Part shown: piece by piece, positions 1 through 64,000 of the stretch | Numbering within the stretch: the first letter of the stretch is position 1 | Layout: every line of letters starts with the position of its first letter | Source: Halobacterium sp. DL1 | Lineage (GTDB): Archaea; Halobacteriota; Halobacteria; Halobacteriales; Halobacteriaceae | Direction: 5' to 3' | Assembly: GCA_000230955.3 (NCBI GenBank) | Contig: CP007060.1 | Location: forward strand, 1,612,001-1,676,000 | DNA: 64,000 nt | Translations under genes and position numbers: made by a program | Notes under the pieces: model-generated | What the model saw: only the letters and a program-made list of their open reading frames with translations | Told to the model about the DNA's origin: nothing | Database searches by the model: none

Positions 1-632
1 TAGCGCAGTGTCTCGGTGACGTCTGCCTCGTAGTCGACATCGACGTGGTCGACGATACGGTGTTCGGCCCGACCGTACGGACGGACGATGGCGTCGTTCG
101 TCAACGCCGTATTCGGAACCGTGACGAGTTCGCCGTTCACCGTCTCGATGCGTGTCGCCCGAAGCTGTATCGACTGGACGGTTCCCTCGTACTCCCCCCA
201 CTCGATGTAATTCCCGACGCTGAACTCCGGGTCGAAGACGAGCACCAGGCCGCTAACCAGCGACCCGATGACCGTCTGCGCGGCGACACCGACGGCGAGC
301 GTCCCGGCGGCGACGACGATGGCCGAGTCGCCGATGATGTGTCCGTACCCCGCGACCACGGCCCCGACCAGGACGGCGAAGAGCAGCACGAGGAGGCGGA
401 CGTACCGGGTTATCGCATCCTGGAGAGTCGGGTTGTTGCGGTTCCGTCGACGGACCGCCCGACGGACGAGCGGTTCGACCACGAACCAGCCGACCGAAAC
501 GACGACGAGAAACCCGAGGAGGAACCACGCGGCCTGGAGGAGGATCGGCACCAGTTCGACGAGTTCCTCGGGGCCACTGCCGGGCGTGGCTGTCGCGGGT
601 TCTGCGCCGAGATGGTGACTGGTGGGGGACAT
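1..632 (-). CDS. MscS-family mechanosensitive channel (3' end outside window)
   Basis: Small-conductance mechanosensitive channel homologue; in the family it opens under membrane tension and releases solutes on osmotic downshift. Reading on the minus strand from the ATG at 632, about 210 residues are visible and the C-terminal domain lies beyond base 1. Three hydrophobic segments are seen (roughly residues 28-50, 75-97 and 100-132). The third carries the small-residue-rich pore helix and runs into the beta domain with FDPEFSVGNYIEWGEYEGTV, then VPNTALTNDAIVRP, both typical MscS features. It is divergent from the ferritin-like gene. Family assignment is firm; conductance and gating cannot be judged. 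Confidence 0.85.
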   Translation of the reverse strand, partial: MSPTSHHLGAEPATATPGSGPEELVELVPILLQAAWFLLGFLVVVSVGWFVVEPLVRRAVRRRNRNNPTLQDAITRYVRLLVLLFAVLVGAVVAGYGHIIGDSAIVVAAGTLAVGVAAQTVIGSLVSGLVLVFDPEFSVGNYIEWGEYEGTVQSIQLRATRIETVNGELVTVPNTALTNDAIVRPYGRAEHRIVDHVDVDYEADVTETLR

Positions 633-798
633 GACAGACGCCCTGCTCCGTGGATACCCTCCGTCGGCCAATGTTATGTGGGCCGTACGGCTCCGAGGGT
701 CGCTATCGGAACCACTCGGTTGTTCTCTGTCGGCACCGAGAACCCGCAGCATCTCACGCAGCAGACAGTTTGATACGTCTCGTCCCCGTAGCGTCTGT

Positions 799-1254
799 AT
801 GACCAACGAAGAGGTCACTCGACTGCTGAAGAAGGCGTACGGTGACGAGATCGAGACCGTGATGAACTACCTCACGAACTCGATCGTGCTCGACGGCGTA
901 CGCGCCGAGGAGATCAAGGAGTCCCTCAAGGTAGACATTCAGGAGGAACTCGATCACGCCGAACGGCTCGGCGAGCGACTCAAGCAGCTCGAGGAGGCGC
1001 CGCCCGCCTCCGCCGATTTCGAGGCCCACCAGCACTCCCTCCAGCCGCCCGAGGACACCACGGACGTGCCCGCTGTCATCGAGGGCGTGCTTGAGGCCGA
1101 GGAGGGCGCCATCGACACGTACCGGGCGCTCATCGACGCCGCGACGGACGCCAACGACCCGGTCACGGAGGACCTCGCGGTGACCATCCTCGCCGACGAG
1201 GAGGCCCACCGCACCGAGTTCCGTGGCTTCCGGAAGGAGTACGTCAACGACTGA
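799..1254 (+). CDS. ferritin-like (rubrerythrin/bacterioferritin-type) four-helix protein
   Basis: A 151-residue protein starting MTNEEVTRLLKKAYGDEIET. It contains spaced Glu and ExxH elements expected of a di-iron four-helix bundle: GDEIETVMNY, EELDHAERL, EEGAIDTYRAL and ADEEAHRTEF. In this superfamily such residues bind two irons for iron storage, peroxide reduction or oxygen handling. The reading frame is open further upstream, but the ATG at 799 gives the normal family start. It stands alone between an MscS gene and a XapX gene, so context does not narrow the role. Confidence 0.75.
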   Translation: MTNEEVTRLLKKAYGDEIETVMNYLTNSIVLDGVRAEEIKESLKVDIQEELDHAERLGERLKQLEEAPPASADFEAHQHSLQPPEDTTDVPAVIEGVLEAEEGAIDTYRALIDAATDANDPVTEDLAVTILADEEAHRTEFRGFRKEYVND

Positions 1255-1298
1255 CGCGTATCGCGCGCTTTTTGGGCTGCGTCCGTCTGTCGGTCAGT

Positions 1299-1493
1299 AT
1301 GGACGTGGCTTTCGTCGCGGCGGCGACGCTCACCGGACTGGTCGTCGGTGCCGTGTTCGCATCGCTTCGCATCCCCATCCCGGCCCCGGGGAATCTCGCG
1401 GGCGTGATGGGTGTCGCCGGTATCTGGCTCGGCTACCGACTCGTCAGACACTTCGACGTCGGCATCGACCTGGTGGACGCGCTCGGGCTGTAG
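1299..1493 (+). CDS. XapX-domain small membrane protein
   Basis: A 64-residue protein with two hydrophobic segments separated by the proline-rich turn RIPIPAPGNLAGVMG, then GIWLGYRLV. This pattern is the hallmark of the XapX domain, a small membrane domain of unknown function widespread in bacteria and haloarchaea. The ATG at 1299 lies 45 bases after the ferritin-like gene, so the two could share a transcript. It converges on the sdh operon. No enzymatic residues are apparent. Confidence 0.7.
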   Translation: MDVAFVAAATLTGLVVGAVFASLRIPIPAPGNLAGVMGVAGIWLGYRLVRHFDVGIDLVDALGL

Positions 1494-1550
1494 CTAGTCG
1501 TGGGGTCTAGGCGCGTCGAGGTTCGGGCTGACAGACGGCGCGCAATCGAA

Positions 1551-1592
1551 CCCGGGCCGGTGCGCCGCCAGTTTCCGCGTCGCCGGCCCGGG
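1551..1592. terminator. GC-rich inverted repeat between convergent genes
   Basis: Perfect 10-bp arms CCCGGGCCGG (1551-1560) and CCGGCCCGGG (1583-1592) flank a 22-nt loop. It lies between the XapX gene and the end of sdhA, which converge, so it could end transcripts from both sides. No T-tract follows on either strand, so a terminator role is inferred from position only. Confidence 0.35.
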
Positions 1593-1619
1593 CAGCACTC
1601 AGGTCACACGGCGAGTTGC

Positions 1620-1652
1620 CCCCGCTCTCGTAGATAAAGCTACGCGACGGGG
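1620..1652. terminator. two-step hairpin just downstream of sdhA
   Basis: Outer arms CCCCG (1620-1624) and CGGGG (1648-1652) enclose an inner stem CGTAG/CTACG with an ATAAAG loop, about 40 bases beyond the sdhA stop codon. It is the best candidate for the 3' end of the sdhCDBA transcript. Function is inferred. Confidence 0.35.
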
Positions 1653-1689
1653 CGGCAGTGGAGAACTGAGGTAGGGAGTCTGCAGCCAG

Positions 1690-3537
1690 TTAGTACGAGC
1701 GTTCCTTCGGCTCGTACTTGCCTTCGGCGCCTTCGAGGAGCACCGGGCGGTACCAGAGTTCGGGTTCGCCGTCGTTCCAGGAGACGAGCGTGTGCTTGAG
1801 GTACTCGTCGTCCTTACGCTCCTGGTGTTCGGCCCGCCAGTGGGCGCCGCGGAACTCTTCGCGGGCGAGGGCGCCCATCGCGATGGCCTCCGCGACGTCG
1901 AGGAGGTTGCGCGTCTCGATGGTGTGCTGGAGGTCCGTGTTGAACGTCCGGGACTTGTCCGCGACGTAGACGTCCTGGTAGCGTTCGCGGGCCACCTGGA
2001 TGTCCCGCAGGGCCTGCTTCAGGCCCTCCTCCTCCCGGAACACGTTGACGTTCTCCGTCATCGTCTCCTGGAGGTTCGCGCGAACGTCGGCGTGGTTGAC
2101 GCCGTCCTCGCGTTCGAGGAGCGTCTCGATGCGCTCGGCTTCCGCGTCGCGCGTCGCCTGCACCACGTCGCCGGGGCCGCGAGCGTCTCTGCCGCCTTCC
2201 ACGCTCGCGCCGCCGTCGGCCGCGGGTTCGGCCTCTTCGCGGTCCGGGGCCCCGACCGGCACGCCGATTTCCTCGCGCTCGGCGTCGTCGTACGGTCCAG
2301 TCTCGATCTTCGGCTCCGGCATGTCGGCACCAGCAGCGTGCCGACCCGCACGCGCGCCGAAGACGATGAGTTCCGGGAGCGCGTTGCCGCCGAGGCGGTT
2401 CGCGCCGTGGAGACTCACGCAGGCGCACTCGCCCGCGGCGTAGAGGCCGGAGATGCACGTCTCGCCGTGCTCGTTGACCTCGATGCCGCCCATCGCGTAG
2501 TGCTGGCCGGGCTTGACCGGCATCGGTTCGGTGAGGCCGTCGACGCCCTCGAAGTCCCGCGCCAGGTGGAGGATGTTCTCCAGTCGGTCCGTGATGCGCT
2601 CCTCGCCGAGGTGGCGCATGTCGAGGTAGACGTACTCGTCCTCGACGCCGCGACCTGCGGCGATCTCCGTGAGTTCGGCGCGAGCGACGACGTCCCGGGA
2701 GGCGAGTTCGCCGTCGTTGGTCGCGTAGCCGTACTCGAACATGAACCGCTCGCCCTCCGAGTTGTAGAGGATGCCGCCCTCGCCGCGCACGCCCTCGCTG
2801 ATGAGGACGCCCGTAGAGGGGAGCGTCGTCGGGTGGAACTGCACCATCTCCATGTCCTCCATCGGGACCCCGGCTCGGTAGGCGATGGCGACGCCGTCAC
2901 CGGTGTTGGCCACGGCGTTCGTCGTGTGGTCGTACGCCTGGCCGGGACCGCCCGTCGCGAGGATGACGCCGTCGCGGGCGCGGAAGCCAGCTATCTCGCC
3001 GCTCTGGACGTCCCACGCGACGATGCCGTTACACTCCCGGTCGTTCGGGTCGTCCTCGTCGGTGACGGCTAGCTGGCTCACGTACCACTCGTCGTACACC
3101 TCGATACCCCGTTTGACCACCTGCTGGTAGAGCGTGTGGAGCATGTGGTGGCCGGTCTCCGCGCCGGCGTACGTCGTCCGCGGGAACGACAGCCCGCCGA
3201 ACGGCCGCTGGCTGACCGTCCCGTCCTCTTCACGGGAGAACGGCATTCCCCAGTGCTCCAGCTGGATGACCTCCTCGGGGGCGTCCTGCGCGAGGGAGTC
3301 GACGGCCGGCGCGTCGCCGAGGTAGTCCGACCCCTTCATCGTGTCGTACGCGTGGTCCTGCCACGAGTCCCCCTCGCGGAGCGCGGCGTTGATGCCGCCC
3401 TCCGCCGCGCCCGTGTGCGAGCGCACCGGGTGGAGTTTCGTGACGATCGCTACGTCTGCGCCTTCCTCGTCGGCGGCGATGGCTGCGCGGAGCCCCGCAC
3501 CGCCACCACCGACGACGATTACGTCGTGTTCGTACAT
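1690..3537 (-). CDS. sdhA: succinate dehydrogenase flavoprotein subunit
   Basis: Catalytic subunit of complex II, oxidising succinate to fumarate; 615 residues. The FAD-binding GGGGAG motif is at residues 10-15 and RSHTGAAEGG at 39-48 contains His41, the predicted covalent FAD attachment site. The substrate region HPTTLPSTGVLISEGVRGEGG-type sequence and the C-terminal helical domain are present. A charged, low-complexity insertion of about 50 residues interrupts the protein around residues 420-470, which looks like a haloarchaeal acidic loop. It is the last gene of sdhC-sdhD-sdhB-sdhA, three bases after sdhB. Assignment is secure. Confidence 0.97.
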   Translation of the reverse strand: MYEHDVIVVGGGGAGLRAAIAADEEGADVAIVTKLHPVRSHTGAAEGGINAALREGDSWQDHAYDTMKGSDYLGDAPAVDSLAQDAPEEVIQLEHWGMPFSREEDGTVSQRPFGGLSFPRTTYAGAETGHHMLHTLYQQVVKRGIEVYDEWYVSQLAVTDEDDPNDRECNGIVAWDVQSGEIAGFRARDGVILATGGPGQAYDHTTNAVANTGDGVAIAYRAGVPMEDMEMVQFHPTTLPSTGVLISEGVRGEGGILYNSEGERFMFEYGYATNDGELASRDVVARAELTEIAAGRGVEDEYVYLDMRHLGEERITDRLENILHLARDFEGVDGLTEPMPVKPGQHYAMGGIEVNEHGETCISGLYAAGECACVSLHGANRLGGNALPELIVFGARAGRHAAGADMPEPKIETGPYDDAEREEIGVPVGAPDREEAEPAADGGASVEGGRDARGPGDVVQATRDAEAERIETLLEREDGVNHADVRANLQETMTENVNVFREEEGLKQALRDIQVARERYQDVYVADKSRTFNTDLQHTIETRNLLDVAEAIAMGALAREEFRGAHWRAEHQERKDDEYLKHTLVSWNDGEPELWYRPVLLEGAEGKYEPKERSY

Positions 3538-3540
3538 GTT

Positions 3541-4422
3541 CTACCAGAATTTGAGGTTCTGCTTGACGGCTTCTCGCTTCAGTTCCTGAATGTGTTCGGT
3601 GAGCGGGATGTCCTTCGGGCAGACCTCCGTACAGGAGAACTGGGTCTGACACCGCCAGACGCCGTGTTCCTGCTCGATGATCTCGAGGCGCTCCTGGCGC
3701 TTCTGCTCGCCCTCGCGCTCGTCCATGTAGAACTGGTAGGCCTTGTTGATGGCCGCCGGGCCGAGATACTGGTTGTCGCCCGCGGCGATGTTACAGGAGG
3801 ACATACAGGCGCCACACCAGATGCACCGCGTGCTCATCTTCACCTTCTCGTGGTTCTCCCGGGACTGGCGCTGCTCCGCGAGTTCGCCCTCCGGCAAGGA
3901 GTCGGGGTCGAAGAACGGGTCGACGGACTCCATCTGGTCGTAGAAGTGGTCCATCTCCACGACGAGGTCCTTCACGACGTCCTGGTGGGGGAGCGGTTCG
4001 ACGCGGACCGGCCGCTGGAGGTCCGATATCTGGGTCTGGCAGCCGAGTCGCTGCTGGCCGTTGACGAAGAACGCGTCGGAGCCACAGACCGCCTGGCGGC
4101 AGGAGTGGCGGAACGTGAGACTGGAGTCGTACTCGTCGCGCGCGTAGATGAGCGCGTCGAGCACCGTCATCCCCTGCTCGAACGGGATGACGAAGGAGTC
4201 GAATCGGGGGTCCTGCTTGCCCGCTATCTCGGGGTCGAAGCGGAACACCTTCAGCTCCACCGTCTCCCCGTGGATCTCCTGGGCGGCAGCATCGCGTTCG
4301 GTGTCCTCACGCTCTCTGCGCTCTCGTTTCTCGGCCAGCCGACGGTCCTGGTGGGGCGTGGTCGAGGCCTGTTCGGTCTCCGTTTCGGTCTCGGTCTCGG
4401 TTTCGGGTGTCTGGGTACTCAT
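3541..4422 (-). CDS. sdhB: succinate dehydrogenase iron-sulfur subunit
   Basis: Electron-transfer subunit of complex II, 293 residues from the ATG at 4422. The [2Fe-2S] ligands appear as Cys108, Cys113, Asp116 and Cys128 (an Asp at the third position also occurs in E. coli SdhB). The [4Fe-4S] motif CIWCGACMSSC and the third cluster motif CQTQFSCTEVCPKD follow. The N-terminus has about 50 extra residues, beginning with an alternating Thr-Glu run coded by an imperfect hexanucleotide repeat. An upstream in-frame ATG would add ten residues overlapping sdhD, so the inner start is preferred. Confidence 0.96.
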   Translation of the reverse strand: MSTQTPETETETETETEQASTTPHQDRRLAEKRERREREDTERDAAAQEIHGETVELKVFRFDPEIAGKQDPRFDSFVIPFEQGMTVLDALIYARDEYDSSLTFRHSCRQAVCGSDAFFVNGQQRLGCQTQISDLQRPVRVEPLPHQDVVKDLVVEMDHFYDQMESVDPFFDPDSLPEGELAEQRQSRENHEKVKMSTRCIWCGACMSSCNIAAGDNQYLGPAAINKAYQFYMDEREGEQKRQERLEIIEQEHGVWRCQTQFSCTEVCPKDIPLTEHIQELKREAVKQNLKFW

Positions 4423-4423
4423 G

Positions 4424-4786
4424 TTAGAACCCCGCGAGCGCGTTTGCGACACGGATTCCCTGTGCGATCAACAGCAGGCTGGCGACGCCGAGCACGACCT
4501 GGGCGGCGCGCTTGGCCGTCCCGTCGAGGCCCTGGTTGAGGAGGGCGTTGTAGACGCCGTTGACGCCGTGGAACGTCGCGGTCACGAGGAACAGCACCAT
4601 CGTGAGGTAGTAGCCAACTTCCTCCATGCGCGCCTGACTGCCCAGGAACTCGATCTCGTAGGCGTGGTGGACGAAGTGTAGCAGGAAGAAGTGGAACGCG
4701 AGCACGACGACGAGGAACGCTGCCGTGACTCGCTGGAGCAGCCACGTCGTCGAGTTCGAGTCGAACGAGGAGTATCGCTTCGCCAT
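4424..4786 (-). CDS. sdhD: succinate dehydrogenase membrane anchor subunit D
   Basis: A 120-residue protein with three transmembrane helices (about residues 15-40, 55-80 and 92-115) and several histidines in the first helix region (HFFLLHFVHHAYE), which could take part in haem or quinone binding. It sits between sdhC and sdhB with one- or two-base gaps, so the four genes must be cotranscribed. Which anchor is called C or D rests on gene order and resemblance; the role as membrane anchor is clear. Confidence 0.88.
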   Translation of the reverse strand: MAKRYSSFDSNSTTWLLQRVTAAFLVVVLAFHFFLLHFVHHAYEIEFLGSQARMEEVGYYLTMVLFLVTATFHGVNGVYNALLNQGLDGTAKRAAQVVLGVASLLLIAQGIRVANALAGF

Positions 4787-4787
4787 C

Positions 4788-5180
4788 TCAGAACGCCCCC
4801 GAGACGAACGTCGGCACGCTCGCGACCACGATGATGCCGGTCAACACGAGCGACGCGTAGAAGCTCTTGTCCTGCGATTCCAGCCCGATTCCCAGGTCGA
4901 CGAACAGCAGGCGGATGCCGTTGAGGATGTGGAAGACGGCGACCGCCAGCAGTCCGACCTCGAGGATGCGGACGAGCGCGAGGCTCTCCAGTCCGCCGAG
5001 CGTGCTGTTGTACGCCTCCGCGCCCTGAAGCGACGTGCTCAGGACGGGAATGTGCATGAACAGGTACCCGACGAGCACCCACCCCGTAAACTTGTGAAAC
5101 ACCCAGGCCCACATGCCGGCTTGGAAATCCCGCCACCGGCCGAAATCCTCGACGGGGCCTCGGTCGTACGACTCACTCAT
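4788..5180 (-). CDS. sdhC: succinate dehydrogenase cytochrome b subunit C
   Basis: First gene of the sdh operon, 130 residues from the ATG at 5180 (MSESYDRG). The first membrane segment follows [19 protein letters not shown]; the next carries His84 in [10 protein letters not shown], matching the haem b ligand region of SdhC proteins, and LLFVDLG continues the family pattern. Three membrane helices are visible. An upstream in-frame start would add 22 residues with poor family character. A weak TATA-like stretch lies near 5203-5211, compatible with a nearly leaderless transcript. Confidence 0.9.
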
Positions 5181-5297
5181 ACATCGGATGATGTGAGCCC
5201 TCGGCACATAGAAGTTACTACACGCGCGTCGTCCGCTCCCCCGCAAACGACAGACGTCGGCAGTTCGCGCTGACCGCCGTTGCCCCGCTCGTGACGT

Positions 5298-6320
5298 TCA
5301 CGACGGCCGTTCGGGCATCGTCCCGCTGCGCTCCCGGAGGTAGGCGCGCTGGGTCCGTTCGTCCAGTTCCACGAGGTGACAGATCGGGTTCCCCGGGTAG
5401 ACCACTGGGTTCTCCAGCGCGCCGGCGAGAAGTCCAGTGAACGGCGCCGTGACGGTGACGACGTCCGTCTTGAACGGATTGGAGATGGTGCAGATGGTGG
5501 CGCCCTCCTCGACGAGTTCGCCGGACTCGTAGTGGTGGTCGACGAGGCCCCCGGCGTCCGCGCGAATCCACGTCTTCTGTTCGGCCGAGACGACGGTGCG
5601 CCACCCCGGCCAGTTGACGGGTTCAGTTGGGTGGACAGCGTACTCCGCGAGGACGCTGGCGATGCCGTCGAGCGCCTGGTCTATGAGTCGGCGCTGAAAG
5701 CGGTGGGCCTCCCCCATCTCGACGGTGATGGTGGGAATGCCGCGCTCGGTGGCTTCGCGGCGGAGCGTCCCGTCGGCGCCGTCGCTGTCGATGATGACGT
5801 TCGTGCCAAAGGCCCGCGCGAGTCTGGGGACATCGTCGTCGCTCATGTCCGCTCGCACGTGAATCATGTTCGTTCGGCCCCGGGTGGACGTGTGGAAGTC
5901 GACGCCGAAGTCGCAGGGCTCGATGAAATTCCGGAAAACCTGGTCGGCCATGCGTTTCGAACTGGTCGAGTCCTCGTGGCCCGGGAACGACCGGTTGAGG
6001 TCTCGGTCGTACACCGGGAGATAGCGCTCCTGGGCGAGGAACCCGGGCACGTTCACGACCGGCATGCAGACGAGCGTGCCGTGGAGGTTGCTGTGGGGCC
6101 ACTCGTGGGCCACCTCGCGGACTACCTCGACGCCATTGAGTTCGTCGCCGTGGATGGCCGCCGAGAGGAACACTGTGGGACCGGGTTCCTCGCCGTTGAT
6201 GATGGAGACCGGGATGCGAACCGGGTCCCCCAGGTAAGTATCGCTAATGCTGTACCTGATGTCCGCGCGCTCTCCGGGTGGGACTCGCCCGCCGTTGTAC
6301 GTGAACGCCCCCGCTGTCAT
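5298..6320 (-). CDS. succinylglutamate desuccinylase/aspartoacylase-family zinc hydrolase
   Basis: A 340-residue M14-type carboxypeptidase-fold protein. The zinc ligands are visible as His57 and Glu60 in HGDELNG and His143 in VDFHTSTRG; RDLNRSFPG near residue 106 matches the substrate-binding arginine motif of AstE/AspA. The C-terminal beta domain has the barrel typical of the family, with YESGELVEEG. Family members remove acyl groups from amino acids or trim peptides. It is divergent from the RimK-retropepsin gene, separated by 93 bases, so a shared substrate (for example a glutamylated product) is likely but unproven. Confidence 0.8.
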   Translation of the reverse strand: MTAGAFTYNGGRVPPGERADIRYSISDTYLGDPVRIPVSIINGEEPGPTVFLSAAIHGDELNGVEVVREVAHEWPHSNLHGTLVCMPVVNVPGFLAQERYLPVYDRDLNRSFPGHEDSTSSKRMADQVFRNFIEPCDFGVDFHTSTRGRTNMIHVRADMSDDDVPRLARAFGTNVIIDSDGADGTLRREATERGIPTITVEMGEAHRFQRRLIDQALDGIASVLAEYAVHPTEPVNWPGWRTVVSAEQKTWIRADAGGLVDHHYESGELVEEGATICTISNPFKTDVVTVTAPFTGLLAGALENPVVYPGNPICHLVELDERTQRAYLRERSGTMPERPS

Positions 6321-6413
6321 GGCCCCGGCTTGGTAGCGGACACGTAAAACAGGGCGGAACTACCGACAGAGCTATCGGCACCATTTTGGTCGCGTCGGTG
6401 CACGATACCGACA

Positions 6414-7739
6414 ATGGATGATTCTGTCGCGGTCGGCGTACTCAGCCTCCACAACAGCAAGGAGACGAAGGCCATCGTGAACGCGGTGGACGCGCTCGGT
6501 CACACCGGCGTCTGGCTCCGCGAGCACAACCTCTGCGTGGACATCGCCGACAACGAGGTCGTACTGGACCCGGACGTCGACGTCGTGGCGAACCGCCTGC
6601 TAATGTCGAACACCGAACAGCCAGCGGAGCTGCTCGGTCTGGCGCTCTCGCTGAGCCGCCTGCGTCCGACACTGAACCGCCCGGAGAGCGTGCTCACGGC
6701 GTTCCACAAGTTCGCCACCGCGACGACGCTGGCGGAGACAGGCGTCCGACTCCCCGACGCGACGCTCGCACTCGACTCGGACCGACTGAACGCGGAGAAG
6801 GCGAAGTACGGCGACGAGGTCGTGTACAAGACCGCCATCGGGACCCACGGCGGCGGGACCTGGAAGATCGGCGCCGACGAGCAGGTGAACCCACGCGTCG
6901 GCGACCGCTACGCGTTCCTCCAGGAACTCGTCGAACGCGACTCCGACCGCCACCGCGACCTCCGCATTTACGTCGTCGACGACAAGATCATCGGGACGAT
7001 GCGACGGTACGCCCCCGACAACGACTGGCGGACGAACGTCGCGCTGGGCGGGGACGTCGAGGGCGTTTCGGAGCTCCCGGAGGAGGCCGCGGAGATGGCC
7101 CTGAGCGCGACCGACACCATCGGACTCGACTACGCGGGCGTCGACCTCGTGGAGGGGACCGACGGCTGGCACCTCCTCGAGGTGAACCCGACGGCGGGGT
7201 TCAAGGGACTGTTCAAGGCGACCGGCATCAGCCCGGCGCCGCACATCGCCAAACTCGCCATCGAGACGGCGGGCGGCAGCGTCGACGACGACGAGGTCGA
7301 ACGGCTAGCGAGGACGCTGGACGACTCCACACCGCCGGACGTGGACACCCGACGCGAGCAGCTCTCCGAGGAGGTCAACGTGATCGGGTACACGGAGGAC
7401 GTCCTCGTCTCGGGGACGAGTGGCACCGAGCGCGTGGTCGCGAAGTCCGACACCGGCGCCTCCCGGACGAGCATCGACACCCGGCTGGCGGCCGAGATCG
7501 GCGCCGGACCCATCAAGTCGATGACGAAGGTGAAGTCGGGCAGCATGAAGTCCGGAAAGGCGCGTCCCGTCGTGGACATCGTCGTCGGCGTCGCCGGCGA
7601 CCGGCACACGGTCGCGGCGTCCCTGGAGGACCGCGGCCACATGGAGTACCCCCTGTTGCTCGGCCGGGACATTCTCGAAAACTACCAGGTCGACGTTCGC
7701 CGCCAGAGCGGTGTCGACCGGGAGAGCAACGAGGAGTAA
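6414..7739 (+). CDS. RimK-type ATP-grasp glutamate ligase fused to retropepsin-like (RimB/DUF785) domain
   Basis: A 441-residue two-domain protein. Residues about 1-300 form an ATP-grasp ligase of the RimK family (VYKTAIGTHGGGTWKIG glycine-rich loop, DLVEGTDGWHLLEVNPTAGF metal and ATP-binding end). Residues about 325-435 are a retropepsin-like domain with AKSDTGASRTS, the catalytic Asp being residue 346, and a late LLLGRDIL motif. RimK adds glutamates to acceptor amino or carboxyl groups, and the separate bacterial RimB protease acts in the same system. Here both activities are in one chain, facing an AstE/AspA-type hydrolase. The acceptor is unknown. Confidence 0.85.
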   Translation: MDDSVAVGVLSLHNSKETKAIVNAVDALGHTGVWLREHNLCVDIADNEVVLDPDVDVVANRLLMSNTEQPAELLGLALSLSRLRPTLNRPESVLTAFHKFATATTLAETGVRLPDATLALDSDRLNAEKAKYGDEVVYKTAIGTHGGGTWKIGADEQVNPRVGDRYAFLQELVERDSDRHRDLRIYVVDDKIIGTMRRYAPDNDWRTNVALGGDVEGVSELPEEAAEMALSATDTIGLDYAGVDLVEGTDGWHLLEVNPTAGFKGLFKATGISPAPHIAKLAIETAGGSVDDDEVERLARTLDDSTPPDVDTRREQLSEEVNVIGYTEDVLVSGTSGTERVVAKSDTGASRTSIDTRLAAEIGAGPIKSMTKVKSGSMKSGKARPVVDIVVGVAGDRHTVAASLEDRGHMEYPLLLGRDILENYQVDVRRQSGVDRESNEE

Positions 7740-7874
7740 GGGAGCGAAACACACGACGAGAGAGGGGTCGAACGGCTCACTTACCGAAAGTAGGGGAACT
7801 ACTGTTGTGACGGGCGTGAACACCGCGTCGCGAACCTGATTCATAACAAACTCTCTCGTCTCCGAAGGTCGGAC

Positions 7875-7890
7875 ACCGCTGCGAAGCGGT
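7875..7890 (+). promoter_or_regulatory. hairpin with GNRA-like loop just before start codon
   Basis: Arms ACCGCT and AGCGGT with loop GCGA end five bases before the ATG at 7896. A TATA-like stretch (TTCATAACAAA, about 7840-7850) lies upstream, so the hairpin would sit in a short 5' leader and could hinder or mark the start region. Role is inferred from position. Confidence 0.3.
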
Positions 7891-7895
7891 CTACT

Positions 7896-9167
7896 ATGAC
7901 TGACGACTCCCACCGCGAAACGACCGAACGGAATCGAACGACGGCGACCGACGGCGGCTCGCTGCTCACCCGGCGCCGGATGCTAGCGCTCGGCGGAACG
8001 ACAGTCGGCGCGCTCGCGTTCGGCGGGGTGTCGTTCGCCGGCGCCCAGGAGGACGACGGAGACGACGACGGCGACGGCCAGTCCGCCCGGCAGTACCGCG
8101 TGACCGTCGCGAACCTCACGCCAGGCCAGCCGTTCACCCCGCCGCTCGTCGCACTCCACCGCCCGAGCGTCGAACTGTTCTCCGTCGGCGAGCCGGCGAG
8201 CGAGCCGATCCAGGCGCTCGCCGAGAACGGCAACCTGGAACCCCTCGTCGAACTCGCCGGGAGCACGAACAGTGTCAGGGCGGCGGCAGTCGGCGACGAG
8301 CCCCTGGTCCCCGAGGAGGACCCCGGCGACACGGACTTCCCCTACTACACCGAACTGGAGCTGTCGGCGGACGCGAGCGCGACACACCTCTCGTTCGTCA
8401 GCATGCTCGTCGCGACGAACGACGGCATCGTGGGACTCGACACTGTCGAACTCCCGGACGAACTCAACGCCTCAGACACGCACTACGCGAACGGTTACGA
8501 CGTCGGAACCGAGGAGAACACGGAGTCGTTCGAGGACCTCGTCCCGGAGGCGAGTCTGCTCATCACCGGCGAAGAGTCCGACGGAACCAGCGAGAGCAAC
8601 CCCGACCTCGCCGAAGACGGCGTCATCCGCCCGCACCCCGGCATCGAAGGCGGCGGCGACCTCGACCCGGCGGTGTACGACTGGCGGGAGCCAACAGCGC
8701 TGGTGCAGGTCGAACGCATCGAGACCGACGAGGGGGACGGCGACGGCGACGGTGGCGGTGGCGGAGGCGGAGGCGGAGGCGACGGAGACCTGCAGCGGGT
8801 GTTCGAGGCCGACCTCTCTGGCGACAACGAGGTCCCAGCCGTCGACACCGACGCGTCCGGCACCGCGAGGGTGGCAGTGAGCGAGGACGGAGACCAGATC
8901 TCCTACCGTTTCCAGGTCCAGAACCTCAGCAACCCGGTTGCCGCCCACATCCACTGCGGCGGCCCCGACGAGAACGGACCGGTCGGCATCACGCTGTACA
9001 ACGACGGCGTGTTCACGCCCGGGATCGCGGCGCAACCCGACGAGGGCAACGAGTGTGACTGGGAGACCCTCGACGACGCTGTGGCTGCGATGCGCGACGG
9101 CGACACGTACGTCAACCTCCACACCGAGCAGAACCCGCAGGGAGAGATCCGGGGGCAGCTCGAGTGA
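7896..9167 (+). CDS. secreted Tat protein with spondin-N-like and CHRD domains
   Basis: A 423-residue exported protein. The N-terminus carries a twin-arginine signal (TRRRMLALGG, residues 25-34, followed by a hydrophobic stretch and an Ala-rich cleavage region). Residues about 60-200 (YRVTVANLTPGQPFTPPLVA) resemble the spondin_N domain. A glycine- and aspartate-rich linker of about 20 residues follows near 285-300. Residues about 305-423 are a CHRD domain (GDNEVPAVDTDASGTARV and VAAHIHCGG, ending NPQGEIRGQL). Such proteins are folded before export and displayed outside the cell; the ligand is unknown. It is monocistronic. Confidence 0.82.
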   Translation: MTDDSHRETTERNRTTATDGGSLLTRRRMLALGGTTVGALAFGGVSFAGAQEDDGDDDGDGQSARQYRVTVANLTPGQPFTPPLVALHRPSVELFSVGEPASEPIQALAENGNLEPLVELAGSTNSVRAAAVGDEPLVPEEDPGDTDFPYYTELELSADASATHLSFVSMLVATNDGIVGLDTVELPDELNASDTHYANGYDVGTEENTESFEDLVPEASLLITGEESDGTSESNPDLAEDGVIRPHPGIEGGGDLDPAVYDWREPTALVQVERIETDEGDGDGDGGGGGGGGGGDGDLQRVFEADLSGDNEVPAVDTDASGTARVAVSEDGDQISYRFQVQNLSNPVAAHIHCGGPDENGPVGITLYNDGVFTPGIAAQPDEGNECDWETLDDAVAAMRDGDTYVNLHTEQNPQGEIRGQLE

Positions 9168-9211
9168 ATCGGTGACGTCGGCACTGTGCCCGGTCCCACT
9201 TCTTCGGTGTC

Positions 9212-9787
9212 CTACCCCTCGTAGGCCCGCCAGAGGTAGAGCGAAGCGTACGAACGTACGGGTCGCCAGCGCTCGGCGATGTCCCGCATCTCAGCTCTCG
9301 TCGTCTCCGCGCCGTAGAGCGCCTCCATCCCCTTCCTGATGCCCAGGTCGCCGACCGGAAACACGTCCTCGCGACCCAGCGCGAACATGAGGAACATGTC
9401 CGCTGTCCACGGGCCGACGCCGGCGATGGACGTGAGTTCGTCGTGGACCGCGTCGTCGGAGAGGTCGGCGAAGAACGCCCGGTCGTAGCCCCGTTCCCGG
9501 TACGCCGTGGCAACGTTCTGCACGTAGTCCGCCTTCGCCGCGGAGAGGCCGACGTCCTGGAGGGCGAGGGGGTCCGCCGCCGCGATCACCGCCGGCGTTA
9601 CCTCGAAGCGGTCGAACAGTCGCTCCTCGATGGCGTCCGCCGACGCGATGGACACCTGCTGACGGAGGATGGAGGTAACGAGGCGCTGGAACGTGTCCTC
9701 GACCAGGTCGAGTTCGAGTTCCCCGTGTTCGGCGACGAGCGGGGCCATCTCCGGGTCCGCCCGGAGCAGGTCGTGTGGGTCGGTCAT
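9212..9787 (-). CDS. HhH-GPD base-excision DNA glycosylase (AlkA-like)
   Basis: A 191-residue glycosylase of the HhH-GPD superfamily. The helix-hairpin-helix is at about residues 118-130 (LTSIAGVGPWTAD) and the catalytic aspartate is Asp147 in FPVGDLGIRKG, the arrangement seen in 3-methyladenine glycosylase II (AlkA). It would remove alkylated bases in base-excision repair. There is no C-terminal iron-sulfur cysteine cluster, which argues against the endonuclease III/MutY branch. It is shorter than E. coli AlkA, lacking the N-terminal domain, as is common in archaea. Confidence 0.85.
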   Translation of the reverse strand: MTDPHDLLRADPEMAPLVAEHGELELDLVEDTFQRLVTSILRQQVSIASADAIEERLFDRFEVTPAVIAAADPLALQDVGLSAAKADYVQNVATAYRERGYDRAFFADLSDDAVHDELTSIAGVGPWTADMFLMFALGREDVFPVGDLGIRKGMEALYGAETTRAEMRDIAERWRPVRSYASLYLWRAYEG

Positions 9788-9812
9788 GTAGTCGGCCAGG
9801 GCTCCGGTCGCC

Positions 9813-10247
9813 CTACGTGTTTTGCTCCGCGAGGAGGAACCCCGCGAGCGCGCTGACCCCGCTGTAGGCGGCGGGCGAGACAGCGTTCACGAGGTACGCC
9901 CCAGCGAACCGGACCTGGAGCGCCTCGCCGAACGACGCGCCAGCAGCTTGGGCGGAGAGCAGCGGGTAGGTGGCGAAGACGGCAACGCCCGTCCCTACCC
10001 CGACGACCACTGCGAGCGCCGTCCCCCGGGACGTCGTTCCGGGAACGCCCATCCGTAGCGCGCCGTACAGTGGCAGACCGAGCAGCACACCGAGTCCCAG
10101 CAGAGTCGCGACAAGCGTCTGGAGGAGGAGTTCCGTGAGAGACGCTCCGAGGGCGGTACTGGTGGAGTCGAGCACGAACAGTCGGAGGACCGTGTGCGAG
10201 AACCCGACGACGAGTCCGAGGAGGGCCGCGCGACGTCTGGCGTCCAT
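9813..10247 (-). CDS. four-helix integral membrane protein of unknown function
   Basis: A 144-residue protein from the ATG at 10247. At least four hydrophobic helices are visible (about 8-28, 38-62, 75-95 and 108-140), the last with small residues (YLVNAVSPAAYSGVSALAGF). No recognised catalytic or transport motif. It lies 25 bases upstream of the glycosylase gene in the same direction, so the two may be cotranscribed. I do not recognise the family. Confidence 0.55.
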   Translation of the reverse strand: MDARRRAALLGLVVGFSHTVLRLFVLDSTSTALGASLTELLLQTLVATLLGLGVLLGLPLYGALRMGVPGTTSRGTALAVVVGVGTGVAVFATYPLLSAQAAGASFGEALQVRFAGAYLVNAVSPAAYSGVSALAGFLLAEQNT

Positions 10248-10441
10248 AGACCGGCGTTCTCGAGCGCCCGACAAGTGCGTTGTGTATCGTACTTGACCGT
10301 TCCATCCACCGCGCTCGGGCGTCGCTCATCGGTTCCGGGACGGCCCGCAACGCCGTCTCGTTCCCACGCGTGTAAACGCGTGAAACGTTGTCAGCCGGCG
10401 AGAGGGAAACCTTCAACCGGTATCCGGCAGCATCTACCTGT

Positions 10442-12415
10442 ATGGACGTAGACGACATCGAGACCGTCGCGGTGCTCGGCGCAGGCAACATGGGCCACGG
10501 CATCGCAGAGGTCGCAGCGCTCGCAGGCTTCGACGTGCACCTCCGAGACATCAACGAGGAGTTCGTCCAGAACGGCTACGACCAGATCGAGTGGTCGCTC
10601 GGCAAACTCGCCGAGAAGGAACAGATCGGGGAGGAGGATGCCGACGCCGCGCTCGACCGCGTCACGGCCTACGTGGACTTCGAGGAGGCGGTCCAGGACG
10701 TCGACTTCGTCGTCGAGGCGGTGCCCGAGAAGATGGAGATCAAGCAGGACGTCTACGAGGAACTCGAGGAGTACGCCCCCGAGGACGCCGTCTTCGCGAC
10801 GAACACGTCCAGTCTCTCCATCACCGACCTCTCGGAGTTCACCGAGCGCCCCGAGCGGTTCTGCGGAATGCACTTCTTCAACCCGCCAGTGCGGATGCAA
10901 CTCGTCGAGGTCATCTCCGGCGAACACACCGACGGCGAGGTCCTGGACCTCACCGAGGACCTCGCGGAGGAGATGGGGAAGACGCCCGTTCGCGTGCGCA
11001 GAGACTCTCCTGGCTTCATCGTCAACCGGGTGCTCGTCCCGCTGCTGAACGAGGCCGCGTGGCTCGTCCACGAGGACGAGGCGACCATCGCGGAGGTAGA
11101 CTCCACGACGAAGTACGACATCGGCCTCCCGATGGGCGCATTCGAACTCGCCGACCAGGTCGGCATCGACGTCTCCTACGACGTCCTCGACTACATGCAG
11201 GGCGTGCTCGGTGACGCCTACGAGCCGTGCCCCATGCTCGTCGAGAAGGTCGAAGCCGAGGAACTCGGGAAGAAGACCGGCAAGGGATTCTACGACTACG
11301 AGAACGGCGGCGCCGACGTGCCGACCGACGAGACACGCGACGACGTGGCTGACCGCCTCACCGCCGTGATGGCCAACGAGGTCGCCAAACTCGTCGGCAA
11401 CGACGTCGCGGACCCGGCCGAAATCGACGAGGCCGTGATGCTCGGCGCGGGCTACCCCGAGGGCCCCGCGAAGATGGCCGACACCGCTGGCATCGAACAC
11501 CTCTACGAGACGCTCGCCGACAAGTACGAGGCGAGCGGCGCGGCGCGGTACGAACCCGCCGCCGAACTCGAACGGATGGCCAGTGAGGGCGAGCAGTTCC
11601 ACGGCGCCGCAGACACCGAAGACGGTGGGTACGCCGGCTTCGACAACGTCAGCGTCACGGTGGACGGCAACGTCGGCCACCTCGAGATCGACCGCCCGCA
11701 CCGGATGAACACCATCAGCGGCGACCTCCTCGACGAACTCGGGGAGGCAATCGACGCGCTCGGCGAGGACGACGAGGTGCGCACGATTCTCCTCACGGGC
11801 GCCGGCGAGAAGGCGTTCTCCGCGGGCGCCGACGTGCAGTCGATGGCGGGCAGCGCCGACCCCATCGACGCCGTCGAACTCTCCCGGAAGGGGCAGCAGA
11901 CGTTCGGCAAACTCGAGGAGTGTGACGTCCCGGTCGTCGCCGGCATCGACGGCTACTGCCTCGGCGGCGGCATGGAACTCGCGACGTGCGCGGACATGCG
12001 CGTCGCTTCCCAGCGCAGCGAACTCGGCCAGCCCGAACACAACCTCGGCCTGCTGCCGGGGTGGGGCGGCACCCAGCGACTCAAGCACATCGTCGGCGAG
12101 GGCCGCGCGAAGGAGATCATCTTCACCGCCGAGCGCTACGACCCCGAGACGATGGCGGAGTACGGCTTCGTCAACGAGGTCGTCGAGAACGACGAACTGG
12201 CGGACCGCGCGTGGGAACTCGCCCGCGACCTCGCCGCCGGCCCGCCCATCGCTCAGACGTACACGAAGCGCGCGATGCTGGCCGGCCGCGACTCGACGGA
12301 CGCCGGCCTCGAGACCGAGGCGCAGGCGTTCGGCCAGCTGATGAACACCCAGGACCTGATGGAGGGCATCAGCGCGTTCTCCGCGGACCGCGACCCCGAC
12401 TTCGAGGGTCACTGA
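10442..12415 (+). CDS. bifunctional 3-hydroxyacyl-CoA dehydrogenase / enoyl-CoA hydratase
   Basis: A 657-residue fusion. Residues 1-290 form the NAD-binding dehydrogenase domain, with GAGNMG at 13-18 and FFNPPVRMQLVEV in the catalytic region. A second C-terminal dehydrogenase-type helical domain follows (about 305-385), and residues about 400-657 are a crotonase domain. Both hydratase glutamates are present, in GGGMELA and GQPEHNLG. It would carry out the hydration and oxidation steps of beta-oxidation or of crotonyl-CoA/acetoacetyl-CoA interconversion. The domain order is dehydrogenase first, as in many archaea. The start at 10442 is preferred over an upstream one. A paralogue lies at 60846-62786. 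Confidence 0.9.
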   Translation: MDVDDIETVAVLGAGNMGHGIAEVAALAGFDVHLRDINEEFVQNGYDQIEWSLGKLAEKEQIGEEDADAALDRVTAYVDFEEAVQDVDFVVEAVPEKMEIKQDVYEELEEYAPEDAVFATNTSSLSITDLSEFTERPERFCGMHFFNPPVRMQLVEVISGEHTDGEVLDLTEDLAEEMGKTPVRVRRDSPGFIVNRVLVPLLNEAAWLVHEDEATIAEVDSTTKYDIGLPMGAFELADQVGIDVSYDVLDYMQGVLGDAYEPCPMLVEKVEAEELGKKTGKGFYDYENGGADVPTDETRDDVADRLTAVMANEVAKLVGNDVADPAEIDEAVMLGAGYPEGPAKMADTAGIEHLYETLADKYEASGAARYEPAAELERMASEGEQFHGAADTEDGGYAGFDNVSVTVDGNVGHLEIDRPHRMNTISGDLLDELGEAIDALGEDDEVRTILLTGAGEKAFSAGADVQSMAGSADPIDAVELSRKGQQTFGKLEECDVPVVAGIDGYCLGGGMELATCADMRVASQRSELGQPEHNLGLLPGWGGTQRLKHIVGEGRAKEIIFTAERYDPETMAEYGFVNEVVENDELADRAWELARDLAAGPPIAQTYTKRAMLAGRDSTDAGLETEAQAFGQLMNTQDLMEGISAFSADRDPDFEGH

Positions 12416-12438
12416 CGCGGCCACTGGAGAACGACACG

Positions 12439-12444
12439 TTTAAA
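12439..12444 (+). promoter_or_regulatory. TATA box of tRNA-Glu
   Basis: TTTAAA within the palindrome GTTTAAAC lies about 30 bases before the first tRNA base, the normal archaeal box A distance. Confidence 0.6.
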
Positions 12445-12471
12445 CTACTCTCACGGGTACGCTGGACTGTC

Positions 12472-12546
12472 GCTCGGTTGGTGTAGTCCGGCCAATCATG
12501 TTGGCCTTTCGAGCCGACGACCAGGGTTCAAATCCCTGACCGAGCA
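12472..12546 (+). tRNA. tRNA-Glu (anticodon UUC)
   Basis: A 75-nt tRNA without intron. The acceptor stem pairs GCTCGGT (12472-12478) with ACCGAGC (12539-12545), followed by discriminator A. The anticodon stem TTGGC/GCCGA closes the loop CTTTCGA, giving anticodon TTC for Glu. The T arm is CAGGG TTCAAAT CCCTG. The CCA end is not encoded. The 3' end of the gene is duplicated about 110 bases downstream. Confidence 0.93.
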
Positions 12547-12662
12547 CTTTTCGAACGAAGTGAGAAAATCGCGCAGCGAAGGGATTCGAAGTAGAGAAGT
12601 CGCAGCCGTGAGCGTAGCGAGCGGACCGTCTTCGCGTAGTTCAAATCCCTGACCGAGCACTT
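12526..12662 (+). repeat. direct repeat of tRNA-Glu 3' end (attachment-site scar)
   Basis: The 24 bases at 12526-12549, covering the tRNA T loop, acceptor strand and three bases beyond, recur exactly at 12639-12662, 113 bases downstream. Duplicated tRNA 3' ends are the standard mark of tyrosine-integrase attachment sites in archaea. No integrase or cargo remains; the intervening 89 bases hold only short repetitive motifs such as GTGAGCGTAGCGAGCGG. It reads as an att scar left after nearly complete loss of an element. Confidence 0.65.
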
Positions 12663-12810
12663 CTCTAAAACCGAACCGCGTAGCGACTTCTGGGCGGCTA
12701 CGCACTCGTCTTTCGTAAGCGCCGAGGAGGTCCAAAACTCTCCCCGGGCATGGAACCACGCAGCTACGCCGACCGAACGTTTACCCCGGATGGCGCGCAA
12801 TCCCGGACCC

Positions 12811-13635
12811 ATGCAGGAGTTCCCGCCGATGCCGCCCGTCGAGTCCGCGCCAGCCTCCCTCTTCGACGGCGGCCACCTCTGGCTCCAGGAGTGGGTAGAC
12901 GGTGCGCCGCTACGGTTCCGGCTGCTGGAATCCGGGCTGCTCCAGTTCGCCAGCGATGAGGAGAGTCTCGACCCGGAAGACGTGCCGCTGGGCTACCGGC
13001 GGGCGGTCCGACACGTCCGGGAAAACTTCGACCGTGACGTGCTCCGGAGCGCGCTCGACGACGTCGAGTCGGCGGTGTTCTTCGGCGTCGCGCCGCGCCG
13101 GCAGTCGGTCGACTACGACTGGTCGCGCACGCCGCCGTTCCTCGGTCTGGACGTCTGGACGGCCGACGGCGACCGCCTGCTGCCGCCGGACGCGGTCGAG
13201 GCGCTCTACGAGCGTCTCGGTCTACAGCCCGTGAACACCGTCCAGAAGGAACTTCGGGCGACGGATTTCGACCCCGGGGAGTACGAACTTCCGACGTCGA
13301 ACTGGTACGACGGACCTGCGGCGGGCGTGCTGATTCGGAACAAGACCGGTGACCGCGCGAGGCTCGCGGGTCCCGCGCTCGGCGAGCTCCCGGAGCCGTT
13401 CGACGGCGACGCAGCGGCCGCAGCCGAGCAGTTCGTCACGGACGAGCGCGTCGATTCCGCGGCCGAGGTGTTACAGTCCGAGGGACAGCAGGCCGACGTG
13501 GACGCGGTGGTCGAACGAGTGGTCGAGGGAGTCGCTCGCGAGGAGTACGCTCGGCTGTTCGGGGAGGACGCGTCCGTCGACCCCGACGCGTTCAGGTCGG
13601 CGGTCGCGGCGCGGGCGAGCCGGGTGCTCGGGTGA
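12811..13635 (+). CDS. RNA/DNA-ligase-fold protein lacking the catalytic lysine
   Basis: A 274-residue protein; an ATG at 12790 would add seven residues. LQEWVDGAPLRFRL near residue 25 aligns with ligase motif I (EKxDGxxxR), but the nucleophilic lysine is tryptophan. VFFGVAPRRQSVDYDW and FLGLDVWTADGDRLLPP resemble the central ligase motifs, and GPAAGVLIRNKTGDRARL resembles the late EGxVxR motif. The C-terminal third is helical. If the homology is right, self-adenylylation is impossible and the protein would be a nucleotide or RNA-binding pseudoenzyme. The following gene starts 46 bases downstream and may be a partner. Function is not established. Confidence 0.5.
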   Translation: MQEFPPMPPVESAPASLFDGGHLWLQEWVDGAPLRFRLLESGLLQFASDEESLDPEDVPLGYRRAVRHVRENFDRDVLRSALDDVESAVFFGVAPRRQSVDYDWSRTPPFLGLDVWTADGDRLLPPDAVEALYERLGLQPVNTVQKELRATDFDPGEYELPTSNWYDGPAAGVLIRNKTGDRARLAGPALGELPEPFDGDAAAAAEQFVTDERVDSAAEVLQSEGQQADVDAVVERVVEGVAREEYARLFGEDASVDPDAFRSAVAARASRVLG

Positions 13636-13681
13636 GCTGGAATCCGTGTGCTGATACGGTCCCCCGGCGTAGGCCGCGGCG

Positions 13682-15394
13682 ATGAGCCGCCGGTTCCGCT
13701 GGACCCGACCGCTACCCGACGGCGACGCGGTGACGGTTACGCGCGTCGTCGGCGACCACGAGGAGGGCGCGGACGGTCGACAGCGTCGCTACACGCTGGA
13801 GTTCCCGCCCGGGAGCGACGCGTCCGTCGAACCCACCGACGAGGTCCGTGCTCGAGTAGAAGACGGTACACACTGGGTGACCGTCGACGACGGTGCTGGC
13901 CTGACTCGCGTTCGACTCCGGGTCAGCGACGCGACGTCCGCCGTTCGGCTCCCGTCCCCCTCGTTCGACGAGCGCTGCACGGCCGCCATCGACGGGAACG
14001 AGGCGGCGGCCCGCGACCTGCTCGGTACTGTCGCGGGACCGGTCGCGCTGGCGTTCGCGTGCGGCGAGTTCCTCGACCCGGCAGCGCTCGCAGCGCTCCT
14101 GGACACGGTCACGAGCGCGGACAGTGGCGCCTCCGACGAAATCCACGCTGCCCGGTACGACGTCCTCCGGGCAGCGATTACGACGCCTGCGGGACCGACT
14201 GTCGACAGACGCGAAGCGTTCGAGACGCTGGCCGAAGGGCTGGACGCGGCACCCGCTATCGGCGACGTGGACGCGGTGGACGCACTCGCCGACGCACTGT
14301 TCGTCGCCTGCGACTCGCCGGGGGAAGCTCGCGCACTCCTCGATTCGCTCGGCTACGACCTGCGCGACCTGGAATCGAGCGGTGACGGTCGCTTCCTCGC
14401 GTACTACCTCGCCCACGTCGCGACGACCGGCGGTGTGAGCGCGGCGAAACACGACGCCGCCAGGCGGGCGACGGACCTGTCTAGCGAGGAGGCGACGACG
14501 CGGGCCGAGAACGCGGACTACTGGGACCGCGGCGCCGCGTGGCGGGACGCCGTCGTGCCCGCCGCCGACCGCTCGTTCGAGGAGTTCGCGTACGTGCTCG
14601 CGAACGCGCTCTACTGGACCGGCGAGGTCGGACGCGGCGACTCCCGGGCCGACGAACTCTGCTTCGCGGGCGCCGCGGCCGCCGCGCGGACCATCGACCT
14701 GGAGTGGGTCGTCGGCCACGCGCGCTTCGAGCGGGCGCGCGCCGTCGGCCACCGCCACCGGAGCAAACGGAACCACGCGCTCGCGCTGGCCGCGTTCGAC
14801 CGTGCCCGCAGAATCGCCGGCCAGTACTCGTTCCTCGACCCCTGGGAGCCGAAGTACAGCCACGCCGTCGTCGCGTCGAACCGCCACTCGACCGCGGGGG
14901 ACCACGCGGCCGCCATCGAAGCGCTCGCCGAGGGACGGGACACCCTCGAAGCGCAGGACGTTCCTGCGGAGCGCCTCGAGGAGATGCTGGCGCACCTCGA
15001 CGCCCAGCGCCACGAGCGCAGCGCCATCCTCGCCGACGACCCCGAGTCAGAGGTTTCACATCTCGAATCTGCAGTCGAGAACTACGAGTCCGTGGAGTTC
15101 GAGCGCTCGCTCGAACGCGTCAGAGAGAAACTGGACGAGGCCCGCGACGCCGCCGACGCGGCCGTCGAGCACGAGGACTCGGGGGACGAGTCGAGCACTG
15201 AGTTCGTGGCCGATCTCCCCCGGAAGACGCTCCGCGCGACTGCGGACCGTGGGCCGACACTCGCCGACATACCGAGCCTCCACGACTTCCTCACGGAACC
15301 GGACCCGAACGCCGTGGGGAGCGCGGATCCTGGCGTGCTGCCGAACGAACGCGGAAACGACGGGTTCGGCGATCCCGACCCACGTGGCTACTGA
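13682..15394 (+). CDS. hypothetical protein with helical (TPR-like) repeats
   Basis: A 570-residue acidic protein that I do not recognise. Residues 1-95 look like a beta domain (RYTLEFPPG, THWVTVDDGAGLTRVRLRV). Residues about 105-470 are almost all alpha-helical with repeated helix pairs of TPR character, e.g. ADELCFAGAAAAARTIDLEW and HALALAAFDRARRIAGQYSF. The C-terminus (after about 495) is disordered and rich in Asp, Pro and Gly. There is no signal peptide or membrane helix. It follows the ligase-fold gene by 46 bases in the same direction, suggesting an operon. A scaffold or adaptor role is a guess. Confidence 0.6.
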   Translation: MSRRFRWTRPLPDGDAVTVTRVVGDHEEGADGRQRRYTLEFPPGSDASVEPTDEVRARVEDGTHWVTVDDGAGLTRVRLRVSDATSAVRLPSPSFDERCTAAIDGNEAAARDLLGTVAGPVALAFACGEFLDPAALAALLDTVTSADSGASDEIHAARYDVLRAAITTPAGPTVDRREAFETLAEGLDAAPAIGDVDAVDALADALFVACDSPGEARALLDSLGYDLRDLESSGDGRFLAYYLAHVATTGGVSAAKHDAARRATDLSSEEATTRAENADYWDRGAAWRDAVVPAADRSFEEFAYVLANALYWTGEVGRGDSRADELCFAGAAAAARTIDLEWVVGHARFERARAVGHRHRSKRNHALALAAFDRARRIAGQYSFLDPWEPKYSHAVVASNRHSTAGDHAAAIEALAEGRDTLEAQDVPAERLEEMLAHLDAQRHERSAILADDPESEVSHLESAVENYESVEFERSLERVREKLDEARDAADAAVEHEDSGDESSTEFVADLPRKTLRATADRGPTLADIPSLHDFLTEPDPNAVGSADPGVLPNERGNDGFGDPDPRGY

Positions 15395-15415
15395 GTCGGG
15401 TCGTGTTCCGGTCGA

Positions 15416-15811
15416 CTACGATTCGTGGGGGACGGAGAGGACCACTGCCTCGCCGGAGATGACCGTCTCGTCCGTCTCGGCGGTGGTGTCGACGCGCAGT
15501 CGGTCGCCGCCGAGTTCCTCGAGGACTTCCACGCGCGCGGTGACGATATCTCCGGGATAGACGGGGTTCTCGAACTGGAGGTCCTGGGAGAGGTAGACGA
15601 TGTCGCCCGGGAGGTCCGCGAGCGCGGCGCTGACGGGGCCGGCGGAGAGCATCCCGTGGGCGATGCGGCCGCCGAACATCGTCTCGCTGGCGTAGTCGTC
15701 GTCGGCGTGGATGGGGTTGTCGTCGCCGGAGAGGTCGGCGTACGTTTCGATGGTCTCCTCGGTCACGGTGATGGAGGCGTCGGCGGTGTCGCCGACGGAC
15801 GCGACTGGCAT
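15416..15811 (-). CDS. MaoC-family (R)-enoyl-CoA hydratase
   Basis: A 131-residue hotdog-fold protein from the ATG at 15811. YADLSGDDNPIHADDDYA carries the catalytic Asp and His pair of (R)-specific enoyl-CoA hydratases, followed by FGGRIAHGML. The family hydrates enoyl-CoA to (R)-3-hydroxyacyl-CoA, for beta-oxidation or polyhydroxyalkanoate supply. The frame is open a further 18 codons upstream, but family length supports the inner start. It is divergent from the alpha/beta hydrolase gene, 88 bases apart. Confidence 0.85.
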   Translation of the reverse strand: MPVASVGDTADASITVTEETIETYADLSGDDNPIHADDDYASETMFGGRIAHGMLSAGPVSAALADLPGDIVYLSQDLQFENPVYPGDIVTARVEVLEELGGDRLRVDTTAETDETVISGEAVVLSVPHES

Positions 15812-15899
15812 ACCCGGAACTCCCTGCCCGCTCGCCGAAAACCCCGTGGTTAACATGTGAAACACGGGGTTGAAGGCGGGGGTCGTGTATCAGTCACCT

Positions 15900-16697
15900 A
15901 TGGAGACGGTTTCTCGTGACGGCGTCACGCTGGCCTACGAGCGGGCGGGGCCGGCGGACGCGGAGACGGTCGTCCTCGTTGAGGGACTGGGGTACGGCCG
16001 CTGGATGTGGCACTGGCAGCGAGACGCCCTCGAAGACGAGTACGACGTGATCATCCCCGACAACCGGGGGACGGGGGACTCCGACGCCCCGGAGGGACCG
16101 TACAGCATCGCGGAGATGGCGGCGGACCTAGACGCGGTGCTCGCGGACGCAGGGGTCGAGGCGGCGCACGTCGTCGGCGCGAGCATGGGAGGGATGATAG
16201 CCCAGCAGTACGCGCTGGACTTCGACCGCGCCGAGTCGCTGACGCTGCTCTGTACGTCGCCGGGTGGTGAGCTGGCCGAACCCACGCCCTCGGAGACCCA
16301 GCAGCGGATGTTCGACGTTCCGGAGGACCTCGACGAGCGCGAGGAGATCCAGTACAAGATGGAACCGGCGGCTACCGAGCGACTGCTTGGAGACGAGGAC
16401 CTCGTGGAGCAGATAGTCGACTGGCGCCTCGAGTCCGACGCGCCCCAGCACGCCCGGGAAGCCCAGGGCGCCGCCGTCGCGGCGTTCGACGCCAGCGACC
16501 GCCTCGGAGAAATCGACGTTCCGGTGCTCGTGATGCACGGCACCGCCGACCGCGTTCTCCCCGTGGCGAACTCGCGGCTCATCCACGAACGGCTGCCGGA
16601 CAGTGACCTCGAACTCGTCGAGGGCGGCCCGCACCTGTTCTTCGTCGAGGACGCGGCGCGCGTGAACGAGACGCTCCTGGCATTCCTCGATGACTGA
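15900..16697 (+). CDS. alpha/beta hydrolase
   Basis: A 265-residue alpha/beta hydrolase of the single-domain esterase/lactonase type. The nucleophile elbow is GASMGG with Ser95; the acid is the Asp in HGTADRVLP and the histidine is in GGPHLFFVED near the C-terminus. An oxyanion-type LVEGLGYGRWMW loop precedes helix A. Related enzymes include 3-oxoadipate enol-lactonase and C-C or ester hydrolases, so substrate cannot be fixed. The start at 15900 is chosen over an upstream in-frame ATG at 15870. It overlaps the acyl-CoA synthetase gene by 8 bases. Confidence 0.8.
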   Translation: METVSRDGVTLAYERAGPADAETVVLVEGLGYGRWMWHWQRDALEDEYDVIIPDNRGTGDSDAPEGPYSIAEMAADLDAVLADAGVEAAHVVGASMGGMIAQQYALDFDRAESLTLLCTSPGGELAEPTPSETQQRMFDVPEDLDEREEIQYKMEPAATERLLGDEDLVEQIVDWRLESDAPQHAREAQGAAVAAFDASDRLGEIDVPVLVMHGTADRVLPVANSRLIHERLPDSDLELVEGGPHLFFVEDAARVNETLLAFLDD

Positions 16698-18249
16698 AAC
16701 GGGCGACTGGGTGGGCGACTGGAGCGCCCGCCGCGCGACGCTCTCCCCGGACGCTGACGCGCTCACGGACGCGACCACGGGCGAGACGTGGACGTACGCC
16801 GACCTCGACGCTCGCGCCAATCGGACCGCGCGACTGCTCGACGAGTTCGGCGTCGCCGACGGCGAACGAGTCGCAGTCGTCTCCCGGAACCGTCCCGAAC
16901 TGGTCGACCTCCTGTTCGCCTGCGGGAAGACGGGTGGCGTCCTCGCGCCGCTGTCCCACAGGCTGGCACCGCCGGAGCTCGCGGAACTGCTCGACTCGGT
17001 GACGCCCGGACTCGTGGTCGTCGAGGAACCGTTCGACGAGGACGTCGCCGACGCGCTCCCCGACGACGTGGACGTACTCTCGCTGCCGACCGATGGCGAC
17101 CACGCGTGGTCGGCGTTCGGTGAGGCGCTCCCGGCGGACGACTCGCCGGTGGAGACGGCCGACCTCTCGACGGACGACCCGTTCATGTTCCTCCACACCG
17201 GCGGTTCGACGGGCACGCCGAAGGAGACGGTGCTCACGCACGGGTCGGTGACGTGGAACGCGACGAACACGGTGACTGCGTGGGGTCTGCGTCCGGGGGA
17301 CGCGACGCCGATGGTGTTCCCGATGTTCCACACCGGCGGCTGGCACGTGCTCACGCTACCGCTATTCCACGTCGGCGGACACGTCGTCGTCGCCCGTGAC
17401 TTCGACCCCGGCGAGGTGCTGGGCTACGTCAAGTCCTACGACGCGAGCGTGCTGGTCGCCGTTCCTGCGGTCCTGCGGATGATGACCGAACACGACGACT
17501 GGGCCGACACCGACCTGTCGTCGCTGCGGTTCGCGAAGAGCGGTGGCGGGCCGTGCCGGCAGGCGGTCATGGAGACGTGGTGGGACCGCGGCGTCGACCT
17601 CTCCCAGGGGTACGGCCTCACGGAGTGCGGCCCGAACAACTTCTCGATGCCCGACGCCTGGCCACGGGAGAAGGCCGACAGCGTCGGCGTCCCGGCGATG
17701 CACGTCGACGCCCGTATCGTCGACGACGAGCGCGACCTCGTCGAGCAGGGTGAGGTCGGCGAACTCGAACTCCGCGGCCCGCACGCCGCCGCGGGCTACT
17801 GGCACGCGCCCGAGGAGAGCGCCGAGACGTTCGACGTGCCCGCCGTCGACGACCCGACGACTGTCTCGGAGCGAAGCGGCTGGGTGTCGACAGGGGACCT
17901 CGCCTGCCGGGACGCGGACGGCTACTACTACATCGAGGGCCGCAAGAAGAACATGTTCGTCAGCGGCGGGGAGAACGTCTATCCGCCGGAGGTCGAGGAC
18001 GCACTCGCGGACCACCCAGCCGTCGACGAGGTAGTCGTCATCGGCGTCCCCGACGAGACGTGGGGGACGGTCGGGAAGGCCGTCGTGCAGGGCGACGAGT
18101 CGCTCACGCTCGACGACATCGACGCGTTCCTGGAGGGTCGCCTCGCGCGCTTCAAACACCCACACCACCTGGCGTTCGTCGACGAGATGCCCACCAGCGG
18201 CCCCTCGAAGATAGACCGCGAGGCTGTCACCGATGAGTTCGGCGACTGA
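16690..18249 (+). CDS. AMP-forming acyl-CoA synthetase
   Basis: A 519-residue member of the ANL superfamily that activates a carboxylic acid with ATP and CoA. Core motifs are present: FLHTGGSTGTPKETVLTH (phosphate loop, about residues 164-180), YGLTECGPNN, and the hinge region GWVSTGDLACRDADGYYYIE then GRKKNMFVSGGENVYPPEVE. The C-terminal catalytic lysine appears in GPSKIDREAV. Coupling with the hydrolase upstream and an ABC importer downstream suggests activation of an imported or hydrolysed acid. Chain-length or aromatic specificity cannot be judged from sequence alone. Confidence 0.88.
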   Translation: MTETGDWVGDWSARRATLSPDADALTDATTGETWTYADLDARANRTARLLDEFGVADGERVAVVSRNRPELVDLLFACGKTGGVLAPLSHRLAPPELAELLDSVTPGLVVVEEPFDEDVADALPDDVDVLSLPTDGDHAWSAFGEALPADDSPVETADLSTDDPFMFLHTGGSTGTPKETVLTHGSVTWNATNTVTAWGLRPGDATPMVFPMFHTGGWHVLTLPLFHVGGHVVVARDFDPGEVLGYVKSYDASVLVAVPAVLRMMTEHDDWADTDLSSLRFAKSGGGPCRQAVMETWWDRGVDLSQGYGLTECGPNNFSMPDAWPREKADSVGVPAMHVDARIVDDERDLVEQGEVGELELRGPHAAAGYWHAPEESAETFDVPAVDDPTTVSERSGWVSTGDLACRDADGYYYIEGRKKNMFVSGGENVYPPEVEDALADHPAVDEVVVIGVPDETWGTVGKAVVQGDESLTLDDIDAFLEGRLARFKHPHHLAFVDEMPTSGPSKIDREAVTDEFGD

Positions 18250-18254
18250 ACAGA

Positions 18255-18266
18255 GAAAACGTTTTC
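18255..18266. promoter_or_regulatory. 12-bp palindrome ahead of HTH_10 regulator
   Basis: GAAAACGTTTTC is a perfect palindrome centred 41 bases before the regulator ATG at 18302, at the position of the promoter. It could be an operator for autoregulation. Inferred from symmetry and location. Confidence 0.4.
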
Positions 18267-18301
18267 AACGTGCTATGCTACACTCCGGTTAGCAGCGAAC
18301 A

Positions 18302-18997
18302 ATGATTAACGTTAGCATGGAGATGGAGCAGTACGACTGCCCGTTCGTCCATGCGAGCGATCGCCACGAGGTCGCGTTCTCCTCGGTCCACTGCGACACC
18401 GGCCCGGACCGCACGGAGGTCCGGATGGTCGCCGAGGCCACGGACCGCGACGCACTCGAATCCGGGCTCTCTGCCGTGCGGAACAACGAGGGCGTCCGTG
18501 ACTACGAACTGTTCTCGAAGGTGGACAACGTCGCGAAGTTCCGGACCGTCGTCGGTCCGACGGCCGCGATGGGCGTCGTCCACGACCACGACGGCTACAT
18601 CACGGGACCGTTCTACGCAGAGGCGGGCACCGAGACGTGGCACGTCGGCTTCGACGAACCAGACCGTGCGGACGGCGCGCTCGCGGCGCTCGAGCGCAGC
18701 CACGAGTTCGACGTGGTGGGCCGCGACGACACGGACGAGGCGGAACTCCACCAGCTCGTGCAGAACGCGGGCGCGGCGATGACGCTCATCGAGGGCTGCC
18801 GGGACCTTTCTGACGTCGAACGCCAGACGCTGGAGGCCGCCGTCACGGACGGCTACTACGAGAATCCGCGGGACGCCACGCTCGGTACGCTAGCGGACCG
18901 CTTCGACGTCTCGAAGCCCGCGGTGTCGAAGAACCTCCGGCGCGGCGAACAGAAGATGATCCAGCGCGTCATCGAGGCCATCGAGAACATCGAGTGA
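18302..18997 (+). CDS. HTH_10 (Bat-type) transcriptional regulator
   Basis: A 231-residue protein with an N-terminal sensing domain (about 1-165) and a C-terminal HTH_10 domain (about 170-231): LSDVERQTLEAAVTDGYYEN, then LADRFDVSKPAVSKNLRRGE. This domain defines the bacterio-opsin-activator family, common in haloarchaea. It lies between the acyl-CoA synthetase and the first LIV transporter, so it probably controls one or both. A palindrome precedes it. The ligand is unknown. Confidence 0.85.
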   Translation: MINVSMEMEQYDCPFVHASDRHEVAFSSVHCDTGPDRTEVRMVAEATDRDALESGLSAVRNNEGVRDYELFSKVDNVAKFRTVVGPTAAMGVVHDHDGYITGPFYAEAGTETWHVGFDEPDRADGALAALERSHEFDVVGRDDTDEAELHQLVQNAGAAMTLIEGCRDLSDVERQTLEAAVTDGYYENPRDATLGTLADRFDVSKPAVSKNLRRGEQKMIQRVIEAIENIE

Positions 18998-19063
18998 ACG
19001 TCGCCCCGCTGTTCACATGTTAACCCGGCCGTATTTGCAGGAAGCGTAACAGAGTAGGTGAGT

Positions 19064-20422
19064 ATGACGGGGATTGGCACGTCACGTCGAACCGTACTGA
19101 AGACACTCGGCGCAACCGGCGCCGCCGGAATCGCAGGCCTCGCGGGCTGTTCGGGGCTCGGAGGGTCGGAGAACCCAGATACAATGAAAATAGGTGTGAT
19201 GCAGCCGCTGTCGGGGAACATCGCGTACTACGGACAACAGGCGCTGTGGGGCTTCCTCTCGGGGCTCGCCTACAAGGGCGACACCGACCCCATCGCGGAC
19301 CCGTCGACGGGGAACCACGAAGTGGACGTCGGGGGGACGACCTACGAACTCGTCGTCCGCGACTCGAAGTTCTCCGCTGACGAGGCGCAGTCCATCGCGA
19401 ACAACCTCGTCACTGACGAGGAGGTTGACATGCTGTTCGGGTGTGCGTCCTCCACGGCCGCACGCCGCGTCGTGAACAACGTCCTGAGCGCCACCGACAT
19501 CCCGTACATGGCGGGGCCGGCGGCGTCCGCCGACCTCACGGCCAGCAGCGAGACGTGTAGCAACCAGCTGTTCCGCGCGAGCGAGAACACGGCGATGGAC
19601 GCCCGGAGCGGCGGGAAGTACGTCGCCGAGGAGTCCGACGTCAACAGCGTCTACCTGTTCGGCGCGGACTACTCGTTCGGCCGCGCGGTCGTGAACAACT
19701 ACAAGCGAGTTCTGCAGGACGCGGGCGTCGAGATCGTCGGCGAGCGCTACGTCCAGCGCGGCCACTCCGAGTGGGAGGGTCTGCTCCAGCAGGCCGAGGA
19801 GGCGGGCGCCGAGGGCGTCGTCGGCGGCTTCACCGTCGCGACGCTCCCTGCGATGTTCTCCCAGTTCCTGCAGGGGGACTACTCCTACCGGCTGTTCGGC
19901 GGGTTCGCGACTCGCATCTCCAACGCCGTGCTCGGCCAGACGCTCCAGGGCGTCGTCGGCAAACCGCTCACGCAGGAGAAACTCGACGGCGTCAAGGCCG
20001 GCCCGTTCACGACGCGTTACCACTGGAACCAGTACGACAACGACATCAACAGCGACTTCGTGGAGATGTACTCGAACGCCTACGGGACCGTGCCGGACCT
20101 GTTCAGTTCCGGGACGTTCACCGCGGCGTCCGCCATCGTCCAGGCCGTCAACGAGGAGAGTTCGACGGCAGCCGAGGATATCCAGGCCGGCCTGACGGGG
20201 ATGACGGTGACGGACACGCCGAAAGGCGAGGGCGGCTACACGTTCCAGGAGTACAACAACCAGGCCCGCTCCGAGATGACCATCGCGGACGTGGTGCCGA
20301 CCAGCGACGAGTGGGCGGACAGCTGGAACGCCGCCATCATGCCGAGCGAGCCGCTCTCGCGGGTCTCCGGCGAGGAAGCGACGATTCCGAAAGACGGCGA
20401 CCAGATGACCTGCTCGCTGTAG
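19064..20422 (+). CDS. LIV/HAAT-family ABC transporter substrate-binding lipoprotein
   Basis: A 452-residue periplasmic-binding-type protein anchored outside the membrane. The N-terminus has a twin-arginine signal (TSRRTVLKTLG, about residues 6-16) and the lipobox LAGC, after which the mature protein begins with a Ser/Gly linker. The mature part MKIGVMQPLSGNIAYYGQQ is the standard opening of type I binding proteins for branched-chain amino acids, amides or urea. The ATG at 19064 is preferred to a GTG six bases upstream. It is followed directly by both ATPases and both permeases, a complete importer. Confidence 0.9.
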   Translation: MTGIGTSRRTVLKTLGATGAAGIAGLAGCSGLGGSENPDTMKIGVMQPLSGNIAYYGQQALWGFLSGLAYKGDTDPIADPSTGNHEVDVGGTTYELVVRDSKFSADEAQSIANNLVTDEEVDMLFGCASSTAARRVVNNVLSATDIPYMAGPAASADLTASSETCSNQLFRASENTAMDARSGGKYVAEESDVNSVYLFGADYSFGRAVVNNYKRVLQDAGVEIVGERYVQRGHSEWEGLLQQAEEAGAEGVVGGFTVATLPAMFSQFLQGDYSYRLFGGFATRISNAVLGQTLQGVVGKPLTQEKLDGVKAGPFTTRYHWNQYDNDINSDFVEMYSNAYGTVPDLFSSGTFTAASAIVQAVNEESSTAAEDIQAGLTGMTVTDTPKGEGGYTFQEYNNQARSEMTIADVVPTSDEWADSWNAAIMPSEPLSRVSGEEATIPKDGDQMTCSL

Positions 20423-21193
20423 ATGCTGCGCACGCGGGGATTGACCCGTCGATTCGGCGGCCTGGTCGCGGTCGACCACGTCGACTTCGAACTCGGCGAG
20501 AACGAACTGTGTTCGCTCATCGGCCCGAACGGCGCCGGGAAGACGACGTTCTTCAACCTGTTGACGGGCGTACTCGCCCCCAGCGACGGCACCGTCGAAC
20601 TCCGTAGCGGGGACGGCTGGCGGGACGTGACCGCCGCCGGCCCGGCCGAGACGGCCCGGATGGGCATCCACCGGTCGTACCAGATCACGAATATCTTCCC
20701 GACGAACACCGTCCTGGAGAATGTCCGCGTCGCCGCGCAGGCCGACGCCGACACGGGTCGGCGGTTCTACCGCAACGTCAACGCCTTCGACGACCACGTC
20801 GAGGAGGCCTACGACATCCTCGACCGCGTCGACCTCGCCGAGGAAGCGGACACCGTCGCGGAGAACCTCAGCCACGGTGCAGCCCGCCAGTTAGAGGTCG
20901 GCGTCGCGCTCGCGGGCGACCCGGACGTGCTCCTCCTGGACGAACCGAACGCGGGCGTCTCCAGCGAGAGCGTCGACCGCATCGTCGACCTCATCGAGGA
21001 CGTCGCCCGCGACCACGCCGTGCTGCTGGTCGAACACAACATGGACATAGTGATGAACGTCAGCGACAGGGTCGTCGTCCTCGACCGTGGGTCCGTCATC
21101 GCCAACGACCCGCCCGAGGACGTCCGCAACGACGAGGAGGTCCGCCAGGCGTACCTCGGCGGCTACGAACGAGAAGCGGAGGGGCGGCCATGA
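20423..21193 (+). CDS. livG: LIV-type ABC transporter ATP-binding protein (LivG)
   Basis: A 256-residue ATPase starting immediately after the binding-protein stop. Walker A GPNGAGKT is at residues 34-41 and Walker B is in DVLLLDEPNAGV. The signature is unusual (NLSHGAARQLEVG instead of LSGGQ), as is common in LivG. With LivF it powers the HM permease pair. It ends with a 4-base ATGA overlap with livF, a sign of translational coupling. Confidence 0.92.
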   Translation: MLRTRGLTRRFGGLVAVDHVDFELGENELCSLIGPNGAGKTTFFNLLTGVLAPSDGTVELRSGDGWRDVTAAGPAETARMGIHRSYQITNIFPTNTVLENVRVAAQADADTGRRFYRNVNAFDDHVEEAYDILDRVDLAEEADTVAENLSHGAARQLEVGVALAGDPDVLLLDEPNAGVSSESVDRIVDLIEDVARDHAVLLVEHNMDIVMNVSDRVVVLDRGSVIANDPPEDVRNDEEVRQAYLGGYEREAEGRP

Positions 21194-21885
21194 GCTTACT
21201 AGAAGTCGAGGGCGTCCACACGTACTACGGCGAGAGCCACGTCCTCGAAGGCGTCTCCCTCGACGTCGAGCGCGGCGAGGTGGTCGCACTCGTCGGCCGG
21301 AACGGCGTCGGGAAGACGACGACGCTCCGGTCGATACTCCAGTTGACGCCACCCCGCGAGGGCGACGTCCGCTACGACGGTGAGAGCCTCGTCGGACTCG
21401 ACACCCACGAGGTGGCAGACCGCGGCGTCGGGTGGATTCCCGAGGACCGCCGCGTGTTCGCCCACCTCACCGTCGCGGAGAACGTCCGCCTGTCGGTTCC
21501 CCAGGGCAGCGACGAGGAGGCGGGCCTCGAAACCGCCTTCGAGGCGTTCCCGGACCTCCGCGACAAGCGGAACCGGGACGCCGGAACGCTCTCCGGCGGA
21601 CAACAGCAGATGCTCTCCATCGCACGCGGCCTCGTCGGCGAGAACGACCTGCTGCTCGTCGACGAACCCAGCGAGGGACTCGCGCCGCTCATCGTGCAGA
21701 ACGTCGCCGACGCGCTACGCGAAGTGGCCGAGGACACCACGCTGTTGCTGGTCGAACAGAACCTCCCGCTGGCCCTCGACCTGGCGGACCGCTTCTACGT
21801 CGTCGACCACGGGACGGTCGTCGACGAGGGGACCACGGAGGGCGTCACGACCGACGACGAGCGCTTCCGGAGGTTGTCGGCATGA
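21190..21885 (+). CDS. livF: LIV-type ABC transporter ATP-binding protein (LivF)
   Basis: A 231-residue ATPase with Walker A GRNGVGKT at residues 36-43, signature LSGGQQQML and Walker B LLLVDEPSEGLAP, the classic LivF pattern. It overlaps livG and livH by 4 bases each. It forms the heterodimeric motor with the preceding ATPase. Confidence 0.92.
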   Translation: MSLLEVEGVHTYYGESHVLEGVSLDVERGEVVALVGRNGVGKTTTLRSILQLTPPREGDVRYDGESLVGLDTHEVADRGVGWIPEDRRVFAHLTVAENVRLSVPQGSDEEAGLETAFEAFPDLRDKRNRDAGTLSGGQQQMLSIARGLVGENDLLLVDEPSEGLAPLIVQNVADALREVAEDTTLLLVEQNLPLALDLADRFYVVDHGTVVDEGTTEGVTTDDERFRRLSA

Positions 21886-22859
21886 TCGGCGCTATCGCCG
21901 CCTTCCCGGACCCGGCAACCCTCTTCGAGGTGTTCGTCTCCGGGCTGGCGAAGGCGTCGCTGTACGCGATGATGGCGCTCGGTCTCACCCTCATCTTCGG
22001 TCTACTCGGCGTGCTGAACTTCGCACACGGGTCGCTGACGATGCTCGGCGCTTACATCGCCGGCCTCGTGATGGTGACGTTCACCGGCAGCGCACCCGCA
22101 ATCGCGCTGTTCGTCGTCGCCGCCGTCGTCGCGGGCGTGCTGGTCGGCGGCGTCGGCGCCGCGATGGAGGTCGGACTGATACGGCGACTGTACGACCGGC
22201 CGCCCATCTACCAGATTCTCCTGACGTTCGGCGTCACGCTCGTCATCGACGAACTCGCGCGCATCGTCGTGCTGTTCTACGGCATCCAGCCGAACGCGGA
22301 CTGGCGCACCGCAACCCAGACGAAACCGACGTCGATGGGCGGGTCGATGGACCTGCTCGGCGCCTCCATCGGCAACCTGGAACTGTTCCAGATAGCGTGG
22401 GGCGTGGCCACTGTCGTCGCCGTGTGGGCGTTCCTCAACCGGACGCGCTACGGCCTCGTCGTGCGCGCGGGCAGCGAGGACGACGAGATGGCGGCCGCCC
22501 TCGGCATCGACGTCCGACGGGTGTTCACTGTCGTGTTCGCGCTCGGCGCCGCCCTCGCCGGGTTCGCCGGCGCGCTACTGATGTGGGACTCCGTCTGGGG
22601 CGCAAGCGTGCCGCTCGCCTCCGAGACACTGCTCCCGGCGTTCGTCGTCGTCATCGTCGGCGGCCTCGGGTCGTTCCGGGGGTCCGTCCTCGCAGCGCTG
22701 CTCGTCGGCATGGTCGACGCGGTGATGACCCACGTCTTCAACCTGGGCATCATCAGGTTCTCCGGCCTCTCCGAACTCACCATCTTCCTCATCCTCGTGG
22801 GCGTGCTCGTCGTGCGCCCGCAGGGCATCTCCGGGTTAGCGGAGGTGGGGGGCCATTAG
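21882..22859 (+). CDS. livH: LIV-type ABC permease (LivH)
   Basis: A 325-residue inner-membrane permease starting at the ATG overlapping the livF stop. It shows about eight hydrophobic helices and the family stretches GLTLIFGLLGVLNFAHGSL and PAFVVVIVGGLGSFRGS. It ends at the TAG at 22857-22859, whose first T is also the last base of the proposed AUU start of livM. Confidence 0.92.
   Translation: MIGAIAAFPDPATLFEVFVSGLAKASLYAMMALGLTLIFGLLGVLNFAHGSLTMLGAYIAGLVMVTFTGSAPAIALFVVAAVVAGVLVGGVGAAMEVGLIRRLYDRPPIYQILLTFGVTLVIDELARIVVLFYGIQPNADWRTATQTKPTSMGGSMDLLGASIGNLELFQIAWGVATVVAVWAFLNRTRYGLVVRAGSEDDEMAAALGIDVRRVFTVVFALGAALAGFAGALLMWDSVWGASVPLASETLLPAFVVVIVGGLGSFRGSVLAALLVGMVDAVMTHVFNLGIIRFSGLSELTIFLILVGVLVVRPQGISGLAEVGGH
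22841..22847 (+). promoter_or_regulatory. strong Shine-Dalgarno pointing to a non-ATG start of livM
   Basis: GGAGGTG at 22841-22847 is fully complementary to the archaeal 16S rRNA 3' end (CACCUCC). The GGAGGT core ends eight bases before ATT at 22855. No ATG, GTG, TTG or CTG occurs in the livM frame between the upstream in-frame stop at 22837 and the CTG at 22942, so this site decides the start. Confidence 0.65.
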
Positions 22860-24135
22860 CACCGAGACGGTCGGGAGCGGGGACGCGACCGACACGGAGA
22901 CGACCTGGGTCCGCCAGTACGCCCGCGACCACGTCGCCCACCTGCTGGTGGTTGCGTTCTTCGGCGTCTACCCGCTGATATACTCGTTCTTCGGTGGTGT
23001 GGCCGAGTTCGAGGCGTTCCTCCCGAAGACGGAGACGATGATTGCGGTGTTCTACTTCGGCCTGTTCGCGATGAGTTTCGACTTCATCAGCGGCTACACG
23101 GGCTACCTGTCGTTCGGTCACGCCGCGTTCTACGGCACCGGCGGCTACTTCGTCGTGCTCGTCGCCAGTGGCAAGATTCCGTTGCTGCCCGCGCAGACCC
23201 CGTTCATGGTGAGTCTGCTGCTCGCCGGCGTGCTCGCCGCGCTGCTCGCCGTCGTCATGGGGTCGGTGTCGTTCCGGCTCTCCGGCGTCTACTTCGCGAT
23301 GATCACGCTCGGATTCGCGCAGGTGCTGTACGTGCTGATGCGGGACTGGGACTACCTCGGGTCGAACCCCCGTGACGGCGTCTCCGTCAGCAACCAGCTA
23401 CACCCTCAGGGCTTCGAAATCGGGGTACCGGGCGTCGACGCGCTCAACTTCGCCATCGGGCCACTCCGGGGGGACGAACTGGAGTTCCTCTTCCTCGACC
23501 TGGGGGCGACGGAGGTGTCCTACTACATGGTCGGGCTGGTCGTGCTGGTCAGCTACCTCGCGATGCAGCGGATGGTCCACTCGCCGTTCGGGCGCGTGCT
23601 CGTCGCCATCCGCGAGAACGAGGAACGCGCCCGCGCGGTCGGCTACGACACGTTCCGGTACAAACTCGCGGCGTTCGCCGCCAGCGGCTTCTTCGCCGGC
23701 ATCGCGGGCGGCCTGTTCGCGGGCTACCGGCGGTCGGTCACGCCCGAGAACTCGCTGTACTTCCTCGTCAGCGGGGACGCGCTGCTGGCGTCCATCATCG
23801 GTGGGTTCGGCACGCTCGCCGGCCCGCTGTACGGTCGGCTGTTCGACCGCTCCATCCGCGAGTTCCTCTCGAAGACCGGCGGCGGTGGTGGCCTGCTGCC
23901 GTTGCTCCGGGACCACGTCCCGTCTGGCGTCCTCGACACCCCAGTCGTCAACGGAATGACCGTCGGCCAGGGCATCGAGACGTTCCTCAACGGACACGCC
24001 GCGCTCTACCTCGGCGTCGTCTTCGTCGTGTTCGTGCTGTTCGTCCCCGGCGGCCTGCTCGGGGCGGTCCGCGACCGCCTGGGCGGCACCGTCGCGAAAC
24101 GCCTTCCCGACTACCTCGCCAACTTCCGACGATGA
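22855..24135 (+). CDS. livM: LIV-type ABC permease (LivM), probable ATT start
   Basis: Membrane subunit pairing with LivH; 426 residues if read from ATT at 22855. That start gives an N-terminus reading (M)STETVGSGDATDTETTWV, the acidic cytoplasmic tail expected of a haloarchaeal LivM, before the first helix (HLLVVAFFGVYPLIYSFF). The classic LivM stretch GYTGYLSFGHAAFYGTGGYF and RENEERARAVGYDTFRYK are present. A GTG at 22948 is the alternative but would start inside the first hydrophobic segment and lacks a ribosome site. Family assignment is firm; the start codon is an inference. Confidence 0.88.
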   Translation: MSTETVGSGDATDTETTWVRQYARDHVAHLLVVAFFGVYPLIYSFFGGVAEFEAFLPKTETMIAVFYFGLFAMSFDFISGYTGYLSFGHAAFYGTGGYFVVLVASGKIPLLPAQTPFMVSLLLAGVLAALLAVVMGSVSFRLSGVYFAMITLGFAQVLYVLMRDWDYLGSNPRDGVSVSNQLHPQGFEIGVPGVDALNFAIGPLRGDELEFLFLDLGATEVSYYMVGLVVLVSYLAMQRMVHSPFGRVLVAIRENEERARAVGYDTFRYKLAAFAASGFFAGIAGGLFAGYRRSVTPENSLYFLVSGDALLASIIGGFGTLAGPLYGRLFDRSIREFLSKTGGGGGLLPLLRDHVPSGVLDTPVVNGMTVGQGIETFLNGHAALYLGVVFVVFVLFVPGGLLGAVRDRLGGTVAKRLPDYLANFRR

Positions 24136-25145
24136 CAGTCTCCCTGACCGGCTACGGCGTCTACACGCCCGAGGAAGTCCTCACCGGCGAGGAGATCGCC
24201 GCCGAGAGCGGCATTCCCGAGGACGTCGTCGTCGAGAAGATGGGCATCCGCGAGAAGCACGTCTGTCCGCCCGACGACGACCACGTCACGGACATGTGCC
24301 TGAAGGCCGCAGATGACGCGCTCGCCGATGCTGACATCGACCCCGCGGACATCGACCTGGTGCTGTATCACGGCAGCGAGTTCAAGGACTACGTCGTCTG
24401 GAGCGCTGCCGCGAACGTCGCCGAGCGACTCGGCGCGGAGAACGCCTACGCGACCGAGAGCTACACGCTCTGTGCGGGCGCGCCGCTGGCGCTCCGCCAG
24501 ACGCGCGCCCAGATCCAGACCGGTGACGTGGACACCGCACTCCTGGTCGCCGCGAGTCGCGAGGAGGACCTCGTGGACTACGGCGACGAGGACGCGTCGT
24601 TCATGTTCAACTTCGGGAGCGGCGCTTCCGCGTTCGTCCTCGAGGGCGACGCCGGCGACCGCGCGCGAGCGGTCGTCCACGAGAGTGCCGCAGTCACGGA
24701 CGGCAGTTTCTCCGAGGACGTAATCATGCCCGCGGGTGGGTCGAAACACCCGCCGACCCACGATACGGTCGACGCCGGGATGCACACGCTCACTGTCGCG
24801 TCCGACGACATGAAAGAGCGCATCGCGCCCGTCAGCGGCCCGAACTTCCTCTCGGTCGCCGACGACGCCCTGGAGAAGTCCGGGCTGACCCGAGAGGACG
24901 TCGACTTCGTCGCGCTCACCCACATGAAGCGGTCGTTCCACAACTGGCTGACCGACGAACTCGCTGTCGACACAGATGGCCACCACTACCTCGATGGCTA
25001 CGGCCACGTCCAGAGCGTCGACCAGGCGCTCGCGCTCGACGAGGGACTGGAGGGCAGAAGCGTCGAAGCGGGCGACACGGTACTCTTCCTCGCGGCCGGC
25101 ACTGGCTACACCTGGGCGGCGACAGTGCTGGAGTGGCGCGGCTGA
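24132..25145 (+). CDS. KAS III (FabH)-like 3-oxoacyl synthase
   Basis: A 337-residue thiolase-fold protein. Residues around SYTLCAGAPLALRQ contain the presumed nucleophile Cys114, and LTHMKRSFHNWLTDEL with DGYGHVQSVDQ corresponds to the His/Asn end of the KAS III active site in altered form. Haloarchaea do not use a bacterial-type fatty acid synthase, so the enzyme probably condenses or transfers CoA esters rather than building acyl-ACP. It overlaps livM by 4 bases and so belongs to the transport operon, which links it to metabolism of the imported compound. Confidence 0.72.
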   Translation: MTVSLTGYGVYTPEEVLTGEEIAAESGIPEDVVVEKMGIREKHVCPPDDDHVTDMCLKAADDALADADIDPADIDLVLYHGSEFKDYVVWSAAANVAERLGAENAYATESYTLCAGAPLALRQTRAQIQTGDVDTALLVAASREEDLVDYGDEDASFMFNFGSGASAFVLEGDAGDRARAVVHESAAVTDGSFSEDVIMPAGGSKHPPTHDTVDAGMHTLTVASDDMKERIAPVSGPNFLSVADDALEKSGLTREDVDFVALTHMKRSFHNWLTDELAVDTDGHHYLDGYGHVQSVDQALALDEGLEGRSVEAGDTVLFLAAGTGYTWAATVLEWRG

Positions 25146-25157
25146 ATCGGCTCCCGG

Positions 25158-25493
25158 TCAACCCACCTCCGGTACGGGTGGGTCGAAGTCGGCGTCGTCG
25201 CGCCGGACGTTCTCGACGGCCTCGACGCCGAAGCCATCGGCGAGCGCGCTGCGGCCCGCCGCCTCAGCGTTCGGCGCGTCCTCGACGTCGAGGGTGACCG
25301 CCACCGTCGCGTCGACCTGGAGGTCGTTGAGCCGTGGGCGGAGGTTCGTCACGTCGACGCTCTCGACGCTCCTGACGGCAGCGATTCGTTCGACGACGCC
25401 CTCGGCGCCGCTGTCGAGGTCGCCGCTGTCGTTGCGCGGTACGTGCATCGTGACGTCCGCGACGACGCGGACCGCCTGGCAGGTCGTTGCCAT
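25158..25493 (-). CDS. hypothetical small protein
   Basis: A 111-residue acidic protein from the ATG at 25493 (MATTCQAVRVVADVTMHVPR). It alternates beta strands and helices in a ferredoxin-like pattern (VERIAAVRSVESVDVTNLRP, LQVDATVAVTLDVED), like small ACT or CBS-adjacent domains, but I see no ligand motif. It converges on the KAS III-like gene. The frame is open upstream, but that part has out-of-frame composition. I do not recognise the family. Confidence 0.5.
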   Translation of the reverse strand: MATTCQAVRVVADVTMHVPRNDSGDLDSGAEGVVERIAAVRSVESVDVTNLRPRLNDLQVDATVAVTLDVEDAPNAEAAGRSALADGFGVEAVENVRRDDADFDPPVPEVG

Positions 25494-25927
25494 AGACTCC
25501 CACCGAGAGTCGAACTCGGACGGCTCCACGGGCGTGCCCGTCGGGAGCGGACACAGCCCGCGCTCACCAGTTGTCCCAGGAGAAAGACGCGCAGGTGCCG
25601 TCACTGAATGGCGACGGCGTCCGCGTCCTCCCCGGGGATAGGCCACCGCGTTACGCGGCGAGGGTGGACGCGGACTGCGCGTTCGGGTGATATCCGGCGA
25701 CCACGAATCCCACGAGAGAGCGCTCGAAGCAGCCGCTGACGCGAGCGGCGGCCCCTGCGTGGATTGTGGTCGTCATCGGTGTGTCACCCGGTGTCGGACT
25801 CGGTCGGACCGAGCCTCGATTCGATTGGTACGTCCACGCCCCGTACAATAAGTTTTGTTCCGGTGTGCGGGACGCTACCACTACCGTCGGCCATGGAGTT
25901 ATCCCCGGCCGCTGGATACTGTCGGTC
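25494..25927. other. intergenic stretch with one possible micro-ORF and a promoter
   Basis: Between the hypothetical gene and the EamA gene. It contains a minus-strand 41-codon frame at 25651-25776 and an AT-rich TATA-like patch at about 25846-25858 (CAATAAGTTTTG) that could serve the EamA gene. Nothing else was recognised. Confidence 0.4.
25651..25776 (-). CDS. possible 41-residue micro-protein
   Basis: A short frame beginning MTTTIHAGAAARVSGCFERS and ending NAQSASTLAA. It lies about 70-80 bases downstream of an AT-rich patch that reads as a TATA element on this strand. There is no homology that I recognise. It may be spurious; it is listed because the surrounding 430 bases otherwise lack a gene. 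Confidence 0.25.
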   Translation of the reverse strand: MTTTIHAGAAARVSGCFERSLVGFVVAGYHPNAQSASTLAA

Positions 25928-26812
25928 GTGCTCCGCCAGCGCCTCCCGTCGGTCGGCCGCGACACCGTCGGTGTGCTCCTCATCCTCGTCTCGGCGGCCG
26001 GATTCGGCACGCTCGGCATCTTCGGCGTCTACGCCCAGCGCGCCGGGCTCTCCATCCCGACCGTGCTCCTCTACCGGTTCGTGGTGGCGACCCTCGTCGT
26101 CTGGGCACTGCTCGCGTGGACTGGGCGGCTAACGCTGCTCCGGGGACGCGCGCTCGGGGTCGGCCTCGGCCTCGGCGTCTTCGGCTACGCGGCACAGAGC
26201 GGGCTCTACTTCCTCGGCCTGGAGTTCATGACCCCTGGGATGGTCGCCATCGTGCTCTACACCTACCCCGCGTTCGTCGTCGTGCTCGCGGTGCTGGCCA
26301 TCGGCGAACGAGTGGGTCGGCGGACCCTCCTCGCGCTGGCGCTCTCGCTCGGCGGCGTGGCGCTCGCCATCGGCGCGAACCCGGCCGGGGCGTCGGTGAT
26401 CGGCATCCTCATCGTGCTCGGTGCAGCCATCGCCTACGCCGCCTACATCACGCTCTCCCGGCGGATGCTCGACATCACACACCCGCTGGTGCTGACCGCC
26501 CACGTGCTCCCAGGGGCGAGCGTCACGTTCCTGACAATCGGCCTCGCGACGGGGTCGCTGACGGTGCCATCGGCGTCTCCCGCGTGGGGAATCCTCGTCG
26601 GCCTCGGGACGGTGGCGACGGCCGTTCCGGTGTTCGCGTTCTTCGCGGGACTCGAACGAATCGGCGCCAGCAGTAGTGGCATCGTCAGCACCGTTGAACC
26701 GCCGATAACGGTGGCGCTCGGGGCGTTGCTGTTCGACGACCCGGTCACCGTCGTCACGGTGGTCGGCGGCGCGCTCATCCTCTCCGCCGTCGTCATCCTC
26801 CACAGACGCTGA
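25928..26812 (+). CDS. EamA-family (drug/metabolite transporter) exporter
   Basis: A ten-helix transporter of the DMT superfamily, 294 residues from the GTG at 25928. Two EamA repeats are visible, the first from GVLLILVSAAGFGTLGIFGV and the second from GASVIGILIVLGAAIAYAAY, each about 130 residues; the end of each carries the conserved proline-glutamate region (YTYPAFVVV, STVEPPITV). Family members export amino acids or other metabolites. The frame extends to 25766 but that part lacks coding character; no ATG fits, so the GTG start is moderately uncertain. Confidence 0.82.
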   Translation: MLRQRLPSVGRDTVGVLLILVSAAGFGTLGIFGVYAQRAGLSIPTVLLYRFVVATLVVWALLAWTGRLTLLRGRALGVGLGLGVFGYAAQSGLYFLGLEFMTPGMVAIVLYTYPAFVVVLAVLAIGERVGRRTLLALALSLGGVALAIGANPAGASVIGILIVLGAAIAYAAYITLSRRMLDITHPLVLTAHVLPGASVTFLTIGLATGSLTVPSASPAWGILVGLGTVATAVPVFAFFAGLERIGASSSGIVSTVEPPITVALGALLFDDPVTVVTVVGGALILSAVVILHRR

Positions 26813-26837
26813 GAGGGAGGCACGGACGGTCGCCGCG

Positions 26838-28418
26838 CTACCGCACGGGAATCTCGACGAGCGACATCCCGTCGCCGACGGTCTCGCCCAGCACGTCCCG
26901 AAGTTCGTCGGCCGACTCGGGGCGGTAGCCGTCGATGCCGAAGCTCTCGGCGAAGGTCACGAGGTCGGGCGTCGTCAGTTTCGTGCCGAACGACTCCCCC
27001 GTGTGTTCCTCCTGCTTCTCGGAGATGAGGCCGTAGTCGTCGTCGACGAAGACGACGATGGTGTAGCCACAGCCCACGCGGGTGGCGGTCTCTATCTCGG
27101 CGGCGTTCATCAGGAAGCCGCCGTCACCGGTCGCCGCGACCACGTTCGTGTCGACCGCGAGGTCGGCCGCGAGCGCGCCCGGAACGGCGATACCCATCGA
27201 CGCCAATCCGTTCGAGACGATGCAGGTGTTGGGTTCGTAGGTCGGGAAGTTCTGGGAGATGGCCATCTTGTGGCTGCCGACGTCCGACACGAGCACGTCG
27301 TCGTCGGCCATCGCGTCCCGGAGCACTGGTAGCACGCCCTCGACGGTAAACGGGGCCTCGGGGTCGGGCTCGCGGGAGACGTCCGAGACGATCTGGTCTC
27401 GGAGGTCCGCGTACCAGTCGGCGTCGAACACCACGCTCGCGGACCCGCACCACTCGGTCATGTCGCGGAGCGTCCGGCCGATGTCGGCGACCACCTCGAC
27501 GTCCGGGGTGTAGGCCTCGTACACCTCCGCGGGCTCGCTGTCGACGTGGACGACGGCGGCGTCGCCGATGCCCCACTCCGCCGGGTCGTGTTCGGCGATG
27601 TCGTAGCCCACGGTGACGACGAGGTCGGCCGACTCGATGGCGCTCTTGGCCTCGCCGCGGGCGCCGGAGTCGAGTGTCATCAGGGAGTGTTCGTCGGCGT
27701 CCGACACCGCTCCCTTCCCCATGTAGGTGGAGACGACCGGGAGGTCCGTGGCCTCGACCAGGTCGCGGAGTTCGGCGGCTGCGCCCGTGCGGACGGCGCC
27801 GTTGCCCGCGACAAGCAGCGGTCGGTCGGCCTCCCGGAATAAGTCACGCACTCGCTCCAGGGAGGCTGCGTCCGGCGCCCCGACGCCGACGCGGTTCCGG
27901 ACCGGGAGCGGACGCACGTCTGTCTCCTCGGCGGCCACGTCCTCGGGGAGTTCGAGGTGGGTCGCGCCCGGTTTCTCGTACTGCGCGACCTTGAACGCCT
28001 TCCGGACCGACTCGTGGACGATGTCCGGGTCGTTGAGCTGCGCGTTCCACTTCGTGACGGGCGCGAAGAGGTCGACGACGTCGAGGGCCTGGTGGCTCTC
28101 CTTGTGGAGCCGTTCGAGGCCGCCCTGGGCCGTGATGGCGACCAACGGGCTCTTGTCGAGGTGGGCGTCTGCGACGCCGGTGAGCAGGTTCGTCGCGCCC
28201 GGCCCGAGCGTTGAGAGACAGACGCCCGCGTCGCCTGTGAGTCGGCCGTGGACGTCGGCCATGAACGCCGCGCCCTGTTCGTGGCGCACCGGAACGAAGG
28301 CCACCTCGGAGTCCCGCAGGGAGAAGAGTAGGTCCTCCATCTCCTCACCCGGGAGGCCGAAGACGTGGTCGACGCCCTCGCGCTCGAGACACTCGACGAG
28401 GAGGTCGGAAGCCCGCAT
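26838..28418 (-). CDS. thiamine-diphosphate enzyme, acetolactate synthase (AlsS)-like
   Basis: A 526-residue ThDP-dependent enzyme. The catalytic glutamate lies in RHEQGAAFMADVHGRLTG (near residue 46) and the ThDP-binding motif begins GDGGFLMNAAEIETATRVG and ends VDDDYG. HKESHQALDVVDLFAPVTKW resembles the catabolic AlsS/IlvB region. No regulatory small subunit is adjacent, arguing against the biosynthetic ilvBN enzyme. It could make acetolactate or decarboxylate another 2-oxo acid. It starts directly after the stop of the aldehyde dehydrogenase gene, so the aldehyde product and its oxidation may be linked. Confidence 0.8.
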   Translation of the reverse strand: MRASDLLVECLEREGVDHVFGLPGEEMEDLLFSLRDSEVAFVPVRHEQGAAFMADVHGRLTGDAGVCLSTLGPGATNLLTGVADAHLDKSPLVAITAQGGLERLHKESHQALDVVDLFAPVTKWNAQLNDPDIVHESVRKAFKVAQYEKPGATHLELPEDVAAEETDVRPLPVRNRVGVGAPDAASLERVRDLFREADRPLLVAGNGAVRTGAAAELRDLVEATDLPVVSTYMGKGAVSDADEHSLMTLDSGARGEAKSAIESADLVVTVGYDIAEHDPAEWGIGDAAVVHVDSEPAEVYEAYTPDVEVVADIGRTLRDMTEWCGSASVVFDADWYADLRDQIVSDVSREPDPEAPFTVEGVLPVLRDAMADDDVLVSDVGSHKMAISQNFPTYEPNTCIVSNGLASMGIAVPGALAADLAVDTNVVAATGDGGFLMNAAEIETATRVGCGYTIVVFVDDDYGLISEKQEEHTGESFGTKLTTPDLVTFAESFGIDGYRPESADELRDVLGETVGDGMSLVEIPVR

Positions 28419-29780
28419 CTACTCCACCCACACCGTCTTCCGGTTGACGAACTCCTTGATACCGGCCTCGGCGAGTTCGCGCCCGTAGCCCGACTCCTTG
28501 ACGCCACCGAAGGGCACGCGGGGGTCGGATTTGACGAGCTGGTTGACGTAGACGCAGCCGGCTTCGATGCGCTTGGCGGCGCGCTCACCTCGCTCTCGGT
28601 CCTCCGTCCAGACGCTCGCGCCGAGACCGAACTCCGTGTCGTTGGCCTTCTCGACGGCAGCGTGCTCGTCCTCGACCGACCACACCGCGGCGACGGGGCC
28701 GAACGTCTCCTCGCTGTCCGCGGGGCAGCCCTCCGGGACGTCCGTCAGGATGGTCGGCGGGTAGAACGAGCCCTCGCGGTCCATCGGCTCGCCACCGGTG
28801 ACGACGTTCGCCCCGGCTTCGATGCTCTCCTGGACCTGTTCGTCGAGTTCCTCGAGGAGGTCCGGGCGTGCCTGCGGGCCGACGTCCGTCTCCTCGTCGG
28901 TCGGGTCGCCGACGGTCAGCGACTCGACCTCGTCGACGAACCGGTCGAGGAACTCGTCGTAGACGTCCTCGTGGACGATGAAGCGCTTGGCCGCGATGCA
29001 GGACTGCCCGCCGTTCTGGTTGCGCGCCCACGCGCCGGTCTCCGCGGCTGCCTCGACGTCAGCGTCGTCGAGGACGACGAACGGGTCGCTCCCGCCGAGT
29101 TCCAGCACCGTCTTCTTGAGATTCTCGCCGGCCGTCGAGGCGACCGCCTGCCCCGCCGGGCCGCTGCCGGTGACCGTCGCCGCGCGGCAGCGGTCGTCCT
29201 CGAGGATATCGGCGACGAGGTCCGAGGGAATGAGCAGCGACTGGAAGACGTCCTCGGGGTAGCCGGCCTCTCGGAACACCTCCTCGATGGCGACAGCACA
29301 CCCCGGGACGTTCGAGGCGTGCTTCAGCAGGCCGACGTTGCCGGCAGTCAGATAGGGGGCGGCGAACCGGAACACCTGCCAGAACGGGAAGTTCCACGGC
29401 ATCACCGCGAGCACGGGGCCCAGCGGTTCGTGCACGGTTTTCACGTTCGACCCTGCTGGACTCGGGTGGCCGTCTTCGCCGAGGTAGGCGCTCGCGTTCT
29501 CGGCGTAGTGGTCGCAGCCCCACGCGCATTTCTCGACCTCCGAGACGCCCTGTTCGATGGGTTTCCCCATCTCGCGGGTCATCGTCTCGGCGTACTCCCG
29601 CTTGTTCTCGCGGAGGACGTCGGCCGCGTTCGCTAGCAGCTCCTCGCGCTCGCGCATCGGCCGCTCCCGCCACTCGTCGAACGCCACTATCGCGCGGTCC
29701 AGTGCGTCGTCGACGTCGCTCTCGGTGTGGTCGTCGTACGTCTCGACCTGCTCACCGGTGGCTGGGTTGATCACCTGCAT
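28419..29780 (-). CDS. NAD(P)-dependent aldehyde dehydrogenase, succinate-semialdehyde type
   Basis: A 453-residue aldehyde dehydrogenase. The catalytic Cys261 is in NGGQSCIAAKRF and the general-base Glu in LELGGSDPFVVL; MPWNFPFWQVFRFAAP binds cofactor. The sequence is closest to the Sad/GabD branch (opening MQVINPATGEQVETYDDHTE), so succinate semialdehyde or a related semialdehyde is likely. A TATA-like AATAGTTTAT patch lies near 29905-29915 on this strand. It forms an operon with the downstream ThDP enzyme, with no gap between them. Confidence 0.87.
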   Translation of the reverse strand: MQVINPATGEQVETYDDHTESDVDDALDRAIVAFDEWRERPMREREELLANAADVLRENKREYAETMTREMGKPIEQGVSEVEKCAWGCDHYAENASAYLGEDGHPSPAGSNVKTVHEPLGPVLAVMPWNFPFWQVFRFAAPYLTAGNVGLLKHASNVPGCAVAIEEVFREAGYPEDVFQSLLIPSDLVADILEDDRCRAATVTGSGPAGQAVASTAGENLKKTVLELGGSDPFVVLDDADVEAAAETGAWARNQNGGQSCIAAKRFIVHEDVYDEFLDRFVDEVESLTVGDPTDEETDVGPQARPDLLEELDEQVQESIEAGANVVTGGEPMDREGSFYPPTILTDVPEGCPADSEETFGPVAAVWSVEDEHAAVEKANDTEFGLGASVWTEDRERGERAAKRIEAGCVYVNQLVKSDPRVPFGGVKESGYGRELAEAGIKEFVNRKTVWVE

Positions 29781-29947
29781 ACGTGTGCTAACGCGCCGCA
29801 CGTGTTTCAACCCTCAGTCGGGTGGTCGCCGACACCGCCACGTCACCCTCAGAACGGAGCGTCCAATCCTCTGCCACCCGACGCTCGAAAACCGTCATTT
29901 GCCCATAAACTATTGTCCGGGCCGACCCAGGAGGTCCGTCCGGGTAG

Positions 29948-30607
29948 TCAGTCCCCGAGGAACGACCTGAGCTGCGTCGACTCGGCCTTTCGCAGGTGTT
30001 CGGCCGCCGTGCTCGGTGCGCAGCCGATGGCGTCGGCGACGTCCTCGTGGCTGGCCGTGCGGGGAATCTCGTAGTAGCCCAGAGTGAACGCGGCGTCGAG
30101 GGCCTCCCGCTGGCGGTCGCTCAACAGCGAGTCGAGCACGCCGGGCACCCGCTCCATCCCGCCGACCTCCGTGACAGTCACGTCGATCGGGTCGGGGATT
30201 CGTTCGACGACCGCCTGGATGTCCGCCGCGGGCCCAAACGCGGAGTACGACACCGTCCCGTCCGCGGCGTACTCTATCGGGGGTATCGCGACGACCGGGC
30301 CGTGGTCGACGAGTTCGAACAGTTCCCGGACCGCCTCGTTGGTCGCGTCCCTGATGTAGACGTAGAAGTCGTTGGGCCCGGCGGGCGTGAGTTCGTAGTC
30401 GAGCACCTCGGGAATCTCCGCGATGGCCGCCTCGAACGGCTCCCGGTCGCCCTCCACGTAGTGCATGATGCCGAGTTCGTCACCGGAGAAGTTCCAGTGC
30501 ATCGCGGTCGCCCGGTCGACGTACGGCGCGTTGACGATGAGGTCGAACATCGGGTGTATCTCGGCCTCGCGGCCGCCCGCGTCGAGGGTCAGGCGGACGT
30601 GGTTCAT
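29948..30607 (-). CDS. HTH_10 (Bat-type) transcriptional regulator
   Basis: A 219-residue regulator from the ATG at 30607. The N-terminal domain (about 1-160) has the Bat-associated sensing fold, and the C-terminal HTH_10 domain reads LSDRQREALDAAFTLGYYEI then AIGCAPSTAAEHLRKAE. It points toward the aldehyde dehydrogenase operon on the same strand, a likely target. An upstream in-frame ATG would add 20 residues and is disfavoured. Confidence 0.85.
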   Translation of the reverse strand: MNHVRLTLDAGGREAEIHPMFDLIVNAPYVDRATAMHWNFSGDELGIMHYVEGDREPFEAAIAEIPEVLDYELTPAGPNDFYVYIRDATNEAVRELFELVDHGPVVAIPPIEYAADGTVSYSAFGPAADIQAVVERIPDPIDVTVTEVGGMERVPGVLDSLLSDRQREALDAAFTLGYYEIPRTASHEDVADAIGCAPSTAAEHLRKAESTQLRSFLGD

Positions 30608-30693
30608 ACGCGATGGTCCCACGCTCCGCGACTTAAACCCCACAGACGCGTCCGGCAGTTGAAACATCGTGGCCCGGCGCGAAGTCCCACGTG

Positions 30694-31482
30694 ATGCCCA
30701 CTCGGACCCTGCTCACTGGCGCAACGGGGACGCTCGGAGCGACGTTGCTCCCGCGACTCCAGGCCGACGGACACGACGTGCTCGCGGCGAGTCGGTCGCC
30801 GCCGACCGACGGCGACGCGAGATGGCAGACGCTCGACCTGACCGACGGAACAGGCGTGGAAGATGCGGTGAGTGACGTTGACGTCGTCGTGCACGCGGCG
30901 ACTGCCCCACAGGGAGACAGCGAGGCCGTCGACGTGCGCGGCACCGAACGCCTGGTCGAGGCGGCGACTGAAGCGGGCGTTTCCAACTTCCTCTACGTCT
31001 CCATCGTCGGCGTCGACGAGATTCCGTTCTCCTACTACCAGCACAAGCGGGAGGCGGAGGAAATCATCGAGACGAGCGACGTGCCCACGACAATCGTCCG
31101 CGCGACGCAGTTCCACTCCTTCGTCGGTGACCTGCTCGACGGCGTGTCACGTCTCCCGGTGTGGCCGCTCCCCACCAGGCTACGGGTCCAGCCCATCGCC
31201 GTCGAGGACGCCGCGGACGCCATCGTCGAGCACGCGGCGGCGGACCCCGCGGGCCGAGTGCCGCCGGTAGGCGGCCCGGAGGTGCTGACGCTCGGCGAAC
31301 TCGCAACGGCGTACCGCGCCGCGAGAGGGCTCCGTCGCCTAATCGTCCGCCTGCCCCTCCCGGGAAAGGTCGCCGGCGGATTCCGCGCGGGCGAGGGCAC
31401 CTGCCCCGACCGAACGGTCGGGTCGGTGACGTGGGAGGAGTGGCTCGAGACCCGATACGGGAGCGGAACAGGGGAACGGTGA
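30694..31482 (+). CDS. NAD(P)-binding NmrA/SDR-like protein
   Basis: A 262-residue Rossmann-fold protein opening MPTRTLLTGATGTLGATLLP, with the GATGTLG nucleotide motif of extended or atypical SDRs (NmrA, complex I NDUFA9-like). The YxxxK-like element is YYQHKREAEEII. The C-terminal domain is short. Related proteins are epimerases or redox-sensing regulators; function here is open. A GTG codon three bases upstream is an alternative start. It overlaps the next gene by 4 bases. Confidence 0.78.
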   Translation: MPTRTLLTGATGTLGATLLPRLQADGHDVLAASRSPPTDGDARWQTLDLTDGTGVEDAVSDVDVVVHAATAPQGDSEAVDVRGTERLVEAATEAGVSNFLYVSIVGVDEIPFSYYQHKREAEEIIETSDVPTTIVRATQFHSFVGDLLDGVSRLPVWPLPTRLRVQPIAVEDAADAIVEHAAADPAGRVPPVGGPEVLTLGELATAYRAARGLRRLIVRLPLPGKVAGGFRAGEGTCPDRTVGSVTWEEWLETRYGSGTGER

Positions 31483-31904
31483 ACTGCGACGATCGGCTGG
31501 TCGCGGGCGCCGTTGCCGTCCACCTCGCGCTCACGCTCGGCCACGGCTGGGCGCACGCCTCGATTCCGGTGCCGTACGTGGAGTGGCAGGGCGTCTACGC
31601 AGGAGTCGTGTTGTTTCTCGCACCCGTCGCCGGCCTGCTCGCGCTGGTCGGCGGTCGGCAGCGGCTCGGCTACTGGCTCGTCCTGCTCGCTGGCGTCGGC
31701 GGCGTCGCCTTCGAGGGGCTGTTCCACTTCGTCGTCCACAGTCCGGACCACGTCGCATCGGTCGGGAACGCCGCGGGGCTGTTCGCCTCCACGGCGGTGC
31801 TGACGACGCTCGGGGACGCGCTCCTCGTCGCCGTCGCGTACTGGTCACTCCGCACATCCACGACGGCGAGCGGCGTCCGGAGGCCGCGTCACTCGGGTCC
31901 GTAG
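31479..31904 (+). CDS. small four-helix membrane protein (GTG start)
   Basis: A 141-residue hydrophobic protein starting at GTG 31479, which overlaps the stop of the preceding gene. Helices lie at about 8-25, 32-55, 64-85 and 100-125, with histidines near the first (LALTLGHGWAHASI) and third (GLFHFVVHSPDHVAS). No family was recognised. Its last 16 bases overlap the 3' end of the convergent UspA gene. Confidence 0.6.
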   Translation: MNCDDRLVAGAVAVHLALTLGHGWAHASIPVPYVEWQGVYAGVVLFLAPVAGLLALVGGRQRLGYWLVLLAGVGGVAFEGLFHFVVHSPDHVASVGNAAGLFASTAVLTTLGDALLVAVAYWSLRTSTTASGVRRPRHSGP

Positions 31905-32398
31905 ACGCCGGTGTCCAATTCCGCCCGCGGAGTGGCCTCACGGAGTTTCGCAATCTTCGTCGGGCTCCGGTGGCGGACGATGACGACGTCGTAGGCGTCG
32001 TCTGCCGCGACGCTCGCGCCGACGCAGCTCACCGTCGTGACCATCCGGCCGGCGTTCTCGCTGCCGATGAACACCATCGACGCCTCGGCTTCGCGTGCCA
32101 CCCGTCGCACCCGCTTGGCCACCGTCCCCGCGCGAGCGTACCGGTCGACGACGAGGTGGCGAAACTCCGCGTCGGGGCAGAGCGAGCGCACGGCCTCGCG
32201 GAGTCTCGCCACGACCGTCTCCATCTCGAACTGCTCGTCGGCGTCGATCAGGTCTCGCTCGCGGGCGAAGCTCGCCCCGCCCTCCGGAACCACGCTCACG
32301 GCGAGCACCGGCTCCTCGAGGACCGCGCTGAACTCCGCAGCGCGCACCAGTGCCGCCGCGGCGAGCTCCGACCCGTCGAAGGGGACGACCAGAGTCAT
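31889..32398 (-). CDS. UspA-type universal stress protein
   Basis: A 169-residue UspA-fold protein opening MTLVVPFDGSELAAAALVRA. The C-terminal region contains VFIGSENAG and DVVIVRH; the classical ATP motif G-x2-G-x9-G-S/T is degraded. Family members form dimers and are induced by stress. A palindromic TATA element and a strong hairpin lie in its upstream region. Confidence 0.8.
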   Translation of the reverse strand: MTLVVPFDGSELAAAALVRAAEFSAVLEEPVLAVSVVPEGGASFARERDLIDADEQFEMETVVARLREAVRSLCPDAEFRHLVVDRYARAGTVAKRVRRVAREAEASMVFIGSENAGRMVTTVSCVGASVAADDAYDVVIVRHRSPTKIAKLREATPRAELDTGVYGPE

Positions 32399-32458
32399 AT
32401 CGAGTAGCTGTCTCGTGGTGGCAAAAGTCCCTCGGGTGTGTCCCAACTGATGGGAACA

Positions 32459-32482
32459 GTCGGTCGTCTATCTACGACCGAC
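32459..32482 (-). promoter_or_regulatory. perfect 9-bp stem hairpin upstream of uspA
   Basis: Arms GTCGGTCGT (32459-32467) and ACGACCGAC (32474-32482) enclose a six-base loop. It lies about 60 bases before the uspA start, between that gene and the palindromic TATA element, so it could act in an untranslated leader or as an operator. Confidence 0.4.
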
Positions 32483-32606
32483 CTAACGACCCGAAATTCC
32501 GTTCCGGTCGACGAGTGTCAGGGTAAGACGACCATACTTATTCCATCATTTACGCAAGGTTATCCTACTCTACGGGCAGTTGTATCAACCCTCGATAAGC
32601 GAAGTC

Positions 32607-32618
32607 GTTTATATAAAC
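32607..32618. promoter_or_regulatory. palindromic TATA element (bidirectional promoter candidate)
   Basis: GTTTATATAAAC is a perfect palindrome containing a canonical box A on both strands. No annotated gene starts within 100 bases on either side; uspA begins 209 bases away on the minus strand. Confidence 0.45.
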
Positions 32619-32755
32619 TTCTGACATTAACACACTCTGTCGGCGGTGAACGGGGGTATACAACCAGCCGTTTCTGGTTGCGAGCCAGCGCGGACTTCGC
32701 CGTCTCCACTCGCGCCCCGTTCTCGACTAGATTCCGGGTCCGATCACCTTCTGAG

Positions 32756-33324
32756 CTACCCTTCCACTCCTGACGACCCCGCATCCCGGAGCGCTGCGAA
32801 CTCGTCGCGAACGTAGTCGGCGTGTGCGTCCGCTACGAATTCCAGGAGCGTCTCACCAGCCTCGGCGGTCGCGGGGCGGGCGTCGCCGAGGACGCCGTTC
32901 TCCGCGTGCGTCTCCACTCCTTCCGCGAACAGCGCCGCCGCGGACACATGGTCCGTGTAGCCCTCGGGGAGGTCCTCTGCGACGAGTTCCGGAGCGAGAG
33001 CGAGCACCATCGCCGTCTCGCTCGCGCCGGCGTGGCTGACTGGCTCGTCGACCTCGATGCCCGCCTCCCGGAGCCCCGCCTCGAGCAGTTCCATGAAGCG
33101 CCGGAGCCCCGTGACCGCGACCACGTGGACGTCCGTCTCTCGCGCCAGTTCCGGGAACGCGGCGTCGACGACGGGAAACCATCCACCGTGTCCCGGGAGG
33201 ACGACGACGCGCTCGAACCCCTGCGCCTCGAACGATTCGACGTAATCCCGGAGGAGCGCAGTCAGCGTCTCCGGCGAGACGGACACGGTCCCGGGAAGCC
33301 GGCGTGTTCCTCCGAGGGGCCGAC
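32756..33324 (-). pseudogene. creatininase-family amidohydrolase remnant (N-terminus lost, frameshifted)
   Basis: Homology to creatininase begins abruptly with VGPSEEHAGFPG, the region that follows the metal site in intact members, and continues after a one-base frameshift as TVSVSPETLTALLRDYVESF, then VVVLPGHGGWFPVVDAAF to the normal C-terminus. The frameshift lies in the G run at 33290-33292 (minus strand), where one extra G would restore the frame. The N-terminal third with the metal-binding EQHGPHLPL-type motif is missing. The upstream part is continuous with the CinA-like gene, so a deletion joined the two. It cannot encode an active enzyme. Confidence 0.75.
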
Positions 33325-33930
33325 TGGGACAGTGGGCGCGACGCGCTCCCGGACGTCGTTCAGCAGGTCGTTGAGGTGGCTCTCGGGGGTCCGGGAGTAG
33401 GCCGTCCGCGAGCGCGTGGCGCCGCTGAAATCCGCCTCGACGACTCCGAAGACGGCCTCCATCTCGTCGGGGATTCCGGGGAGAACGTAGACGTTCCCGC
33501 AGACGCAACCCGGGACGATTCCCTCCTCGTTCGGGACAATCTGGGCGCCCGCGGGATACTGGGACCCCGCCTCCACGTCGTGGTCGAACTCCGGGTACTC
33601 CTTCCGGATTTCTTCGACGGCTGCCTGGACCTGCTCCCTGGCCTCCGGGTGAGGTTCGAGCGACCGTTCGAGGGCCCTGGCCACCGCGTCGACGGTGACG
33701 TCGTCGGGCGTCGACCCGAGACCGCCCGTGGTCACGACGAACGTACACGACTGTCCCAGTTCGGCCACCGCGTCGGCGATTTCGTCGACCTCGTCGGGGA
33801 CGACGCGGATCTGTCGAACCCGGACGCCGCGGTCGGTCAGGCGGCTGGCCAGCCAGGTCGCGTTCGAGTTCTCGATGTCGCCGGCGAGCAGTTCGTCGCC
33901 GACCGTGACGACCGCCGCTGTCGTGGGCAT
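33262..33930 (-). CDS. CinA-type molybdopterin-binding-domain protein, C-terminally altered
   Basis: A 222-residue frame whose first about 195 residues are a MoaB/MogA-fold domain as in CinA (competence/damage-inducible) proteins: AVVTVGDELLAGDIENSNAT, then FVVTTGGLGSTPDDVTVDAV and VYVLPGIPDEMEAVF. The last part is not CinA: from about VGPSEEH onward it is creatininase sequence, then out-of-frame residues ending RRRR. A deletion fused the two genes. The MoaB-like fold may still be made, but the normal C-terminal end is lost, so activity is doubtful. Confidence 0.7.
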   Translation of the reverse strand: MPTTAAVVTVGDELLAGDIENSNATWLASRLTDRGVRVRQIRVVPDEVDEIADAVAELGQSCTFVVTTGGLGSTPDDVTVDAVARALERSLEPHPEAREQVQAAVEEIRKEYPEFDHDVEAGSQYPAGAQIVPNEEGIVPGCVCGNVYVLPGIPDEMEAVFGVVEADFSGATRSRTAYSRTPESHLNDLLNDVRERVAPTVPVGPSEEHAGFPGPCPSRRRR

Positions 33931-34040
33931 TCGTCGTCTCCTACGGTGTTGCGTTCCCTAACTCTAGGGGCGACCGACGAGAGTTCGCCGAGAACACTGC
34001 ACCGGTGGGAACTTTGGGGGCGCGCGGTGTAGCGTGGGGT

Positions 34041-34460
34041 ATGACGGAGCTACGGATGCACCACGTCGGCATCGTCGTGAGCGACCTCGAGGAGTCGGTC
34101 TCGTTCTACCGCGACACGCTCGGCTTCGACGTCGCCGCGGAGTTCACGGTCTCCGGCGACGGAATCGGCACGGCCGTCGACGCAGACGGCGTCACCGGCG
34201 ACTTCGCCCACCTCGACGCGGGCGACGGGCTCGTCGAACTCATCGAGTACGACCCCGCGGGCGACGACGTGAGCGCTGACGCCATCACCCAGCGCGGGGC
34301 GAAACACGTCGGCTTCACCGTCGAAGACATCGACGCGTTCCACGCGGACCTGCCCGACGACGTCGACACTGTCAGCGAGCCGCAGCAGACCCAGAGCGGC
34401 GCGACCATCCTCTTCTTCGAGGACCCGGACGGGAACTTCGTCGAGGTGGTCGAGGCGTGA
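34041..34460 (+). CDS. VOC-superfamily (glyoxalase/epimerase-like) protein
   Basis: A 139-residue protein from the ATG at 34041 with two paired beta-alpha-beta-beta-beta modules: MHHVGIVVSDLEESVSFYRD in the first and KHVGFTVEDIDAFHADL in the second, ending FFEDPDGNFVEVVE. These are the standard metal-ligand regions of glyoxalase I, methylmalonyl-CoA epimerase and extradiol dioxygenases. Substrate is undefined. It stands between the CinA remnant and the cox-type maturation genes. Confidence 0.8.
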   Translation: MTELRMHHVGIVVSDLEESVSFYRDTLGFDVAAEFTVSGDGIGTAVDADGVTGDFAHLDAGDGLVELIEYDPAGDDVSADAITQRGAKHVGFTVEDIDAFHADLPDDVDTVSEPQQTQSGATILFFEDPDGNFVEVVEA

Positions 34461-34664
34461 CCGGAGCCCAGGGCCGTTCGCTCGCGACGAACTAACGACG
34501 CCTCCTGTTGGCTCGGCAGCGCGCAGTCTCGTTTCGGCAGTACCGATTCGGGGTCGTTCCGTCGGGCGGTCTCGTCCGCCTGTGACAGAACACACTCCTC
34601 GCTCGGAGCTCACAGAAGGGCAAGCGTTTATACTCGTGGACGCAATTTTTCCGGTGTAAACACG
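34461..34664. promoter_or_regulatory. promoter region of coxG operon with TATA box
   Basis: TTTATA at 34627-34632 is a good box A. The first downstream ATG, of a 12-codon frame, is at 34665, 33 bases later, and coxG follows at 34707. The rest of the stretch contains nothing recognisable. Confidence 0.5.
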
Positions 34665-34703
34665 ATGAGTGCTATCACACCACTTGTACGCGGGGGGCGG
34701 TAA
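34665..34703 (+). CDS. 12-codon leader ORF upstream of coxG
   Basis: ATG to TAA encoding MSAITPLVRGGR, positioned where a leaderless transcript from the TATA at 34627 would begin, and ending three bases before the coxG ATG. It could be a translated leader that couples or regulates coxG. No homologue is known to me and such a short frame may be chance. Confidence 0.35.
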   Translation: MSAITPLVRGGR

Positions 34704-34706
34704 TCG

Positions 34707-35312
34707 ATGGAGTTCGACGGGACGTTCACGCTGGAGGGTGCGACGACCAAGGAGGTTTGGCTGGCGTTCTCCGACCCGGTCATGATCAAGAACGCGCTGC
34801 CGGGCTGTCAGTTCCTCGTGGAGGTCGACTCCGCGGACCCCTCGGACGTGGACTTCGAGGCATTACAGGCCGAGGCCGAGGAGCGCGATGACCCGCCCAC
34901 GCTCCCGGACGCGGACCCGGAGGACGTCGCCGAGCGGGCGTTCAAGGAGGGGGGCCACTATGCGGCGCTCCTGCAGTTGAGCGTCGGCAGCGTCAAACCC
35001 CGCTTCGAGACGGTCATCACCATCGACAGGCGCGAGATGCCCGAGATGGACGCCTCGGGGCAGGGCCAGTCCAGCAACAGCAGTTTCGACATGACCTCCG
35101 GCATGACACTGCACGAGGTCGACGACGGCGTCGACGTCGAGTGGTGGGCGGACACGGACGTCTTCGGTCGCATCGCGAACATGGGCCAGCGCATCATCAA
35201 CCCGGTCGCCAACCGGGTCGTCAAGCGGTTCTTCAAGCAGGTCCAGAGCAAGATCAGCGACGTCAACGAGGACGACACCGGCGTCCGGGACCGCATCCGG
35301 GATCTGCTATGA
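34707..35312 (+). CDS. coxG: CoxG-like SRPBCC protein (Mo-hydroxylase accessory)
   Basis: A 201-residue START/SRPBCC-fold protein. The opening MEFDGTFTLEGATTKEVWLA and PGCQFLVEVDS match CoxG, and HYAALLQLSVGSVKPRF with VFGRIANMGQRIINPVANRV the rest of the fold. An acidic insertion of about 40 residues (roughly 45-82) separates the first strand region from the rest, absent from typical CoxG. CoxG proteins recruit carbon-monoxide-dehydrogenase-type enzymes to the membrane. It heads a coxG-coxD-coxE unit. Confidence 0.82.
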   Translation: MEFDGTFTLEGATTKEVWLAFSDPVMIKNALPGCQFLVEVDSADPSDVDFEALQAEAEERDDPPTLPDADPEDVAERAFKEGGHYAALLQLSVGSVKPRFETVITIDRREMPEMDASGQGQSSNSSFDMTSGMTLHEVDDGVDVEWWADTDVFGRIANMGQRIINPVANRVVKRFFKQVQSKISDVNEDDTGVRDRIRDLL

Positions 35313-35375
35313 CAGCAGCGGTCCGCCCGCACCGGAGCGCCACGCTCGGGTGGTCTCGTCCGTAACCGGCACACA

Positions 35376-36338
35376 ATGAATCCGGGAACCAGCCAGTCAG
35401 TCATCGAATCCGAGTCAGACCTCAGAGCGGCCTTCGAGGCGGCCGACTACGTCGCCGGCGACGAGATCGTCACCACGGTGAGCCTCGCGATGCGCCTGGA
35501 GAAACCGCTGCTGGTCGAGGGGCCGCCGGGCGCCGGGAAGACTGAGATAGCGAAGGTGCTGGCGTCCGCGCTCCAGTCCGAACTCGTCCGCCTCCAGTGT
35601 TACGAGGGACTCACCGCCGAGAACTCGCTCTACGAGTGGAACTACACGAAACAGTTGCTGGCCGTCCAGACGCGCGCCAGCGCCGGGGAGAGCGGCGGCG
35701 CGGAGAGCGACTCCGTCTTCTCCGAGGAGTACCTGCTCGAGCGGCCGCTGCTGCGCGCGCTGCGCGCCGGTACGGAAGCGCCGCCGGTACTCCTCATCGA
35801 CGAGGTGGACCGCGCGGACGAAGCGTTCGAGGCGCTGCTGCTCGAGGTGCTGAGCGACTTCCAGGTGTCCGTGCCCGAAATCGGCACCGTGAGCGCCGAC
35901 GTGGCGCCCATCGTCGTCATCACGTCCAACCGGACCCGGGGGCTCAGCGACGCGCTGAAGCGGCGGTGTCTCTACCTCTACATCGAACCGCCGGACTACG
36001 AGAAGGAACGCACCATCGTCGAGCGGAAGGTCCCCGAGCTGGAGGCCGCGCTGGTCGACGACGTCGTGGGGTTCGTCCAGGGGCTCCGGGGGACCTCGCT
36101 CCGCAAACAGCCCGGCATCTCGGAGACGCTCGACTGGGCGCGGGCCATCGCGGCCTACCACGCCGAGGGGGACGACCTCTCGGTCCCGGAGGTCAAGCGC
36201 ACGCTCGCCTGCCTCCTGAAGGAGGCCGATGACGTCGAGCGCGTCGACGATGACCTGATAGCGGAGCTTCTGGCCGAGCGCCCGACCGCGTCGGCGAACG
36301 GGGCGGGGAGCCAGGGCGACGGATCAGATGGCGGGTGA
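35376..36338 (+). CDS. coxD: CoxD/MoxR-family AAA+ ATPase
   Basis: A 320-residue MoxR-type AAA+ ATPase. Walker A GPPGAGKT is at residues 49-56, Walker B is VLLIDEVDRADEAFE and sensor 1 is VVITSNRTRGLSDALKRRC. In oligotrophic bacteria CoxD and CoxE insert sulfur and metal into Mo hydroxylases. It overlaps coxE by 11 bases, the usual coupling of MoxR ATPases with VWA partners. Confidence 0.88.
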   Translation: MNPGTSQSVIESESDLRAAFEAADYVAGDEIVTTVSLAMRLEKPLLVEGPPGAGKTEIAKVLASALQSELVRLQCYEGLTAENSLYEWNYTKQLLAVQTRASAGESGGAESDSVFSEEYLLERPLLRALRAGTEAPPVLLIDEVDRADEAFEALLLEVLSDFQVSVPEIGTVSADVAPIVVITSNRTRGLSDALKRRCLYLYIEPPDYEKERTIVERKVPELEAALVDDVVGFVQGLRGTSLRKQPGISETLDWARAIAAYHAEGDDLSVPEVKRTLACLLKEADDVERVDDDLIAELLAERPTASANGAGSQGDGSDGG

Positions 36339-37590
36339 CGGGCCGGGAGATGAGTCGCCCGTCCGACTGTTCGAGGAGTCCGTACACGGCGAACTCGTAA
36401 CGTTCGTCCGCGCGCTGCGAGCGGCGGGCGCCGCGGTCCCCGCGAACGCCGCCATCTCGGCCGCCGAGGCGCTGTCGGCGGTCGGTCTGACTGAGAAGGA
36501 GCGGACACGCCTGGGCTTGCGCGCCGCGGTGCTTACGCGGGCGGACGACCGGGACCTGTTCGACCAGCTGTTCGAGCAGTTCTGGGACCGCATCCAGGAC
36601 GCGACTGCGGGGAGCCAGGACGATGCGTCCGACCTGGCGGACGACGAGGGGTTCGGCTTCGACGTGGATTCGGATCCAGCAGAGTCCGAGACAGTCGACG
36701 AACTCCCCGGGGAGTCCGACGGCGCCAGCGGGAGCGAACTCTCGGTCGGCGAACAGGAGAGCGACCCCGCGGACGTCTACGAGATGGCCCAGTACAGCCC
36801 CGTGGGCGCCTCCGAGTCGGTCGCAGCGACGTCGCTCTCGGCGGAGGAGGCGACGGCGGCAGCGACCGAGCGCCTCACCGGGGTGCTCGCGACGCTCGCG
36901 GGGCGGCTGCCCGAGCACACGGAGTCGGGGTCGCGGCCGGACGTCAGGCGGGCGCTGCGGTCGAGCGTCGCGACGGGCGGTGTCCTCACGTCCGTCCCGG
37001 AACTCCAGCGGAGACGGAGCGAGGTCCGCGGCGTCGTGTTCGCGGACGTGAGCCGGTCGATGCTGGACGTCCTCGACAGGTCGTTCCTGGTCGGGTTCCT
37101 CCGGGCCGTCCACCAGTCCTGGCGGTCCGCGCGGTCGTTCATCTTCGACACGGACGTCAGGGACGTCACCGACGCGCTCGACGCCGAGACGGCCGACGCG
37201 ACGTTCACCGCCCTCGAGGACGCCGAGGCGGCGTGGGGTGGCGGCACGCGGATCGGCCACGCCATCGAGTCGGTGCGACGAACCGACCCGGACGTCGTGG
37301 ACCGGCGGACGGTCGCGGTCGTACTCAGCGACGGACTGGAGATGGGCGACCTCGACGAACTGGAGTCCGGGATGGCGTGGTTGGCGCGGCGTGCCTCGCT
37401 GGTCGTCTGGTTGAACCCCCTCGCGAAGTCGGGGGAGTACGAGCCGACGGCGGCAGGAATGGCGACGGCACTTCCGTATATCGACTGTCTCTACCCGTTC
37501 GCCGGAGTCGAGGACGTCGACGCACTCGCACGCGAACTACAGCGCTACCCGCCCCAGCGGGTCGGTGTTCGGGCGGGTTCCGGCTACTGA
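36328..37590 (+). CDS. coxE: CoxE-like von Willebrand factor A protein
   Basis: A 420-residue VWA_CoxE protein. The MIDAS motif is DVSRSM with Asp240, followed by a Rossmann-like VWA domain to about 400 (WGGGTRIGHAIESV, VAVVLSDGLEMGD, LVVWLNPLAKS). The N-terminal half is helical with an acidic low-complexity stretch. VWA proteins of this family pair with MoxR ATPases in maturing Mo hydroxylases. Overlap with coxD supports the assignment. Confidence 0.86.
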   Translation: MAGDGPGDESPVRLFEESVHGELVTFVRALRAAGAAVPANAAISAAEALSAVGLTEKERTRLGLRAAVLTRADDRDLFDQLFEQFWDRIQDATAGSQDDASDLADDEGFGFDVDSDPAESETVDELPGESDGASGSELSVGEQESDPADVYEMAQYSPVGASESVAATSLSAEEATAAATERLTGVLATLAGRLPEHTESGSRPDVRRALRSSVATGGVLTSVPELQRRRSEVRGVVFADVSRSMLDVLDRSFLVGFLRAVHQSWRSARSFIFDTDVRDVTDALDAETADATFTALEDAEAAWGGGTRIGHAIESVRRTDPDVVDRRTVAVVLSDGLEMGDLDELESGMAWLARRASLVVWLNPLAKSGEYEPTAAGMATALPYIDCLYPFAGVEDVDALARELQRYPPQRVGVRAGSGY

Positions 37591-37795
37591 ACGCTTGCGT
37601 CGGCAACACCTGGGCAACCGGTGGCGTTTGTGACCCGCGGAATCCAATCTCTCGGTCACCCACTGAAATGATGGTTGTTCCGACAGAAACCAGAGGTTCG
37701 CCTGGACAGCCGTTAGTTCTGCGCCCTACGGGAGAGAGATTTTGGACTGCTCGTGTAATATATTATGTGTCAACGTAAGAGATTTGAACGGTACC

Positions 37796-37801
37796 TTTAT
37801 A
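37796..37801 (+). promoter_or_regulatory. TATA box of second LIV cluster
   Basis: TTTATA lies 27-32 bases before the livM-type start at 37828, implying a leaderless transcript. A second AT-rich stretch (TAATATATTA) lies at about 37756-37765. Confidence 0.55.
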
Positions 37802-37827
37802 GTGAACGGGTGCCGCTTCCTTTGGTA

Positions 37828-38883
37828 ATGGAGAGCAAGGAGCAAGAGTCGGGTTGGCTAGAGAGAACCGCGTCCATGGTCGCTGGGCGGGAGATACTGT
37901 TGCTTTTCGCGCTCATACTCTTCCCCCTGTTCCTCACGGGGAACTTCTCGCTCACCACACACGTGTTGATCTTCGCGATGTTCGCGATGGGCTACTACAT
38001 CTCGCTGGGGGAGACGGGCATGCTGACGTTCGGCCACGCCGCCTTCTTCGGACTCGGCGCGTACGGCTCGGCGTTCTGGCTCGTCCACGTCGACGCCCCG
38101 GCCTACCTCGGCTTCTTCGGCATCGTCACCGGGACCCTGCTCGCCGTCGTCGGCGGCATCATCATCGGTGCGCTCTCTCTCCGGCGGCGAGGGACGTACC
38201 TGGCGCTCATCACGCTGGCGTTCCAGCAGATGGTCTACTTCACGTTCTTCCAGTGGGAGTCCGTCACCGGCGGCGACGACGGCCTCTACGGGCTCTCGAC
38301 GCCGAAGCTCGGAATTCCAGGCGTCTTCGTGCTCGAGTTCGAGGAGGGACTCGGTGGGCTGGTCACCTCCGAGATGCTGTTCTTCCTCTTCGTGTTCTTC
38401 ATCTTCACCCTGAGCGTGCTCGCGATCAGGCGGCTCAAGCAGTCGAAACTCGGCCACGTCTTCAACGCGGTCCGGGAGAACGAGGAACGCGCGAACTTCC
38501 TCGGCTACAACGTCCAGCGCTACCGGATGATCGCGTTCGTCGCCAGCGCGGGCTTCGCGGGCCTCGGCGGCACCCTCTACCCGGTCTACCTCAACTTCGT
38601 CGGTCTGAGCACGCTCAACTGGGTGCTCTCCGGGGAGGTCAACTTCTTCCTGCTGCTCGGCGGCCTCGGGTCGTTCCTCGGTCCGGTCGTCGGGACGATG
38701 TCCTACTACTGGGTGGTCGACGAGATCAGCGCCTTCACCGACCACTGGCAGCTCATCGTCGGCCTCATCTTCATCTCGCTGGTGCTGTTCCTCCCGGAGG
38801 GCATCGTCGGGACGCTCCGGAACTACGTCTCTGACCGCACGTCGTACACCATCCACGAGGTGCCTCCACGCAGCGATGACTGA
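37828..38883 (+). CDS. livM: LIV-type ABC permease (LivM), second system
   Basis: A 351-residue membrane permease from the ATG at 37828 (MESKEQESGWLERTASMVAG). LivM hallmarks: GETGMLTFGHAAFFGLGAYG and RENEERANFLGYNVQRYR. About ten helices. In this cluster the order is livM-livH, then a divergent reductase, then binding protein-livG-livF, unlike the first cluster. The upstream in-frame ATG at 37765 lies before the TATA and is not used here. Confidence 0.9.
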   Translation: MESKEQESGWLERTASMVAGREILLLFALILFPLFLTGNFSLTTHVLIFAMFAMGYYISLGETGMLTFGHAAFFGLGAYGSAFWLVHVDAPAYLGFFGIVTGTLLAVVGGIIIGALSLRRRGTYLALITLAFQQMVYFTFFQWESVTGGDDGLYGLSTPKLGIPGVFVLEFEEGLGGLVTSEMLFFLFVFFIFTLSVLAIRRLKQSKLGHVFNAVRENEERANFLGYNVQRYRMIAFVASAGFAGLGGTLYPVYLNFVGLSTLNWVLSGEVNFFLLLGGLGSFLGPVVGTMSYYWVVDEISAFTDHWQLIVGLIFISLVLFLPEGIVGTLRNYVSDRTSYTIHEVPPRSDD

Positions 38884-38963
38884 ACGCCACAGAACAGACG
38901 GACGCGCAGGCGGCGCAGTCGAACCGGCGACCACCCACACCACTACACGGAGTCGAACGTAAC

Positions 38964-39854
38964 ATGGTATCCACAAGCCAATTCCTGATTCAGGTACTGA
39001 ACGGCCTCTCGCTGGCGAGCATCTTCGCACTGACGGCGATGGGACTGACTATCATCTTCGGGCTGATGGGCGTCGTCAACTTCGCCCACGGAGCGTACTA
39101 CGGCCTCGGCATCTACTTCGGGCTCGCCGCCCTGCAGATGATCTCCGGGCCGTGGGCGTTCTTCGCGGCGTTGCTGGTCGCCCTGCTGGCGACGGCCGCC
39201 GTGGGGGTGGCCACCGAGGTGACCGTGATACGGCCGCTCTACGACCGCGACCTGATAGCGTCGTTGCTGTTGACCTTCGGGGTGATGCTCGTCCTCCACG
39301 AGGTCATCCGGCTCGTCTGGGGGGTCGGTAGCCAGACCATCAGCACGCCCTCCCTGCTCAGCTTCTCGGTGGGCCTGGGCATCATCAACTACCCCGCGTA
39401 CCGGCTGTTCGTCATCGGGATGGCGGTCGTCGTCTCCCTCGCCGTCTGGCTGTTCCTCCAGCGGACGGACATCGGGATGATCATCCGCGCGGCCACGGAG
39501 AACCGCGACATGGTGAAGGCCCTCGGCATCGACATCGACCGCGTCTACACGTTCGTCTTCGCGCTCGGCGTCGGCATCGCGGGTCTGGCGGGCATCCTCC
39601 ACGCGCCGATGATCAGCGTCTACCCCGAGGTCGGGACGACCATCGTCGTGCAGAGCTTCGTCGTGGTCGTCATCGGCGGCCTCAACAGCTTCCGCGGGTC
39701 CATCATCGCGGCAGTGCTCGTCGGCGAGGCGAGCGCGCTCTCGTACCTCATCTGGCCCCCGATGACCGACGTCGCCATCTTCATCGTGATGGCGCTGTTC
39801 CTCATCCTGCGCCCCCAGGGCATCTTCGGCAAGTCCCTGGGTGGACTCGAGTAG
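38964..39854 (+). CDS. livH: LIV-type ABC permease (LivH), second system
   Basis: A 296-residue permease following livM by 80 bases, with GLTIIFGLMGVVNFAHGAYY and QSFVVVVIGGLNSFRGSIIA as LivH hallmarks and a final RPQGIFGKSLGGLE. It pairs with the preceding LivM and presumably with the ATPases at 42342-43788. Confidence 0.9.
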   Translation: MVSTSQFLIQVLNGLSLASIFALTAMGLTIIFGLMGVVNFAHGAYYGLGIYFGLAALQMISGPWAFFAALLVALLATAAVGVATEVTVIRPLYDRDLIASLLLTFGVMLVLHEVIRLVWGVGSQTISTPSLLSFSVGLGIINYPAYRLFVIGMAVVVSLAVWLFLQRTDIGMIIRAATENRDMVKALGIDIDRVYTFVFALGVGIAGLAGILHAPMISVYPEVGTTIVVQSFVVVVIGGLNSFRGSIIAAVLVGEASALSYLIWPPMTDVAIFIVMALFLILRPQGIFGKSLGGLE

Positions 39855-39946
39855 CCCGCACGCAGCCCCTTCCCTGGTCTGTTCTCAGTCGCCACTGCGA
39901 AAAACTACCACTGCCGAGAGAACGAGCGGCTGTCCCGTCGGCGACG

Positions 39947-40714
39947 TCAGTACCAGACGCTGCCGCCGTCGACGTTGACGTCCTGCGCGGTGACGTGGCG
40001 GCCCTTCTCGCTGGCGAGGTAGACGACCTGGTTCGCGATGTCCTCGGGGACGACGAGTTCGCCGAGCGCCGCGTCCTCGGTGAACACGCGGCGTTTGGCC
40101 TCCTCGTAGGAGACGTCCATCTTCTCGGCCTGCTTCTCGATGACGCTCTCGATTCTGGGGCCCTTCGTCGCGCCGGGACAGATGGCGTTGACGGTGACGT
40201 CGTCCTCCCCGAGTTCGAAGGCGAGCGTTCGCGTGAGTCCGATGACCGCCATCTTCGACGCCGTGTACGGCGTTCGGTTGGGGAGCGGGCGCTTCCCGCT
40301 GATCGAGGAGAGGTTGACGACACTTCCGGCGTCGCTCTCCCGGAGGTGTTCGGCGGCGTGTTTCGTGGTGAGGAACATCCCCATCACGTTGACGTCCATC
40401 GTCTGCTGCCACTCGTCGACCGTCACCTCCTCGACGGGGGCCGTGGGACCGGCGATGCCGCTGTTGTTCACGAGGCAGTCGAGGCCACCGAACTCGTCGA
40501 CCGTCGCCTCGATGGACGACGCCACGGACGCCTCGTCGGTGACGTCGGTCTCGACCGGGAGCGCGCCCTCGCCGATTTCGTCGGCCGTCTCGTAGATGCC
40601 GTCGCTGCGCGCCGCCACGGCGACGTTCGCACCCTCGTCGGCCAACGTCACGGCTATCTCCCGGCCGATGCCCTGGCTACCGCCGGTGACGAATGCGGTG
40701 AGTCCGTCTAGCAT
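39947..40714 (-). CDS. short-chain dehydrogenase/reductase (FabG-like)
   Basis: A 255-residue classical SDR from the ATG at 40714. The cofactor motif is TGGSQGIGREIA, the catalytic region NNSGIAGP with Ser in LSSISGK and YTASK (Tyr and Lys), and the C-terminus GGSVWY. It reduces or oxidises a hydroxyl/keto group using NAD(P). It is inserted in antisense orientation between the permeases and the binding protein of the second transporter. TATA-like AACTATTT is 26-33 bases upstream (40740-40747), fitting a leaderless transcript. Confidence 0.87.
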   Translation of the reverse strand: MLDGLTAFVTGGSQGIGREIAVTLADEGANVAVAARSDGIYETADEIGEGALPVETDVTDEASVASSIEATVDEFGGLDCLVNNSGIAGPTAPVEEVTVDEWQQTMDVNVMGMFLTTKHAAEHLRESDAGSVVNLSSISGKRPLPNRTPYTASKMAVIGLTRTLAFELGEDDVTVNAICPGATKGPRIESVIEKQAEKMDVSYEEAKRRVFTEDAALGELVVPEDIANQVVYLASEKGRHVTAQDVNVDGGSVWY

Positions 40715-41041
40715 AGGTGCTACGTGAGCGGACGGCGGCAAATAGTTGTTCCCGGTAACGGAAGAACCGGTCCACAGCCACCGGGAGAACGATACTATTG
40801 AATTTGTTATATTTGTGGGGGAGTCACTGGATTGACGGAGTCGCCCCTTCGGACGACACGGCGCGCGTGCAGTCCGAGATGCGGCAAATAGGTCCGGGTA
40901 ACTGACGATGCACTCCCTGGGGGACTGGTTTAACCTCGGGTCGCACGAAATTATGCCGGATTTCTGTCTCTTATCGTCTACGTGGCACGTTTTAGAGAAA
41001 CATTTATCAGGGATGTCTATGATAGAGATTCACGCACATTC
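40715..41041. other. divergent intergenic region
   Basis: It carries the minus-strand promoter of the SDR gene near 40740, TATA-like TTATATTT near 40806 and ACATTTATC near 41000-41010 ahead of the binding-protein gene. No further gene was seen. Confidence 0.5.
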
Positions 41042-42313
41042 ATGAACGGGGAGAATTCGGCAAGCGAAACGCGGAGGAGCAGCGGCGTCTCGCGGCGCGA
41101 CGTCATCAAAGCATCGGGGGCAGGAGGACTCGTCGGCATCACGGGACTGAGCGGCTGTCTCGACGTGCTGTCGGGTGGCGGCAGCGGAACGGTCAAGCTG
41201 GGGACGGCGTTCCCGTACACGGGCGCCTACAGCGAGGAGGCGAAGACACAGAAGCAGGGCGTCGACCTCGCAGTCAAGGAGATCAACGAGAACGGCGGCC
41301 TGAACGGAGACGAGGTCGAGGTCGTCGACCGCGACACGGAGCTTAACGGGGACACGAGCGCACGGCGCATCCGTGACCTCATCAACAACGAGGACATCGA
41401 CCTGCTCGTGGCGAACCTCTCGGGAGGCATCTCACTGCAGACGAATACGCAGGCCAAAGAGGCCGGTATCCCGTACATGGCGGGCTGCCAGACGATCCCG
41501 GACTTCCACACCGAAGAGAACCTCTACGACTGCTCGTACACGCCGTACGCGCTGAACTACCAGACCCAGTACGCGAACGCCGCGTTCATCCACGAGAACC
41601 TCGGCGAGACCATGTACGGCCTCTACGCCGACTACGCGTGGGGCCAGGACTCCTGGAAACACCAGAAGAACGCGTTCCAGGAACTCGGCGGCACCATCGA
41701 CGGCGAGGTCGCCGCGCCGCTCGGCGCGAGCGACTTCTCCTCGCAGCTCTCCTCCGCGGAGAACTCCGACGCGGACGTGCTGTTCATCCAGAACCTCGGC
41801 GCCGACCAGGCGACGTCGCTCAGCCAGGCCCGCGAGTTCGGACTCCACGAGAACAAGGAGATCTTCATCGGCCTGACGACGGTGACCGTCGCGCGGCGCG
41901 CCGGTCTGGACCAGTGGGACAACATCTACGCCGGCATCCAGTACAACGCGAACGCCGACAACCCGGCCACCAACGAGTTCGCCCAGAAGATGTCCGACGA
42001 GTTCGACAACCCCGGCGACTCCTACTCCGCGGTCTGTTACACCGCGACCAAGGAGTTCGAGCGCGCGGTCAACAGCGCGGAGAGCCTCGAACCCGAGGAC
42101 ATCACGAGCGCCATCAACGAGAGCCCGTCGTTCCAGCACACCAAGACCGGCGAGGAGTGGCGCGACTGCGACAACCAGGCCATCCAGGACTGGTACATCG
42201 TCCAGGGCAAACCCCAGTCCGAGCAGGAGGACGAGTGGGACATCTTCGCCTTCGAAGACACCCAGGGTGGCAGGGACCTGCTCCCCGAGTGCGGCGGCGA
42301 CCTCTACACGTAA
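41042..42313 (+). CDS. LIV-type substrate-binding lipoprotein, second system
   Basis: A 423-residue binding protein from the ATG at 41042. Twin-arginine signal SRRDVIKASGAGG is followed by a lipobox LSGC. The mature part opens VKLGTAFPYTGAYSEEAKTQ and includes LLVANLSGGISLQTNTQAKE, as in periplasmic binding proteins for amides, amino acids or aromatic acids. It shares little obvious sequence with the first system's binding protein, so the two importers probably take different substrates. Several Cys residues (GCQTIPD, YDCSYTP) may form a disulfide outside the cell. Confidence 0.88.
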   Translation: MNGENSASETRRSSGVSRRDVIKASGAGGLVGITGLSGCLDVLSGGGSGTVKLGTAFPYTGAYSEEAKTQKQGVDLAVKEINENGGLNGDEVEVVDRDTELNGDTSARRIRDLINNEDIDLLVANLSGGISLQTNTQAKEAGIPYMAGCQTIPDFHTEENLYDCSYTPYALNYQTQYANAAFIHENLGETMYGLYADYAWGQDSWKHQKNAFQELGGTIDGEVAAPLGASDFSSQLSSAENSDADVLFIQNLGADQATSLSQAREFGLHENKEIFIGLTTVTVARRAGLDQWDNIYAGIQYNANADNPATNEFAQKMSDEFDNPGDSYSAVCYTATKEFERAVNSAESLEPEDITSAINESPSFQHTKTGEEWRDCDNQAIQDWYIVQGKPQSEQEDEWDIFAFEDTQGGRDLLPECGGDLYT

Positions 42314-42341
42314 CGCCACCTGAACACCGGTTTCCGCTACA

Positions 42342-43097
42342 ATGCCACTACTGCAAACAAAAGGACTAACGAAGCGATTCGGCTCGTTCGCCGCCGTCGA
42401 CTCGGTGGACTACCACGTCAACGAGGGCGAGATCGCGAGCATCATCGGCCCGAACGGGGCCGGCAAGACGACGTTCTTCAATCTCATCACCGGCGAGTAC
42501 GAGGCGTCAGAAGGGACCATCACGTTCGGCGGGTCGGACGTCACCGACCTCGAACCGTACGAGCGCGTCCAGCGCGGGATTGGGCGCGTGTTCCAGATAT
42601 CGAACGTCTTCCCCGAGCTGACCACTTTCGAGAACGTGCGGCTGGCGGTCCAGTCTCGCGAGACGGACGGCCAACGAGGGATCATGCAGAAGGTCACCGA
42701 CGACCAGGAGATCATCGACGAGACCCACGACATCCTCGAGGAGCTGAAACTCCACGAGAACCGCCAGACGGTGGCGGCCAATCTCTCGTACGGGAACAAG
42801 CGACGCCTCGAGATCGGGATGGCCATCGCGCTCGACCCGGCGTTGCTGTTGCTCGACGAGCCGACGGCCGGCCTCCCGGAGGAGGAGATGCACGAGGTGT
42901 CGGAGTTCATCCGCTCGGTGTCCGACGACCACACCATCCTCCTCGTGGAGCACAAGATGGACGTCGTGATGGGGCTCTCCGACCGCATCTCCGTCCTCCA
43001 CGAGGGCGAACTGATCGCGGACGGCACTGTCGACGAAATCCGCAACAATGAGCGCGTCCAGAGCGTCTACCTCGGGGAGGACAGCATCTATGCTTGA
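42342..43097 (+). CDS. livG: LIV-type ABC ATP-binding protein (LivG), second system
   Basis: A 251-residue ATPase with Walker A GPNGAGKT at residues 36-43, signature LSYGNKRRLEIG and Walker B LLLLDEPTAGLPEEE. It overlaps livF by 8 bases. Confidence 0.91.
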   Translation: MPLLQTKGLTKRFGSFAAVDSVDYHVNEGEIASIIGPNGAGKTTFFNLITGEYEASEGTITFGGSDVTDLEPYERVQRGIGRVFQISNVFPELTTFENVRLAVQSRETDGQRGIMQKVTDDQEIIDETHDILEELKLHENRQTVAANLSYGNKRRLEIGMAIALDPALLLLDEPTAGLPEEEMHEVSEFIRSVSDDHTILLVEHKMDVVMGLSDRISVLHEGELIADGTVDEIRNNERVQSVYLGEDSIYA

Positions 43098-43788
43098 GGT
43101 CTCGGACGTAGACGCCTACTACGGGGAGACCCAGGTCCTGTTCGACGTGAACCTCAACGTGGAGCCGGGCGAGGTCGTCTCCATCGTCGGGCGGAACGGC
43201 GTCGGGAAGACGACGACGCTCCGGTCGATCCTCAACCTCGCCGAGGTCAAGGACGGCACGATCACGTTCCGGGGCGACGACATCACCCGGATGGACACCC
43301 AAGACATCGCGAGCCGGGGGATTGGCTACGCCCCCGAGGAGCGGGACATCTTCGCCGGACTGACCGTGCGGGAGAACCTGAAGATGGCCGCGACGTCGAT
43401 GTCCGCCTCCCGGACCGAGAAGCGCATGGAGGCAGTGACCGAGCGATTCCCGAAGCTCCGGGAGCTGTACGAGAGCAAGGGCGGCCACCTGAGCGGCGGC
43501 GAGCAGCAGATGTTGACCATCGCTCGCGCGCTGATGGAGGACAACGAGATCATCCTCATCGACGAACCCACCGAGGGACTGGCGCCCCGCATCGCCGAGG
43601 ACGTCAGGGACGCTATCGCCGACCTGAAAGGCGAGAAGACGGTCCTACTGGTCGAGCAGTCGACGAAGCTGGTGTACGAACTGTCCGACCGAATCTACGG
43701 GATGGTCGACGGCGAAGTCGTCTACGAGGGGACGCCCGACGAGGCCGAGGACACCGGCCGCGTGAAGGAACTGCTGACCATCCAGTAG
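43090..43788 (+). CDS. livF: LIV-type ABC ATP-binding protein (LivF), second system
   Basis: A 232-residue ATPase from the ATG at 43090, inside the end of livG. Walker A GRNGVGKT is at 34-41, signature LSGGEQQML, Walker B IILIDEPTEGLAP. The frame is open further upstream but only as a livG shadow. Confidence 0.91.
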   Translation: MLEVSDVDAYYGETQVLFDVNLNVEPGEVVSIVGRNGVGKTTTLRSILNLAEVKDGTITFRGDDITRMDTQDIASRGIGYAPEERDIFAGLTVRENLKMAATSMSASRTEKRMEAVTERFPKLRELYESKGGHLSGGEQQMLTIARALMEDNEIILIDEPTEGLAPRIAEDVRDAIADLKGEKTVLLVEQSTKLVYELSDRIYGMVDGEVVYEGTPDEAEDTGRVKELLTIQ

Positions 43789-43851
43789 ACCCCCGAACCG
43801 CCCGCCGCTGAACCCCTGCTTCTGACCGTTATTGTGCGTCCTCGGGGCAAC

Positions 43852-43858
43852 CTATAAG
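43852..43858 (+). promoter_or_regulatory. TATA box of downstream uspA
   Basis: CTATAAG lies 25-31 bases before the ATG at 43883, fitting a leaderless transcript separate from the transporter operon. Confidence 0.5.
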
Positions 43859-43882
43859 CAGCCGCTGCGCCGAACTACTCGC

Positions 43883-44281
43883 ATGTACCGGGTACTCGTG
43901 GCGGTCGGCGACGACGAGGACAGAGTGACCAAACAGGTCGAGTTCGTGAAGTCGCTACCGGGGACGGCGGACGAGGTGGAGGTCACCGTCGTCCACGCCG
44001 TCGAGAACCGGAAGGGGTCCCGCGACCTCCAGAAACCGGACCGCATCCAGTCGGTCCGCCACGCCGACCGTACGCTCACCGAGGCCGGCTACAGCGTGAC
44101 CGAGGAGGACGCCCGGGAGGACCCCGTGGAAGGCATCGTCACCGTCGCCGACGACATCGACGCCGACCTCGTCGTGCTGGGTGGTCGGAAACGAAGTCCC
44201 GCCGGAAAGGCGGTGTTCGGCAGCGTCACGCAGTCCGTCATCCTCACGACCGACCGCCCCGTGGCGGTCACCGGCACCTGA
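43883..44281 (+). CDS. UspA-type universal stress protein
   Basis: A 132-residue UspA protein opening MYRVLVAVGDDEDRVTKQVE. The nucleotide-binding loop is better preserved than in the other copy: VVLGGRKRSPAGKAVFGSVT then SVILTTDRPVAVTGT. It follows the second transporter, with its own TATA. Confidence 0.83.
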   Translation: MYRVLVAVGDDEDRVTKQVEFVKSLPGTADEVEVTVVHAVENRKGSRDLQKPDRIQSVRHADRTLTEAGYSVTEEDAREDPVEGIVTVADDIDADLVVLGGRKRSPAGKAVFGSVTQSVILTTDRPVAVTGT

Positions 44282-44338
44282 GCGGGCCCAGGCGTTGCCT
44301 AGAACCGATTCTACTGTTCTTTCGCACTCTACCCGTGG

Positions 44339-45043
44339 TCACTCCTCGCGGATGGCGACAGCGCGGATGGGCGAACCGGTGCCGTCGCGGATGGGGAGCG
44401 GGAGGCCGAGGAACGTGAACTCCTCGCCGACGACTTCGTCGATGTTCCGGAGGTTCTCCATGTGTGGGAGGTCGTGCTCCCGGCAGAGCGTGTGGCAGGG
44501 GTAGGTCGGGTCGTCGGGCGTGTCGGGGCTCGGCTGGTCCACGCCGAAGTTGACGACGCCGTGGTCGACGAGCCACTGGGTCGCCGCTTTGTCCAGCCCT
44601 GGGTAGTTCGCCGAGTACTCCCGCGTCGGGTGGGTCTCGTCGTAGTGACCCGTCCTGAGCAGGACGGTGTCCCCCTCCTCGACAGTCACCCCGGCGTCCT
44701 CGCAGGCGGCCTCGATGTCGTCAGCCGTGATGTACTCACCCGGCCCACGGTGCGAAACGTCGATGGCCTTCCCGGGGGAGCGGAACGTGTCGAGGGACAT
44801 CTCCTCGATGGAGTCGCCGTCCTCGCTGTAGTGCCGTGGGGCGTCGACGTGCGTCGGGCCGTGCTCGCAGATGAGCAGGGCGTTCGTCTCGAACGTGAAC
44901 GGCGGGTCGTCGTCAAGTTCCTTGCGGAGCATGTAGTCGATGTCCTCGAAGGAAGTGTCCCGCCACGTCACCGTCTGCTGGTGGGTGTGGTACACTGGTT
45001 GCCCCTCGTATATCTCCTGAGTGAGGTCGACGATGTCAGCCAT
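44339..45043 (-). CDS. cyclase-family metal-dependent hydrolase (kynurenine-formamidase-like)
   Basis: A 234-residue protein of the cyclase family (PF04199 fold). The metal motif HGPTHVDAPRHY is intact and DTVLLRTGHYDETHP gives the family's second block. Known relatives are kynurenine formamidase, isatin hydrolase and cyclic-imide or lactam hydrolases, all acting on amide or ring bonds. It is the first gene on the minus strand of the dehydrogenase group, 87 bases after the HisD-family gene. An amide or ring hydrolysis role in catabolism fits the neighbourhood. Confidence 0.83.
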   Translation of the reverse strand: MADIVDLTQEIYEGQPVYHTHQQTVTWRDTSFEDIDYMLRKELDDDPPFTFETNALLICEHGPTHVDAPRHYSEDGDSIEEMSLDTFRSPGKAIDVSHRGPGEYITADDIEAACEDAGVTVEEGDTVLLRTGHYDETHPTREYSANYPGLDKAATQWLVDHGVVNFGVDQPSPDTPDDPTYPCHTLCREHDLPHMENLRNIDEVVGEEFTFLGLPLPIRDGTGSPIRAVAIREE

Positions 45044-45130
45044 AGGTTCACACTTCTCATGGCGTGGCGTGATTATAACGATAGGGGTGTACTGGACAGC
45101 ACTACCCGGAGAACGGAGGGAGAGTAGCTG

Positions 45131-46408
45131 CTATTCGTCGTCGAGGAGGCGGGCCTCCGCGGAGAGCTGGTGGGCGTGGGTCCCCTCCAGTTCACAGATA
45201 CGGGCCGCCCACTTCGCGACCTCGCCAGCGCCCTCTCTGGTCGCCTCCTGGTGGGTGAGCGTCTTCAGGTACGTCCCGACCCAGATGCCGCCGCTGTACT
45301 TCGACACTTCGAGCGTCGGCAGGCTGTGGTTGGTGCCGACGGCCTTGTCGCCGAAGACGACGGGCGAGTGCTCGCCGATGAACAGCGAGCCGTAGTTCCG
45401 GAGGTCGTCGACGAGTTCGCGCGGGTTCTCGACCATCAACTGGAGGTGCTCCATCGCGTAGTCGTTGGCGGCCTCGACGGCGGCGTCGCGGTCGTCGGCG
45501 ACGATGACCTCGCCGTTCTCTTCCCAGGACTCGCGGGCCACGTCCTCGGTACGGATGCCGGGGAGCTGGTCGTGGAGTTCGTCGACCACGGCGTTCGCGT
45601 GGTCCTCGTCGAGGTCGATGAGTACCGCCCGCGAGTTCGGGTCGTGCTCGGCCTGCGCGAGCAGGTCGGTCGCGACGAGCCCCGCATCGACGGTTTCGTC
45701 GGCGATGATGAGCACCTCAGTCGGGCCGGCGAGGAAGTCGATGCCGACGTGGCCGTACACCTGCCGTTTCGCCTCCGTCGTGAAGATGTTGCCCGGGCCC
45801 GCTACCTTGTCGACGGCGGGGATGGTGTCCGTGCCGTAGGCCATCGCCCCGATGGCCTGTGCGCCGCCGGCGACGAAGATGTCGTCGGCGCCCGCCTGGT
45901 CCATCGCGTACAGTTGCGCGGACTGGATGGAGCCGTCGGACTGGGGCGGCGCACAGGCGACGACGCGGTCGACGCCGGCGACCTTCGCGGGAACGATGGA
46001 CATCGCGGGCGCGGCGACCAGCGGGTGGCGACCACCGGGGATGTAGACGCCGGCCGTCTCGATTGGGACGATGCGCTGGCCGAGGTGGACGCCCTCCTGG
46101 AACTCCTTCTCGAAGGACTGGAGGTGCTCGCGCTGCTCTTCGTGGAACCGGTGCACGTTCGCGATGGTGTGGTCGATGGTCTCCTTCTCGTCGGCCGAGA
46201 GGTCGTCGTGGGCGGCCTGTATCTCCTCGTCACCCACGCGCAGGTCGTCGCGCTCGACGTCGTCCCAGCGGCGCGTGAACTCCCGGATGGCGTCGTCGCC
46301 CGACTCCCGGACCTCCGAGAGGATGTCGTGGACGGAGTCCGTCACGTCCTCCGGAATCTCGAGAGCTTTGCGCTCGGTTTCCTTCAGGTATGTTAGAGAT
46401 TGTGACAC
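45131..46408 (-). CDS. histidinol-dehydrogenase-family NAD enzyme, probably catabolic
   Basis: A 425-residue HisD-family dehydrogenase starting at GTG 46408. Zinc-binding QAEHD, the catalytic Glu-His pair in NDYAMEHLQL (APEHL in canonical HisD), the Asp of GDKAVGTNHSLPT and the late His in EGTHAHQL are present. No histidine biosynthesis gene is nearby; the neighbours are catabolic. The tail YSGGIWVGTYLKTLTHQE is like HisD relatives that oxidise other alcohols, e.g. sulfopropanediol dehydrogenase. It may be a genuine hisD, since archaeal his genes are often scattered, so the substrate is left open. Confidence 0.75.
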   Translation of the reverse strand: MSQSLTYLKETERKALEIPEDVTDSVHDILSEVRESGDDAIREFTRRWDDVERDDLRVGDEEIQAAHDDLSADEKETIDHTIANVHRFHEEQREHLQSFEKEFQEGVHLGQRIVPIETAGVYIPGGRHPLVAAPAMSIVPAKVAGVDRVVACAPPQSDGSIQSAQLYAMDQAGADDIFVAGGAQAIGAMAYGTDTIPAVDKVAGPGNIFTTEAKRQVYGHVGIDFLAGPTEVLIIADETVDAGLVATDLLAQAEHDPNSRAVLIDLDEDHANAVVDELHDQLPGIRTEDVARESWEENGEVIVADDRDAAVEAANDYAMEHLQLMVENPRELVDDLRNYGSLFIGEHSPVVFGDKAVGTNHSLPTLEVSKYSGGIWVGTYLKTLTHQEATREGAGEVAKWAARICELEGTHAHQLSAEARLLDDE

Positions 46409-46448
46409 GTATTAAAGATGCCCTCCAGTTCACAAAAGCGTTTGGGGG

Positions 46449-46470
46449 AGCTATCGGCGCGCCGATAGCT
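46449..46470. promoter_or_regulatory. 22-bp perfect palindrome upstream of hisD-like gene
   Basis: Half-site AGCTATCGGCG followed by its exact reverse complement, 41 bases before the GTG start at 46408. A TATA-like TTTAATA lies between, near 46412-46418. An operator for a dimeric regulator is the simplest reading; a hairpin is also possible. Confidence 0.5.
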
Positions 46471-46618
46471 GTCACTGGGATCGAAACCGGAGGTAGAGGC
46501 AACATTCGGCAGTTACAACCCAGTACTGCTTCGGAGAGAGATAGAGTGGTAAGATACCAGTCACGTTCTGGAGGCGGTGCCGGTGGCAGTTCGCCGAACC
46601 GAGTGGTTCGAGCGCGAC

Positions 46619-48100
46619 TCAGGCGTCCGGCCAGCGCTCGATGTAGACGTGCTTGTCGGTGTAGAAGTGGATCATGTCCTCGCCCTGGGCGTGCAGGTCG
46701 CCGAAGAACGAGTCCTTGCGGCCGCCGAAGTGGAAGAACGCCATCGGCGCGGACGTCCCGACGTTGACACCGAGGTTCCCGACGTCAGCCTCGTGACGGA
46801 ACTTCCGGGCGTCGGCGCCACGGCCCGTGAACAGGCTGGCGGCGTTCCCGAAGTCGCTGGTGTTGAGGCGCTCGATGCCGGCGTCGACGTCCTCGACGGA
46901 GGCGAGGGCGAGCACCGGTCCGAACACCTCCTCGCGGGCGATGACCATGTCCTCGGTCACGTCGCCGAAGACGGTCGGGCCGAGGAAGTTGCCGTTCTCG
47001 TAGCCCTCGACGGTGACGTCGCGGCCGTCGACGAGCAGGTCGGCGCCCTCCTGGACACCGGTCTCGATGTAGTTCCGGACGGAGTCGACGTGGTCGGGGG
47101 TGATGAGCGCCCCGATGTCGGTGTCCTCGTCCAGACCGTACCCGACCGTCTGGTTCTCCGCGGCCTCCACGACGAGGTCCGTGAACTCCTCGTAGACGGA
47201 CTCCTCGACGAGCGCGACGTCGTTCGCGAGACAGCGCTCCCCGCCGCAGGCGTACGACGAGGAGACGGTCTTCTGGGCGGCGAACTCCAGGTCCGCGCTC
47301 TCCGTGACGATGACGTGGTTCTTCGCACCGCCCTGGGACTGCACGCGCTTGCCGTGCTCGGCTGCCGTCTCGTAGACGTGCCGTGCGACGGGCGTGCTGC
47401 CGACGAAGGAGACGCCCGCGATGCCCTCGTGTTCGAGCAGCGTGTTCACCGTGTCCACGCTCCCGTGGACGAGCTGGACGACGCCGTCCGGGAAGCCGGC
47501 CTTGTCGATGAGTTCGAAGATCTTCTCGGCGACCAGCGGGTCCTGCTCACTGGGCTTGAGGATGAAGCTGTTCCCGGTGGCGACAGCGTACGGGAGGAAC
47601 CAGAGCGGAATCATCCCCGGGAAGTTGAACGGCGTGATGGCAGTGAACACGCCGAGCGGCCGCCGGACAGCCGTCTCGTCGATGTTCGGTGCCGCGTTCG
47701 GGAGCGAACCGGCCTGCATCATCGACGGGATGCCACAGGCCACCTCGACGTTCTCGATACCCCGGCGGAGTTCACCCCGCGCCTCGTGGACGTTCTTGCC
47801 GTGCTCCTGGACGAGGACCTCCGCGAGTTCGTCCTGATTGTCCTCGAGCAGTTGCTTGAACGCGAACAGCGGCTGGATGCGCTCCTCGACGGGCCGCTTG
47901 CTCCAGCTCTCGAACGCCTCCTGGCCGCGCTGTACGGCGTCGTCGACGTCGCTCTCGGAGCTGTAACCGACGTAGCCGAGTTCCTCGTTGGTCGCCGGGT
48001 TCACGACCGGCTGACCGTCCTCTCCTGTCGGTGACTGCCACCCACCACCGACGTAGTTCTGCACCTGTTCCTCCTCCGTCAGGGGCTCCAGATCGCTCAT
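46619..48100 (-). CDS. mmsA: methylmalonate-semialdehyde dehydrogenase (CoA-acylating) family
   Basis: A 493-residue aldehyde dehydrogenase of the MmsA/IolA branch, from the ATG at 48100. Diagnostic regions are TPFNFPGMIPLWFLPYAVAT, GGAKNHVIV, the catalytic Cys290 in CGGERCLAND and the end FFGDLHAQGEDMIHFYTDKH. Relatives convert methylmalonate or malonate semialdehyde to propionyl- or acetyl-CoA with loss of CO2, in valine, thymine, beta-alanine or inositol breakdown. The intergenic stretch toward the HisD-family gene is 210 bases with a palindrome. A role in the end of a catabolic pathway is likely. Confidence 0.9.
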   Translation of the reverse strand: MSDLEPLTEEEQVQNYVGGGWQSPTGEDGQPVVNPATNEELGYVGYSSESDVDDAVQRGQEAFESWSKRPVEERIQPLFAFKQLLEDNQDELAEVLVQEHGKNVHEARGELRRGIENVEVACGIPSMMQAGSLPNAAPNIDETAVRRPLGVFTAITPFNFPGMIPLWFLPYAVATGNSFILKPSEQDPLVAEKIFELIDKAGFPDGVVQLVHGSVDTVNTLLEHEGIAGVSFVGSTPVARHVYETAAEHGKRVQSQGGAKNHVIVTESADLEFAAQKTVSSSYACGGERCLANDVALVEESVYEEFTDLVVEAAENQTVGYGLDEDTDIGALITPDHVDSVRNYIETGVQEGADLLVDGRDVTVEGYENGNFLGPTVFGDVTEDMVIAREEVFGPVLALASVEDVDAGIERLNTSDFGNAASLFTGRGADARKFRHEADVGNLGVNVGTSAPMAFFHFGGRKDSFFGDLHAQGEDMIHFYTDKHVYIERWPDA

Positions 48101-48270
48101 CGGGGGTATGTTATCCCGAACCAAGAAAAGGGTTCGCGTGTGAACGGTGTTTAGTGTGACACGAACCGGGCTTCATTACCTTCGATTGGCCCGCCTGGAC
48201 TGGGTTACCCCGACGATACCTTTTTCATACAGTGTTGGCATTATTCTACGAGACTTGTGGGAGAGTCACA

Positions 48271-48756
48271 ATGGCAAGACACGACATAACACTCACTGTA
48301 AACGGGGAAGAGCAGACGCTTTCGGTAGACTCGGAGACGCTGCTCGTCCACGCGCTTCGCGAGGAACTCGACTACACGGGGCCGAAGGTGGGCTGCCAGA
48401 GCACGATGTGTGGCGCCTGCACGGTGCAACTCAACGGCGACCCGGTCAAGTCGTGCACCCTCTTCGCCGTCCAAGCCGACGGGCGCGAGGTGACCACCGT
48501 CGAGGGACTCGGTGATCAGGACGACCTCCATCCACTCCAGGAGAGCTTCCGGGAAGAACACGGCCTCCAGTGTGGCTACTGCACGCCGGGGATGTTGATG
48601 ACTGCCGATGGCCTCCTCGAGGAGAACCCAGACCCCGACCGTGAGGAGATCCGGGAGGCCCTCGAAGGGAACATCTGCCGCTGCACCGGCTACGAGAACA
48701 TCGTCAACGCCGTCGAGTCGGCGGCCGCGAAAGGGGAGGGCGGGAGCGATGACTGA
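48271..48756 (+). CDS. molybdenum hydroxylase small subunit (2x[2Fe-2S], CoxS-like)
   Basis: A 161-residue iron-sulfur subunit from the ATG at 48271. The plant-type cluster ligands are Cys42, Cys47, Cys50 and Cys62; the second cluster uses Cys101, Cys104, Cys136 and Cys138 (CGYC and CRC). It transfers electrons from the Mo site to the FAD subunit. It overlaps the large-subunit gene by 8 bases. Confidence 0.92.
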   Translation: MARHDITLTVNGEEQTLSVDSETLLVHALREELDYTGPKVGCQSTMCGACTVQLNGDPVKSCTLFAVQADGREVTTVEGLGDQDDLHPLQESFREEHGLQCGYCTPGMLMTADGLLEENPDPDREEIREALEGNICRCTGYENIVNAVESAAAKGEGGSDD

Positions 48757-51142
48757 GTTCACCGAGGGCGAGTCCATCGGCGACTCCATGGAGCGCCGCG
48801 AGGACCTGGAACTCATCACCGGCCACGGCGACTACCTCGACGACCTGAAGCGGCCGGGGATGCTGTACGTGTCCTTCGTGCGCAGCGAGTACGCCCACGC
48901 CCGCATCGAGGACATCGACACGGAGGCCGCCGAGGCCCACGACGACGTGGTCGCCGTGTTCACGCACGAGGACGTCGAGGCCGCGGGCGTCCCGGGCGAC
49001 ATCCCCCAGATCTACCGCGTGCCGAATCTCACCGAGACCGAACACCTCCTGTTCGCCCGCGACAAGGTCCGCTACCAGGGGAAGCCGGTCGCTGCCGTCG
49101 TCGCGACGGACCGCTACGCGGCGCACAACGCCCTCGACCTCGTGGACGTGAACTACGAGCGACTGGAGACCGTCACCGACCCCGTCGAGGCGGCCAACGA
49201 GGACGCGCCGACGCTCCACGAGGAGCGACCCGACAACGTCGCGTTCACGTGGGGGACCGGCGACGAGGAGGCCGTCGAGGAGGCGTTCGAGGCGGCCGAC
49301 CGGACGGTCAGCTTCGAGTACGAGAACCAGCGCATCGTCCCGAACGCACTCGAACCGCGGGGCGCGCTCGCCGAGTACGACCCGTACGACGAGCAGTTGA
49401 CGGTCCACACGCCGAGCCAGCAGCCGTTCCTCCACAAGACGATGCTCGCGGACGTCCTCGACCACCCCGAGCGAAAGGTCAGGGTGCAGGCGCCGAACAT
49501 CGGCGGCGGGTTCGGGAGCAAGTCGATGGTCTACCCCGACGAGGTGGCGACCGCGTTCTGCGCGATGCAGCTGGACCAGCCCGTGAAGTGGGTCGAGACG
49601 CGCGGTGAAGCGTTCCAGGCCGACGAACACGGCCGCGGTCAGTACGTCGAGGCCGAGGCCGCCGTCGACGAGGACGGCCGGATGACCGGTCTGCGCGTCG
49701 AATCCACCGCCGACATGGGCGGCGAACTCGGGTCGAAGGGCTGTCTCGCACCGTCGACGACGTTCGGCCTGCTGCTGTCGGGCCAGTACGAGATTCCCGC
49801 CATCCGCTTCGACAGCACCGCGGTGTACACGAACCGGACGCCGACGGGCGTCTACCGCGGCGTCGGGCGGGCGGAGGCCATCTGCACGCTCGAACGACTG
49901 GTCGACAAAATCGCCCGCGAACTCGACGTCGACCCGGCGGAGTACCGCCGCGACCACCTAATCGAACCCGACCAGTTCCCCTACGAAACCGGCCTGGGAA
50001 GCACCTACGACAGCGGCGACTACGAGAAGGCCCTCGACAAGGCCCTCGACATGGCCGACTACGAGGAACTCCGCGAGCGGCAGGCGGAGCTCCGCGAGGA
50101 GGACCGGTATCTCGGCATCGGCATCTCCTGTTTCATCGAGTCCGGCGGCCTCGCGCCGTCGAGTCTCTCCGAGATGTTCGGAATGGGGCTCCCGGACGCC
50201 GCCGTGAAATCGAGCTACTGGGAGTCCAGCACCATCCGGGTCCACGGCTCCGGCGAGGTTACCGCCTACGTCGGGACGGCGAGCCCGGGCACCGGCGTCG
50301 AGACGACCCACAGCCAGATCGTCGCGGACAAACTCGGCATCGAGGTCGACGACGTCTCCCTCTACGAGGGGAAGGACACAGACAGGGTTCCCGACGGCAC
50401 GGGGAGCGTCGGCTCCCGGAGCGCCCCGGTTGGCGGTGGCGCCATCAAGCACAGCATCGACAAGGTCGTCCAGAAGGCGACCGAGATAGCGGCCCACCAC
50501 CTCGAGGCGAGTCCGGAGGACGTCGAGTTCGAGGACGGCGAGTTCTACGTCTCCGGGGCGCCCGGCCGGTCGATGTCGCTGCAGGCCATCGCTACGGAGT
50601 CCCAGGTCGCGACGGAACTCCCGGAGGACATGGAACCGGGTCTCGAAGCGACGTCGTACTACGACCCCGAGAACTTCACCTGGGCGTTCGGCACGCACGT
50701 CGTCGTCGTCGAAGTCGACGGCGAGACGGGCGAGGTGGAACTGCTCGACTACATCGGCGTCGACGACTGCGGCGTCCAGATCAACCCCCAGGTCGTCGAG
50801 GGCCAGATCCAGGGCGGCATCGCGCAGGGCATCGGCCAGGCGCTTTACGAGGGCGCGGTGTACGACGACAACGGGAACCTGCTCACGGGGGCGTTCCAGG
50901 ACTACACGGTTCCGAAGACGACACTCATGCCAGACCTCACACTCGACAGCACCGAGACACCGAGTCCACACAACCCGCTCGGCGTGAAGGGCGTCGCCGA
51001 GTCCGGGACCATCGGCGCGACGCCGGCGGTGGCGAACGCCGTCGTGGACGCGCTCGAACCGTTCGGCGTCGAGAACGTCGAGATGCCGATGACCGACAGG
51101 CGCGTCTGGCACGCGATTCAGGACGCGGAGGAGGGGTCGTAA
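48749..51142 (+). CDS. molybdenum hydroxylase large (Mo-cofactor) subunit, xanthine-dehydrogenase family
   Basis: A 797-residue molybdopterin subunit from the ATG at 48749. The active-site loop is VYRGVGRAEA at 368-377, close to the AYRGAGR loop of CoxL form II and unlike the AYxCSFR loop of true carbon monoxide dehydrogenase. The base catalyst Glu751 is in KGVAESGTIG near the C-terminus. PNIGGGFGSK and GTGSVGSRSAPVGGGA are cofactor-binding. It hydroxylates a carbon next to nitrogen or an aldehyde using water. Substrate not identifiable; nicotinate, N-heterocycles or aldehydes are candidates. Confidence 0.9.
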   Translation: MTEFTEGESIGDSMERREDLELITGHGDYLDDLKRPGMLYVSFVRSEYAHARIEDIDTEAAEAHDDVVAVFTHEDVEAAGVPGDIPQIYRVPNLTETEHLLFARDKVRYQGKPVAAVVATDRYAAHNALDLVDVNYERLETVTDPVEAANEDAPTLHEERPDNVAFTWGTGDEEAVEEAFEAADRTVSFEYENQRIVPNALEPRGALAEYDPYDEQLTVHTPSQQPFLHKTMLADVLDHPERKVRVQAPNIGGGFGSKSMVYPDEVATAFCAMQLDQPVKWVETRGEAFQADEHGRGQYVEAEAAVDEDGRMTGLRVESTADMGGELGSKGCLAPSTTFGLLLSGQYEIPAIRFDSTAVYTNRTPTGVYRGVGRAEAICTLERLVDKIARELDVDPAEYRRDHLIEPDQFPYETGLGSTYDSGDYEKALDKALDMADYEELRERQAELREEDRYLGIGISCFIESGGLAPSSLSEMFGMGLPDAAVKSSYWESSTIRVHGSGEVTAYVGTASPGTGVETTHSQIVADKLGIEVDDVSLYEGKDTDRVPDGTGSVGSRSAPVGGGAIKHSIDKVVQKATEIAAHHLEASPEDVEFEDGEFYVSGAPGRSMSLQAIATESQVATELPEDMEPGLEATSYYDPENFTWAFGTHVVVVEVDGETGEVELLDYIGVDDCGVQINPQVVEGQIQGGIAQGIGQALYEGAVYDDNGNLLTGAFQDYTVPKTTLMPDLTLDSTETPSPHNPLGVKGVAESGTIGATPAVANAVVDALEPFGVENVEMPMTDRRVWHAIQDAEEGS

Positions 51143-52011
51143 TGTACCCCGACTCCTTCGACTACTACCGGCCCGACTCCGTCGACGAGGCGCTTGCGCT
51201 GATGGACGAACACGCCATGGACAGTCCGGCAATCCTCTCGGGCGGTCACAGCCTCGTGCCGACCATCAAGTCGGGGCTGGCGTCCCCGGACGTCATCGTC
51301 GACATCGGCGAGATAGACGAGATTACGGGCATCGAGGAACGCGAAGACCACGTCCACATCGGCGCGTGCACCCGGTACTCGGACGTCGTCGGCCACGACA
51401 CCGTCGAGGAGCACGTCCCCGTTCTCGAGGAGGCCACGAGCGAGATCGGCGACACGCAGGTCCGCAACCGCGGCACGGTCGGGGGGAACATCGCCCACGC
51501 CGACCCCGCCTCGGACCTGCCGGCCGTCGTGGTAGCGACGGACGCGACGATTCACGCCCAGGGCCCCGAGGGCACCCGGGAACTCGCTGCGGACGACTTC
51601 TTCCTCAGCGTCTACATGACGTCGCTCGGCCCGGACGAGATTCTCACCGGCATCGACTTCCCGAAACTGGAGAACGGCGTGGCGGCCTACGAGAAGAAGC
51701 CAAGTCCGTCCTCGGGTTACGCGATGGTCGGCGTCGCGGCGCGCCTCGAGTTCGACGGCGAGACGGTCTCCGAGGCGGGCATCGCCGCCAACGGCGCCCT
51801 CGACCGGGCAGTCCGACTCGACGCGGTCGAAGCGGAACTCGAGGGGAGCGAACCGACGACGGACGCCATCTCGACGGCCGCCGAGGCGGCGACGGACGAG
51901 TACGGTGCCGACGAGATGATGGACGACATCCAGGCCGATGGCGCGTACCGCGCGCAACTCCTGGAGTCGTACACCCGGCGGGCGCTCGAGACCGCGGTCG
52001 ACCGGCGATAG
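51142..52011 (+). CDS. molybdenum hydroxylase FAD subunit (CoxM-like)
   Basis: A 289-residue FAD-binding protein sharing the last base of the preceding stop. ILSGGHSLVPTIKSGLASPD and NRGTVGGNIAHADPASDLPA are the flavin motifs of CoxM and the xanthine-dehydrogenase medium subunit. The C-terminal domain (CO_deh_flav_C) follows to the end. The three subunits form the usual (LMS)2 enzyme. Gene order S-L-M differs from the M-S-L order of bacterial cox. Confidence 0.92.
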   Translation: MYPDSFDYYRPDSVDEALALMDEHAMDSPAILSGGHSLVPTIKSGLASPDVIVDIGEIDEITGIEEREDHVHIGACTRYSDVVGHDTVEEHVPVLEEATSEIGDTQVRNRGTVGGNIAHADPASDLPAVVVATDATIHAQGPEGTRELAADDFFLSVYMTSLGPDEILTGIDFPKLENGVAAYEKKPSPSSGYAMVGVAARLEFDGETVSEAGIAANGALDRAVRLDAVEAELEGSEPTTDAISTAAEAATDEYGADEMMDDIQADGAYRAQLLESYTRRALETAVDRR

Positions 52012-52154
52012 ACCGTCCGGTCTCCCGGCGAACACTCCTCGATTCTCGCTCCGCGCTCGACGCAGCAGTCCTATTGTGACCACCGGAGGGACTGCCGGTC
52101 GGCGGTGGATTTATCGTTGTATGCCAACGTCCCACAGTACATGGAGACTGTTCT

Positions 52155-53423
52155 ATGACCGACCGGGTGTACGACTACGCCGGGCCGCCACGGGTCTGCC
52201 ACGAGGGCCACGTCTACTACGAGACGGACGTGATGCGGGAGCGGTACGACCTCCCGGACGTCGACCAGCGAGAGCAGACGGTGGCGGACGTCGAGGACCG
52301 ACTGGACGTCGTCGTGTCGGGCGGGTCGATGGGCGGCCTGTTCGCGGCGACGGCGCTCCGGCAGGCGGGCCACGACGTGACCGTCTTCGAGGTGACCGAG
52401 CGGGGGAAGATGCAGGAGCGCGGCGCGGGCATCATCGCCCACCCGGAGATGCTCACGTACCTCGAGGAGCAGGGCATCGCCGACTGGGACGAGCTGGCGA
52501 CCCACACCAACCGGACCCACCACCTCGACGGGGCCGGGAAGCCGGTGGACGTCGAGGGGCACGCGACGTACACGACGTCCTGGGACACCGTCTACCGGAA
52601 ACTCCGGGACGACCTGCCCGACGGCACCTACCGGATGGGCAAGGAGACGACGGGCGTCGAGCAGCACGACGACGGCGTCACCGTCTCGTTCGCGGACGGC
52701 GACCAGGTTGAGGCCGACCTCCTCGTCGTCGGGGAGGGCTACCGGTCGTCGACCCGCGAGCAGTTCGCCCCCGACCGCACGCCGGAGTACTCGGGCTACG
52801 TCGCCTACCGCGGGACGCTTCCCGAGTCCGCGGTCCTCCCGGAGTACCCGTCGCTGTTCAGCGACGTATACAACCTCTACCACGCGCCGCGCTCGCAGTT
52901 CCTCACCTACCCCGTGCCGGGCCCGAACGGCGAGATGGAGCGCGGGGAGCGCCGCATCAACTGGGTCTGGTACTACCCCTTCGAGGAGGGCGAGGCTCTC
53001 GACGACCTGCTCTACGACAACCGCGGCGTCCAGCGCTCGCACTCACTGCCGCCGGGGCTGATGCGCGAGGCGGTCCGCGACCAGCAGATAGAGATCGCCG
53101 GGGAGATCCTCCCGCCGCAGATGGAGTGGCTCGTCCGGCAGACCGACGAACCGTTCGTCCAGTGCATCTACGACCTCGCCATCCCGAAGATGGTGTACGA
53201 TGACGTCTGCATCCTCGGGGACGCCGCGTTCTTCATCCGGCCGCACATGGCCGCGGGCACCGCCCACGCCGCGGCGGACGCGCTCGAACTGGCCGAATCA
53301 ATCTACACTACCGACGACCTCGACACTGCGCTCGCGGAGTGGGAGCGCGACCAGGTGGAGATGGGGTACCGACTCGTCGAGGAAGCGAGTCGGCGGGGCG
53401 ACCGCTACACGGGACAGTTCTAG
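52155..53423 (+). CDS. FAD-dependent aromatic monooxygenase, dihydroxypyridine-hydroxylase-like
   Basis: A 422-residue flavoprotein. A Rossmann motif begins VVSGGSMGGLFAATAL (residues 53-68) and the second FAD motif GDAAFFIRPHMAAGTAHAAA starts near residue 355. The Ser-Gly-Gly first motif and RPHMAAG loop are like 2,6-dihydroxypyridine 3-hydroxylase rather than phenol hydroxylases. About 48 residues precede the Rossmann fold, including CHEGHVYYE, unusual for the family. Such enzymes ortho-hydroxylate electron-rich rings with NADH and O2. Proximity to the Mo hydroxylase suggests sequential ring hydroxylation. Confidence 0.8.
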   Translation: MTDRVYDYAGPPRVCHEGHVYYETDVMRERYDLPDVDQREQTVADVEDRLDVVVSGGSMGGLFAATALRQAGHDVTVFEVTERGKMQERGAGIIAHPEMLTYLEEQGIADWDELATHTNRTHHLDGAGKPVDVEGHATYTTSWDTVYRKLRDDLPDGTYRMGKETTGVEQHDDGVTVSFADGDQVEADLLVVGEGYRSSTREQFAPDRTPEYSGYVAYRGTLPESAVLPEYPSLFSDVYNLYHAPRSQFLTYPVPGPNGEMERGERRINWVWYYPFEEGEALDDLLYDNRGVQRSHSLPPGLMREAVRDQQIEIAGEILPPQMEWLVRQTDEPFVQCIYDLAIPKMVYDDVCILGDAAFFIRPHMAAGTAHAAADALELAESIYTTDDLDTALAEWERDQVEMGYRLVEEASRRGDRYTGQF

Positions 53424-53433
53424 GGCCGGGTCG

Positions 53434-53925
53434 CTACTCGTTCTCGCGGCCCACCGGCGAGAGGTTGAGCGTCGCGTTCGCGGCGGCACCCGTCTGCGGG
53501 ATGAGGTCGTCGCGGTTCACCACCTCCTCGACGATGGACTTGTCGACGGCGTCGAAGTCCGGGTAGTCCACCTCGACGAGGTTCCCCTCTGGGTCGTTGA
53601 CGTACATCTGGGCGCCGCCGTCGGGGAGTTCGTAGACGCTCGCGTTCGAACTCTCGCCCCAGTTCGCGAACAGGCCGTCGGACTTGGCCCGCTGGTAGAC
53701 ACCCTCGAAGTCGTCGACGGTGACCCCGAAGTGGTAGTACGGGACCGGCTCCATGTCGCGTTCGAAGAGGTGAATCTGGCCGGACTCGGCCTGCAGCCAC
53801 TGCACCGGCACCTCGAACTTCGGCGCCGGAACTCGCTCCAGGCCGAGCACGTCGCAGTAGAACTCCGCGGAGGCCTCCAGGTCCCTGGCAAGCACACTCA
53901 CGTGGTTGAGACTAGCACGCACCAT
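53434..53925 (-). CDS. VOC-superfamily protein (glyoxalase/dioxygenase fold)
   Basis: A 163-residue protein from the ATG at 53925 opening MVRASLNHVSVLARDLEASA, with FYCDVLGLERV, YHFGVTVDDFEGVYQRAKS and MYVNDPEGNLVEVDYPDF as the paired betaalphabeta modules and metal-ligand positions. A C-terminal tail of about 35 residues follows the fold. It converges on the flavin monooxygenase (10 bases apart) and is divergent from the winged-helix regulator. It could be a lyase, isomerase or ring-opening enzyme; no catalytic class is decided. Confidence 0.78.
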   Translation of the reverse strand: MVRASLNHVSVLARDLEASAEFYCDVLGLERVPAPKFEVPVQWLQAESGQIHLFERDMEPVPYYHFGVTVDDFEGVYQRAKSDGLFANWGESSNASVYELPDGGAQMYVNDPEGNLVEVDYPDFDAVDKSIVEEVVNRDDLIPQTGAAANATLNLSPVGRENE

Positions 53926-54122
53926 GGAGAATAGGACGTAAACTGAGGGGATAAGTGTTAATGTGGCTCCAGCCGGGTCTCGGCGCTCCGACCGAAGTGA
54001 GGGGGTCTCCGAGGTTCTCGGTCTGCGACACGCAGGCGTCGGGCCGTGGAATCGGTCAGTCGCCGAACCGTGTTGTTCTCGTAACCAGTAGGAATTTAGC
54101 GGCTCTCCACGGACTCTCCCCC

Positions 54123-54677
54123 ATGTCATCGTACGGGCCGGACGACGTCGTCTCCCCCCGGAACATCGTCATCCTGAAGTCGCGCGTGGCGAACCCCACC
54201 GCGTCCACGCGGGAGCTGAGCGAGATACTGGAGGCCGACTACGGCATCGAACTCTCGCACAACCGCATCAGCGAGATCCTCCGAGAGATGGCCGAGGACG
54301 GCCTCTACCGGGAGACGGTTATCCCCGACCAGAGCATCTTCAACCACTACCTCTTCCGGCTCTCCTTTCACTACCCCAACTTCGCTGACCAGTGGGAGGA
54401 CTGCTACTGGGCGCTCCGGGACGACCCCCACGTGTTGATGTTCTTCAACGCGGACTCGGAGTACCACTGGCAGTTCATCACCCAGTTCCGCACTAACGAC
54501 CGGATGCAGCGCTGGATTCACGAGTTCTTCAAGGAGTTCGGCGAGTTCATCTCCGGGTTCCACAACACCGTCCTCCACCAGGTCCACAAGTTCCAGACGG
54601 ACGCCGCGGTGTTCGACGAGATGCTCCGGGAGACGCCGGAGGGACGCGCCTACCTCGCCGAGAACGACTCCGAGTAA
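54123..54677 (+). CDS. winged-helix transcriptional regulator
   Basis: A 184-residue regulator from the ATG at 54123. The N-terminal winged helix reads TASTRELSEILEADYGIELS followed by HNRISEILREMAEDGLYRET. The C-terminal domain (about 65-184) is aromatic-rich (LFRLSFHYPNFADQWEDCYW) and differs from Lrp RAM domains. It divides divergent catabolic genes (monooxygenase/VOC and the GlcDF-amidase side), which makes it the likely local regulator. Effector unknown. Confidence 0.78.
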   Translation: MSSYGPDDVVSPRNIVILKSRVANPTASTRELSEILEADYGIELSHNRISEILREMAEDGLYRETVIPDQSIFNHYLFRLSFHYPNFADQWEDCYWALRDDPHVLMFFNADSEYHWQFITQFRTNDRMQRWIHEFFKEFGEFISGFHNTVLHQVHKFQTDAAVFDEMLRETPEGRAYLAENDSE

Positions 54678-54689
54678 GAAGACTCCTCC

Positions 54690-57600
54690 TCAGTCGTCGA
54701 GTGCGGCCGCGAGCATCTCCACGGGCGTCGGGGGGCTCTCGCGGTCCTCCGGGACGATTCCGCTGGCGTCCCGGGCGTCCTCGTCGAGCATGTCCTCGAG
54801 TTGCGTCCGGCAGGACGCGCCGGGCGCGACGGCGAGTTCGCCGGGGCTGTCGTCGAGCTGGTCGACGAGGATGTCGCCGATGGCCGTGCTCATAGCATGG
54901 TGTTCGGCCTCGTAGCCGAACGAGCCGGCCATCCCGCAGCACGTCGAGTCGACGGGGTCGACGGGGTAGCCCGCGCGGCGCAGCACGCCCACCGCGTGGT
55001 GGTCCTTCTTCGAGGCCTTCTGGTGGCAGTGGCCGTGGTAGGACACCCCGACTTCGTGGGCGTCCCACGCAACCTCGCTGTCCAGACCGGACGCGTCGAG
55101 GTACTCGCAGACCCCGTACGTGTTCGCGGCGACGGTCTCGGTGGCGTCGCCCGAGAGGAGGTCGAGGTAGTCGACCTGGAACATCACGGCGTCGGAGGGT
55201 TCGACGAGCACCACGTCCCAACCGTCCCGCACCTGCGGAGCGAGGTCGGCAACGTTCGCCGCGGCGGTGTCCCGCGCCCTGTCGAGGAACCCCTTCGAGT
55301 GGGCGGGGCGACCGCTGTCCGTGCGGTCGGCGAGCGCGACGTGGACGCCAGCGGCCTCGAGGACCCGGACGGCCGCCTTCCCGATCTCGGGGTGGCTGTA
55401 GTTCGTGTACGTGTCCGGGAAGAAGACGACCCGGTGTTCGGCGTCCGCGGCGTCGACGCGAGCGCCGCCGCGCGCGTCGAACCAGTCCTGGAGCGTCTCG
55501 CTCTCGAACGTCGGCAGCGTCCGTTCGCGGGCGATACCGACCGTCTTCTCCATGAGTGCTCGCGCGCCCGGCAGGTCGGGGAGGCGGTTCGCGACGGGCG
55601 CCGTCGCGCTCCCGAACTTCGCGAGCGTGTCCACGTTCGCGAACAGTTTGTCACGGAGGCTGGCGCCCTCGCGCTGGTGGCGCTCGTGGACGACTTCGGC
55701 CTTCAGTTTCGCCATGTCGACCTCGCTCGGGCAGTCACGCGCACAGCCCTTGCAGCCGATACAGAGGTCGAGCACCTCGTCGACGAACTCGTCGTCCGTG
55801 GGGTCGTCGGGCAGGTCGCCGCTCATCGACTGGCGAAGCATGTTCGCGCGACCCCGCGTGGACGTAATCTCCTCCTCGGAGGCCCGGTACGTCGGGCACA
55901 TCACGCCGCCGCCCGTGTCCTGGCTGGTGCGACAGCCGCCACAGCCGTGGCAGAGTTCGACCATCCCCTCGAAGCCGTTCTCGTTGGGCCAGTTGAGTTC
56001 GGGGTCGAGGCCCGCGTCGAACTCGTACTCGGGGTCGAAGCGGAGGTTCTCCGTCATCGAGACGTCGCCACAGACCTGGCCGGGGTTGAGCAGCCAGTCC
56101 GGGTCGAAGGCCGTCTTCAGGTCGCGGAACGCGCCCCAGAGGTCGTCGCCGTACAGTTTCCGGTTCCACTGGGTGCGCGCGCGTCCGTCGCCGTGTTCGC
56201 CGGAGACGCTCCCACCGAACTCGACGACCATGTCGGTGACGCGGTCGGCGATGTCCTCCATCGCCGCGAGGCCTGGTTCGGTCTTCATGTTCACCAGCGG
56301 GCGTACGTGGAGGACGCCGGGGCCGGCGTGGGCGTAGAACGACGCGAACGTGTCGTTGTCGTCGAGGATCTCGTGGAACCGCGTGACGAACTCGGGGAGG
56401 TGTTCGGGCGGGATGGCGCAGTCTTCGATGAACGAGAAGTGCTTGGCGTCGCTCGTCCGGCCGAGCAGGATGGGGAGCCCGGACTTCCGGAGTTTCCAGT
56501 AGGTCGCGCGCTCCTCGTCGTCGTGGGCCTCCAGCGCGTCGAAGGCGAAGCGGTCTTCGTCCCCGCTTCCGTCGCGAACGCGGTCGGCGACGAGGTTGGC
56601 GGTCTTCTCGCGGCCGTCCGCGTCGTCCTCGGCGTAGAACTCCACGAGCAGCGCGGCCCGCGTCTCCTCGGGCAGCAGGTCGACCACGTCGGAGAACTCC
56701 GCCGTCTCGCTGGCGAGGTCGATGAGCGTGTCGTCGATGAGTTCGACCGCGGCGGGGTCGTGTTCGAGGACGTGCTGGACGTCCGTGACTGCGTCCACGA
56801 CGCTCTCGTAGGTCAGCAGCGTCACCGACTTCGTCTCCGGGATGGGTTCCAGGGAGACAGTGGCCTCCGTGACGACGGCGAGGGTCCCCTCGCTGCCCGC
56901 GAGCAGACGCGCGAGGTTGACGGTGCCGTCCCGGGACTCGTCGACGAGTCGGTCGAGGTTGTAGCCGGAGACGTTCCGCTTCAGGTCCGGGAACCGGGCG
57001 TCGACCTCGTCGGCGTGCTGGTCGAGGATGTCGAGGACGCCCGCGTAGATGCGCGGGAGGAGGGCCTCGGCGTCAGCGTCGGCCTCCTCGCGCAGGGTCT
57101 CGATCTCCATCTCGCCGAAGGTCGTGACGGTCCCGTCCGCGAGCACCACCTCGCACTCCTCGACGTAGGCGTCCGTCTTCCCGTACTTCAGGGAGTGCGC
57201 GCCCGTGGAGTTGTTCCCGATTGCGCCGCCGACGGCGCTCCGGTTGCCGGCCGCCGGGTCCGGCGCGAACTTCAGGTCGTGCGGTTCGAGCAACTGGTTG
57301 AGTTCCGCGAGCACGGCGCCGGCCTGCGTGGTCGCCTCGCACTCGTCTGGGCGGACGTCGACGACGTCGTTCATGTACCGCATGAAGTCGAGGACGACCG
57401 CCTCGTTGACCGCCTGGCCGGCGAGACTCGTGCCGCCGCCGCGGGGCAGGACGGGTATCTCCCGCTCCGCGCAGTAGGAGACGACGGACGCGACGTCCGC
57501 TGTCCCCGTCGGGAAGACGACGCCAATGGGCGTCACCTCGTACGCCGACGCGTCCGTCGCGTACATCTGACGGGTGTACGTGTCGAAGCGGACGTCGCCG

Positions 57601-57731
57601 TCCACACGTTCGTCCAGCGCTTCGACCAGCTCCGGTCGCTCGACGTCCTCGCCCACGTAGTCGTAATCCGACCGGTCGTCCGCCGCCGGGAGGTCCGCGT
57701 CCCGGGGCCCACCGTGCTCGTTAGAAGCCAT
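54690..57731 (-). CDS. fused FAD-linked/Fe-S 2-hydroxyacid oxidase (GlcD-GlcF type)
   Basis: A 1013-residue fusion. Residues about 60-240 are an FAD_binding_4 domain (VLPRGGGTSLAGQAVNEAVV), about 260-560 its oxidase C-terminal domain, then about 590-690 a two-cluster ferredoxin part (CHGCGGC and CIGCKGCARDCPSEVD), and about 750-1000 the CCG domains (HCHQKASKKD, DSTCCGMAGSFGYEAEH). D-lactate, glycolate or related 2-hydroxyacid dehydrogenases have this architecture and pass electrons to quinone. The substrate may be a 2-hydroxy acid made by the pathway. It faces away from the regulator gene 12 bases off. Confidence 0.88.
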   Translation of the reverse strand: MASNEHGGPRDADLPAADDRSDYDYVGEDVERPELVEALDERVDGDVRFDTYTRQMYATDASAYEVTPIGVVFPTGTADVASVVSYCAEREIPVLPRGGGTSLAGQAVNEAVVLDFMRYMNDVVDVRPDECEATTQAGAVLAELNQLLEPHDLKFAPDPAAGNRSAVGGAIGNNSTGAHSLKYGKTDAYVEECEVVLADGTVTTFGEMEIETLREEADADAEALLPRIYAGVLDILDQHADEVDARFPDLKRNVSGYNLDRLVDESRDGTVNLARLLAGSEGTLAVVTEATVSLEPIPETKSVTLLTYESVVDAVTDVQHVLEHDPAAVELIDDTLIDLASETAEFSDVVDLLPEETRAALLVEFYAEDDADGREKTANLVADRVRDGSGDEDRFAFDALEAHDDEERATYWKLRKSGLPILLGRTSDAKHFSFIEDCAIPPEHLPEFVTRFHEILDDNDTFASFYAHAGPGVLHVRPLVNMKTEPGLAAMEDIADRVTDMVVEFGGSVSGEHGDGRARTQWNRKLYGDDLWGAFRDLKTAFDPDWLLNPGQVCGDVSMTENLRFDPEYEFDAGLDPELNWPNENGFEGMVELCHGCGGCRTSQDTGGGVMCPTYRASEEEITSTRGRANMLRQSMSGDLPDDPTDDEFVDEVLDLCIGCKGCARDCPSEVDMAKLKAEVVHERHQREGASLRDKLFANVDTLAKFGSATAPVANRLPDLPGARALMEKTVGIARERTLPTFESETLQDWFDARGGARVDAADAEHRVVFFPDTYTNYSHPEIGKAAVRVLEAAGVHVALADRTDSGRPAHSKGFLDRARDTAAANVADLAPQVRDGWDVVLVEPSDAVMFQVDYLDLLSGDATETVAANTYGVCEYLDASGLDSEVAWDAHEVGVSYHGHCHQKASKKDHHAVGVLRRAGYPVDPVDSTCCGMAGSFGYEAEHHAMSTAIGDILVDQLDDSPGELAVAPGASCRTQLEDMLDEDARDASGIVPEDRESPPTPVEMLAAALDD

Positions 57732-57839
57732 CTATTGCCACGGGGTAGGTGGGTCAGCCTCCTTGGCCTTTCGGATGCGGGGAAAGTTCGACGGTAGCTA
57801 GCTCCCGCGTCGCTGACCGACAAAAAGCGCCAGACCGGG

Positions 57840-59402
57840 CTACTCGCGCTGCTCCCAGTCGGTGGCGTCCTCGAACGCCGCGGCGAGCGTGAACAGCGTC
57901 GACTCGTCGCCGTGCGCGCCGACCAGCATCATGCCGACGGGCAAACCGTCGGGTTTCGCACACGGCACCGAGATGGCGGGGTGGCCGGTGAGGTTGAACA
58001 TGCAGGTGTTCGCGATGGTCGCCACCTCGCGTCGGAGCGACTCGACGCGCCCCATCTCGGGGGCTTTCTCGAACGCGCGGACGACGGTGGTGGGCAACAG
58101 GAGCGCGTCGTAGTCCGCGAGGACGTCGTCGTAGTCGCGCTCGGCCGCCATCGCGACGCTCCGCGCCTTGGCGTACGGTTCGACGCCGTGCTCGGACTCC
58201 AGGAACGCGGCCGCGAACAGCGACCGCTTGACAGTCGGCGGCAGGTCGCGGGCCCGGGCGCGCCGGAAGGAGTCCATCGATCGCGCGAGTTGCGGCCACG
58301 ACCACCCGTCGTGGTTCGTGCCGACGCTCCCTTCCCGGAGGAGTCGCGCGCCGCCCTGGGTGGCGATGGCGCCCCACGCGGCCATCGACTGGCGGTGTCG
58401 CGGCACGCTCACGCTGTCCACGGTGACGCCGGCATCCTCGAACACGTCGGTCGCACTTCGCACCGCCTCGTCGACGGCGGCCTCGGAGAACTCCCAGCCG
58501 AACCCCTCGTCCAACACTCCGACCGAGAGCCCGCCCGCGCTCTCCGCGGTCGCTCCGACGTAGTCGTCGGCTCCCACGCCAGTCGGCTGCCGCTCGTCCA
58601 GTCGGACGCCCTGGGCGGTGTCCTCACCGGCGATGACTTCCAGCGTCTTCGCGACGATGTCCACGGACGTCCCCATCGGCCCGACGTGGTCGATGCTCCG
58701 CTCGAGCGGGACGACGCCGGTGTACGGGACGAGGCCGTGGGTCGGTTTGATGCCGACCAGCCCGCACCACGAACTCGGAATCCTGACCGACCCCGCCTGG
58801 TCGGTGCCGAGGGCGACGTCACAGTCGCCGTTTGCGGGCGCCGCGCCTGACCCACTCGACGACCCGCCCGCGAGGTGGTCCGCGGAGTGCGGGTTCGTCA
58901 CCGGCCCGTAGTCGCTCGTGTCGCCGGTCCCCGACCACGCGAAGCTCTCCATGTTTAGCTTCCCGGCGACGTCCGCGCCGGCGTCGCGGAGCCGGTGAAC
59001 CACCGTCGCGTCGATGGTCGGGACGAACCCCTCCATCACCGAAGACCCGAGTGTCAGTTCCACGCCCGCGAGCGCGATGGAGTCCTTCAGGCCGACGGAA
59101 ACACCGGCGAGCGGCCCGTCATCGGCCCCCGAAACGTCCGTGAACCGGAGCCACGCGTTCAGCGGGTCCTCGTCCTCGTCCGGCCGGCGCCCGCCGCTCC
59201 TGCCCGCGAAGTCGTCGGGTTCCAGCCCTGGGTCGAACGGCGAGGCGTGTCGAATCGGGTCCGAGCCGCTGACGGCGTCGCCGACGAGCGCCTCGTAATC
59301 TTCGGCTTCGGCGTCGCTCAACGGGATGCCAAGGTCGGTAGCGTACGACGCTATCTCGTCCCGGGTCGGCGCCCCGAACGCCGACTCGTCGCTCCGCGGC
59401 AC
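57840..59402 (-). CDS. amidase-signature family hydrolase
   Basis: A 520-residue amidase starting at GTG 59402, whose G overlaps the stop of the preceding gene. The Ser-cisSer-Lys triad is evident: Lys106 in VGLKDSIALAGV and the serines in GGSSSGSGAAPANG plus GTDQAGSVRIPSS. Family members hydrolyse aliphatic or aromatic amides, ureas and nitrile-derived amides. GatA is unlikely because no gatB/gatC is near. It follows a substrate-binding protein gene, now truncated, suggesting import and hydrolysis of an amide. Confidence 0.88.
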   Translation of the reverse strand: MPRSDESAFGAPTRDEIASYATDLGIPLSDAEAEDYEALVGDAVSGSDPIRHASPFDPGLEPDDFAGRSGGRRPDEDEDPLNAWLRFTDVSGADDGPLAGVSVGLKDSIALAGVELTLGSSVMEGFVPTIDATVVHRLRDAGADVAGKLNMESFAWSGTGDTSDYGPVTNPHSADHLAGGSSSGSGAAPANGDCDVALGTDQAGSVRIPSSWCGLVGIKPTHGLVPYTGVVPLERSIDHVGPMGTSVDIVAKTLEVIAGEDTAQGVRLDERQPTGVGADDYVGATAESAGGLSVGVLDEGFGWEFSEAAVDEAVRSATDVFEDAGVTVDSVSVPRHRQSMAAWGAIATQGGARLLREGSVGTNHDGWSWPQLARSMDSFRRARARDLPPTVKRSLFAAAFLESEHGVEPYAKARSVAMAAERDYDDVLADYDALLLPTTVVRAFEKAPEMGRVESLRREVATIANTCMFNLTGHPAISVPCAKPDGLPVGMMLVGAHGDESTLFTLAAAFEDATDWEQRE

Positions 59403-60508
59403 TACCGCTCACCCCACGGCTGGAGCGGGTACTGGAGCTCCATCGACGCGGGGTGGTCGGTCTGCGGGGAGACGAGTCGCTGCTGGCCCTCCCACCACTG
59501 GCCCGTCGGTACCGTGATCTCGCCCTCCCGGGGACGGCCCACGTCGTCGAAGCCGAACGACCCGGTGACCGTCTCGAACGTCTCCTCCTGGAGGACCCCC
59601 TGGACGTCGGCCGGGTCAGTGGAATCCGCGCCCAGCAATGCCTGTTCGGCGACCTGCGTGAGGTTGTACGACGCGCCGACCATCACCGGCGGGTACTCGT
59701 CGCCGGTGTCGTACTCGGTCCGGAAGTTCTCGTAGAGCGCCTCGTTGCCGTTCCCCGTCATTCCCGGCACCCAGCCGGGACACATGCAAACGCCGCGGCC
59801 GCGCTCGCCGAGCGCCGACCACCACGCGAACGGGTCGGCGGCGCGCACGAACTGGATGAACTTCGGTGTGTAGCCCGACGAGGCCATCTGCTGGATGGCC
59901 GTGATGCCGCCCGGGGGCGTCGGGTTCGACAGCAGGATGTCGGCCTCGCTGTCCGCCGTCTGCGAGATGAGTGAGGAGAAGTCGTCGGTTCCGATGCTGT
60001 ACGTCTCCCTGAAGACGATGTCGTACCCCGCACTGGAGAGGGTGTTCTCCCACGTGTTCGCCATCTCCGCACCCCACCCGGAGTTGGGCTCCCAAATGGC
60101 GACCCGCGAGGAGTCGTCGGGCACCTGCTCGAGCGCGTTACGCGTCCCGCGGACGACGTCGCGGCTGTGCGGGAACGGGATGAACGTCCAGTCGGCGTTC
60201 GTCTCGACGCGGTTCTTCTCGTAGGACGCCGCGATGGCGAGGAACGGTAGCTCCTGGCTCTCGGCGAACGCCGACCCCGCCGGCACGAGGAGGCTGGAGA
60301 AGCTCCCCCAGAGCATGTCGACGTCGTTGTTGCTCGTGATCTGCTGGAGCTGCTGGCGGACGACCTCCGGGTCGCTCTCGTCGTTCTCGACGACCAGATT
60401 GACCTCCCGGCCGTCGATGCCGCCGCCCTCGTTCATCCGCTGGACGCCGAGTTCGTAGCCCCGCTTGAGGTCCTCGCCGAGCGACGAGAACGAGTTCAAC
60501 ACCGTCAT
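59402..60508 (-). pseudogene. substrate-binding protein gene, N-terminus lost
   Basis: The frame encodes the mature part of a type I binding protein (FSSLGEDLKRGYELGVQRMN, WTFIPFPHSRDV, GVCMCPGWVPGMTGNG, to YPLQPWGER). The first residues MTVLN are not part of a signal: no twin-arginine motif, hydrophobic segment or lipobox exists, although the homologues in this window have them. Homology begins at about SFSSLGED and is cut exactly where the opposite-strand fragment starts. Without export the product should be non-functional. It overlaps the amidase start by one base. Confidence 0.72.
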
Positions 60509-60650
60509 CGGCGACTTCGGCTTCGACGAGCACGGAATGCCCGAGCAGGGGCAGCTCTCCGCCGCGAGCGCGCAGTGGTGGGAGGGCGAGCAGCGACTCG
60601 TCTACCCGCAGACGGAGAACGCCGCCGAACTCAAGTTCCCGCTCGAGTAA
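60492..60650 (+). pseudogene. C-terminal fragment of a paralogous substrate-binding protein
   Basis: About 53 residues (FNTVIGDFGFDEHGMPEQG and ending QWWEGEQRLVYPQTENAAEL then KFPLE) match the C-terminus of the minus-strand binding protein (TVTGSFGFDD, QWWEGQQRLVSPQTD). No start or signal exists; the upstream bases are antisense to the other gene. It is the tail of a lost paralogue in inverted orientation. Confidence 0.75.
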
Positions 60651-60813
60651 CGAGTAGACGCGAACCGTTGGCGTAGCCACCAGGACCTGTTCCGTTCGAT
60701 TCGGTCACCGCGCCACCCCAGCGGAAACGACGACGGACCGCTCCGACAGCCACCGTCGATTTTAATCAGTAGTTAAGCAAACGAGGGTGTTTTGCAAACA
60801 GAGTAACCGACAG

Positions 60814-60820
60814 TTTAAGT
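60814..60820 (+). promoter_or_regulatory. TATA box of second hydroxyacyl-CoA dehydrogenase gene
   Basis: TTTAAGT lies 26-32 bases before the ATG at 60846; spacing implies a leaderless mRNA. Confidence 0.5.
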
Positions 60821-60845
60821 ATCGCGGTTAACTATATTCTACACG

Positions 60846-62786
60846 ATGGTAGAACGTGACATAGAGACCGTGACCTTGCTCGGTGCGGGGAGCATGGGCC
60901 ACGGCATCGCCGAAATCGCCGCTATCGCTGGCTACGAGGTGGTGCTTCGGGACCTCGAGATGGAGCTCGTCGAGGACGGACTCGAACAGGTCGAGTGGAG
61001 CCTCGGCAAACTCGAGGAGAAGGGGAAGATAGACGAATCGGCCGACGACGTACGCGCCCGGATGCACGGCGAGACGGACCTCGCGACGGCCGTCGCGGAC
61101 GCGGACCTCGTCGTCGAGGCGATTCCGGAGAACCTCGACCTGAAGAAACAGACGTTCGCCGAGGTCGACGAACACGCGCCCGACCACGCGATTCTGGCGT
61201 CGAATACGTCCGGACTCAGCATCACCGCCATCGGCGCGGCCACGAACCGCCCAGAGCAGGTGGTGGGGACGCACTTCTTCAATCCGCCAGTGAAGATGGA
61301 CCTCGTGGAGGTCGTCCACGGCGAGCAAACCAGCGACGCGACCCTCGAGACCGTCCACGAGTTCGTCGACGACCTGGGAAAGCGCGCCATCGACGTCAAA
61401 CGCGACGTCCACGGCTTCATCGTGAACAACGTGATGCTGCCGTTCATGGAGGAGGCCGCGTGGATGCTCGCCGACGGCGACGCCACGGTCCAGCAGGCCG
61501 ACGCCGCGATGGTGTACAAGCGCGGCTACCCGATGGGGCCGTTCGAACTCGCCGACTACACGGGCATCGACATCGCCTACCACTTCCGCGAGGACACCGA
61601 CCTCGACTCGCCGCCGACCATCGCCGAGAAGGTCGAGAACGAGAACCTCGGGAAGAAGACGGGACAGGGCTTCTACGACTGGGAGGCCGATGGGCCAAAC
61701 TATGAACCCGGTGACGGCGACGGCTTCGACACGCTTCGCGTCGAGGCCCGCATGGTCAACGAGGCCGCGCGACTCGTCGGCGGCGACGTGGCGACGCCCG
61801 ACGACATTGACCTCGGGAGCCGCCTCGGCGCTCGGTTCCCGGAGGGCGTCTGCCGCCTCGGCGACCAGATCGGTCTCGATTCGGTCCTCGAGAAGCTCAG
61901 TTCGCTCCACGAGGAGACAGGCGCGGCCCGGTTCGAACCGGCCGACTATCTCGTCGAAATGGTCGAGGACGGGCGGACGGGCGTCGACGCGGGCGAGGGC
62001 TTCCACGACTACCACGGCGACGGGCCCTACCAGTACATCAACAAGACCCTCGATGACCGCGGCGTCCTCGAGATAGAGTTCGACCGGCCGGAGCGCCTGA
62101 ACGCCTTCTCCGAGACGATGTTCGGGGAGGTCGAGGCCGCCCTCGAGAACGCCGACACCGACGAGGTGTCGTGTGTCGTCTTCTCGGGCGCCGGCGACGA
62201 CGCGTTCAGTTCCGGCGCGGACATCACGGGCTTCATGACCGCGTCGCCGACCGAGCTGATGGACGTCGACGAGACCATCGTCGCCATCGACGAGTTCGAG
62301 CGGCCGACGGTCGCGGCCATCGACGGCTTCTGCCTGGGCGCGGGCTTCGAAATCGCGCTCGCCTGCGACCTCCGGGTTGCGACCGAGGACTCGACGTTCG
62401 GCTCCCCGGAGATAAACCTGGGACTCATCCCGGGCGGCGGCGGCACCCAGCGCCTCACCCGCATCGTCGGGGAGGGCCGCGCGAAGGAACTCGTCTTCCG
62501 CGGGGAGCAGATTCCCGCCGAGCGAGCCCAGGACTGGGGGCTCGTCAACCGCGCTGTTCCGGACGAAGAGTTCGACGACACGGTCGCGGAGTTCGTCGAC
62601 GACCTCGCGAACGGCCCGTCGACGGCGCTGAAGGTCGCCAAGCGCGTCATCGACGACGGCCAGGACACGAGTCTGAAGGCCGGCCTCGACGCGGAGAGCC
62701 AGGGCTTCGGCCTGCTCACGACGACCGACGACATGGTCGAGGGCGTGACGGCGTTCAGAGACGACCGCGAACCGGAGTTCGAGTGA
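60846..62786 (+). CDS. bifunctional 3-hydroxyacyl-CoA dehydrogenase / enoyl-CoA hydratase, second copy
   Basis: A 646-residue paralogue of the enzyme at 10442-12415. NAD motif GAGSMGHGIAE is at residues 13-23 and FFNPPVKMDLVEV follows. The hydratase part retains both glutamates in FCLGAGFEIALACDL and GSPEINLG. It begins an operon with the thiolase by an ATG-TGA overlap, forming the last two or three steps of beta-oxidation. The paralogues may differ in chain length or substituent tolerance. Confidence 0.9.
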   Translation: MVERDIETVTLLGAGSMGHGIAEIAAIAGYEVVLRDLEMELVEDGLEQVEWSLGKLEEKGKIDESADDVRARMHGETDLATAVADADLVVEAIPENLDLKKQTFAEVDEHAPDHAILASNTSGLSITAIGAATNRPEQVVGTHFFNPPVKMDLVEVVHGEQTSDATLETVHEFVDDLGKRAIDVKRDVHGFIVNNVMLPFMEEAAWMLADGDATVQQADAAMVYKRGYPMGPFELADYTGIDIAYHFREDTDLDSPPTIAEKVENENLGKKTGQGFYDWEADGPNYEPGDGDGFDTLRVEARMVNEAARLVGGDVATPDDIDLGSRLGARFPEGVCRLGDQIGLDSVLEKLSSLHEETGAARFEPADYLVEMVEDGRTGVDAGEGFHDYHGDGPYQYINKTLDDRGVLEIEFDRPERLNAFSETMFGEVEAALENADTDEVSCVVFSGAGDDAFSSGADITGFMTASPTELMDVDETIVAIDEFERPTVAAIDGFCLGAGFEIALACDLRVATEDSTFGSPEINLGLIPGGGGTQRLTRIVGEGRAKELVFRGEQIPAERAQDWGLVNRAVPDEEFDDTVAEFVDDLANGPSTALKVAKRVIDDGQDTSLKAGLDAESQGFGLLTTTDDMVEGVTAFRDDREPEFE

Positions 62787-63979
62787 TGCCCCGGAACGCA
62801 GCAATCGTCGGCGGCGGACACGCGGACTGGGGCAAGCGGGCGGCCACGTGGAAAGACCTCGCCCAGGAGGCGGGGAAGGCAACCTTCGACGACGTCGACG
62901 GCCTCGGCCCCGACGACGTCGAGGGGCTGTTCCTCGGCGCGGTCCAGCCCGAGCGCTTCGCGTTCCAGAGCCACGTCGCGCCGCTCGCGGCGGAACTGCT
63001 CGGCGTCGACGTGACGAAGATGATAGCGCGGACGGAGCTCGCGTGCGCGAGCGGGCAGGCCGCGCTGCGGTACGCGTGGCTCGCCATCGCCGCGGGCCAG
63101 CTAGACGTCGCGCTCGTGCTCGGCGTCGAGAAGATGAACCTCGGCGACGACTACGTCGCGGAGACGCAAGCGAGCATGACGAACGTGCTCGACCGAGAGT
63201 TCGACGGCGTGAACGGCCTCAACGCGCCGTCGTTCTTCTCGATGTTCGCCCAGCGGCACATGCACGAGTACGGAACGACCCGCGAGCAGCTCGCGAAGGT
63301 CAGCGTGAAGAACAAGAACCACGCCGCGAACAACCCGTACGCGCAGTTCCAGCAGGAGGTCGACGTCGACGACGTCCTCGACTCCTACCCAATCGCGCCG
63401 CCGCTGTGCCTGCTCGACTGCAGCGGCATCACGGACGGCGCCGCCGGCCTCCTGCTCGTCAGTGAGGAGAAGGCCCGCGAACTCACGGACACCGCGGCCT
63501 ACGTCACGGGCAGCGGCCAGTCCTGCATGGCGGCCAACTCCATCAACAACCTCCCGTCGTTCTCGGCGTGGCCCCAGGCCACCCAGGCCGCCGAGGAGGC
63601 CTACGACCAGGCCGGCATCGAGGACCCCGTGAAGGAACTCGACGTCGCGGAGATACACGACTGCTTCTCCATCAGCGAGATCATCGAGTACGAGGACCTC
63701 GGCTGGGTGGAGAAGGGCGAGGGCGGCCAGTTCATCGAGGACGGCCGCAGCGAACTCGACGGCGACATCGCCGTCAACCCGCGGGGCGGCCTGCTGGGCT
63801 GTGGCCACCCGCTCGGCGCGACCGGCGTCTCCCAGGCGCTCGAAGTGTACAAGCAGTTCACGGGCGAAGTCGAGTCCGCACGACAGGTGCCGGACAGCCC
63901 GGAGACGGGGCTCATCCACAACCTCAGCGGGAGCGGCTCCGTCCACAGCGTCATGACGCTCGCGAGGGACCCACAATGA
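62786..63979 (+). CDS. archaeal-type thiolase (acetyl-CoA acetyltransferase family)
   Basis: A 397-residue thiolase from the ATG overlapping the upstream stop. The nucleophile is Cys87 in RTELACASGQ, the histidine region is EIHDCFSISEII and the second Cys/His motif is GGLLGCGHPLGATGVSQ. Archaeal enzymes of this type form complexes with a DUF35 zinc-ribbon protein, often the next gene. It would split 3-ketoacyl-CoA to acetyl-CoA or form acetoacetyl-CoA. Confidence 0.9.
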   Translation: MPRNAAIVGGGHADWGKRAATWKDLAQEAGKATFDDVDGLGPDDVEGLFLGAVQPERFAFQSHVAPLAAELLGVDVTKMIARTELACASGQAALRYAWLAIAAGQLDVALVLGVEKMNLGDDYVAETQASMTNVLDREFDGVNGLNAPSFFSMFAQRHMHEYGTTREQLAKVSVKNKNHAANNPYAQFQQEVDVDDVLDSYPIAPPLCLLDCSGITDGAAGLLLVSEEKARELTDTAAYVTGSGQSCMAANSINNLPSFSAWPQATQAAEEAYDQAGIEDPVKELDVAEIHDCFSISEIIEYEDLGWVEKGEGGQFIEDGRSELDGDIAVNPRGGLLGCGHPLGATGVSQALEVYKQFTGEVESARQVPDSPETGLIHNLSGSGSVHSVMTLARDPQ

Positions 63980-64000
63980 CCGACACGCACGACCAGGCGG
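63976..64000 (+). CDS. start of next gene (partial)
   Basis: An ATG overlapping the thiolase stop by 4 bases reads MTDTHDQA to the window edge. By the usual archaeal order a DUF35 (OB-fold/Zn-ribbon) thiolase partner is expected, but nothing in the eight residues proves it. Confidence 0.45.

Follow-up and report, generated by a model that had tools for sequence, protein, structure and literature searches.

In Halobacterium sp. DL1, the permease gene livM is very probably translated from an AUU codon (positions 22855-22857 of the window, i.e., the whole stretch of 64,000 nucleotides analysed here) by a ribosome or small subunit that restarts after the UAG of livH and is held in place by a Shine-Dalgarno (SD) sequence. 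On the comparative sequence evidence laid out below, support for the use of AUU as start of livM is strong. From the same material we infer that this start is coupled to termination on livH, that methionine is the first residue of LivM, and that the weakness of the start makes LivM depend on translation of LivH. In the proposed course of events, a ribosome or its small subunit would end LivH at the UAG within AUUAG, an overlap of -5 nt. The strong SD GGAGGTG, seven nucleotides upstream, would hold the terminated ribosome, which would then restart at AUU, where initiator Met-tRNA would presumably be used. LivM would begin with (M)S-T-E and carry an unannotated N-terminal tail.

The operon and its livH-livM junction

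Profile matches identify the operon at 19058-25145 as an ABC importer of the branched-chain amino acid type, with the gene order binding protein, two ATPases, LivH, LivM, and then a ketoacyl/HMG-CoA synthase-like gene (Table 1). LivH and LivM score 137.5 and 125.8 bits against PF02653 (gathering cut-off 26.8), and both are thus BPD_transp_2 permeases. The closest named orthologs to the window are those of Halobacterium bonnevillei and Halobacterium sp. A second LivM/LivH-type pair is found at 37765-39854 of the window, with reversed gene order and ordinary ATG starts.

Table 1. Features of the operon and of the livH-livM junction, in window coordinates.
Feature	Position	Strand	Evidence or remark
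Substrate-binding protein, operon member	19058..20422	+	PF13458, E=9.5e-56
livG-like ATPase	20423..21193	+	3' end overlaps livF by ATGA
livF-like ATPase	21190..21885	+	3' end overlaps livH by ATGA
livH, branched-chain amino acid-type ABC permease	21882..22859	+	PF02653, E=5.9e-40
In-frame TAG closing the livM frame upstream	22837..22839	+	Sequence
Shine-Dalgarno GGAGGTG, 7-nt spacer to ATT	22841..22847	+	Pairs with anti-SD; near-invariant in 82 orthologs
livM start codon ATT (AUU), strongly supported	22855..22857	+	Sequence; ATT in 130/137 ortholog genomes, 82 non-redundant junctions
ATTAG, 5-nt stop/start overlap (livM AUU with livH UAG)	22855..22859	+	Sequence; in livH, CAT 82/82 and TAG 81/82
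livM, branched-chain amino acid-type ABC permease, 426 aa from AUU	22855..24135	+	PF02653, E=2.3e-36
LivM N-terminal tail, predicted	22855..22941	+	In frame in 82/82 orthologs; missed by annotation
GTG at start of TM1, first canonical start codon in livM frame; probably unused	22948..22950	+	
Ketoacyl/HMG-CoA synthase-like gene	24132..25145	+	ATGA overlap with livM; orthologs annotated 3-oxoacyl-ACP synthase

The junction reads TTAGCGGAGGTGGGGGGCCATTAGCACCGAG. In the livH frame it ends with GAG GTG GGG GGC CAT TAG (protein ...EVGGH*, the stop at 22857-22859), and in the livM frame the same bases are read CGG AGG TGG GGG GCC ATT AGC ACC. A first-pass annotation of this DNA had stated that livM lacks ATG, GTG, TTG, and CTG between the in-frame stop at 22837 and CTG 22942, which a reading of the frame confirms: from 22840 onwards, the first of these codons is CTG 22942, followed by CTG 22945 and GTG 22948. 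ACG codons are present in the livM frame, and their positions are not conserved. The same annotation had put GGAGGTG eight bases ahead of ATT; its position stands, while the distance has to be corrected to seven intervening nucleotides. The anti-SD GGATCACCTCCT occurs a single time in the genome and pairs with GGAGGTG over 7 nt.

With its stop and start overlapping, livH-livM resembles known termination-reinitiation pairs. The overlap of ATT with the livH stop had been recognized correctly, but likened to the ATGA overlaps of this operon, and here the register differs: it is -4 at three other junctions (21190-21193, 21882-21885, and 24132-24135) and -5 at livH-livM. An overlap of -5 lies outside the common classes -4, -1, and -8, and among the livM orthologs -4 is seen only in those with ATG or TTG. 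An ATG at 22855 would need the substitution T22857G, by which the livH stop TAG becomes GAG and is lost. In general, an NTG start cannot form a -5 overlap because its third base is the T of the stop; AUU is the closest codon available in this register.

Conservation of the junction among haloarchaea

A 17-nt junction motif, GAGGTGGGNGGNCATTA, was searched in 391 haloarchaeal genomes from 86 genera, with the reversed motif serving as control. It was found in 126 genomes and 38 genera, at one place per genome with a single exception, while the control gave 0 matches, and the junction is therefore far from chance. A protein search in the 391 genomes revealed livM orthologs in 137 of them, where the start is ATT in 130 cases, ATG (ATGA) in five, TTG (TTGA) in one, and affected by a deletion in one, counts that overstate the number of evolutionary events, as related genomes are not independent. 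The tree requires only two changes of start state, and its rooting by a paralog is unreliable. Every junction of an ortholog lacking the exact motif was read; of those in the remaining 124 genomes, about 30 received a full reading and the others a spot check of coordinates, which placed the motif just upstream of livM.

Six genomes without the exact motif still have ATT and differ by small changes nearby, mostly GGGGGTG for GGAGGTG. A more divergent homolog (43% identity; L129 in genome G211) shows the same ATTAG junction. The five genomes with ATG form a Halovenus-like clade, in which the ATGA overlap stands behind GGTGATC. The junction of this clade, GGTGATCACGGATGAG, pairs with another region of the anti-SD (L048, L050, L051, L053, L054, L060, and L120-L124). 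In the single ortholog with a TTG start (L116, G313:C1:3479500-3482300), the overlap is TTGA and the register of livM relative to livH is shifted. Since the ATG and TTG exceptions occupy the equivalent place in another register, they mark this spot as an initiation site. Two further loci deviate individually: in L125/L131 (G143:C15:120500-126500), livH and livM are apparently fused by the deletion into a chimeric frame, and a second livM copy (L127, G233:C3:20700-23500) has a mid-gene frame break, possibly a pseudogene or a sequence error, next to an intact ATTAG junction.

Retention of ATT across the orthologous livHM junctions, the comparison that the first-pass annotation had proposed, argues strongly for the AUU start. 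The same annotation had considered an ATG-to-ATT sequencing error, which is excluded because about 130 species, each sequenced separately, show the junction; a sequencing error or a pseudogene confined to one genome is, on this evidence, practically impossible. With AUU at the start position, an SD at initiation distance, and conservation of the arrangement, livM has the features of an AUU-start gene.

Comparable sites elsewhere do not point to further genes of this kind. None of the ten other GGAGGTG-N5-9-ATT sites in the Halobacterium genome resembles a gene start. Across 145 haloarchaeal genomes, GGAGGTG-N5-8-ATTAG marks the livHM junction and 18 scattered sites, without excess over the reversed control, and the 11 scattered sites that were read likewise do not resemble gene starts. 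As the other strong SD-ATTAG sites that were read do not resemble gene starts, the AUU start appears limited to one gene family, livM, rather than being a general habit, among the strong-SD GGAGGTG sites searched.

Selection on the overlap as nucleotides

For codon, frame, and tail counts, we used a set of 82 non-redundant ATT junctions. In 82 of 82, livH has CAT as its final sense codon, compared with 25 of 520 His codons (4.8%) in the remainder of these genes. As stop codon, livH has TAG in 81 junctions, TAA in one, and TGA in none, whereas livM itself ends with TGA in 71 of 80 cases and with TAG in 7.5%. This near-fixation of CAT and TAG against the rest of the genes indicates that selection acts on ATTAG as nucleotides. 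The wobble bases within the SD are fixed as well (GAG or GGG in 82/82, GTG in 81/82), and the first wobble base of the spacer (22850) varies freely (GGG 32, GGC 27, GGT 22, GGA 1). Such a pattern of CAT, TAG, and SD wobble bases cannot arise from constraint on the LivH protein, but can from an SD combined with ATTAG. When a quarter of the junctions were folded as RNA, AUUAG came out as the least paired stretch. Were the livH stop TGA, the resulting ATTGA would contain an out-of-frame TTG, as is the case in the TTG ortholog of G313.

The livM reading frame and its N-terminal tail

In 82 of 82 orthologs, ATT shares its frame with the livM domain, the two being separated by a tail of between 25 and 118 codons. 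GC content by codon position right after ATT (0.68/0.66/0.86, GC3 0.84-0.86) resembles that of a haloarchaeal gene. Ala, Asp, Thr, Glu, and Ser are abundant in these tails (25-118 aa), which differ greatly in sequence and length from one ortholog to the next.

RefSeq places the livM start at a GTG or ATG further downstream, in which case the conserved junction would have to be something else. All ten plasmid records checked are annotated in this way, with livM starts 85-253 nt past the livH stop. These positions are inconsistent, and the other genes of the same operons mostly overlap or nearly touch, so that the gap is at odds with otherwise tight packing. Furthermore, 42 of the 82 orthologs have no ATG, GTG, or TTG before TM1, and 30 of those have none upstream in the open frame either; the 52 orthologs that do carry a canonical codon in the tail or in the upstream open frame have it at inconsistent places, and many orthologs have their first canonical codon only within TM1. 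Together with the frame and coding composition of the tail, which are kept in 82 of 82, this renders a downstream start highly unlikely, and the RefSeq annotation probably misses the livM start in 10 of 10 records. GTG 22948 and CTG 22942, named in the first-pass annotation as starts that would speak against AUU, are very unlikely candidates, as their positions are not conserved among orthologs. In a practical respect, the N-terminus of this transporter's LivM would be misannotated in every record checked. In the plasmid of Halobaculum magnesiiphilum, RefSeq fills the gap left by the missed start with an antisense hypothetical protein (L136, 558-782), which is probably spurious.

Canonical start codons are absent from codons 2-10 of livM (0/738) and present further on (55/3093), a difference that is suggestive, the sequences being related.

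Function of the AUU start

Overlapping gene pairs were strictly coupled in 13 of 14 cases tested in Haloferax volcanii and E. coli (PMC6728339), and they often encode subunits of one complex (PMC10666635), as do livH and livM. The first-pass annotation had suggested an imbalance in permease subunits as the effect of the AUU start; coupled translation, with LivH and LivM produced in step, would fit better. A point against the AUU reading is that AUU performs poorly in E. coli, where PMC10666635 cites a value of about 0.3% relative to AUG.

This weakness could itself be the purpose. It is possible, if tentative, that AUU acts as a coupling-only start, too weak to be used alone and efficient only for ribosomes fresh from termination at the overlapping UAG, such that LivM would be made strictly in step with LivH. 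An equally tentative possibility, concerning the purpose of AUU and not its use, is that the codon has no special function and is a frozen accident of the overlap register. It is in line with this that T22857G would destroy the livH stop, that canonical starts are unable to form a -5 overlap (PMC10666635), and that escape has come about only via a change of register, once towards TTG/TTGA (G313) and, if ATT is ancestral, once towards ATG/ATGA in the Halovenus-like clade. However, some 40 genera have retained AUU, even though an ATG placed a few codons downstream would offer an easy way out, and codons 2-10 contain no canonical starts.

Comparison with known systems

The livHM junction shares with prfB-type +1 frameshifting an SD-like element just upstream of a stop codon and a downstream frame at +1. 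A programmed +1 frameshift at CAU-UAG, stimulated internally by GGAGGTG as in bacterial prfB, could be considered as the source of a fused LivH-LivM protein, given that the livM frame is +1 to that of livH and that the stop follows the last sense codon. Yet tRNA-His on CAU is unable to re-pair with AUU. In prfB, the SD lies about 3 nt from the frameshift codon, whereas here it is 6 nt from CAU, a spacing that suits initiation at ATT. Moreover, livM is in phase 1 in ATT orthologs and in phase 2 in ATG and TTG orthologs, and one frameshift site cannot serve both. We therefore regard a frameshift as exceedingly improbable.

Initiation at AUU is known from bacterial infC, which resembles livM in having a conserved AUU start codon; unlike infC, livM is an archaeal permease gene and overlaps an upstream stop. 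infC is autoregulated by IF3 via start-codon discrimination. Autoregulation of this kind is not indicated for livM, because LivM is a permease and no initiation factor. The conserved AUU start of infC (IF3) goes back to Butler et al. 1987 and Brombach and Pon 1987, as cited in PMC9845219. AUU starts are extremely rare otherwise: in one survey, 1 of 61,358 ancestral AUG starts had changed to AUU (PMC5622118). In Haloferax and other haloarchaea, translation of the leuA-like HVO_1510 and its orthologs appears to need an atypical start (PMC8305020), which varies by species and may be CTG or involve slippage from an out-of-frame ATG, in contrast to the one conserved AUU of livM. In the open-access literature, we found no report of a livM AUU start, a conserved archaeal AUU start, or a proven -5 overlap.

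The closest relatives of the arrangement are the haloarchaeal termination-reinitiation pairs of Huber et al. (2019, PMC6728339; 2023, PMC10666635), which likewise combine a stop/start overlap, an upstream SD, and partner subunits. These pairs overlap by -4 (ATGA), -1, or -8 and use canonical starts, as opposed to ATT and -5 in livHM. A -5 overlap was deemed ruled out for canonical starts and only named as a possibility for ATT (PMC10666635), so that livHM would provide a conserved natural example of a class recently called essentially ruled out for canonical starts; should the coupling-only start hold true, haloarchaeal selection would have maintained this class. A deeply conserved archaeal AUU would also offer a natural and easily tested system for start-codon choice and for reinitiation that bypasses this choice. 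While AUU starts as in infC are known and overlapping coupled genes are common, the open-access literature yielded no precedent for a conserved archaeal AUU start or a proven -5 overlap.
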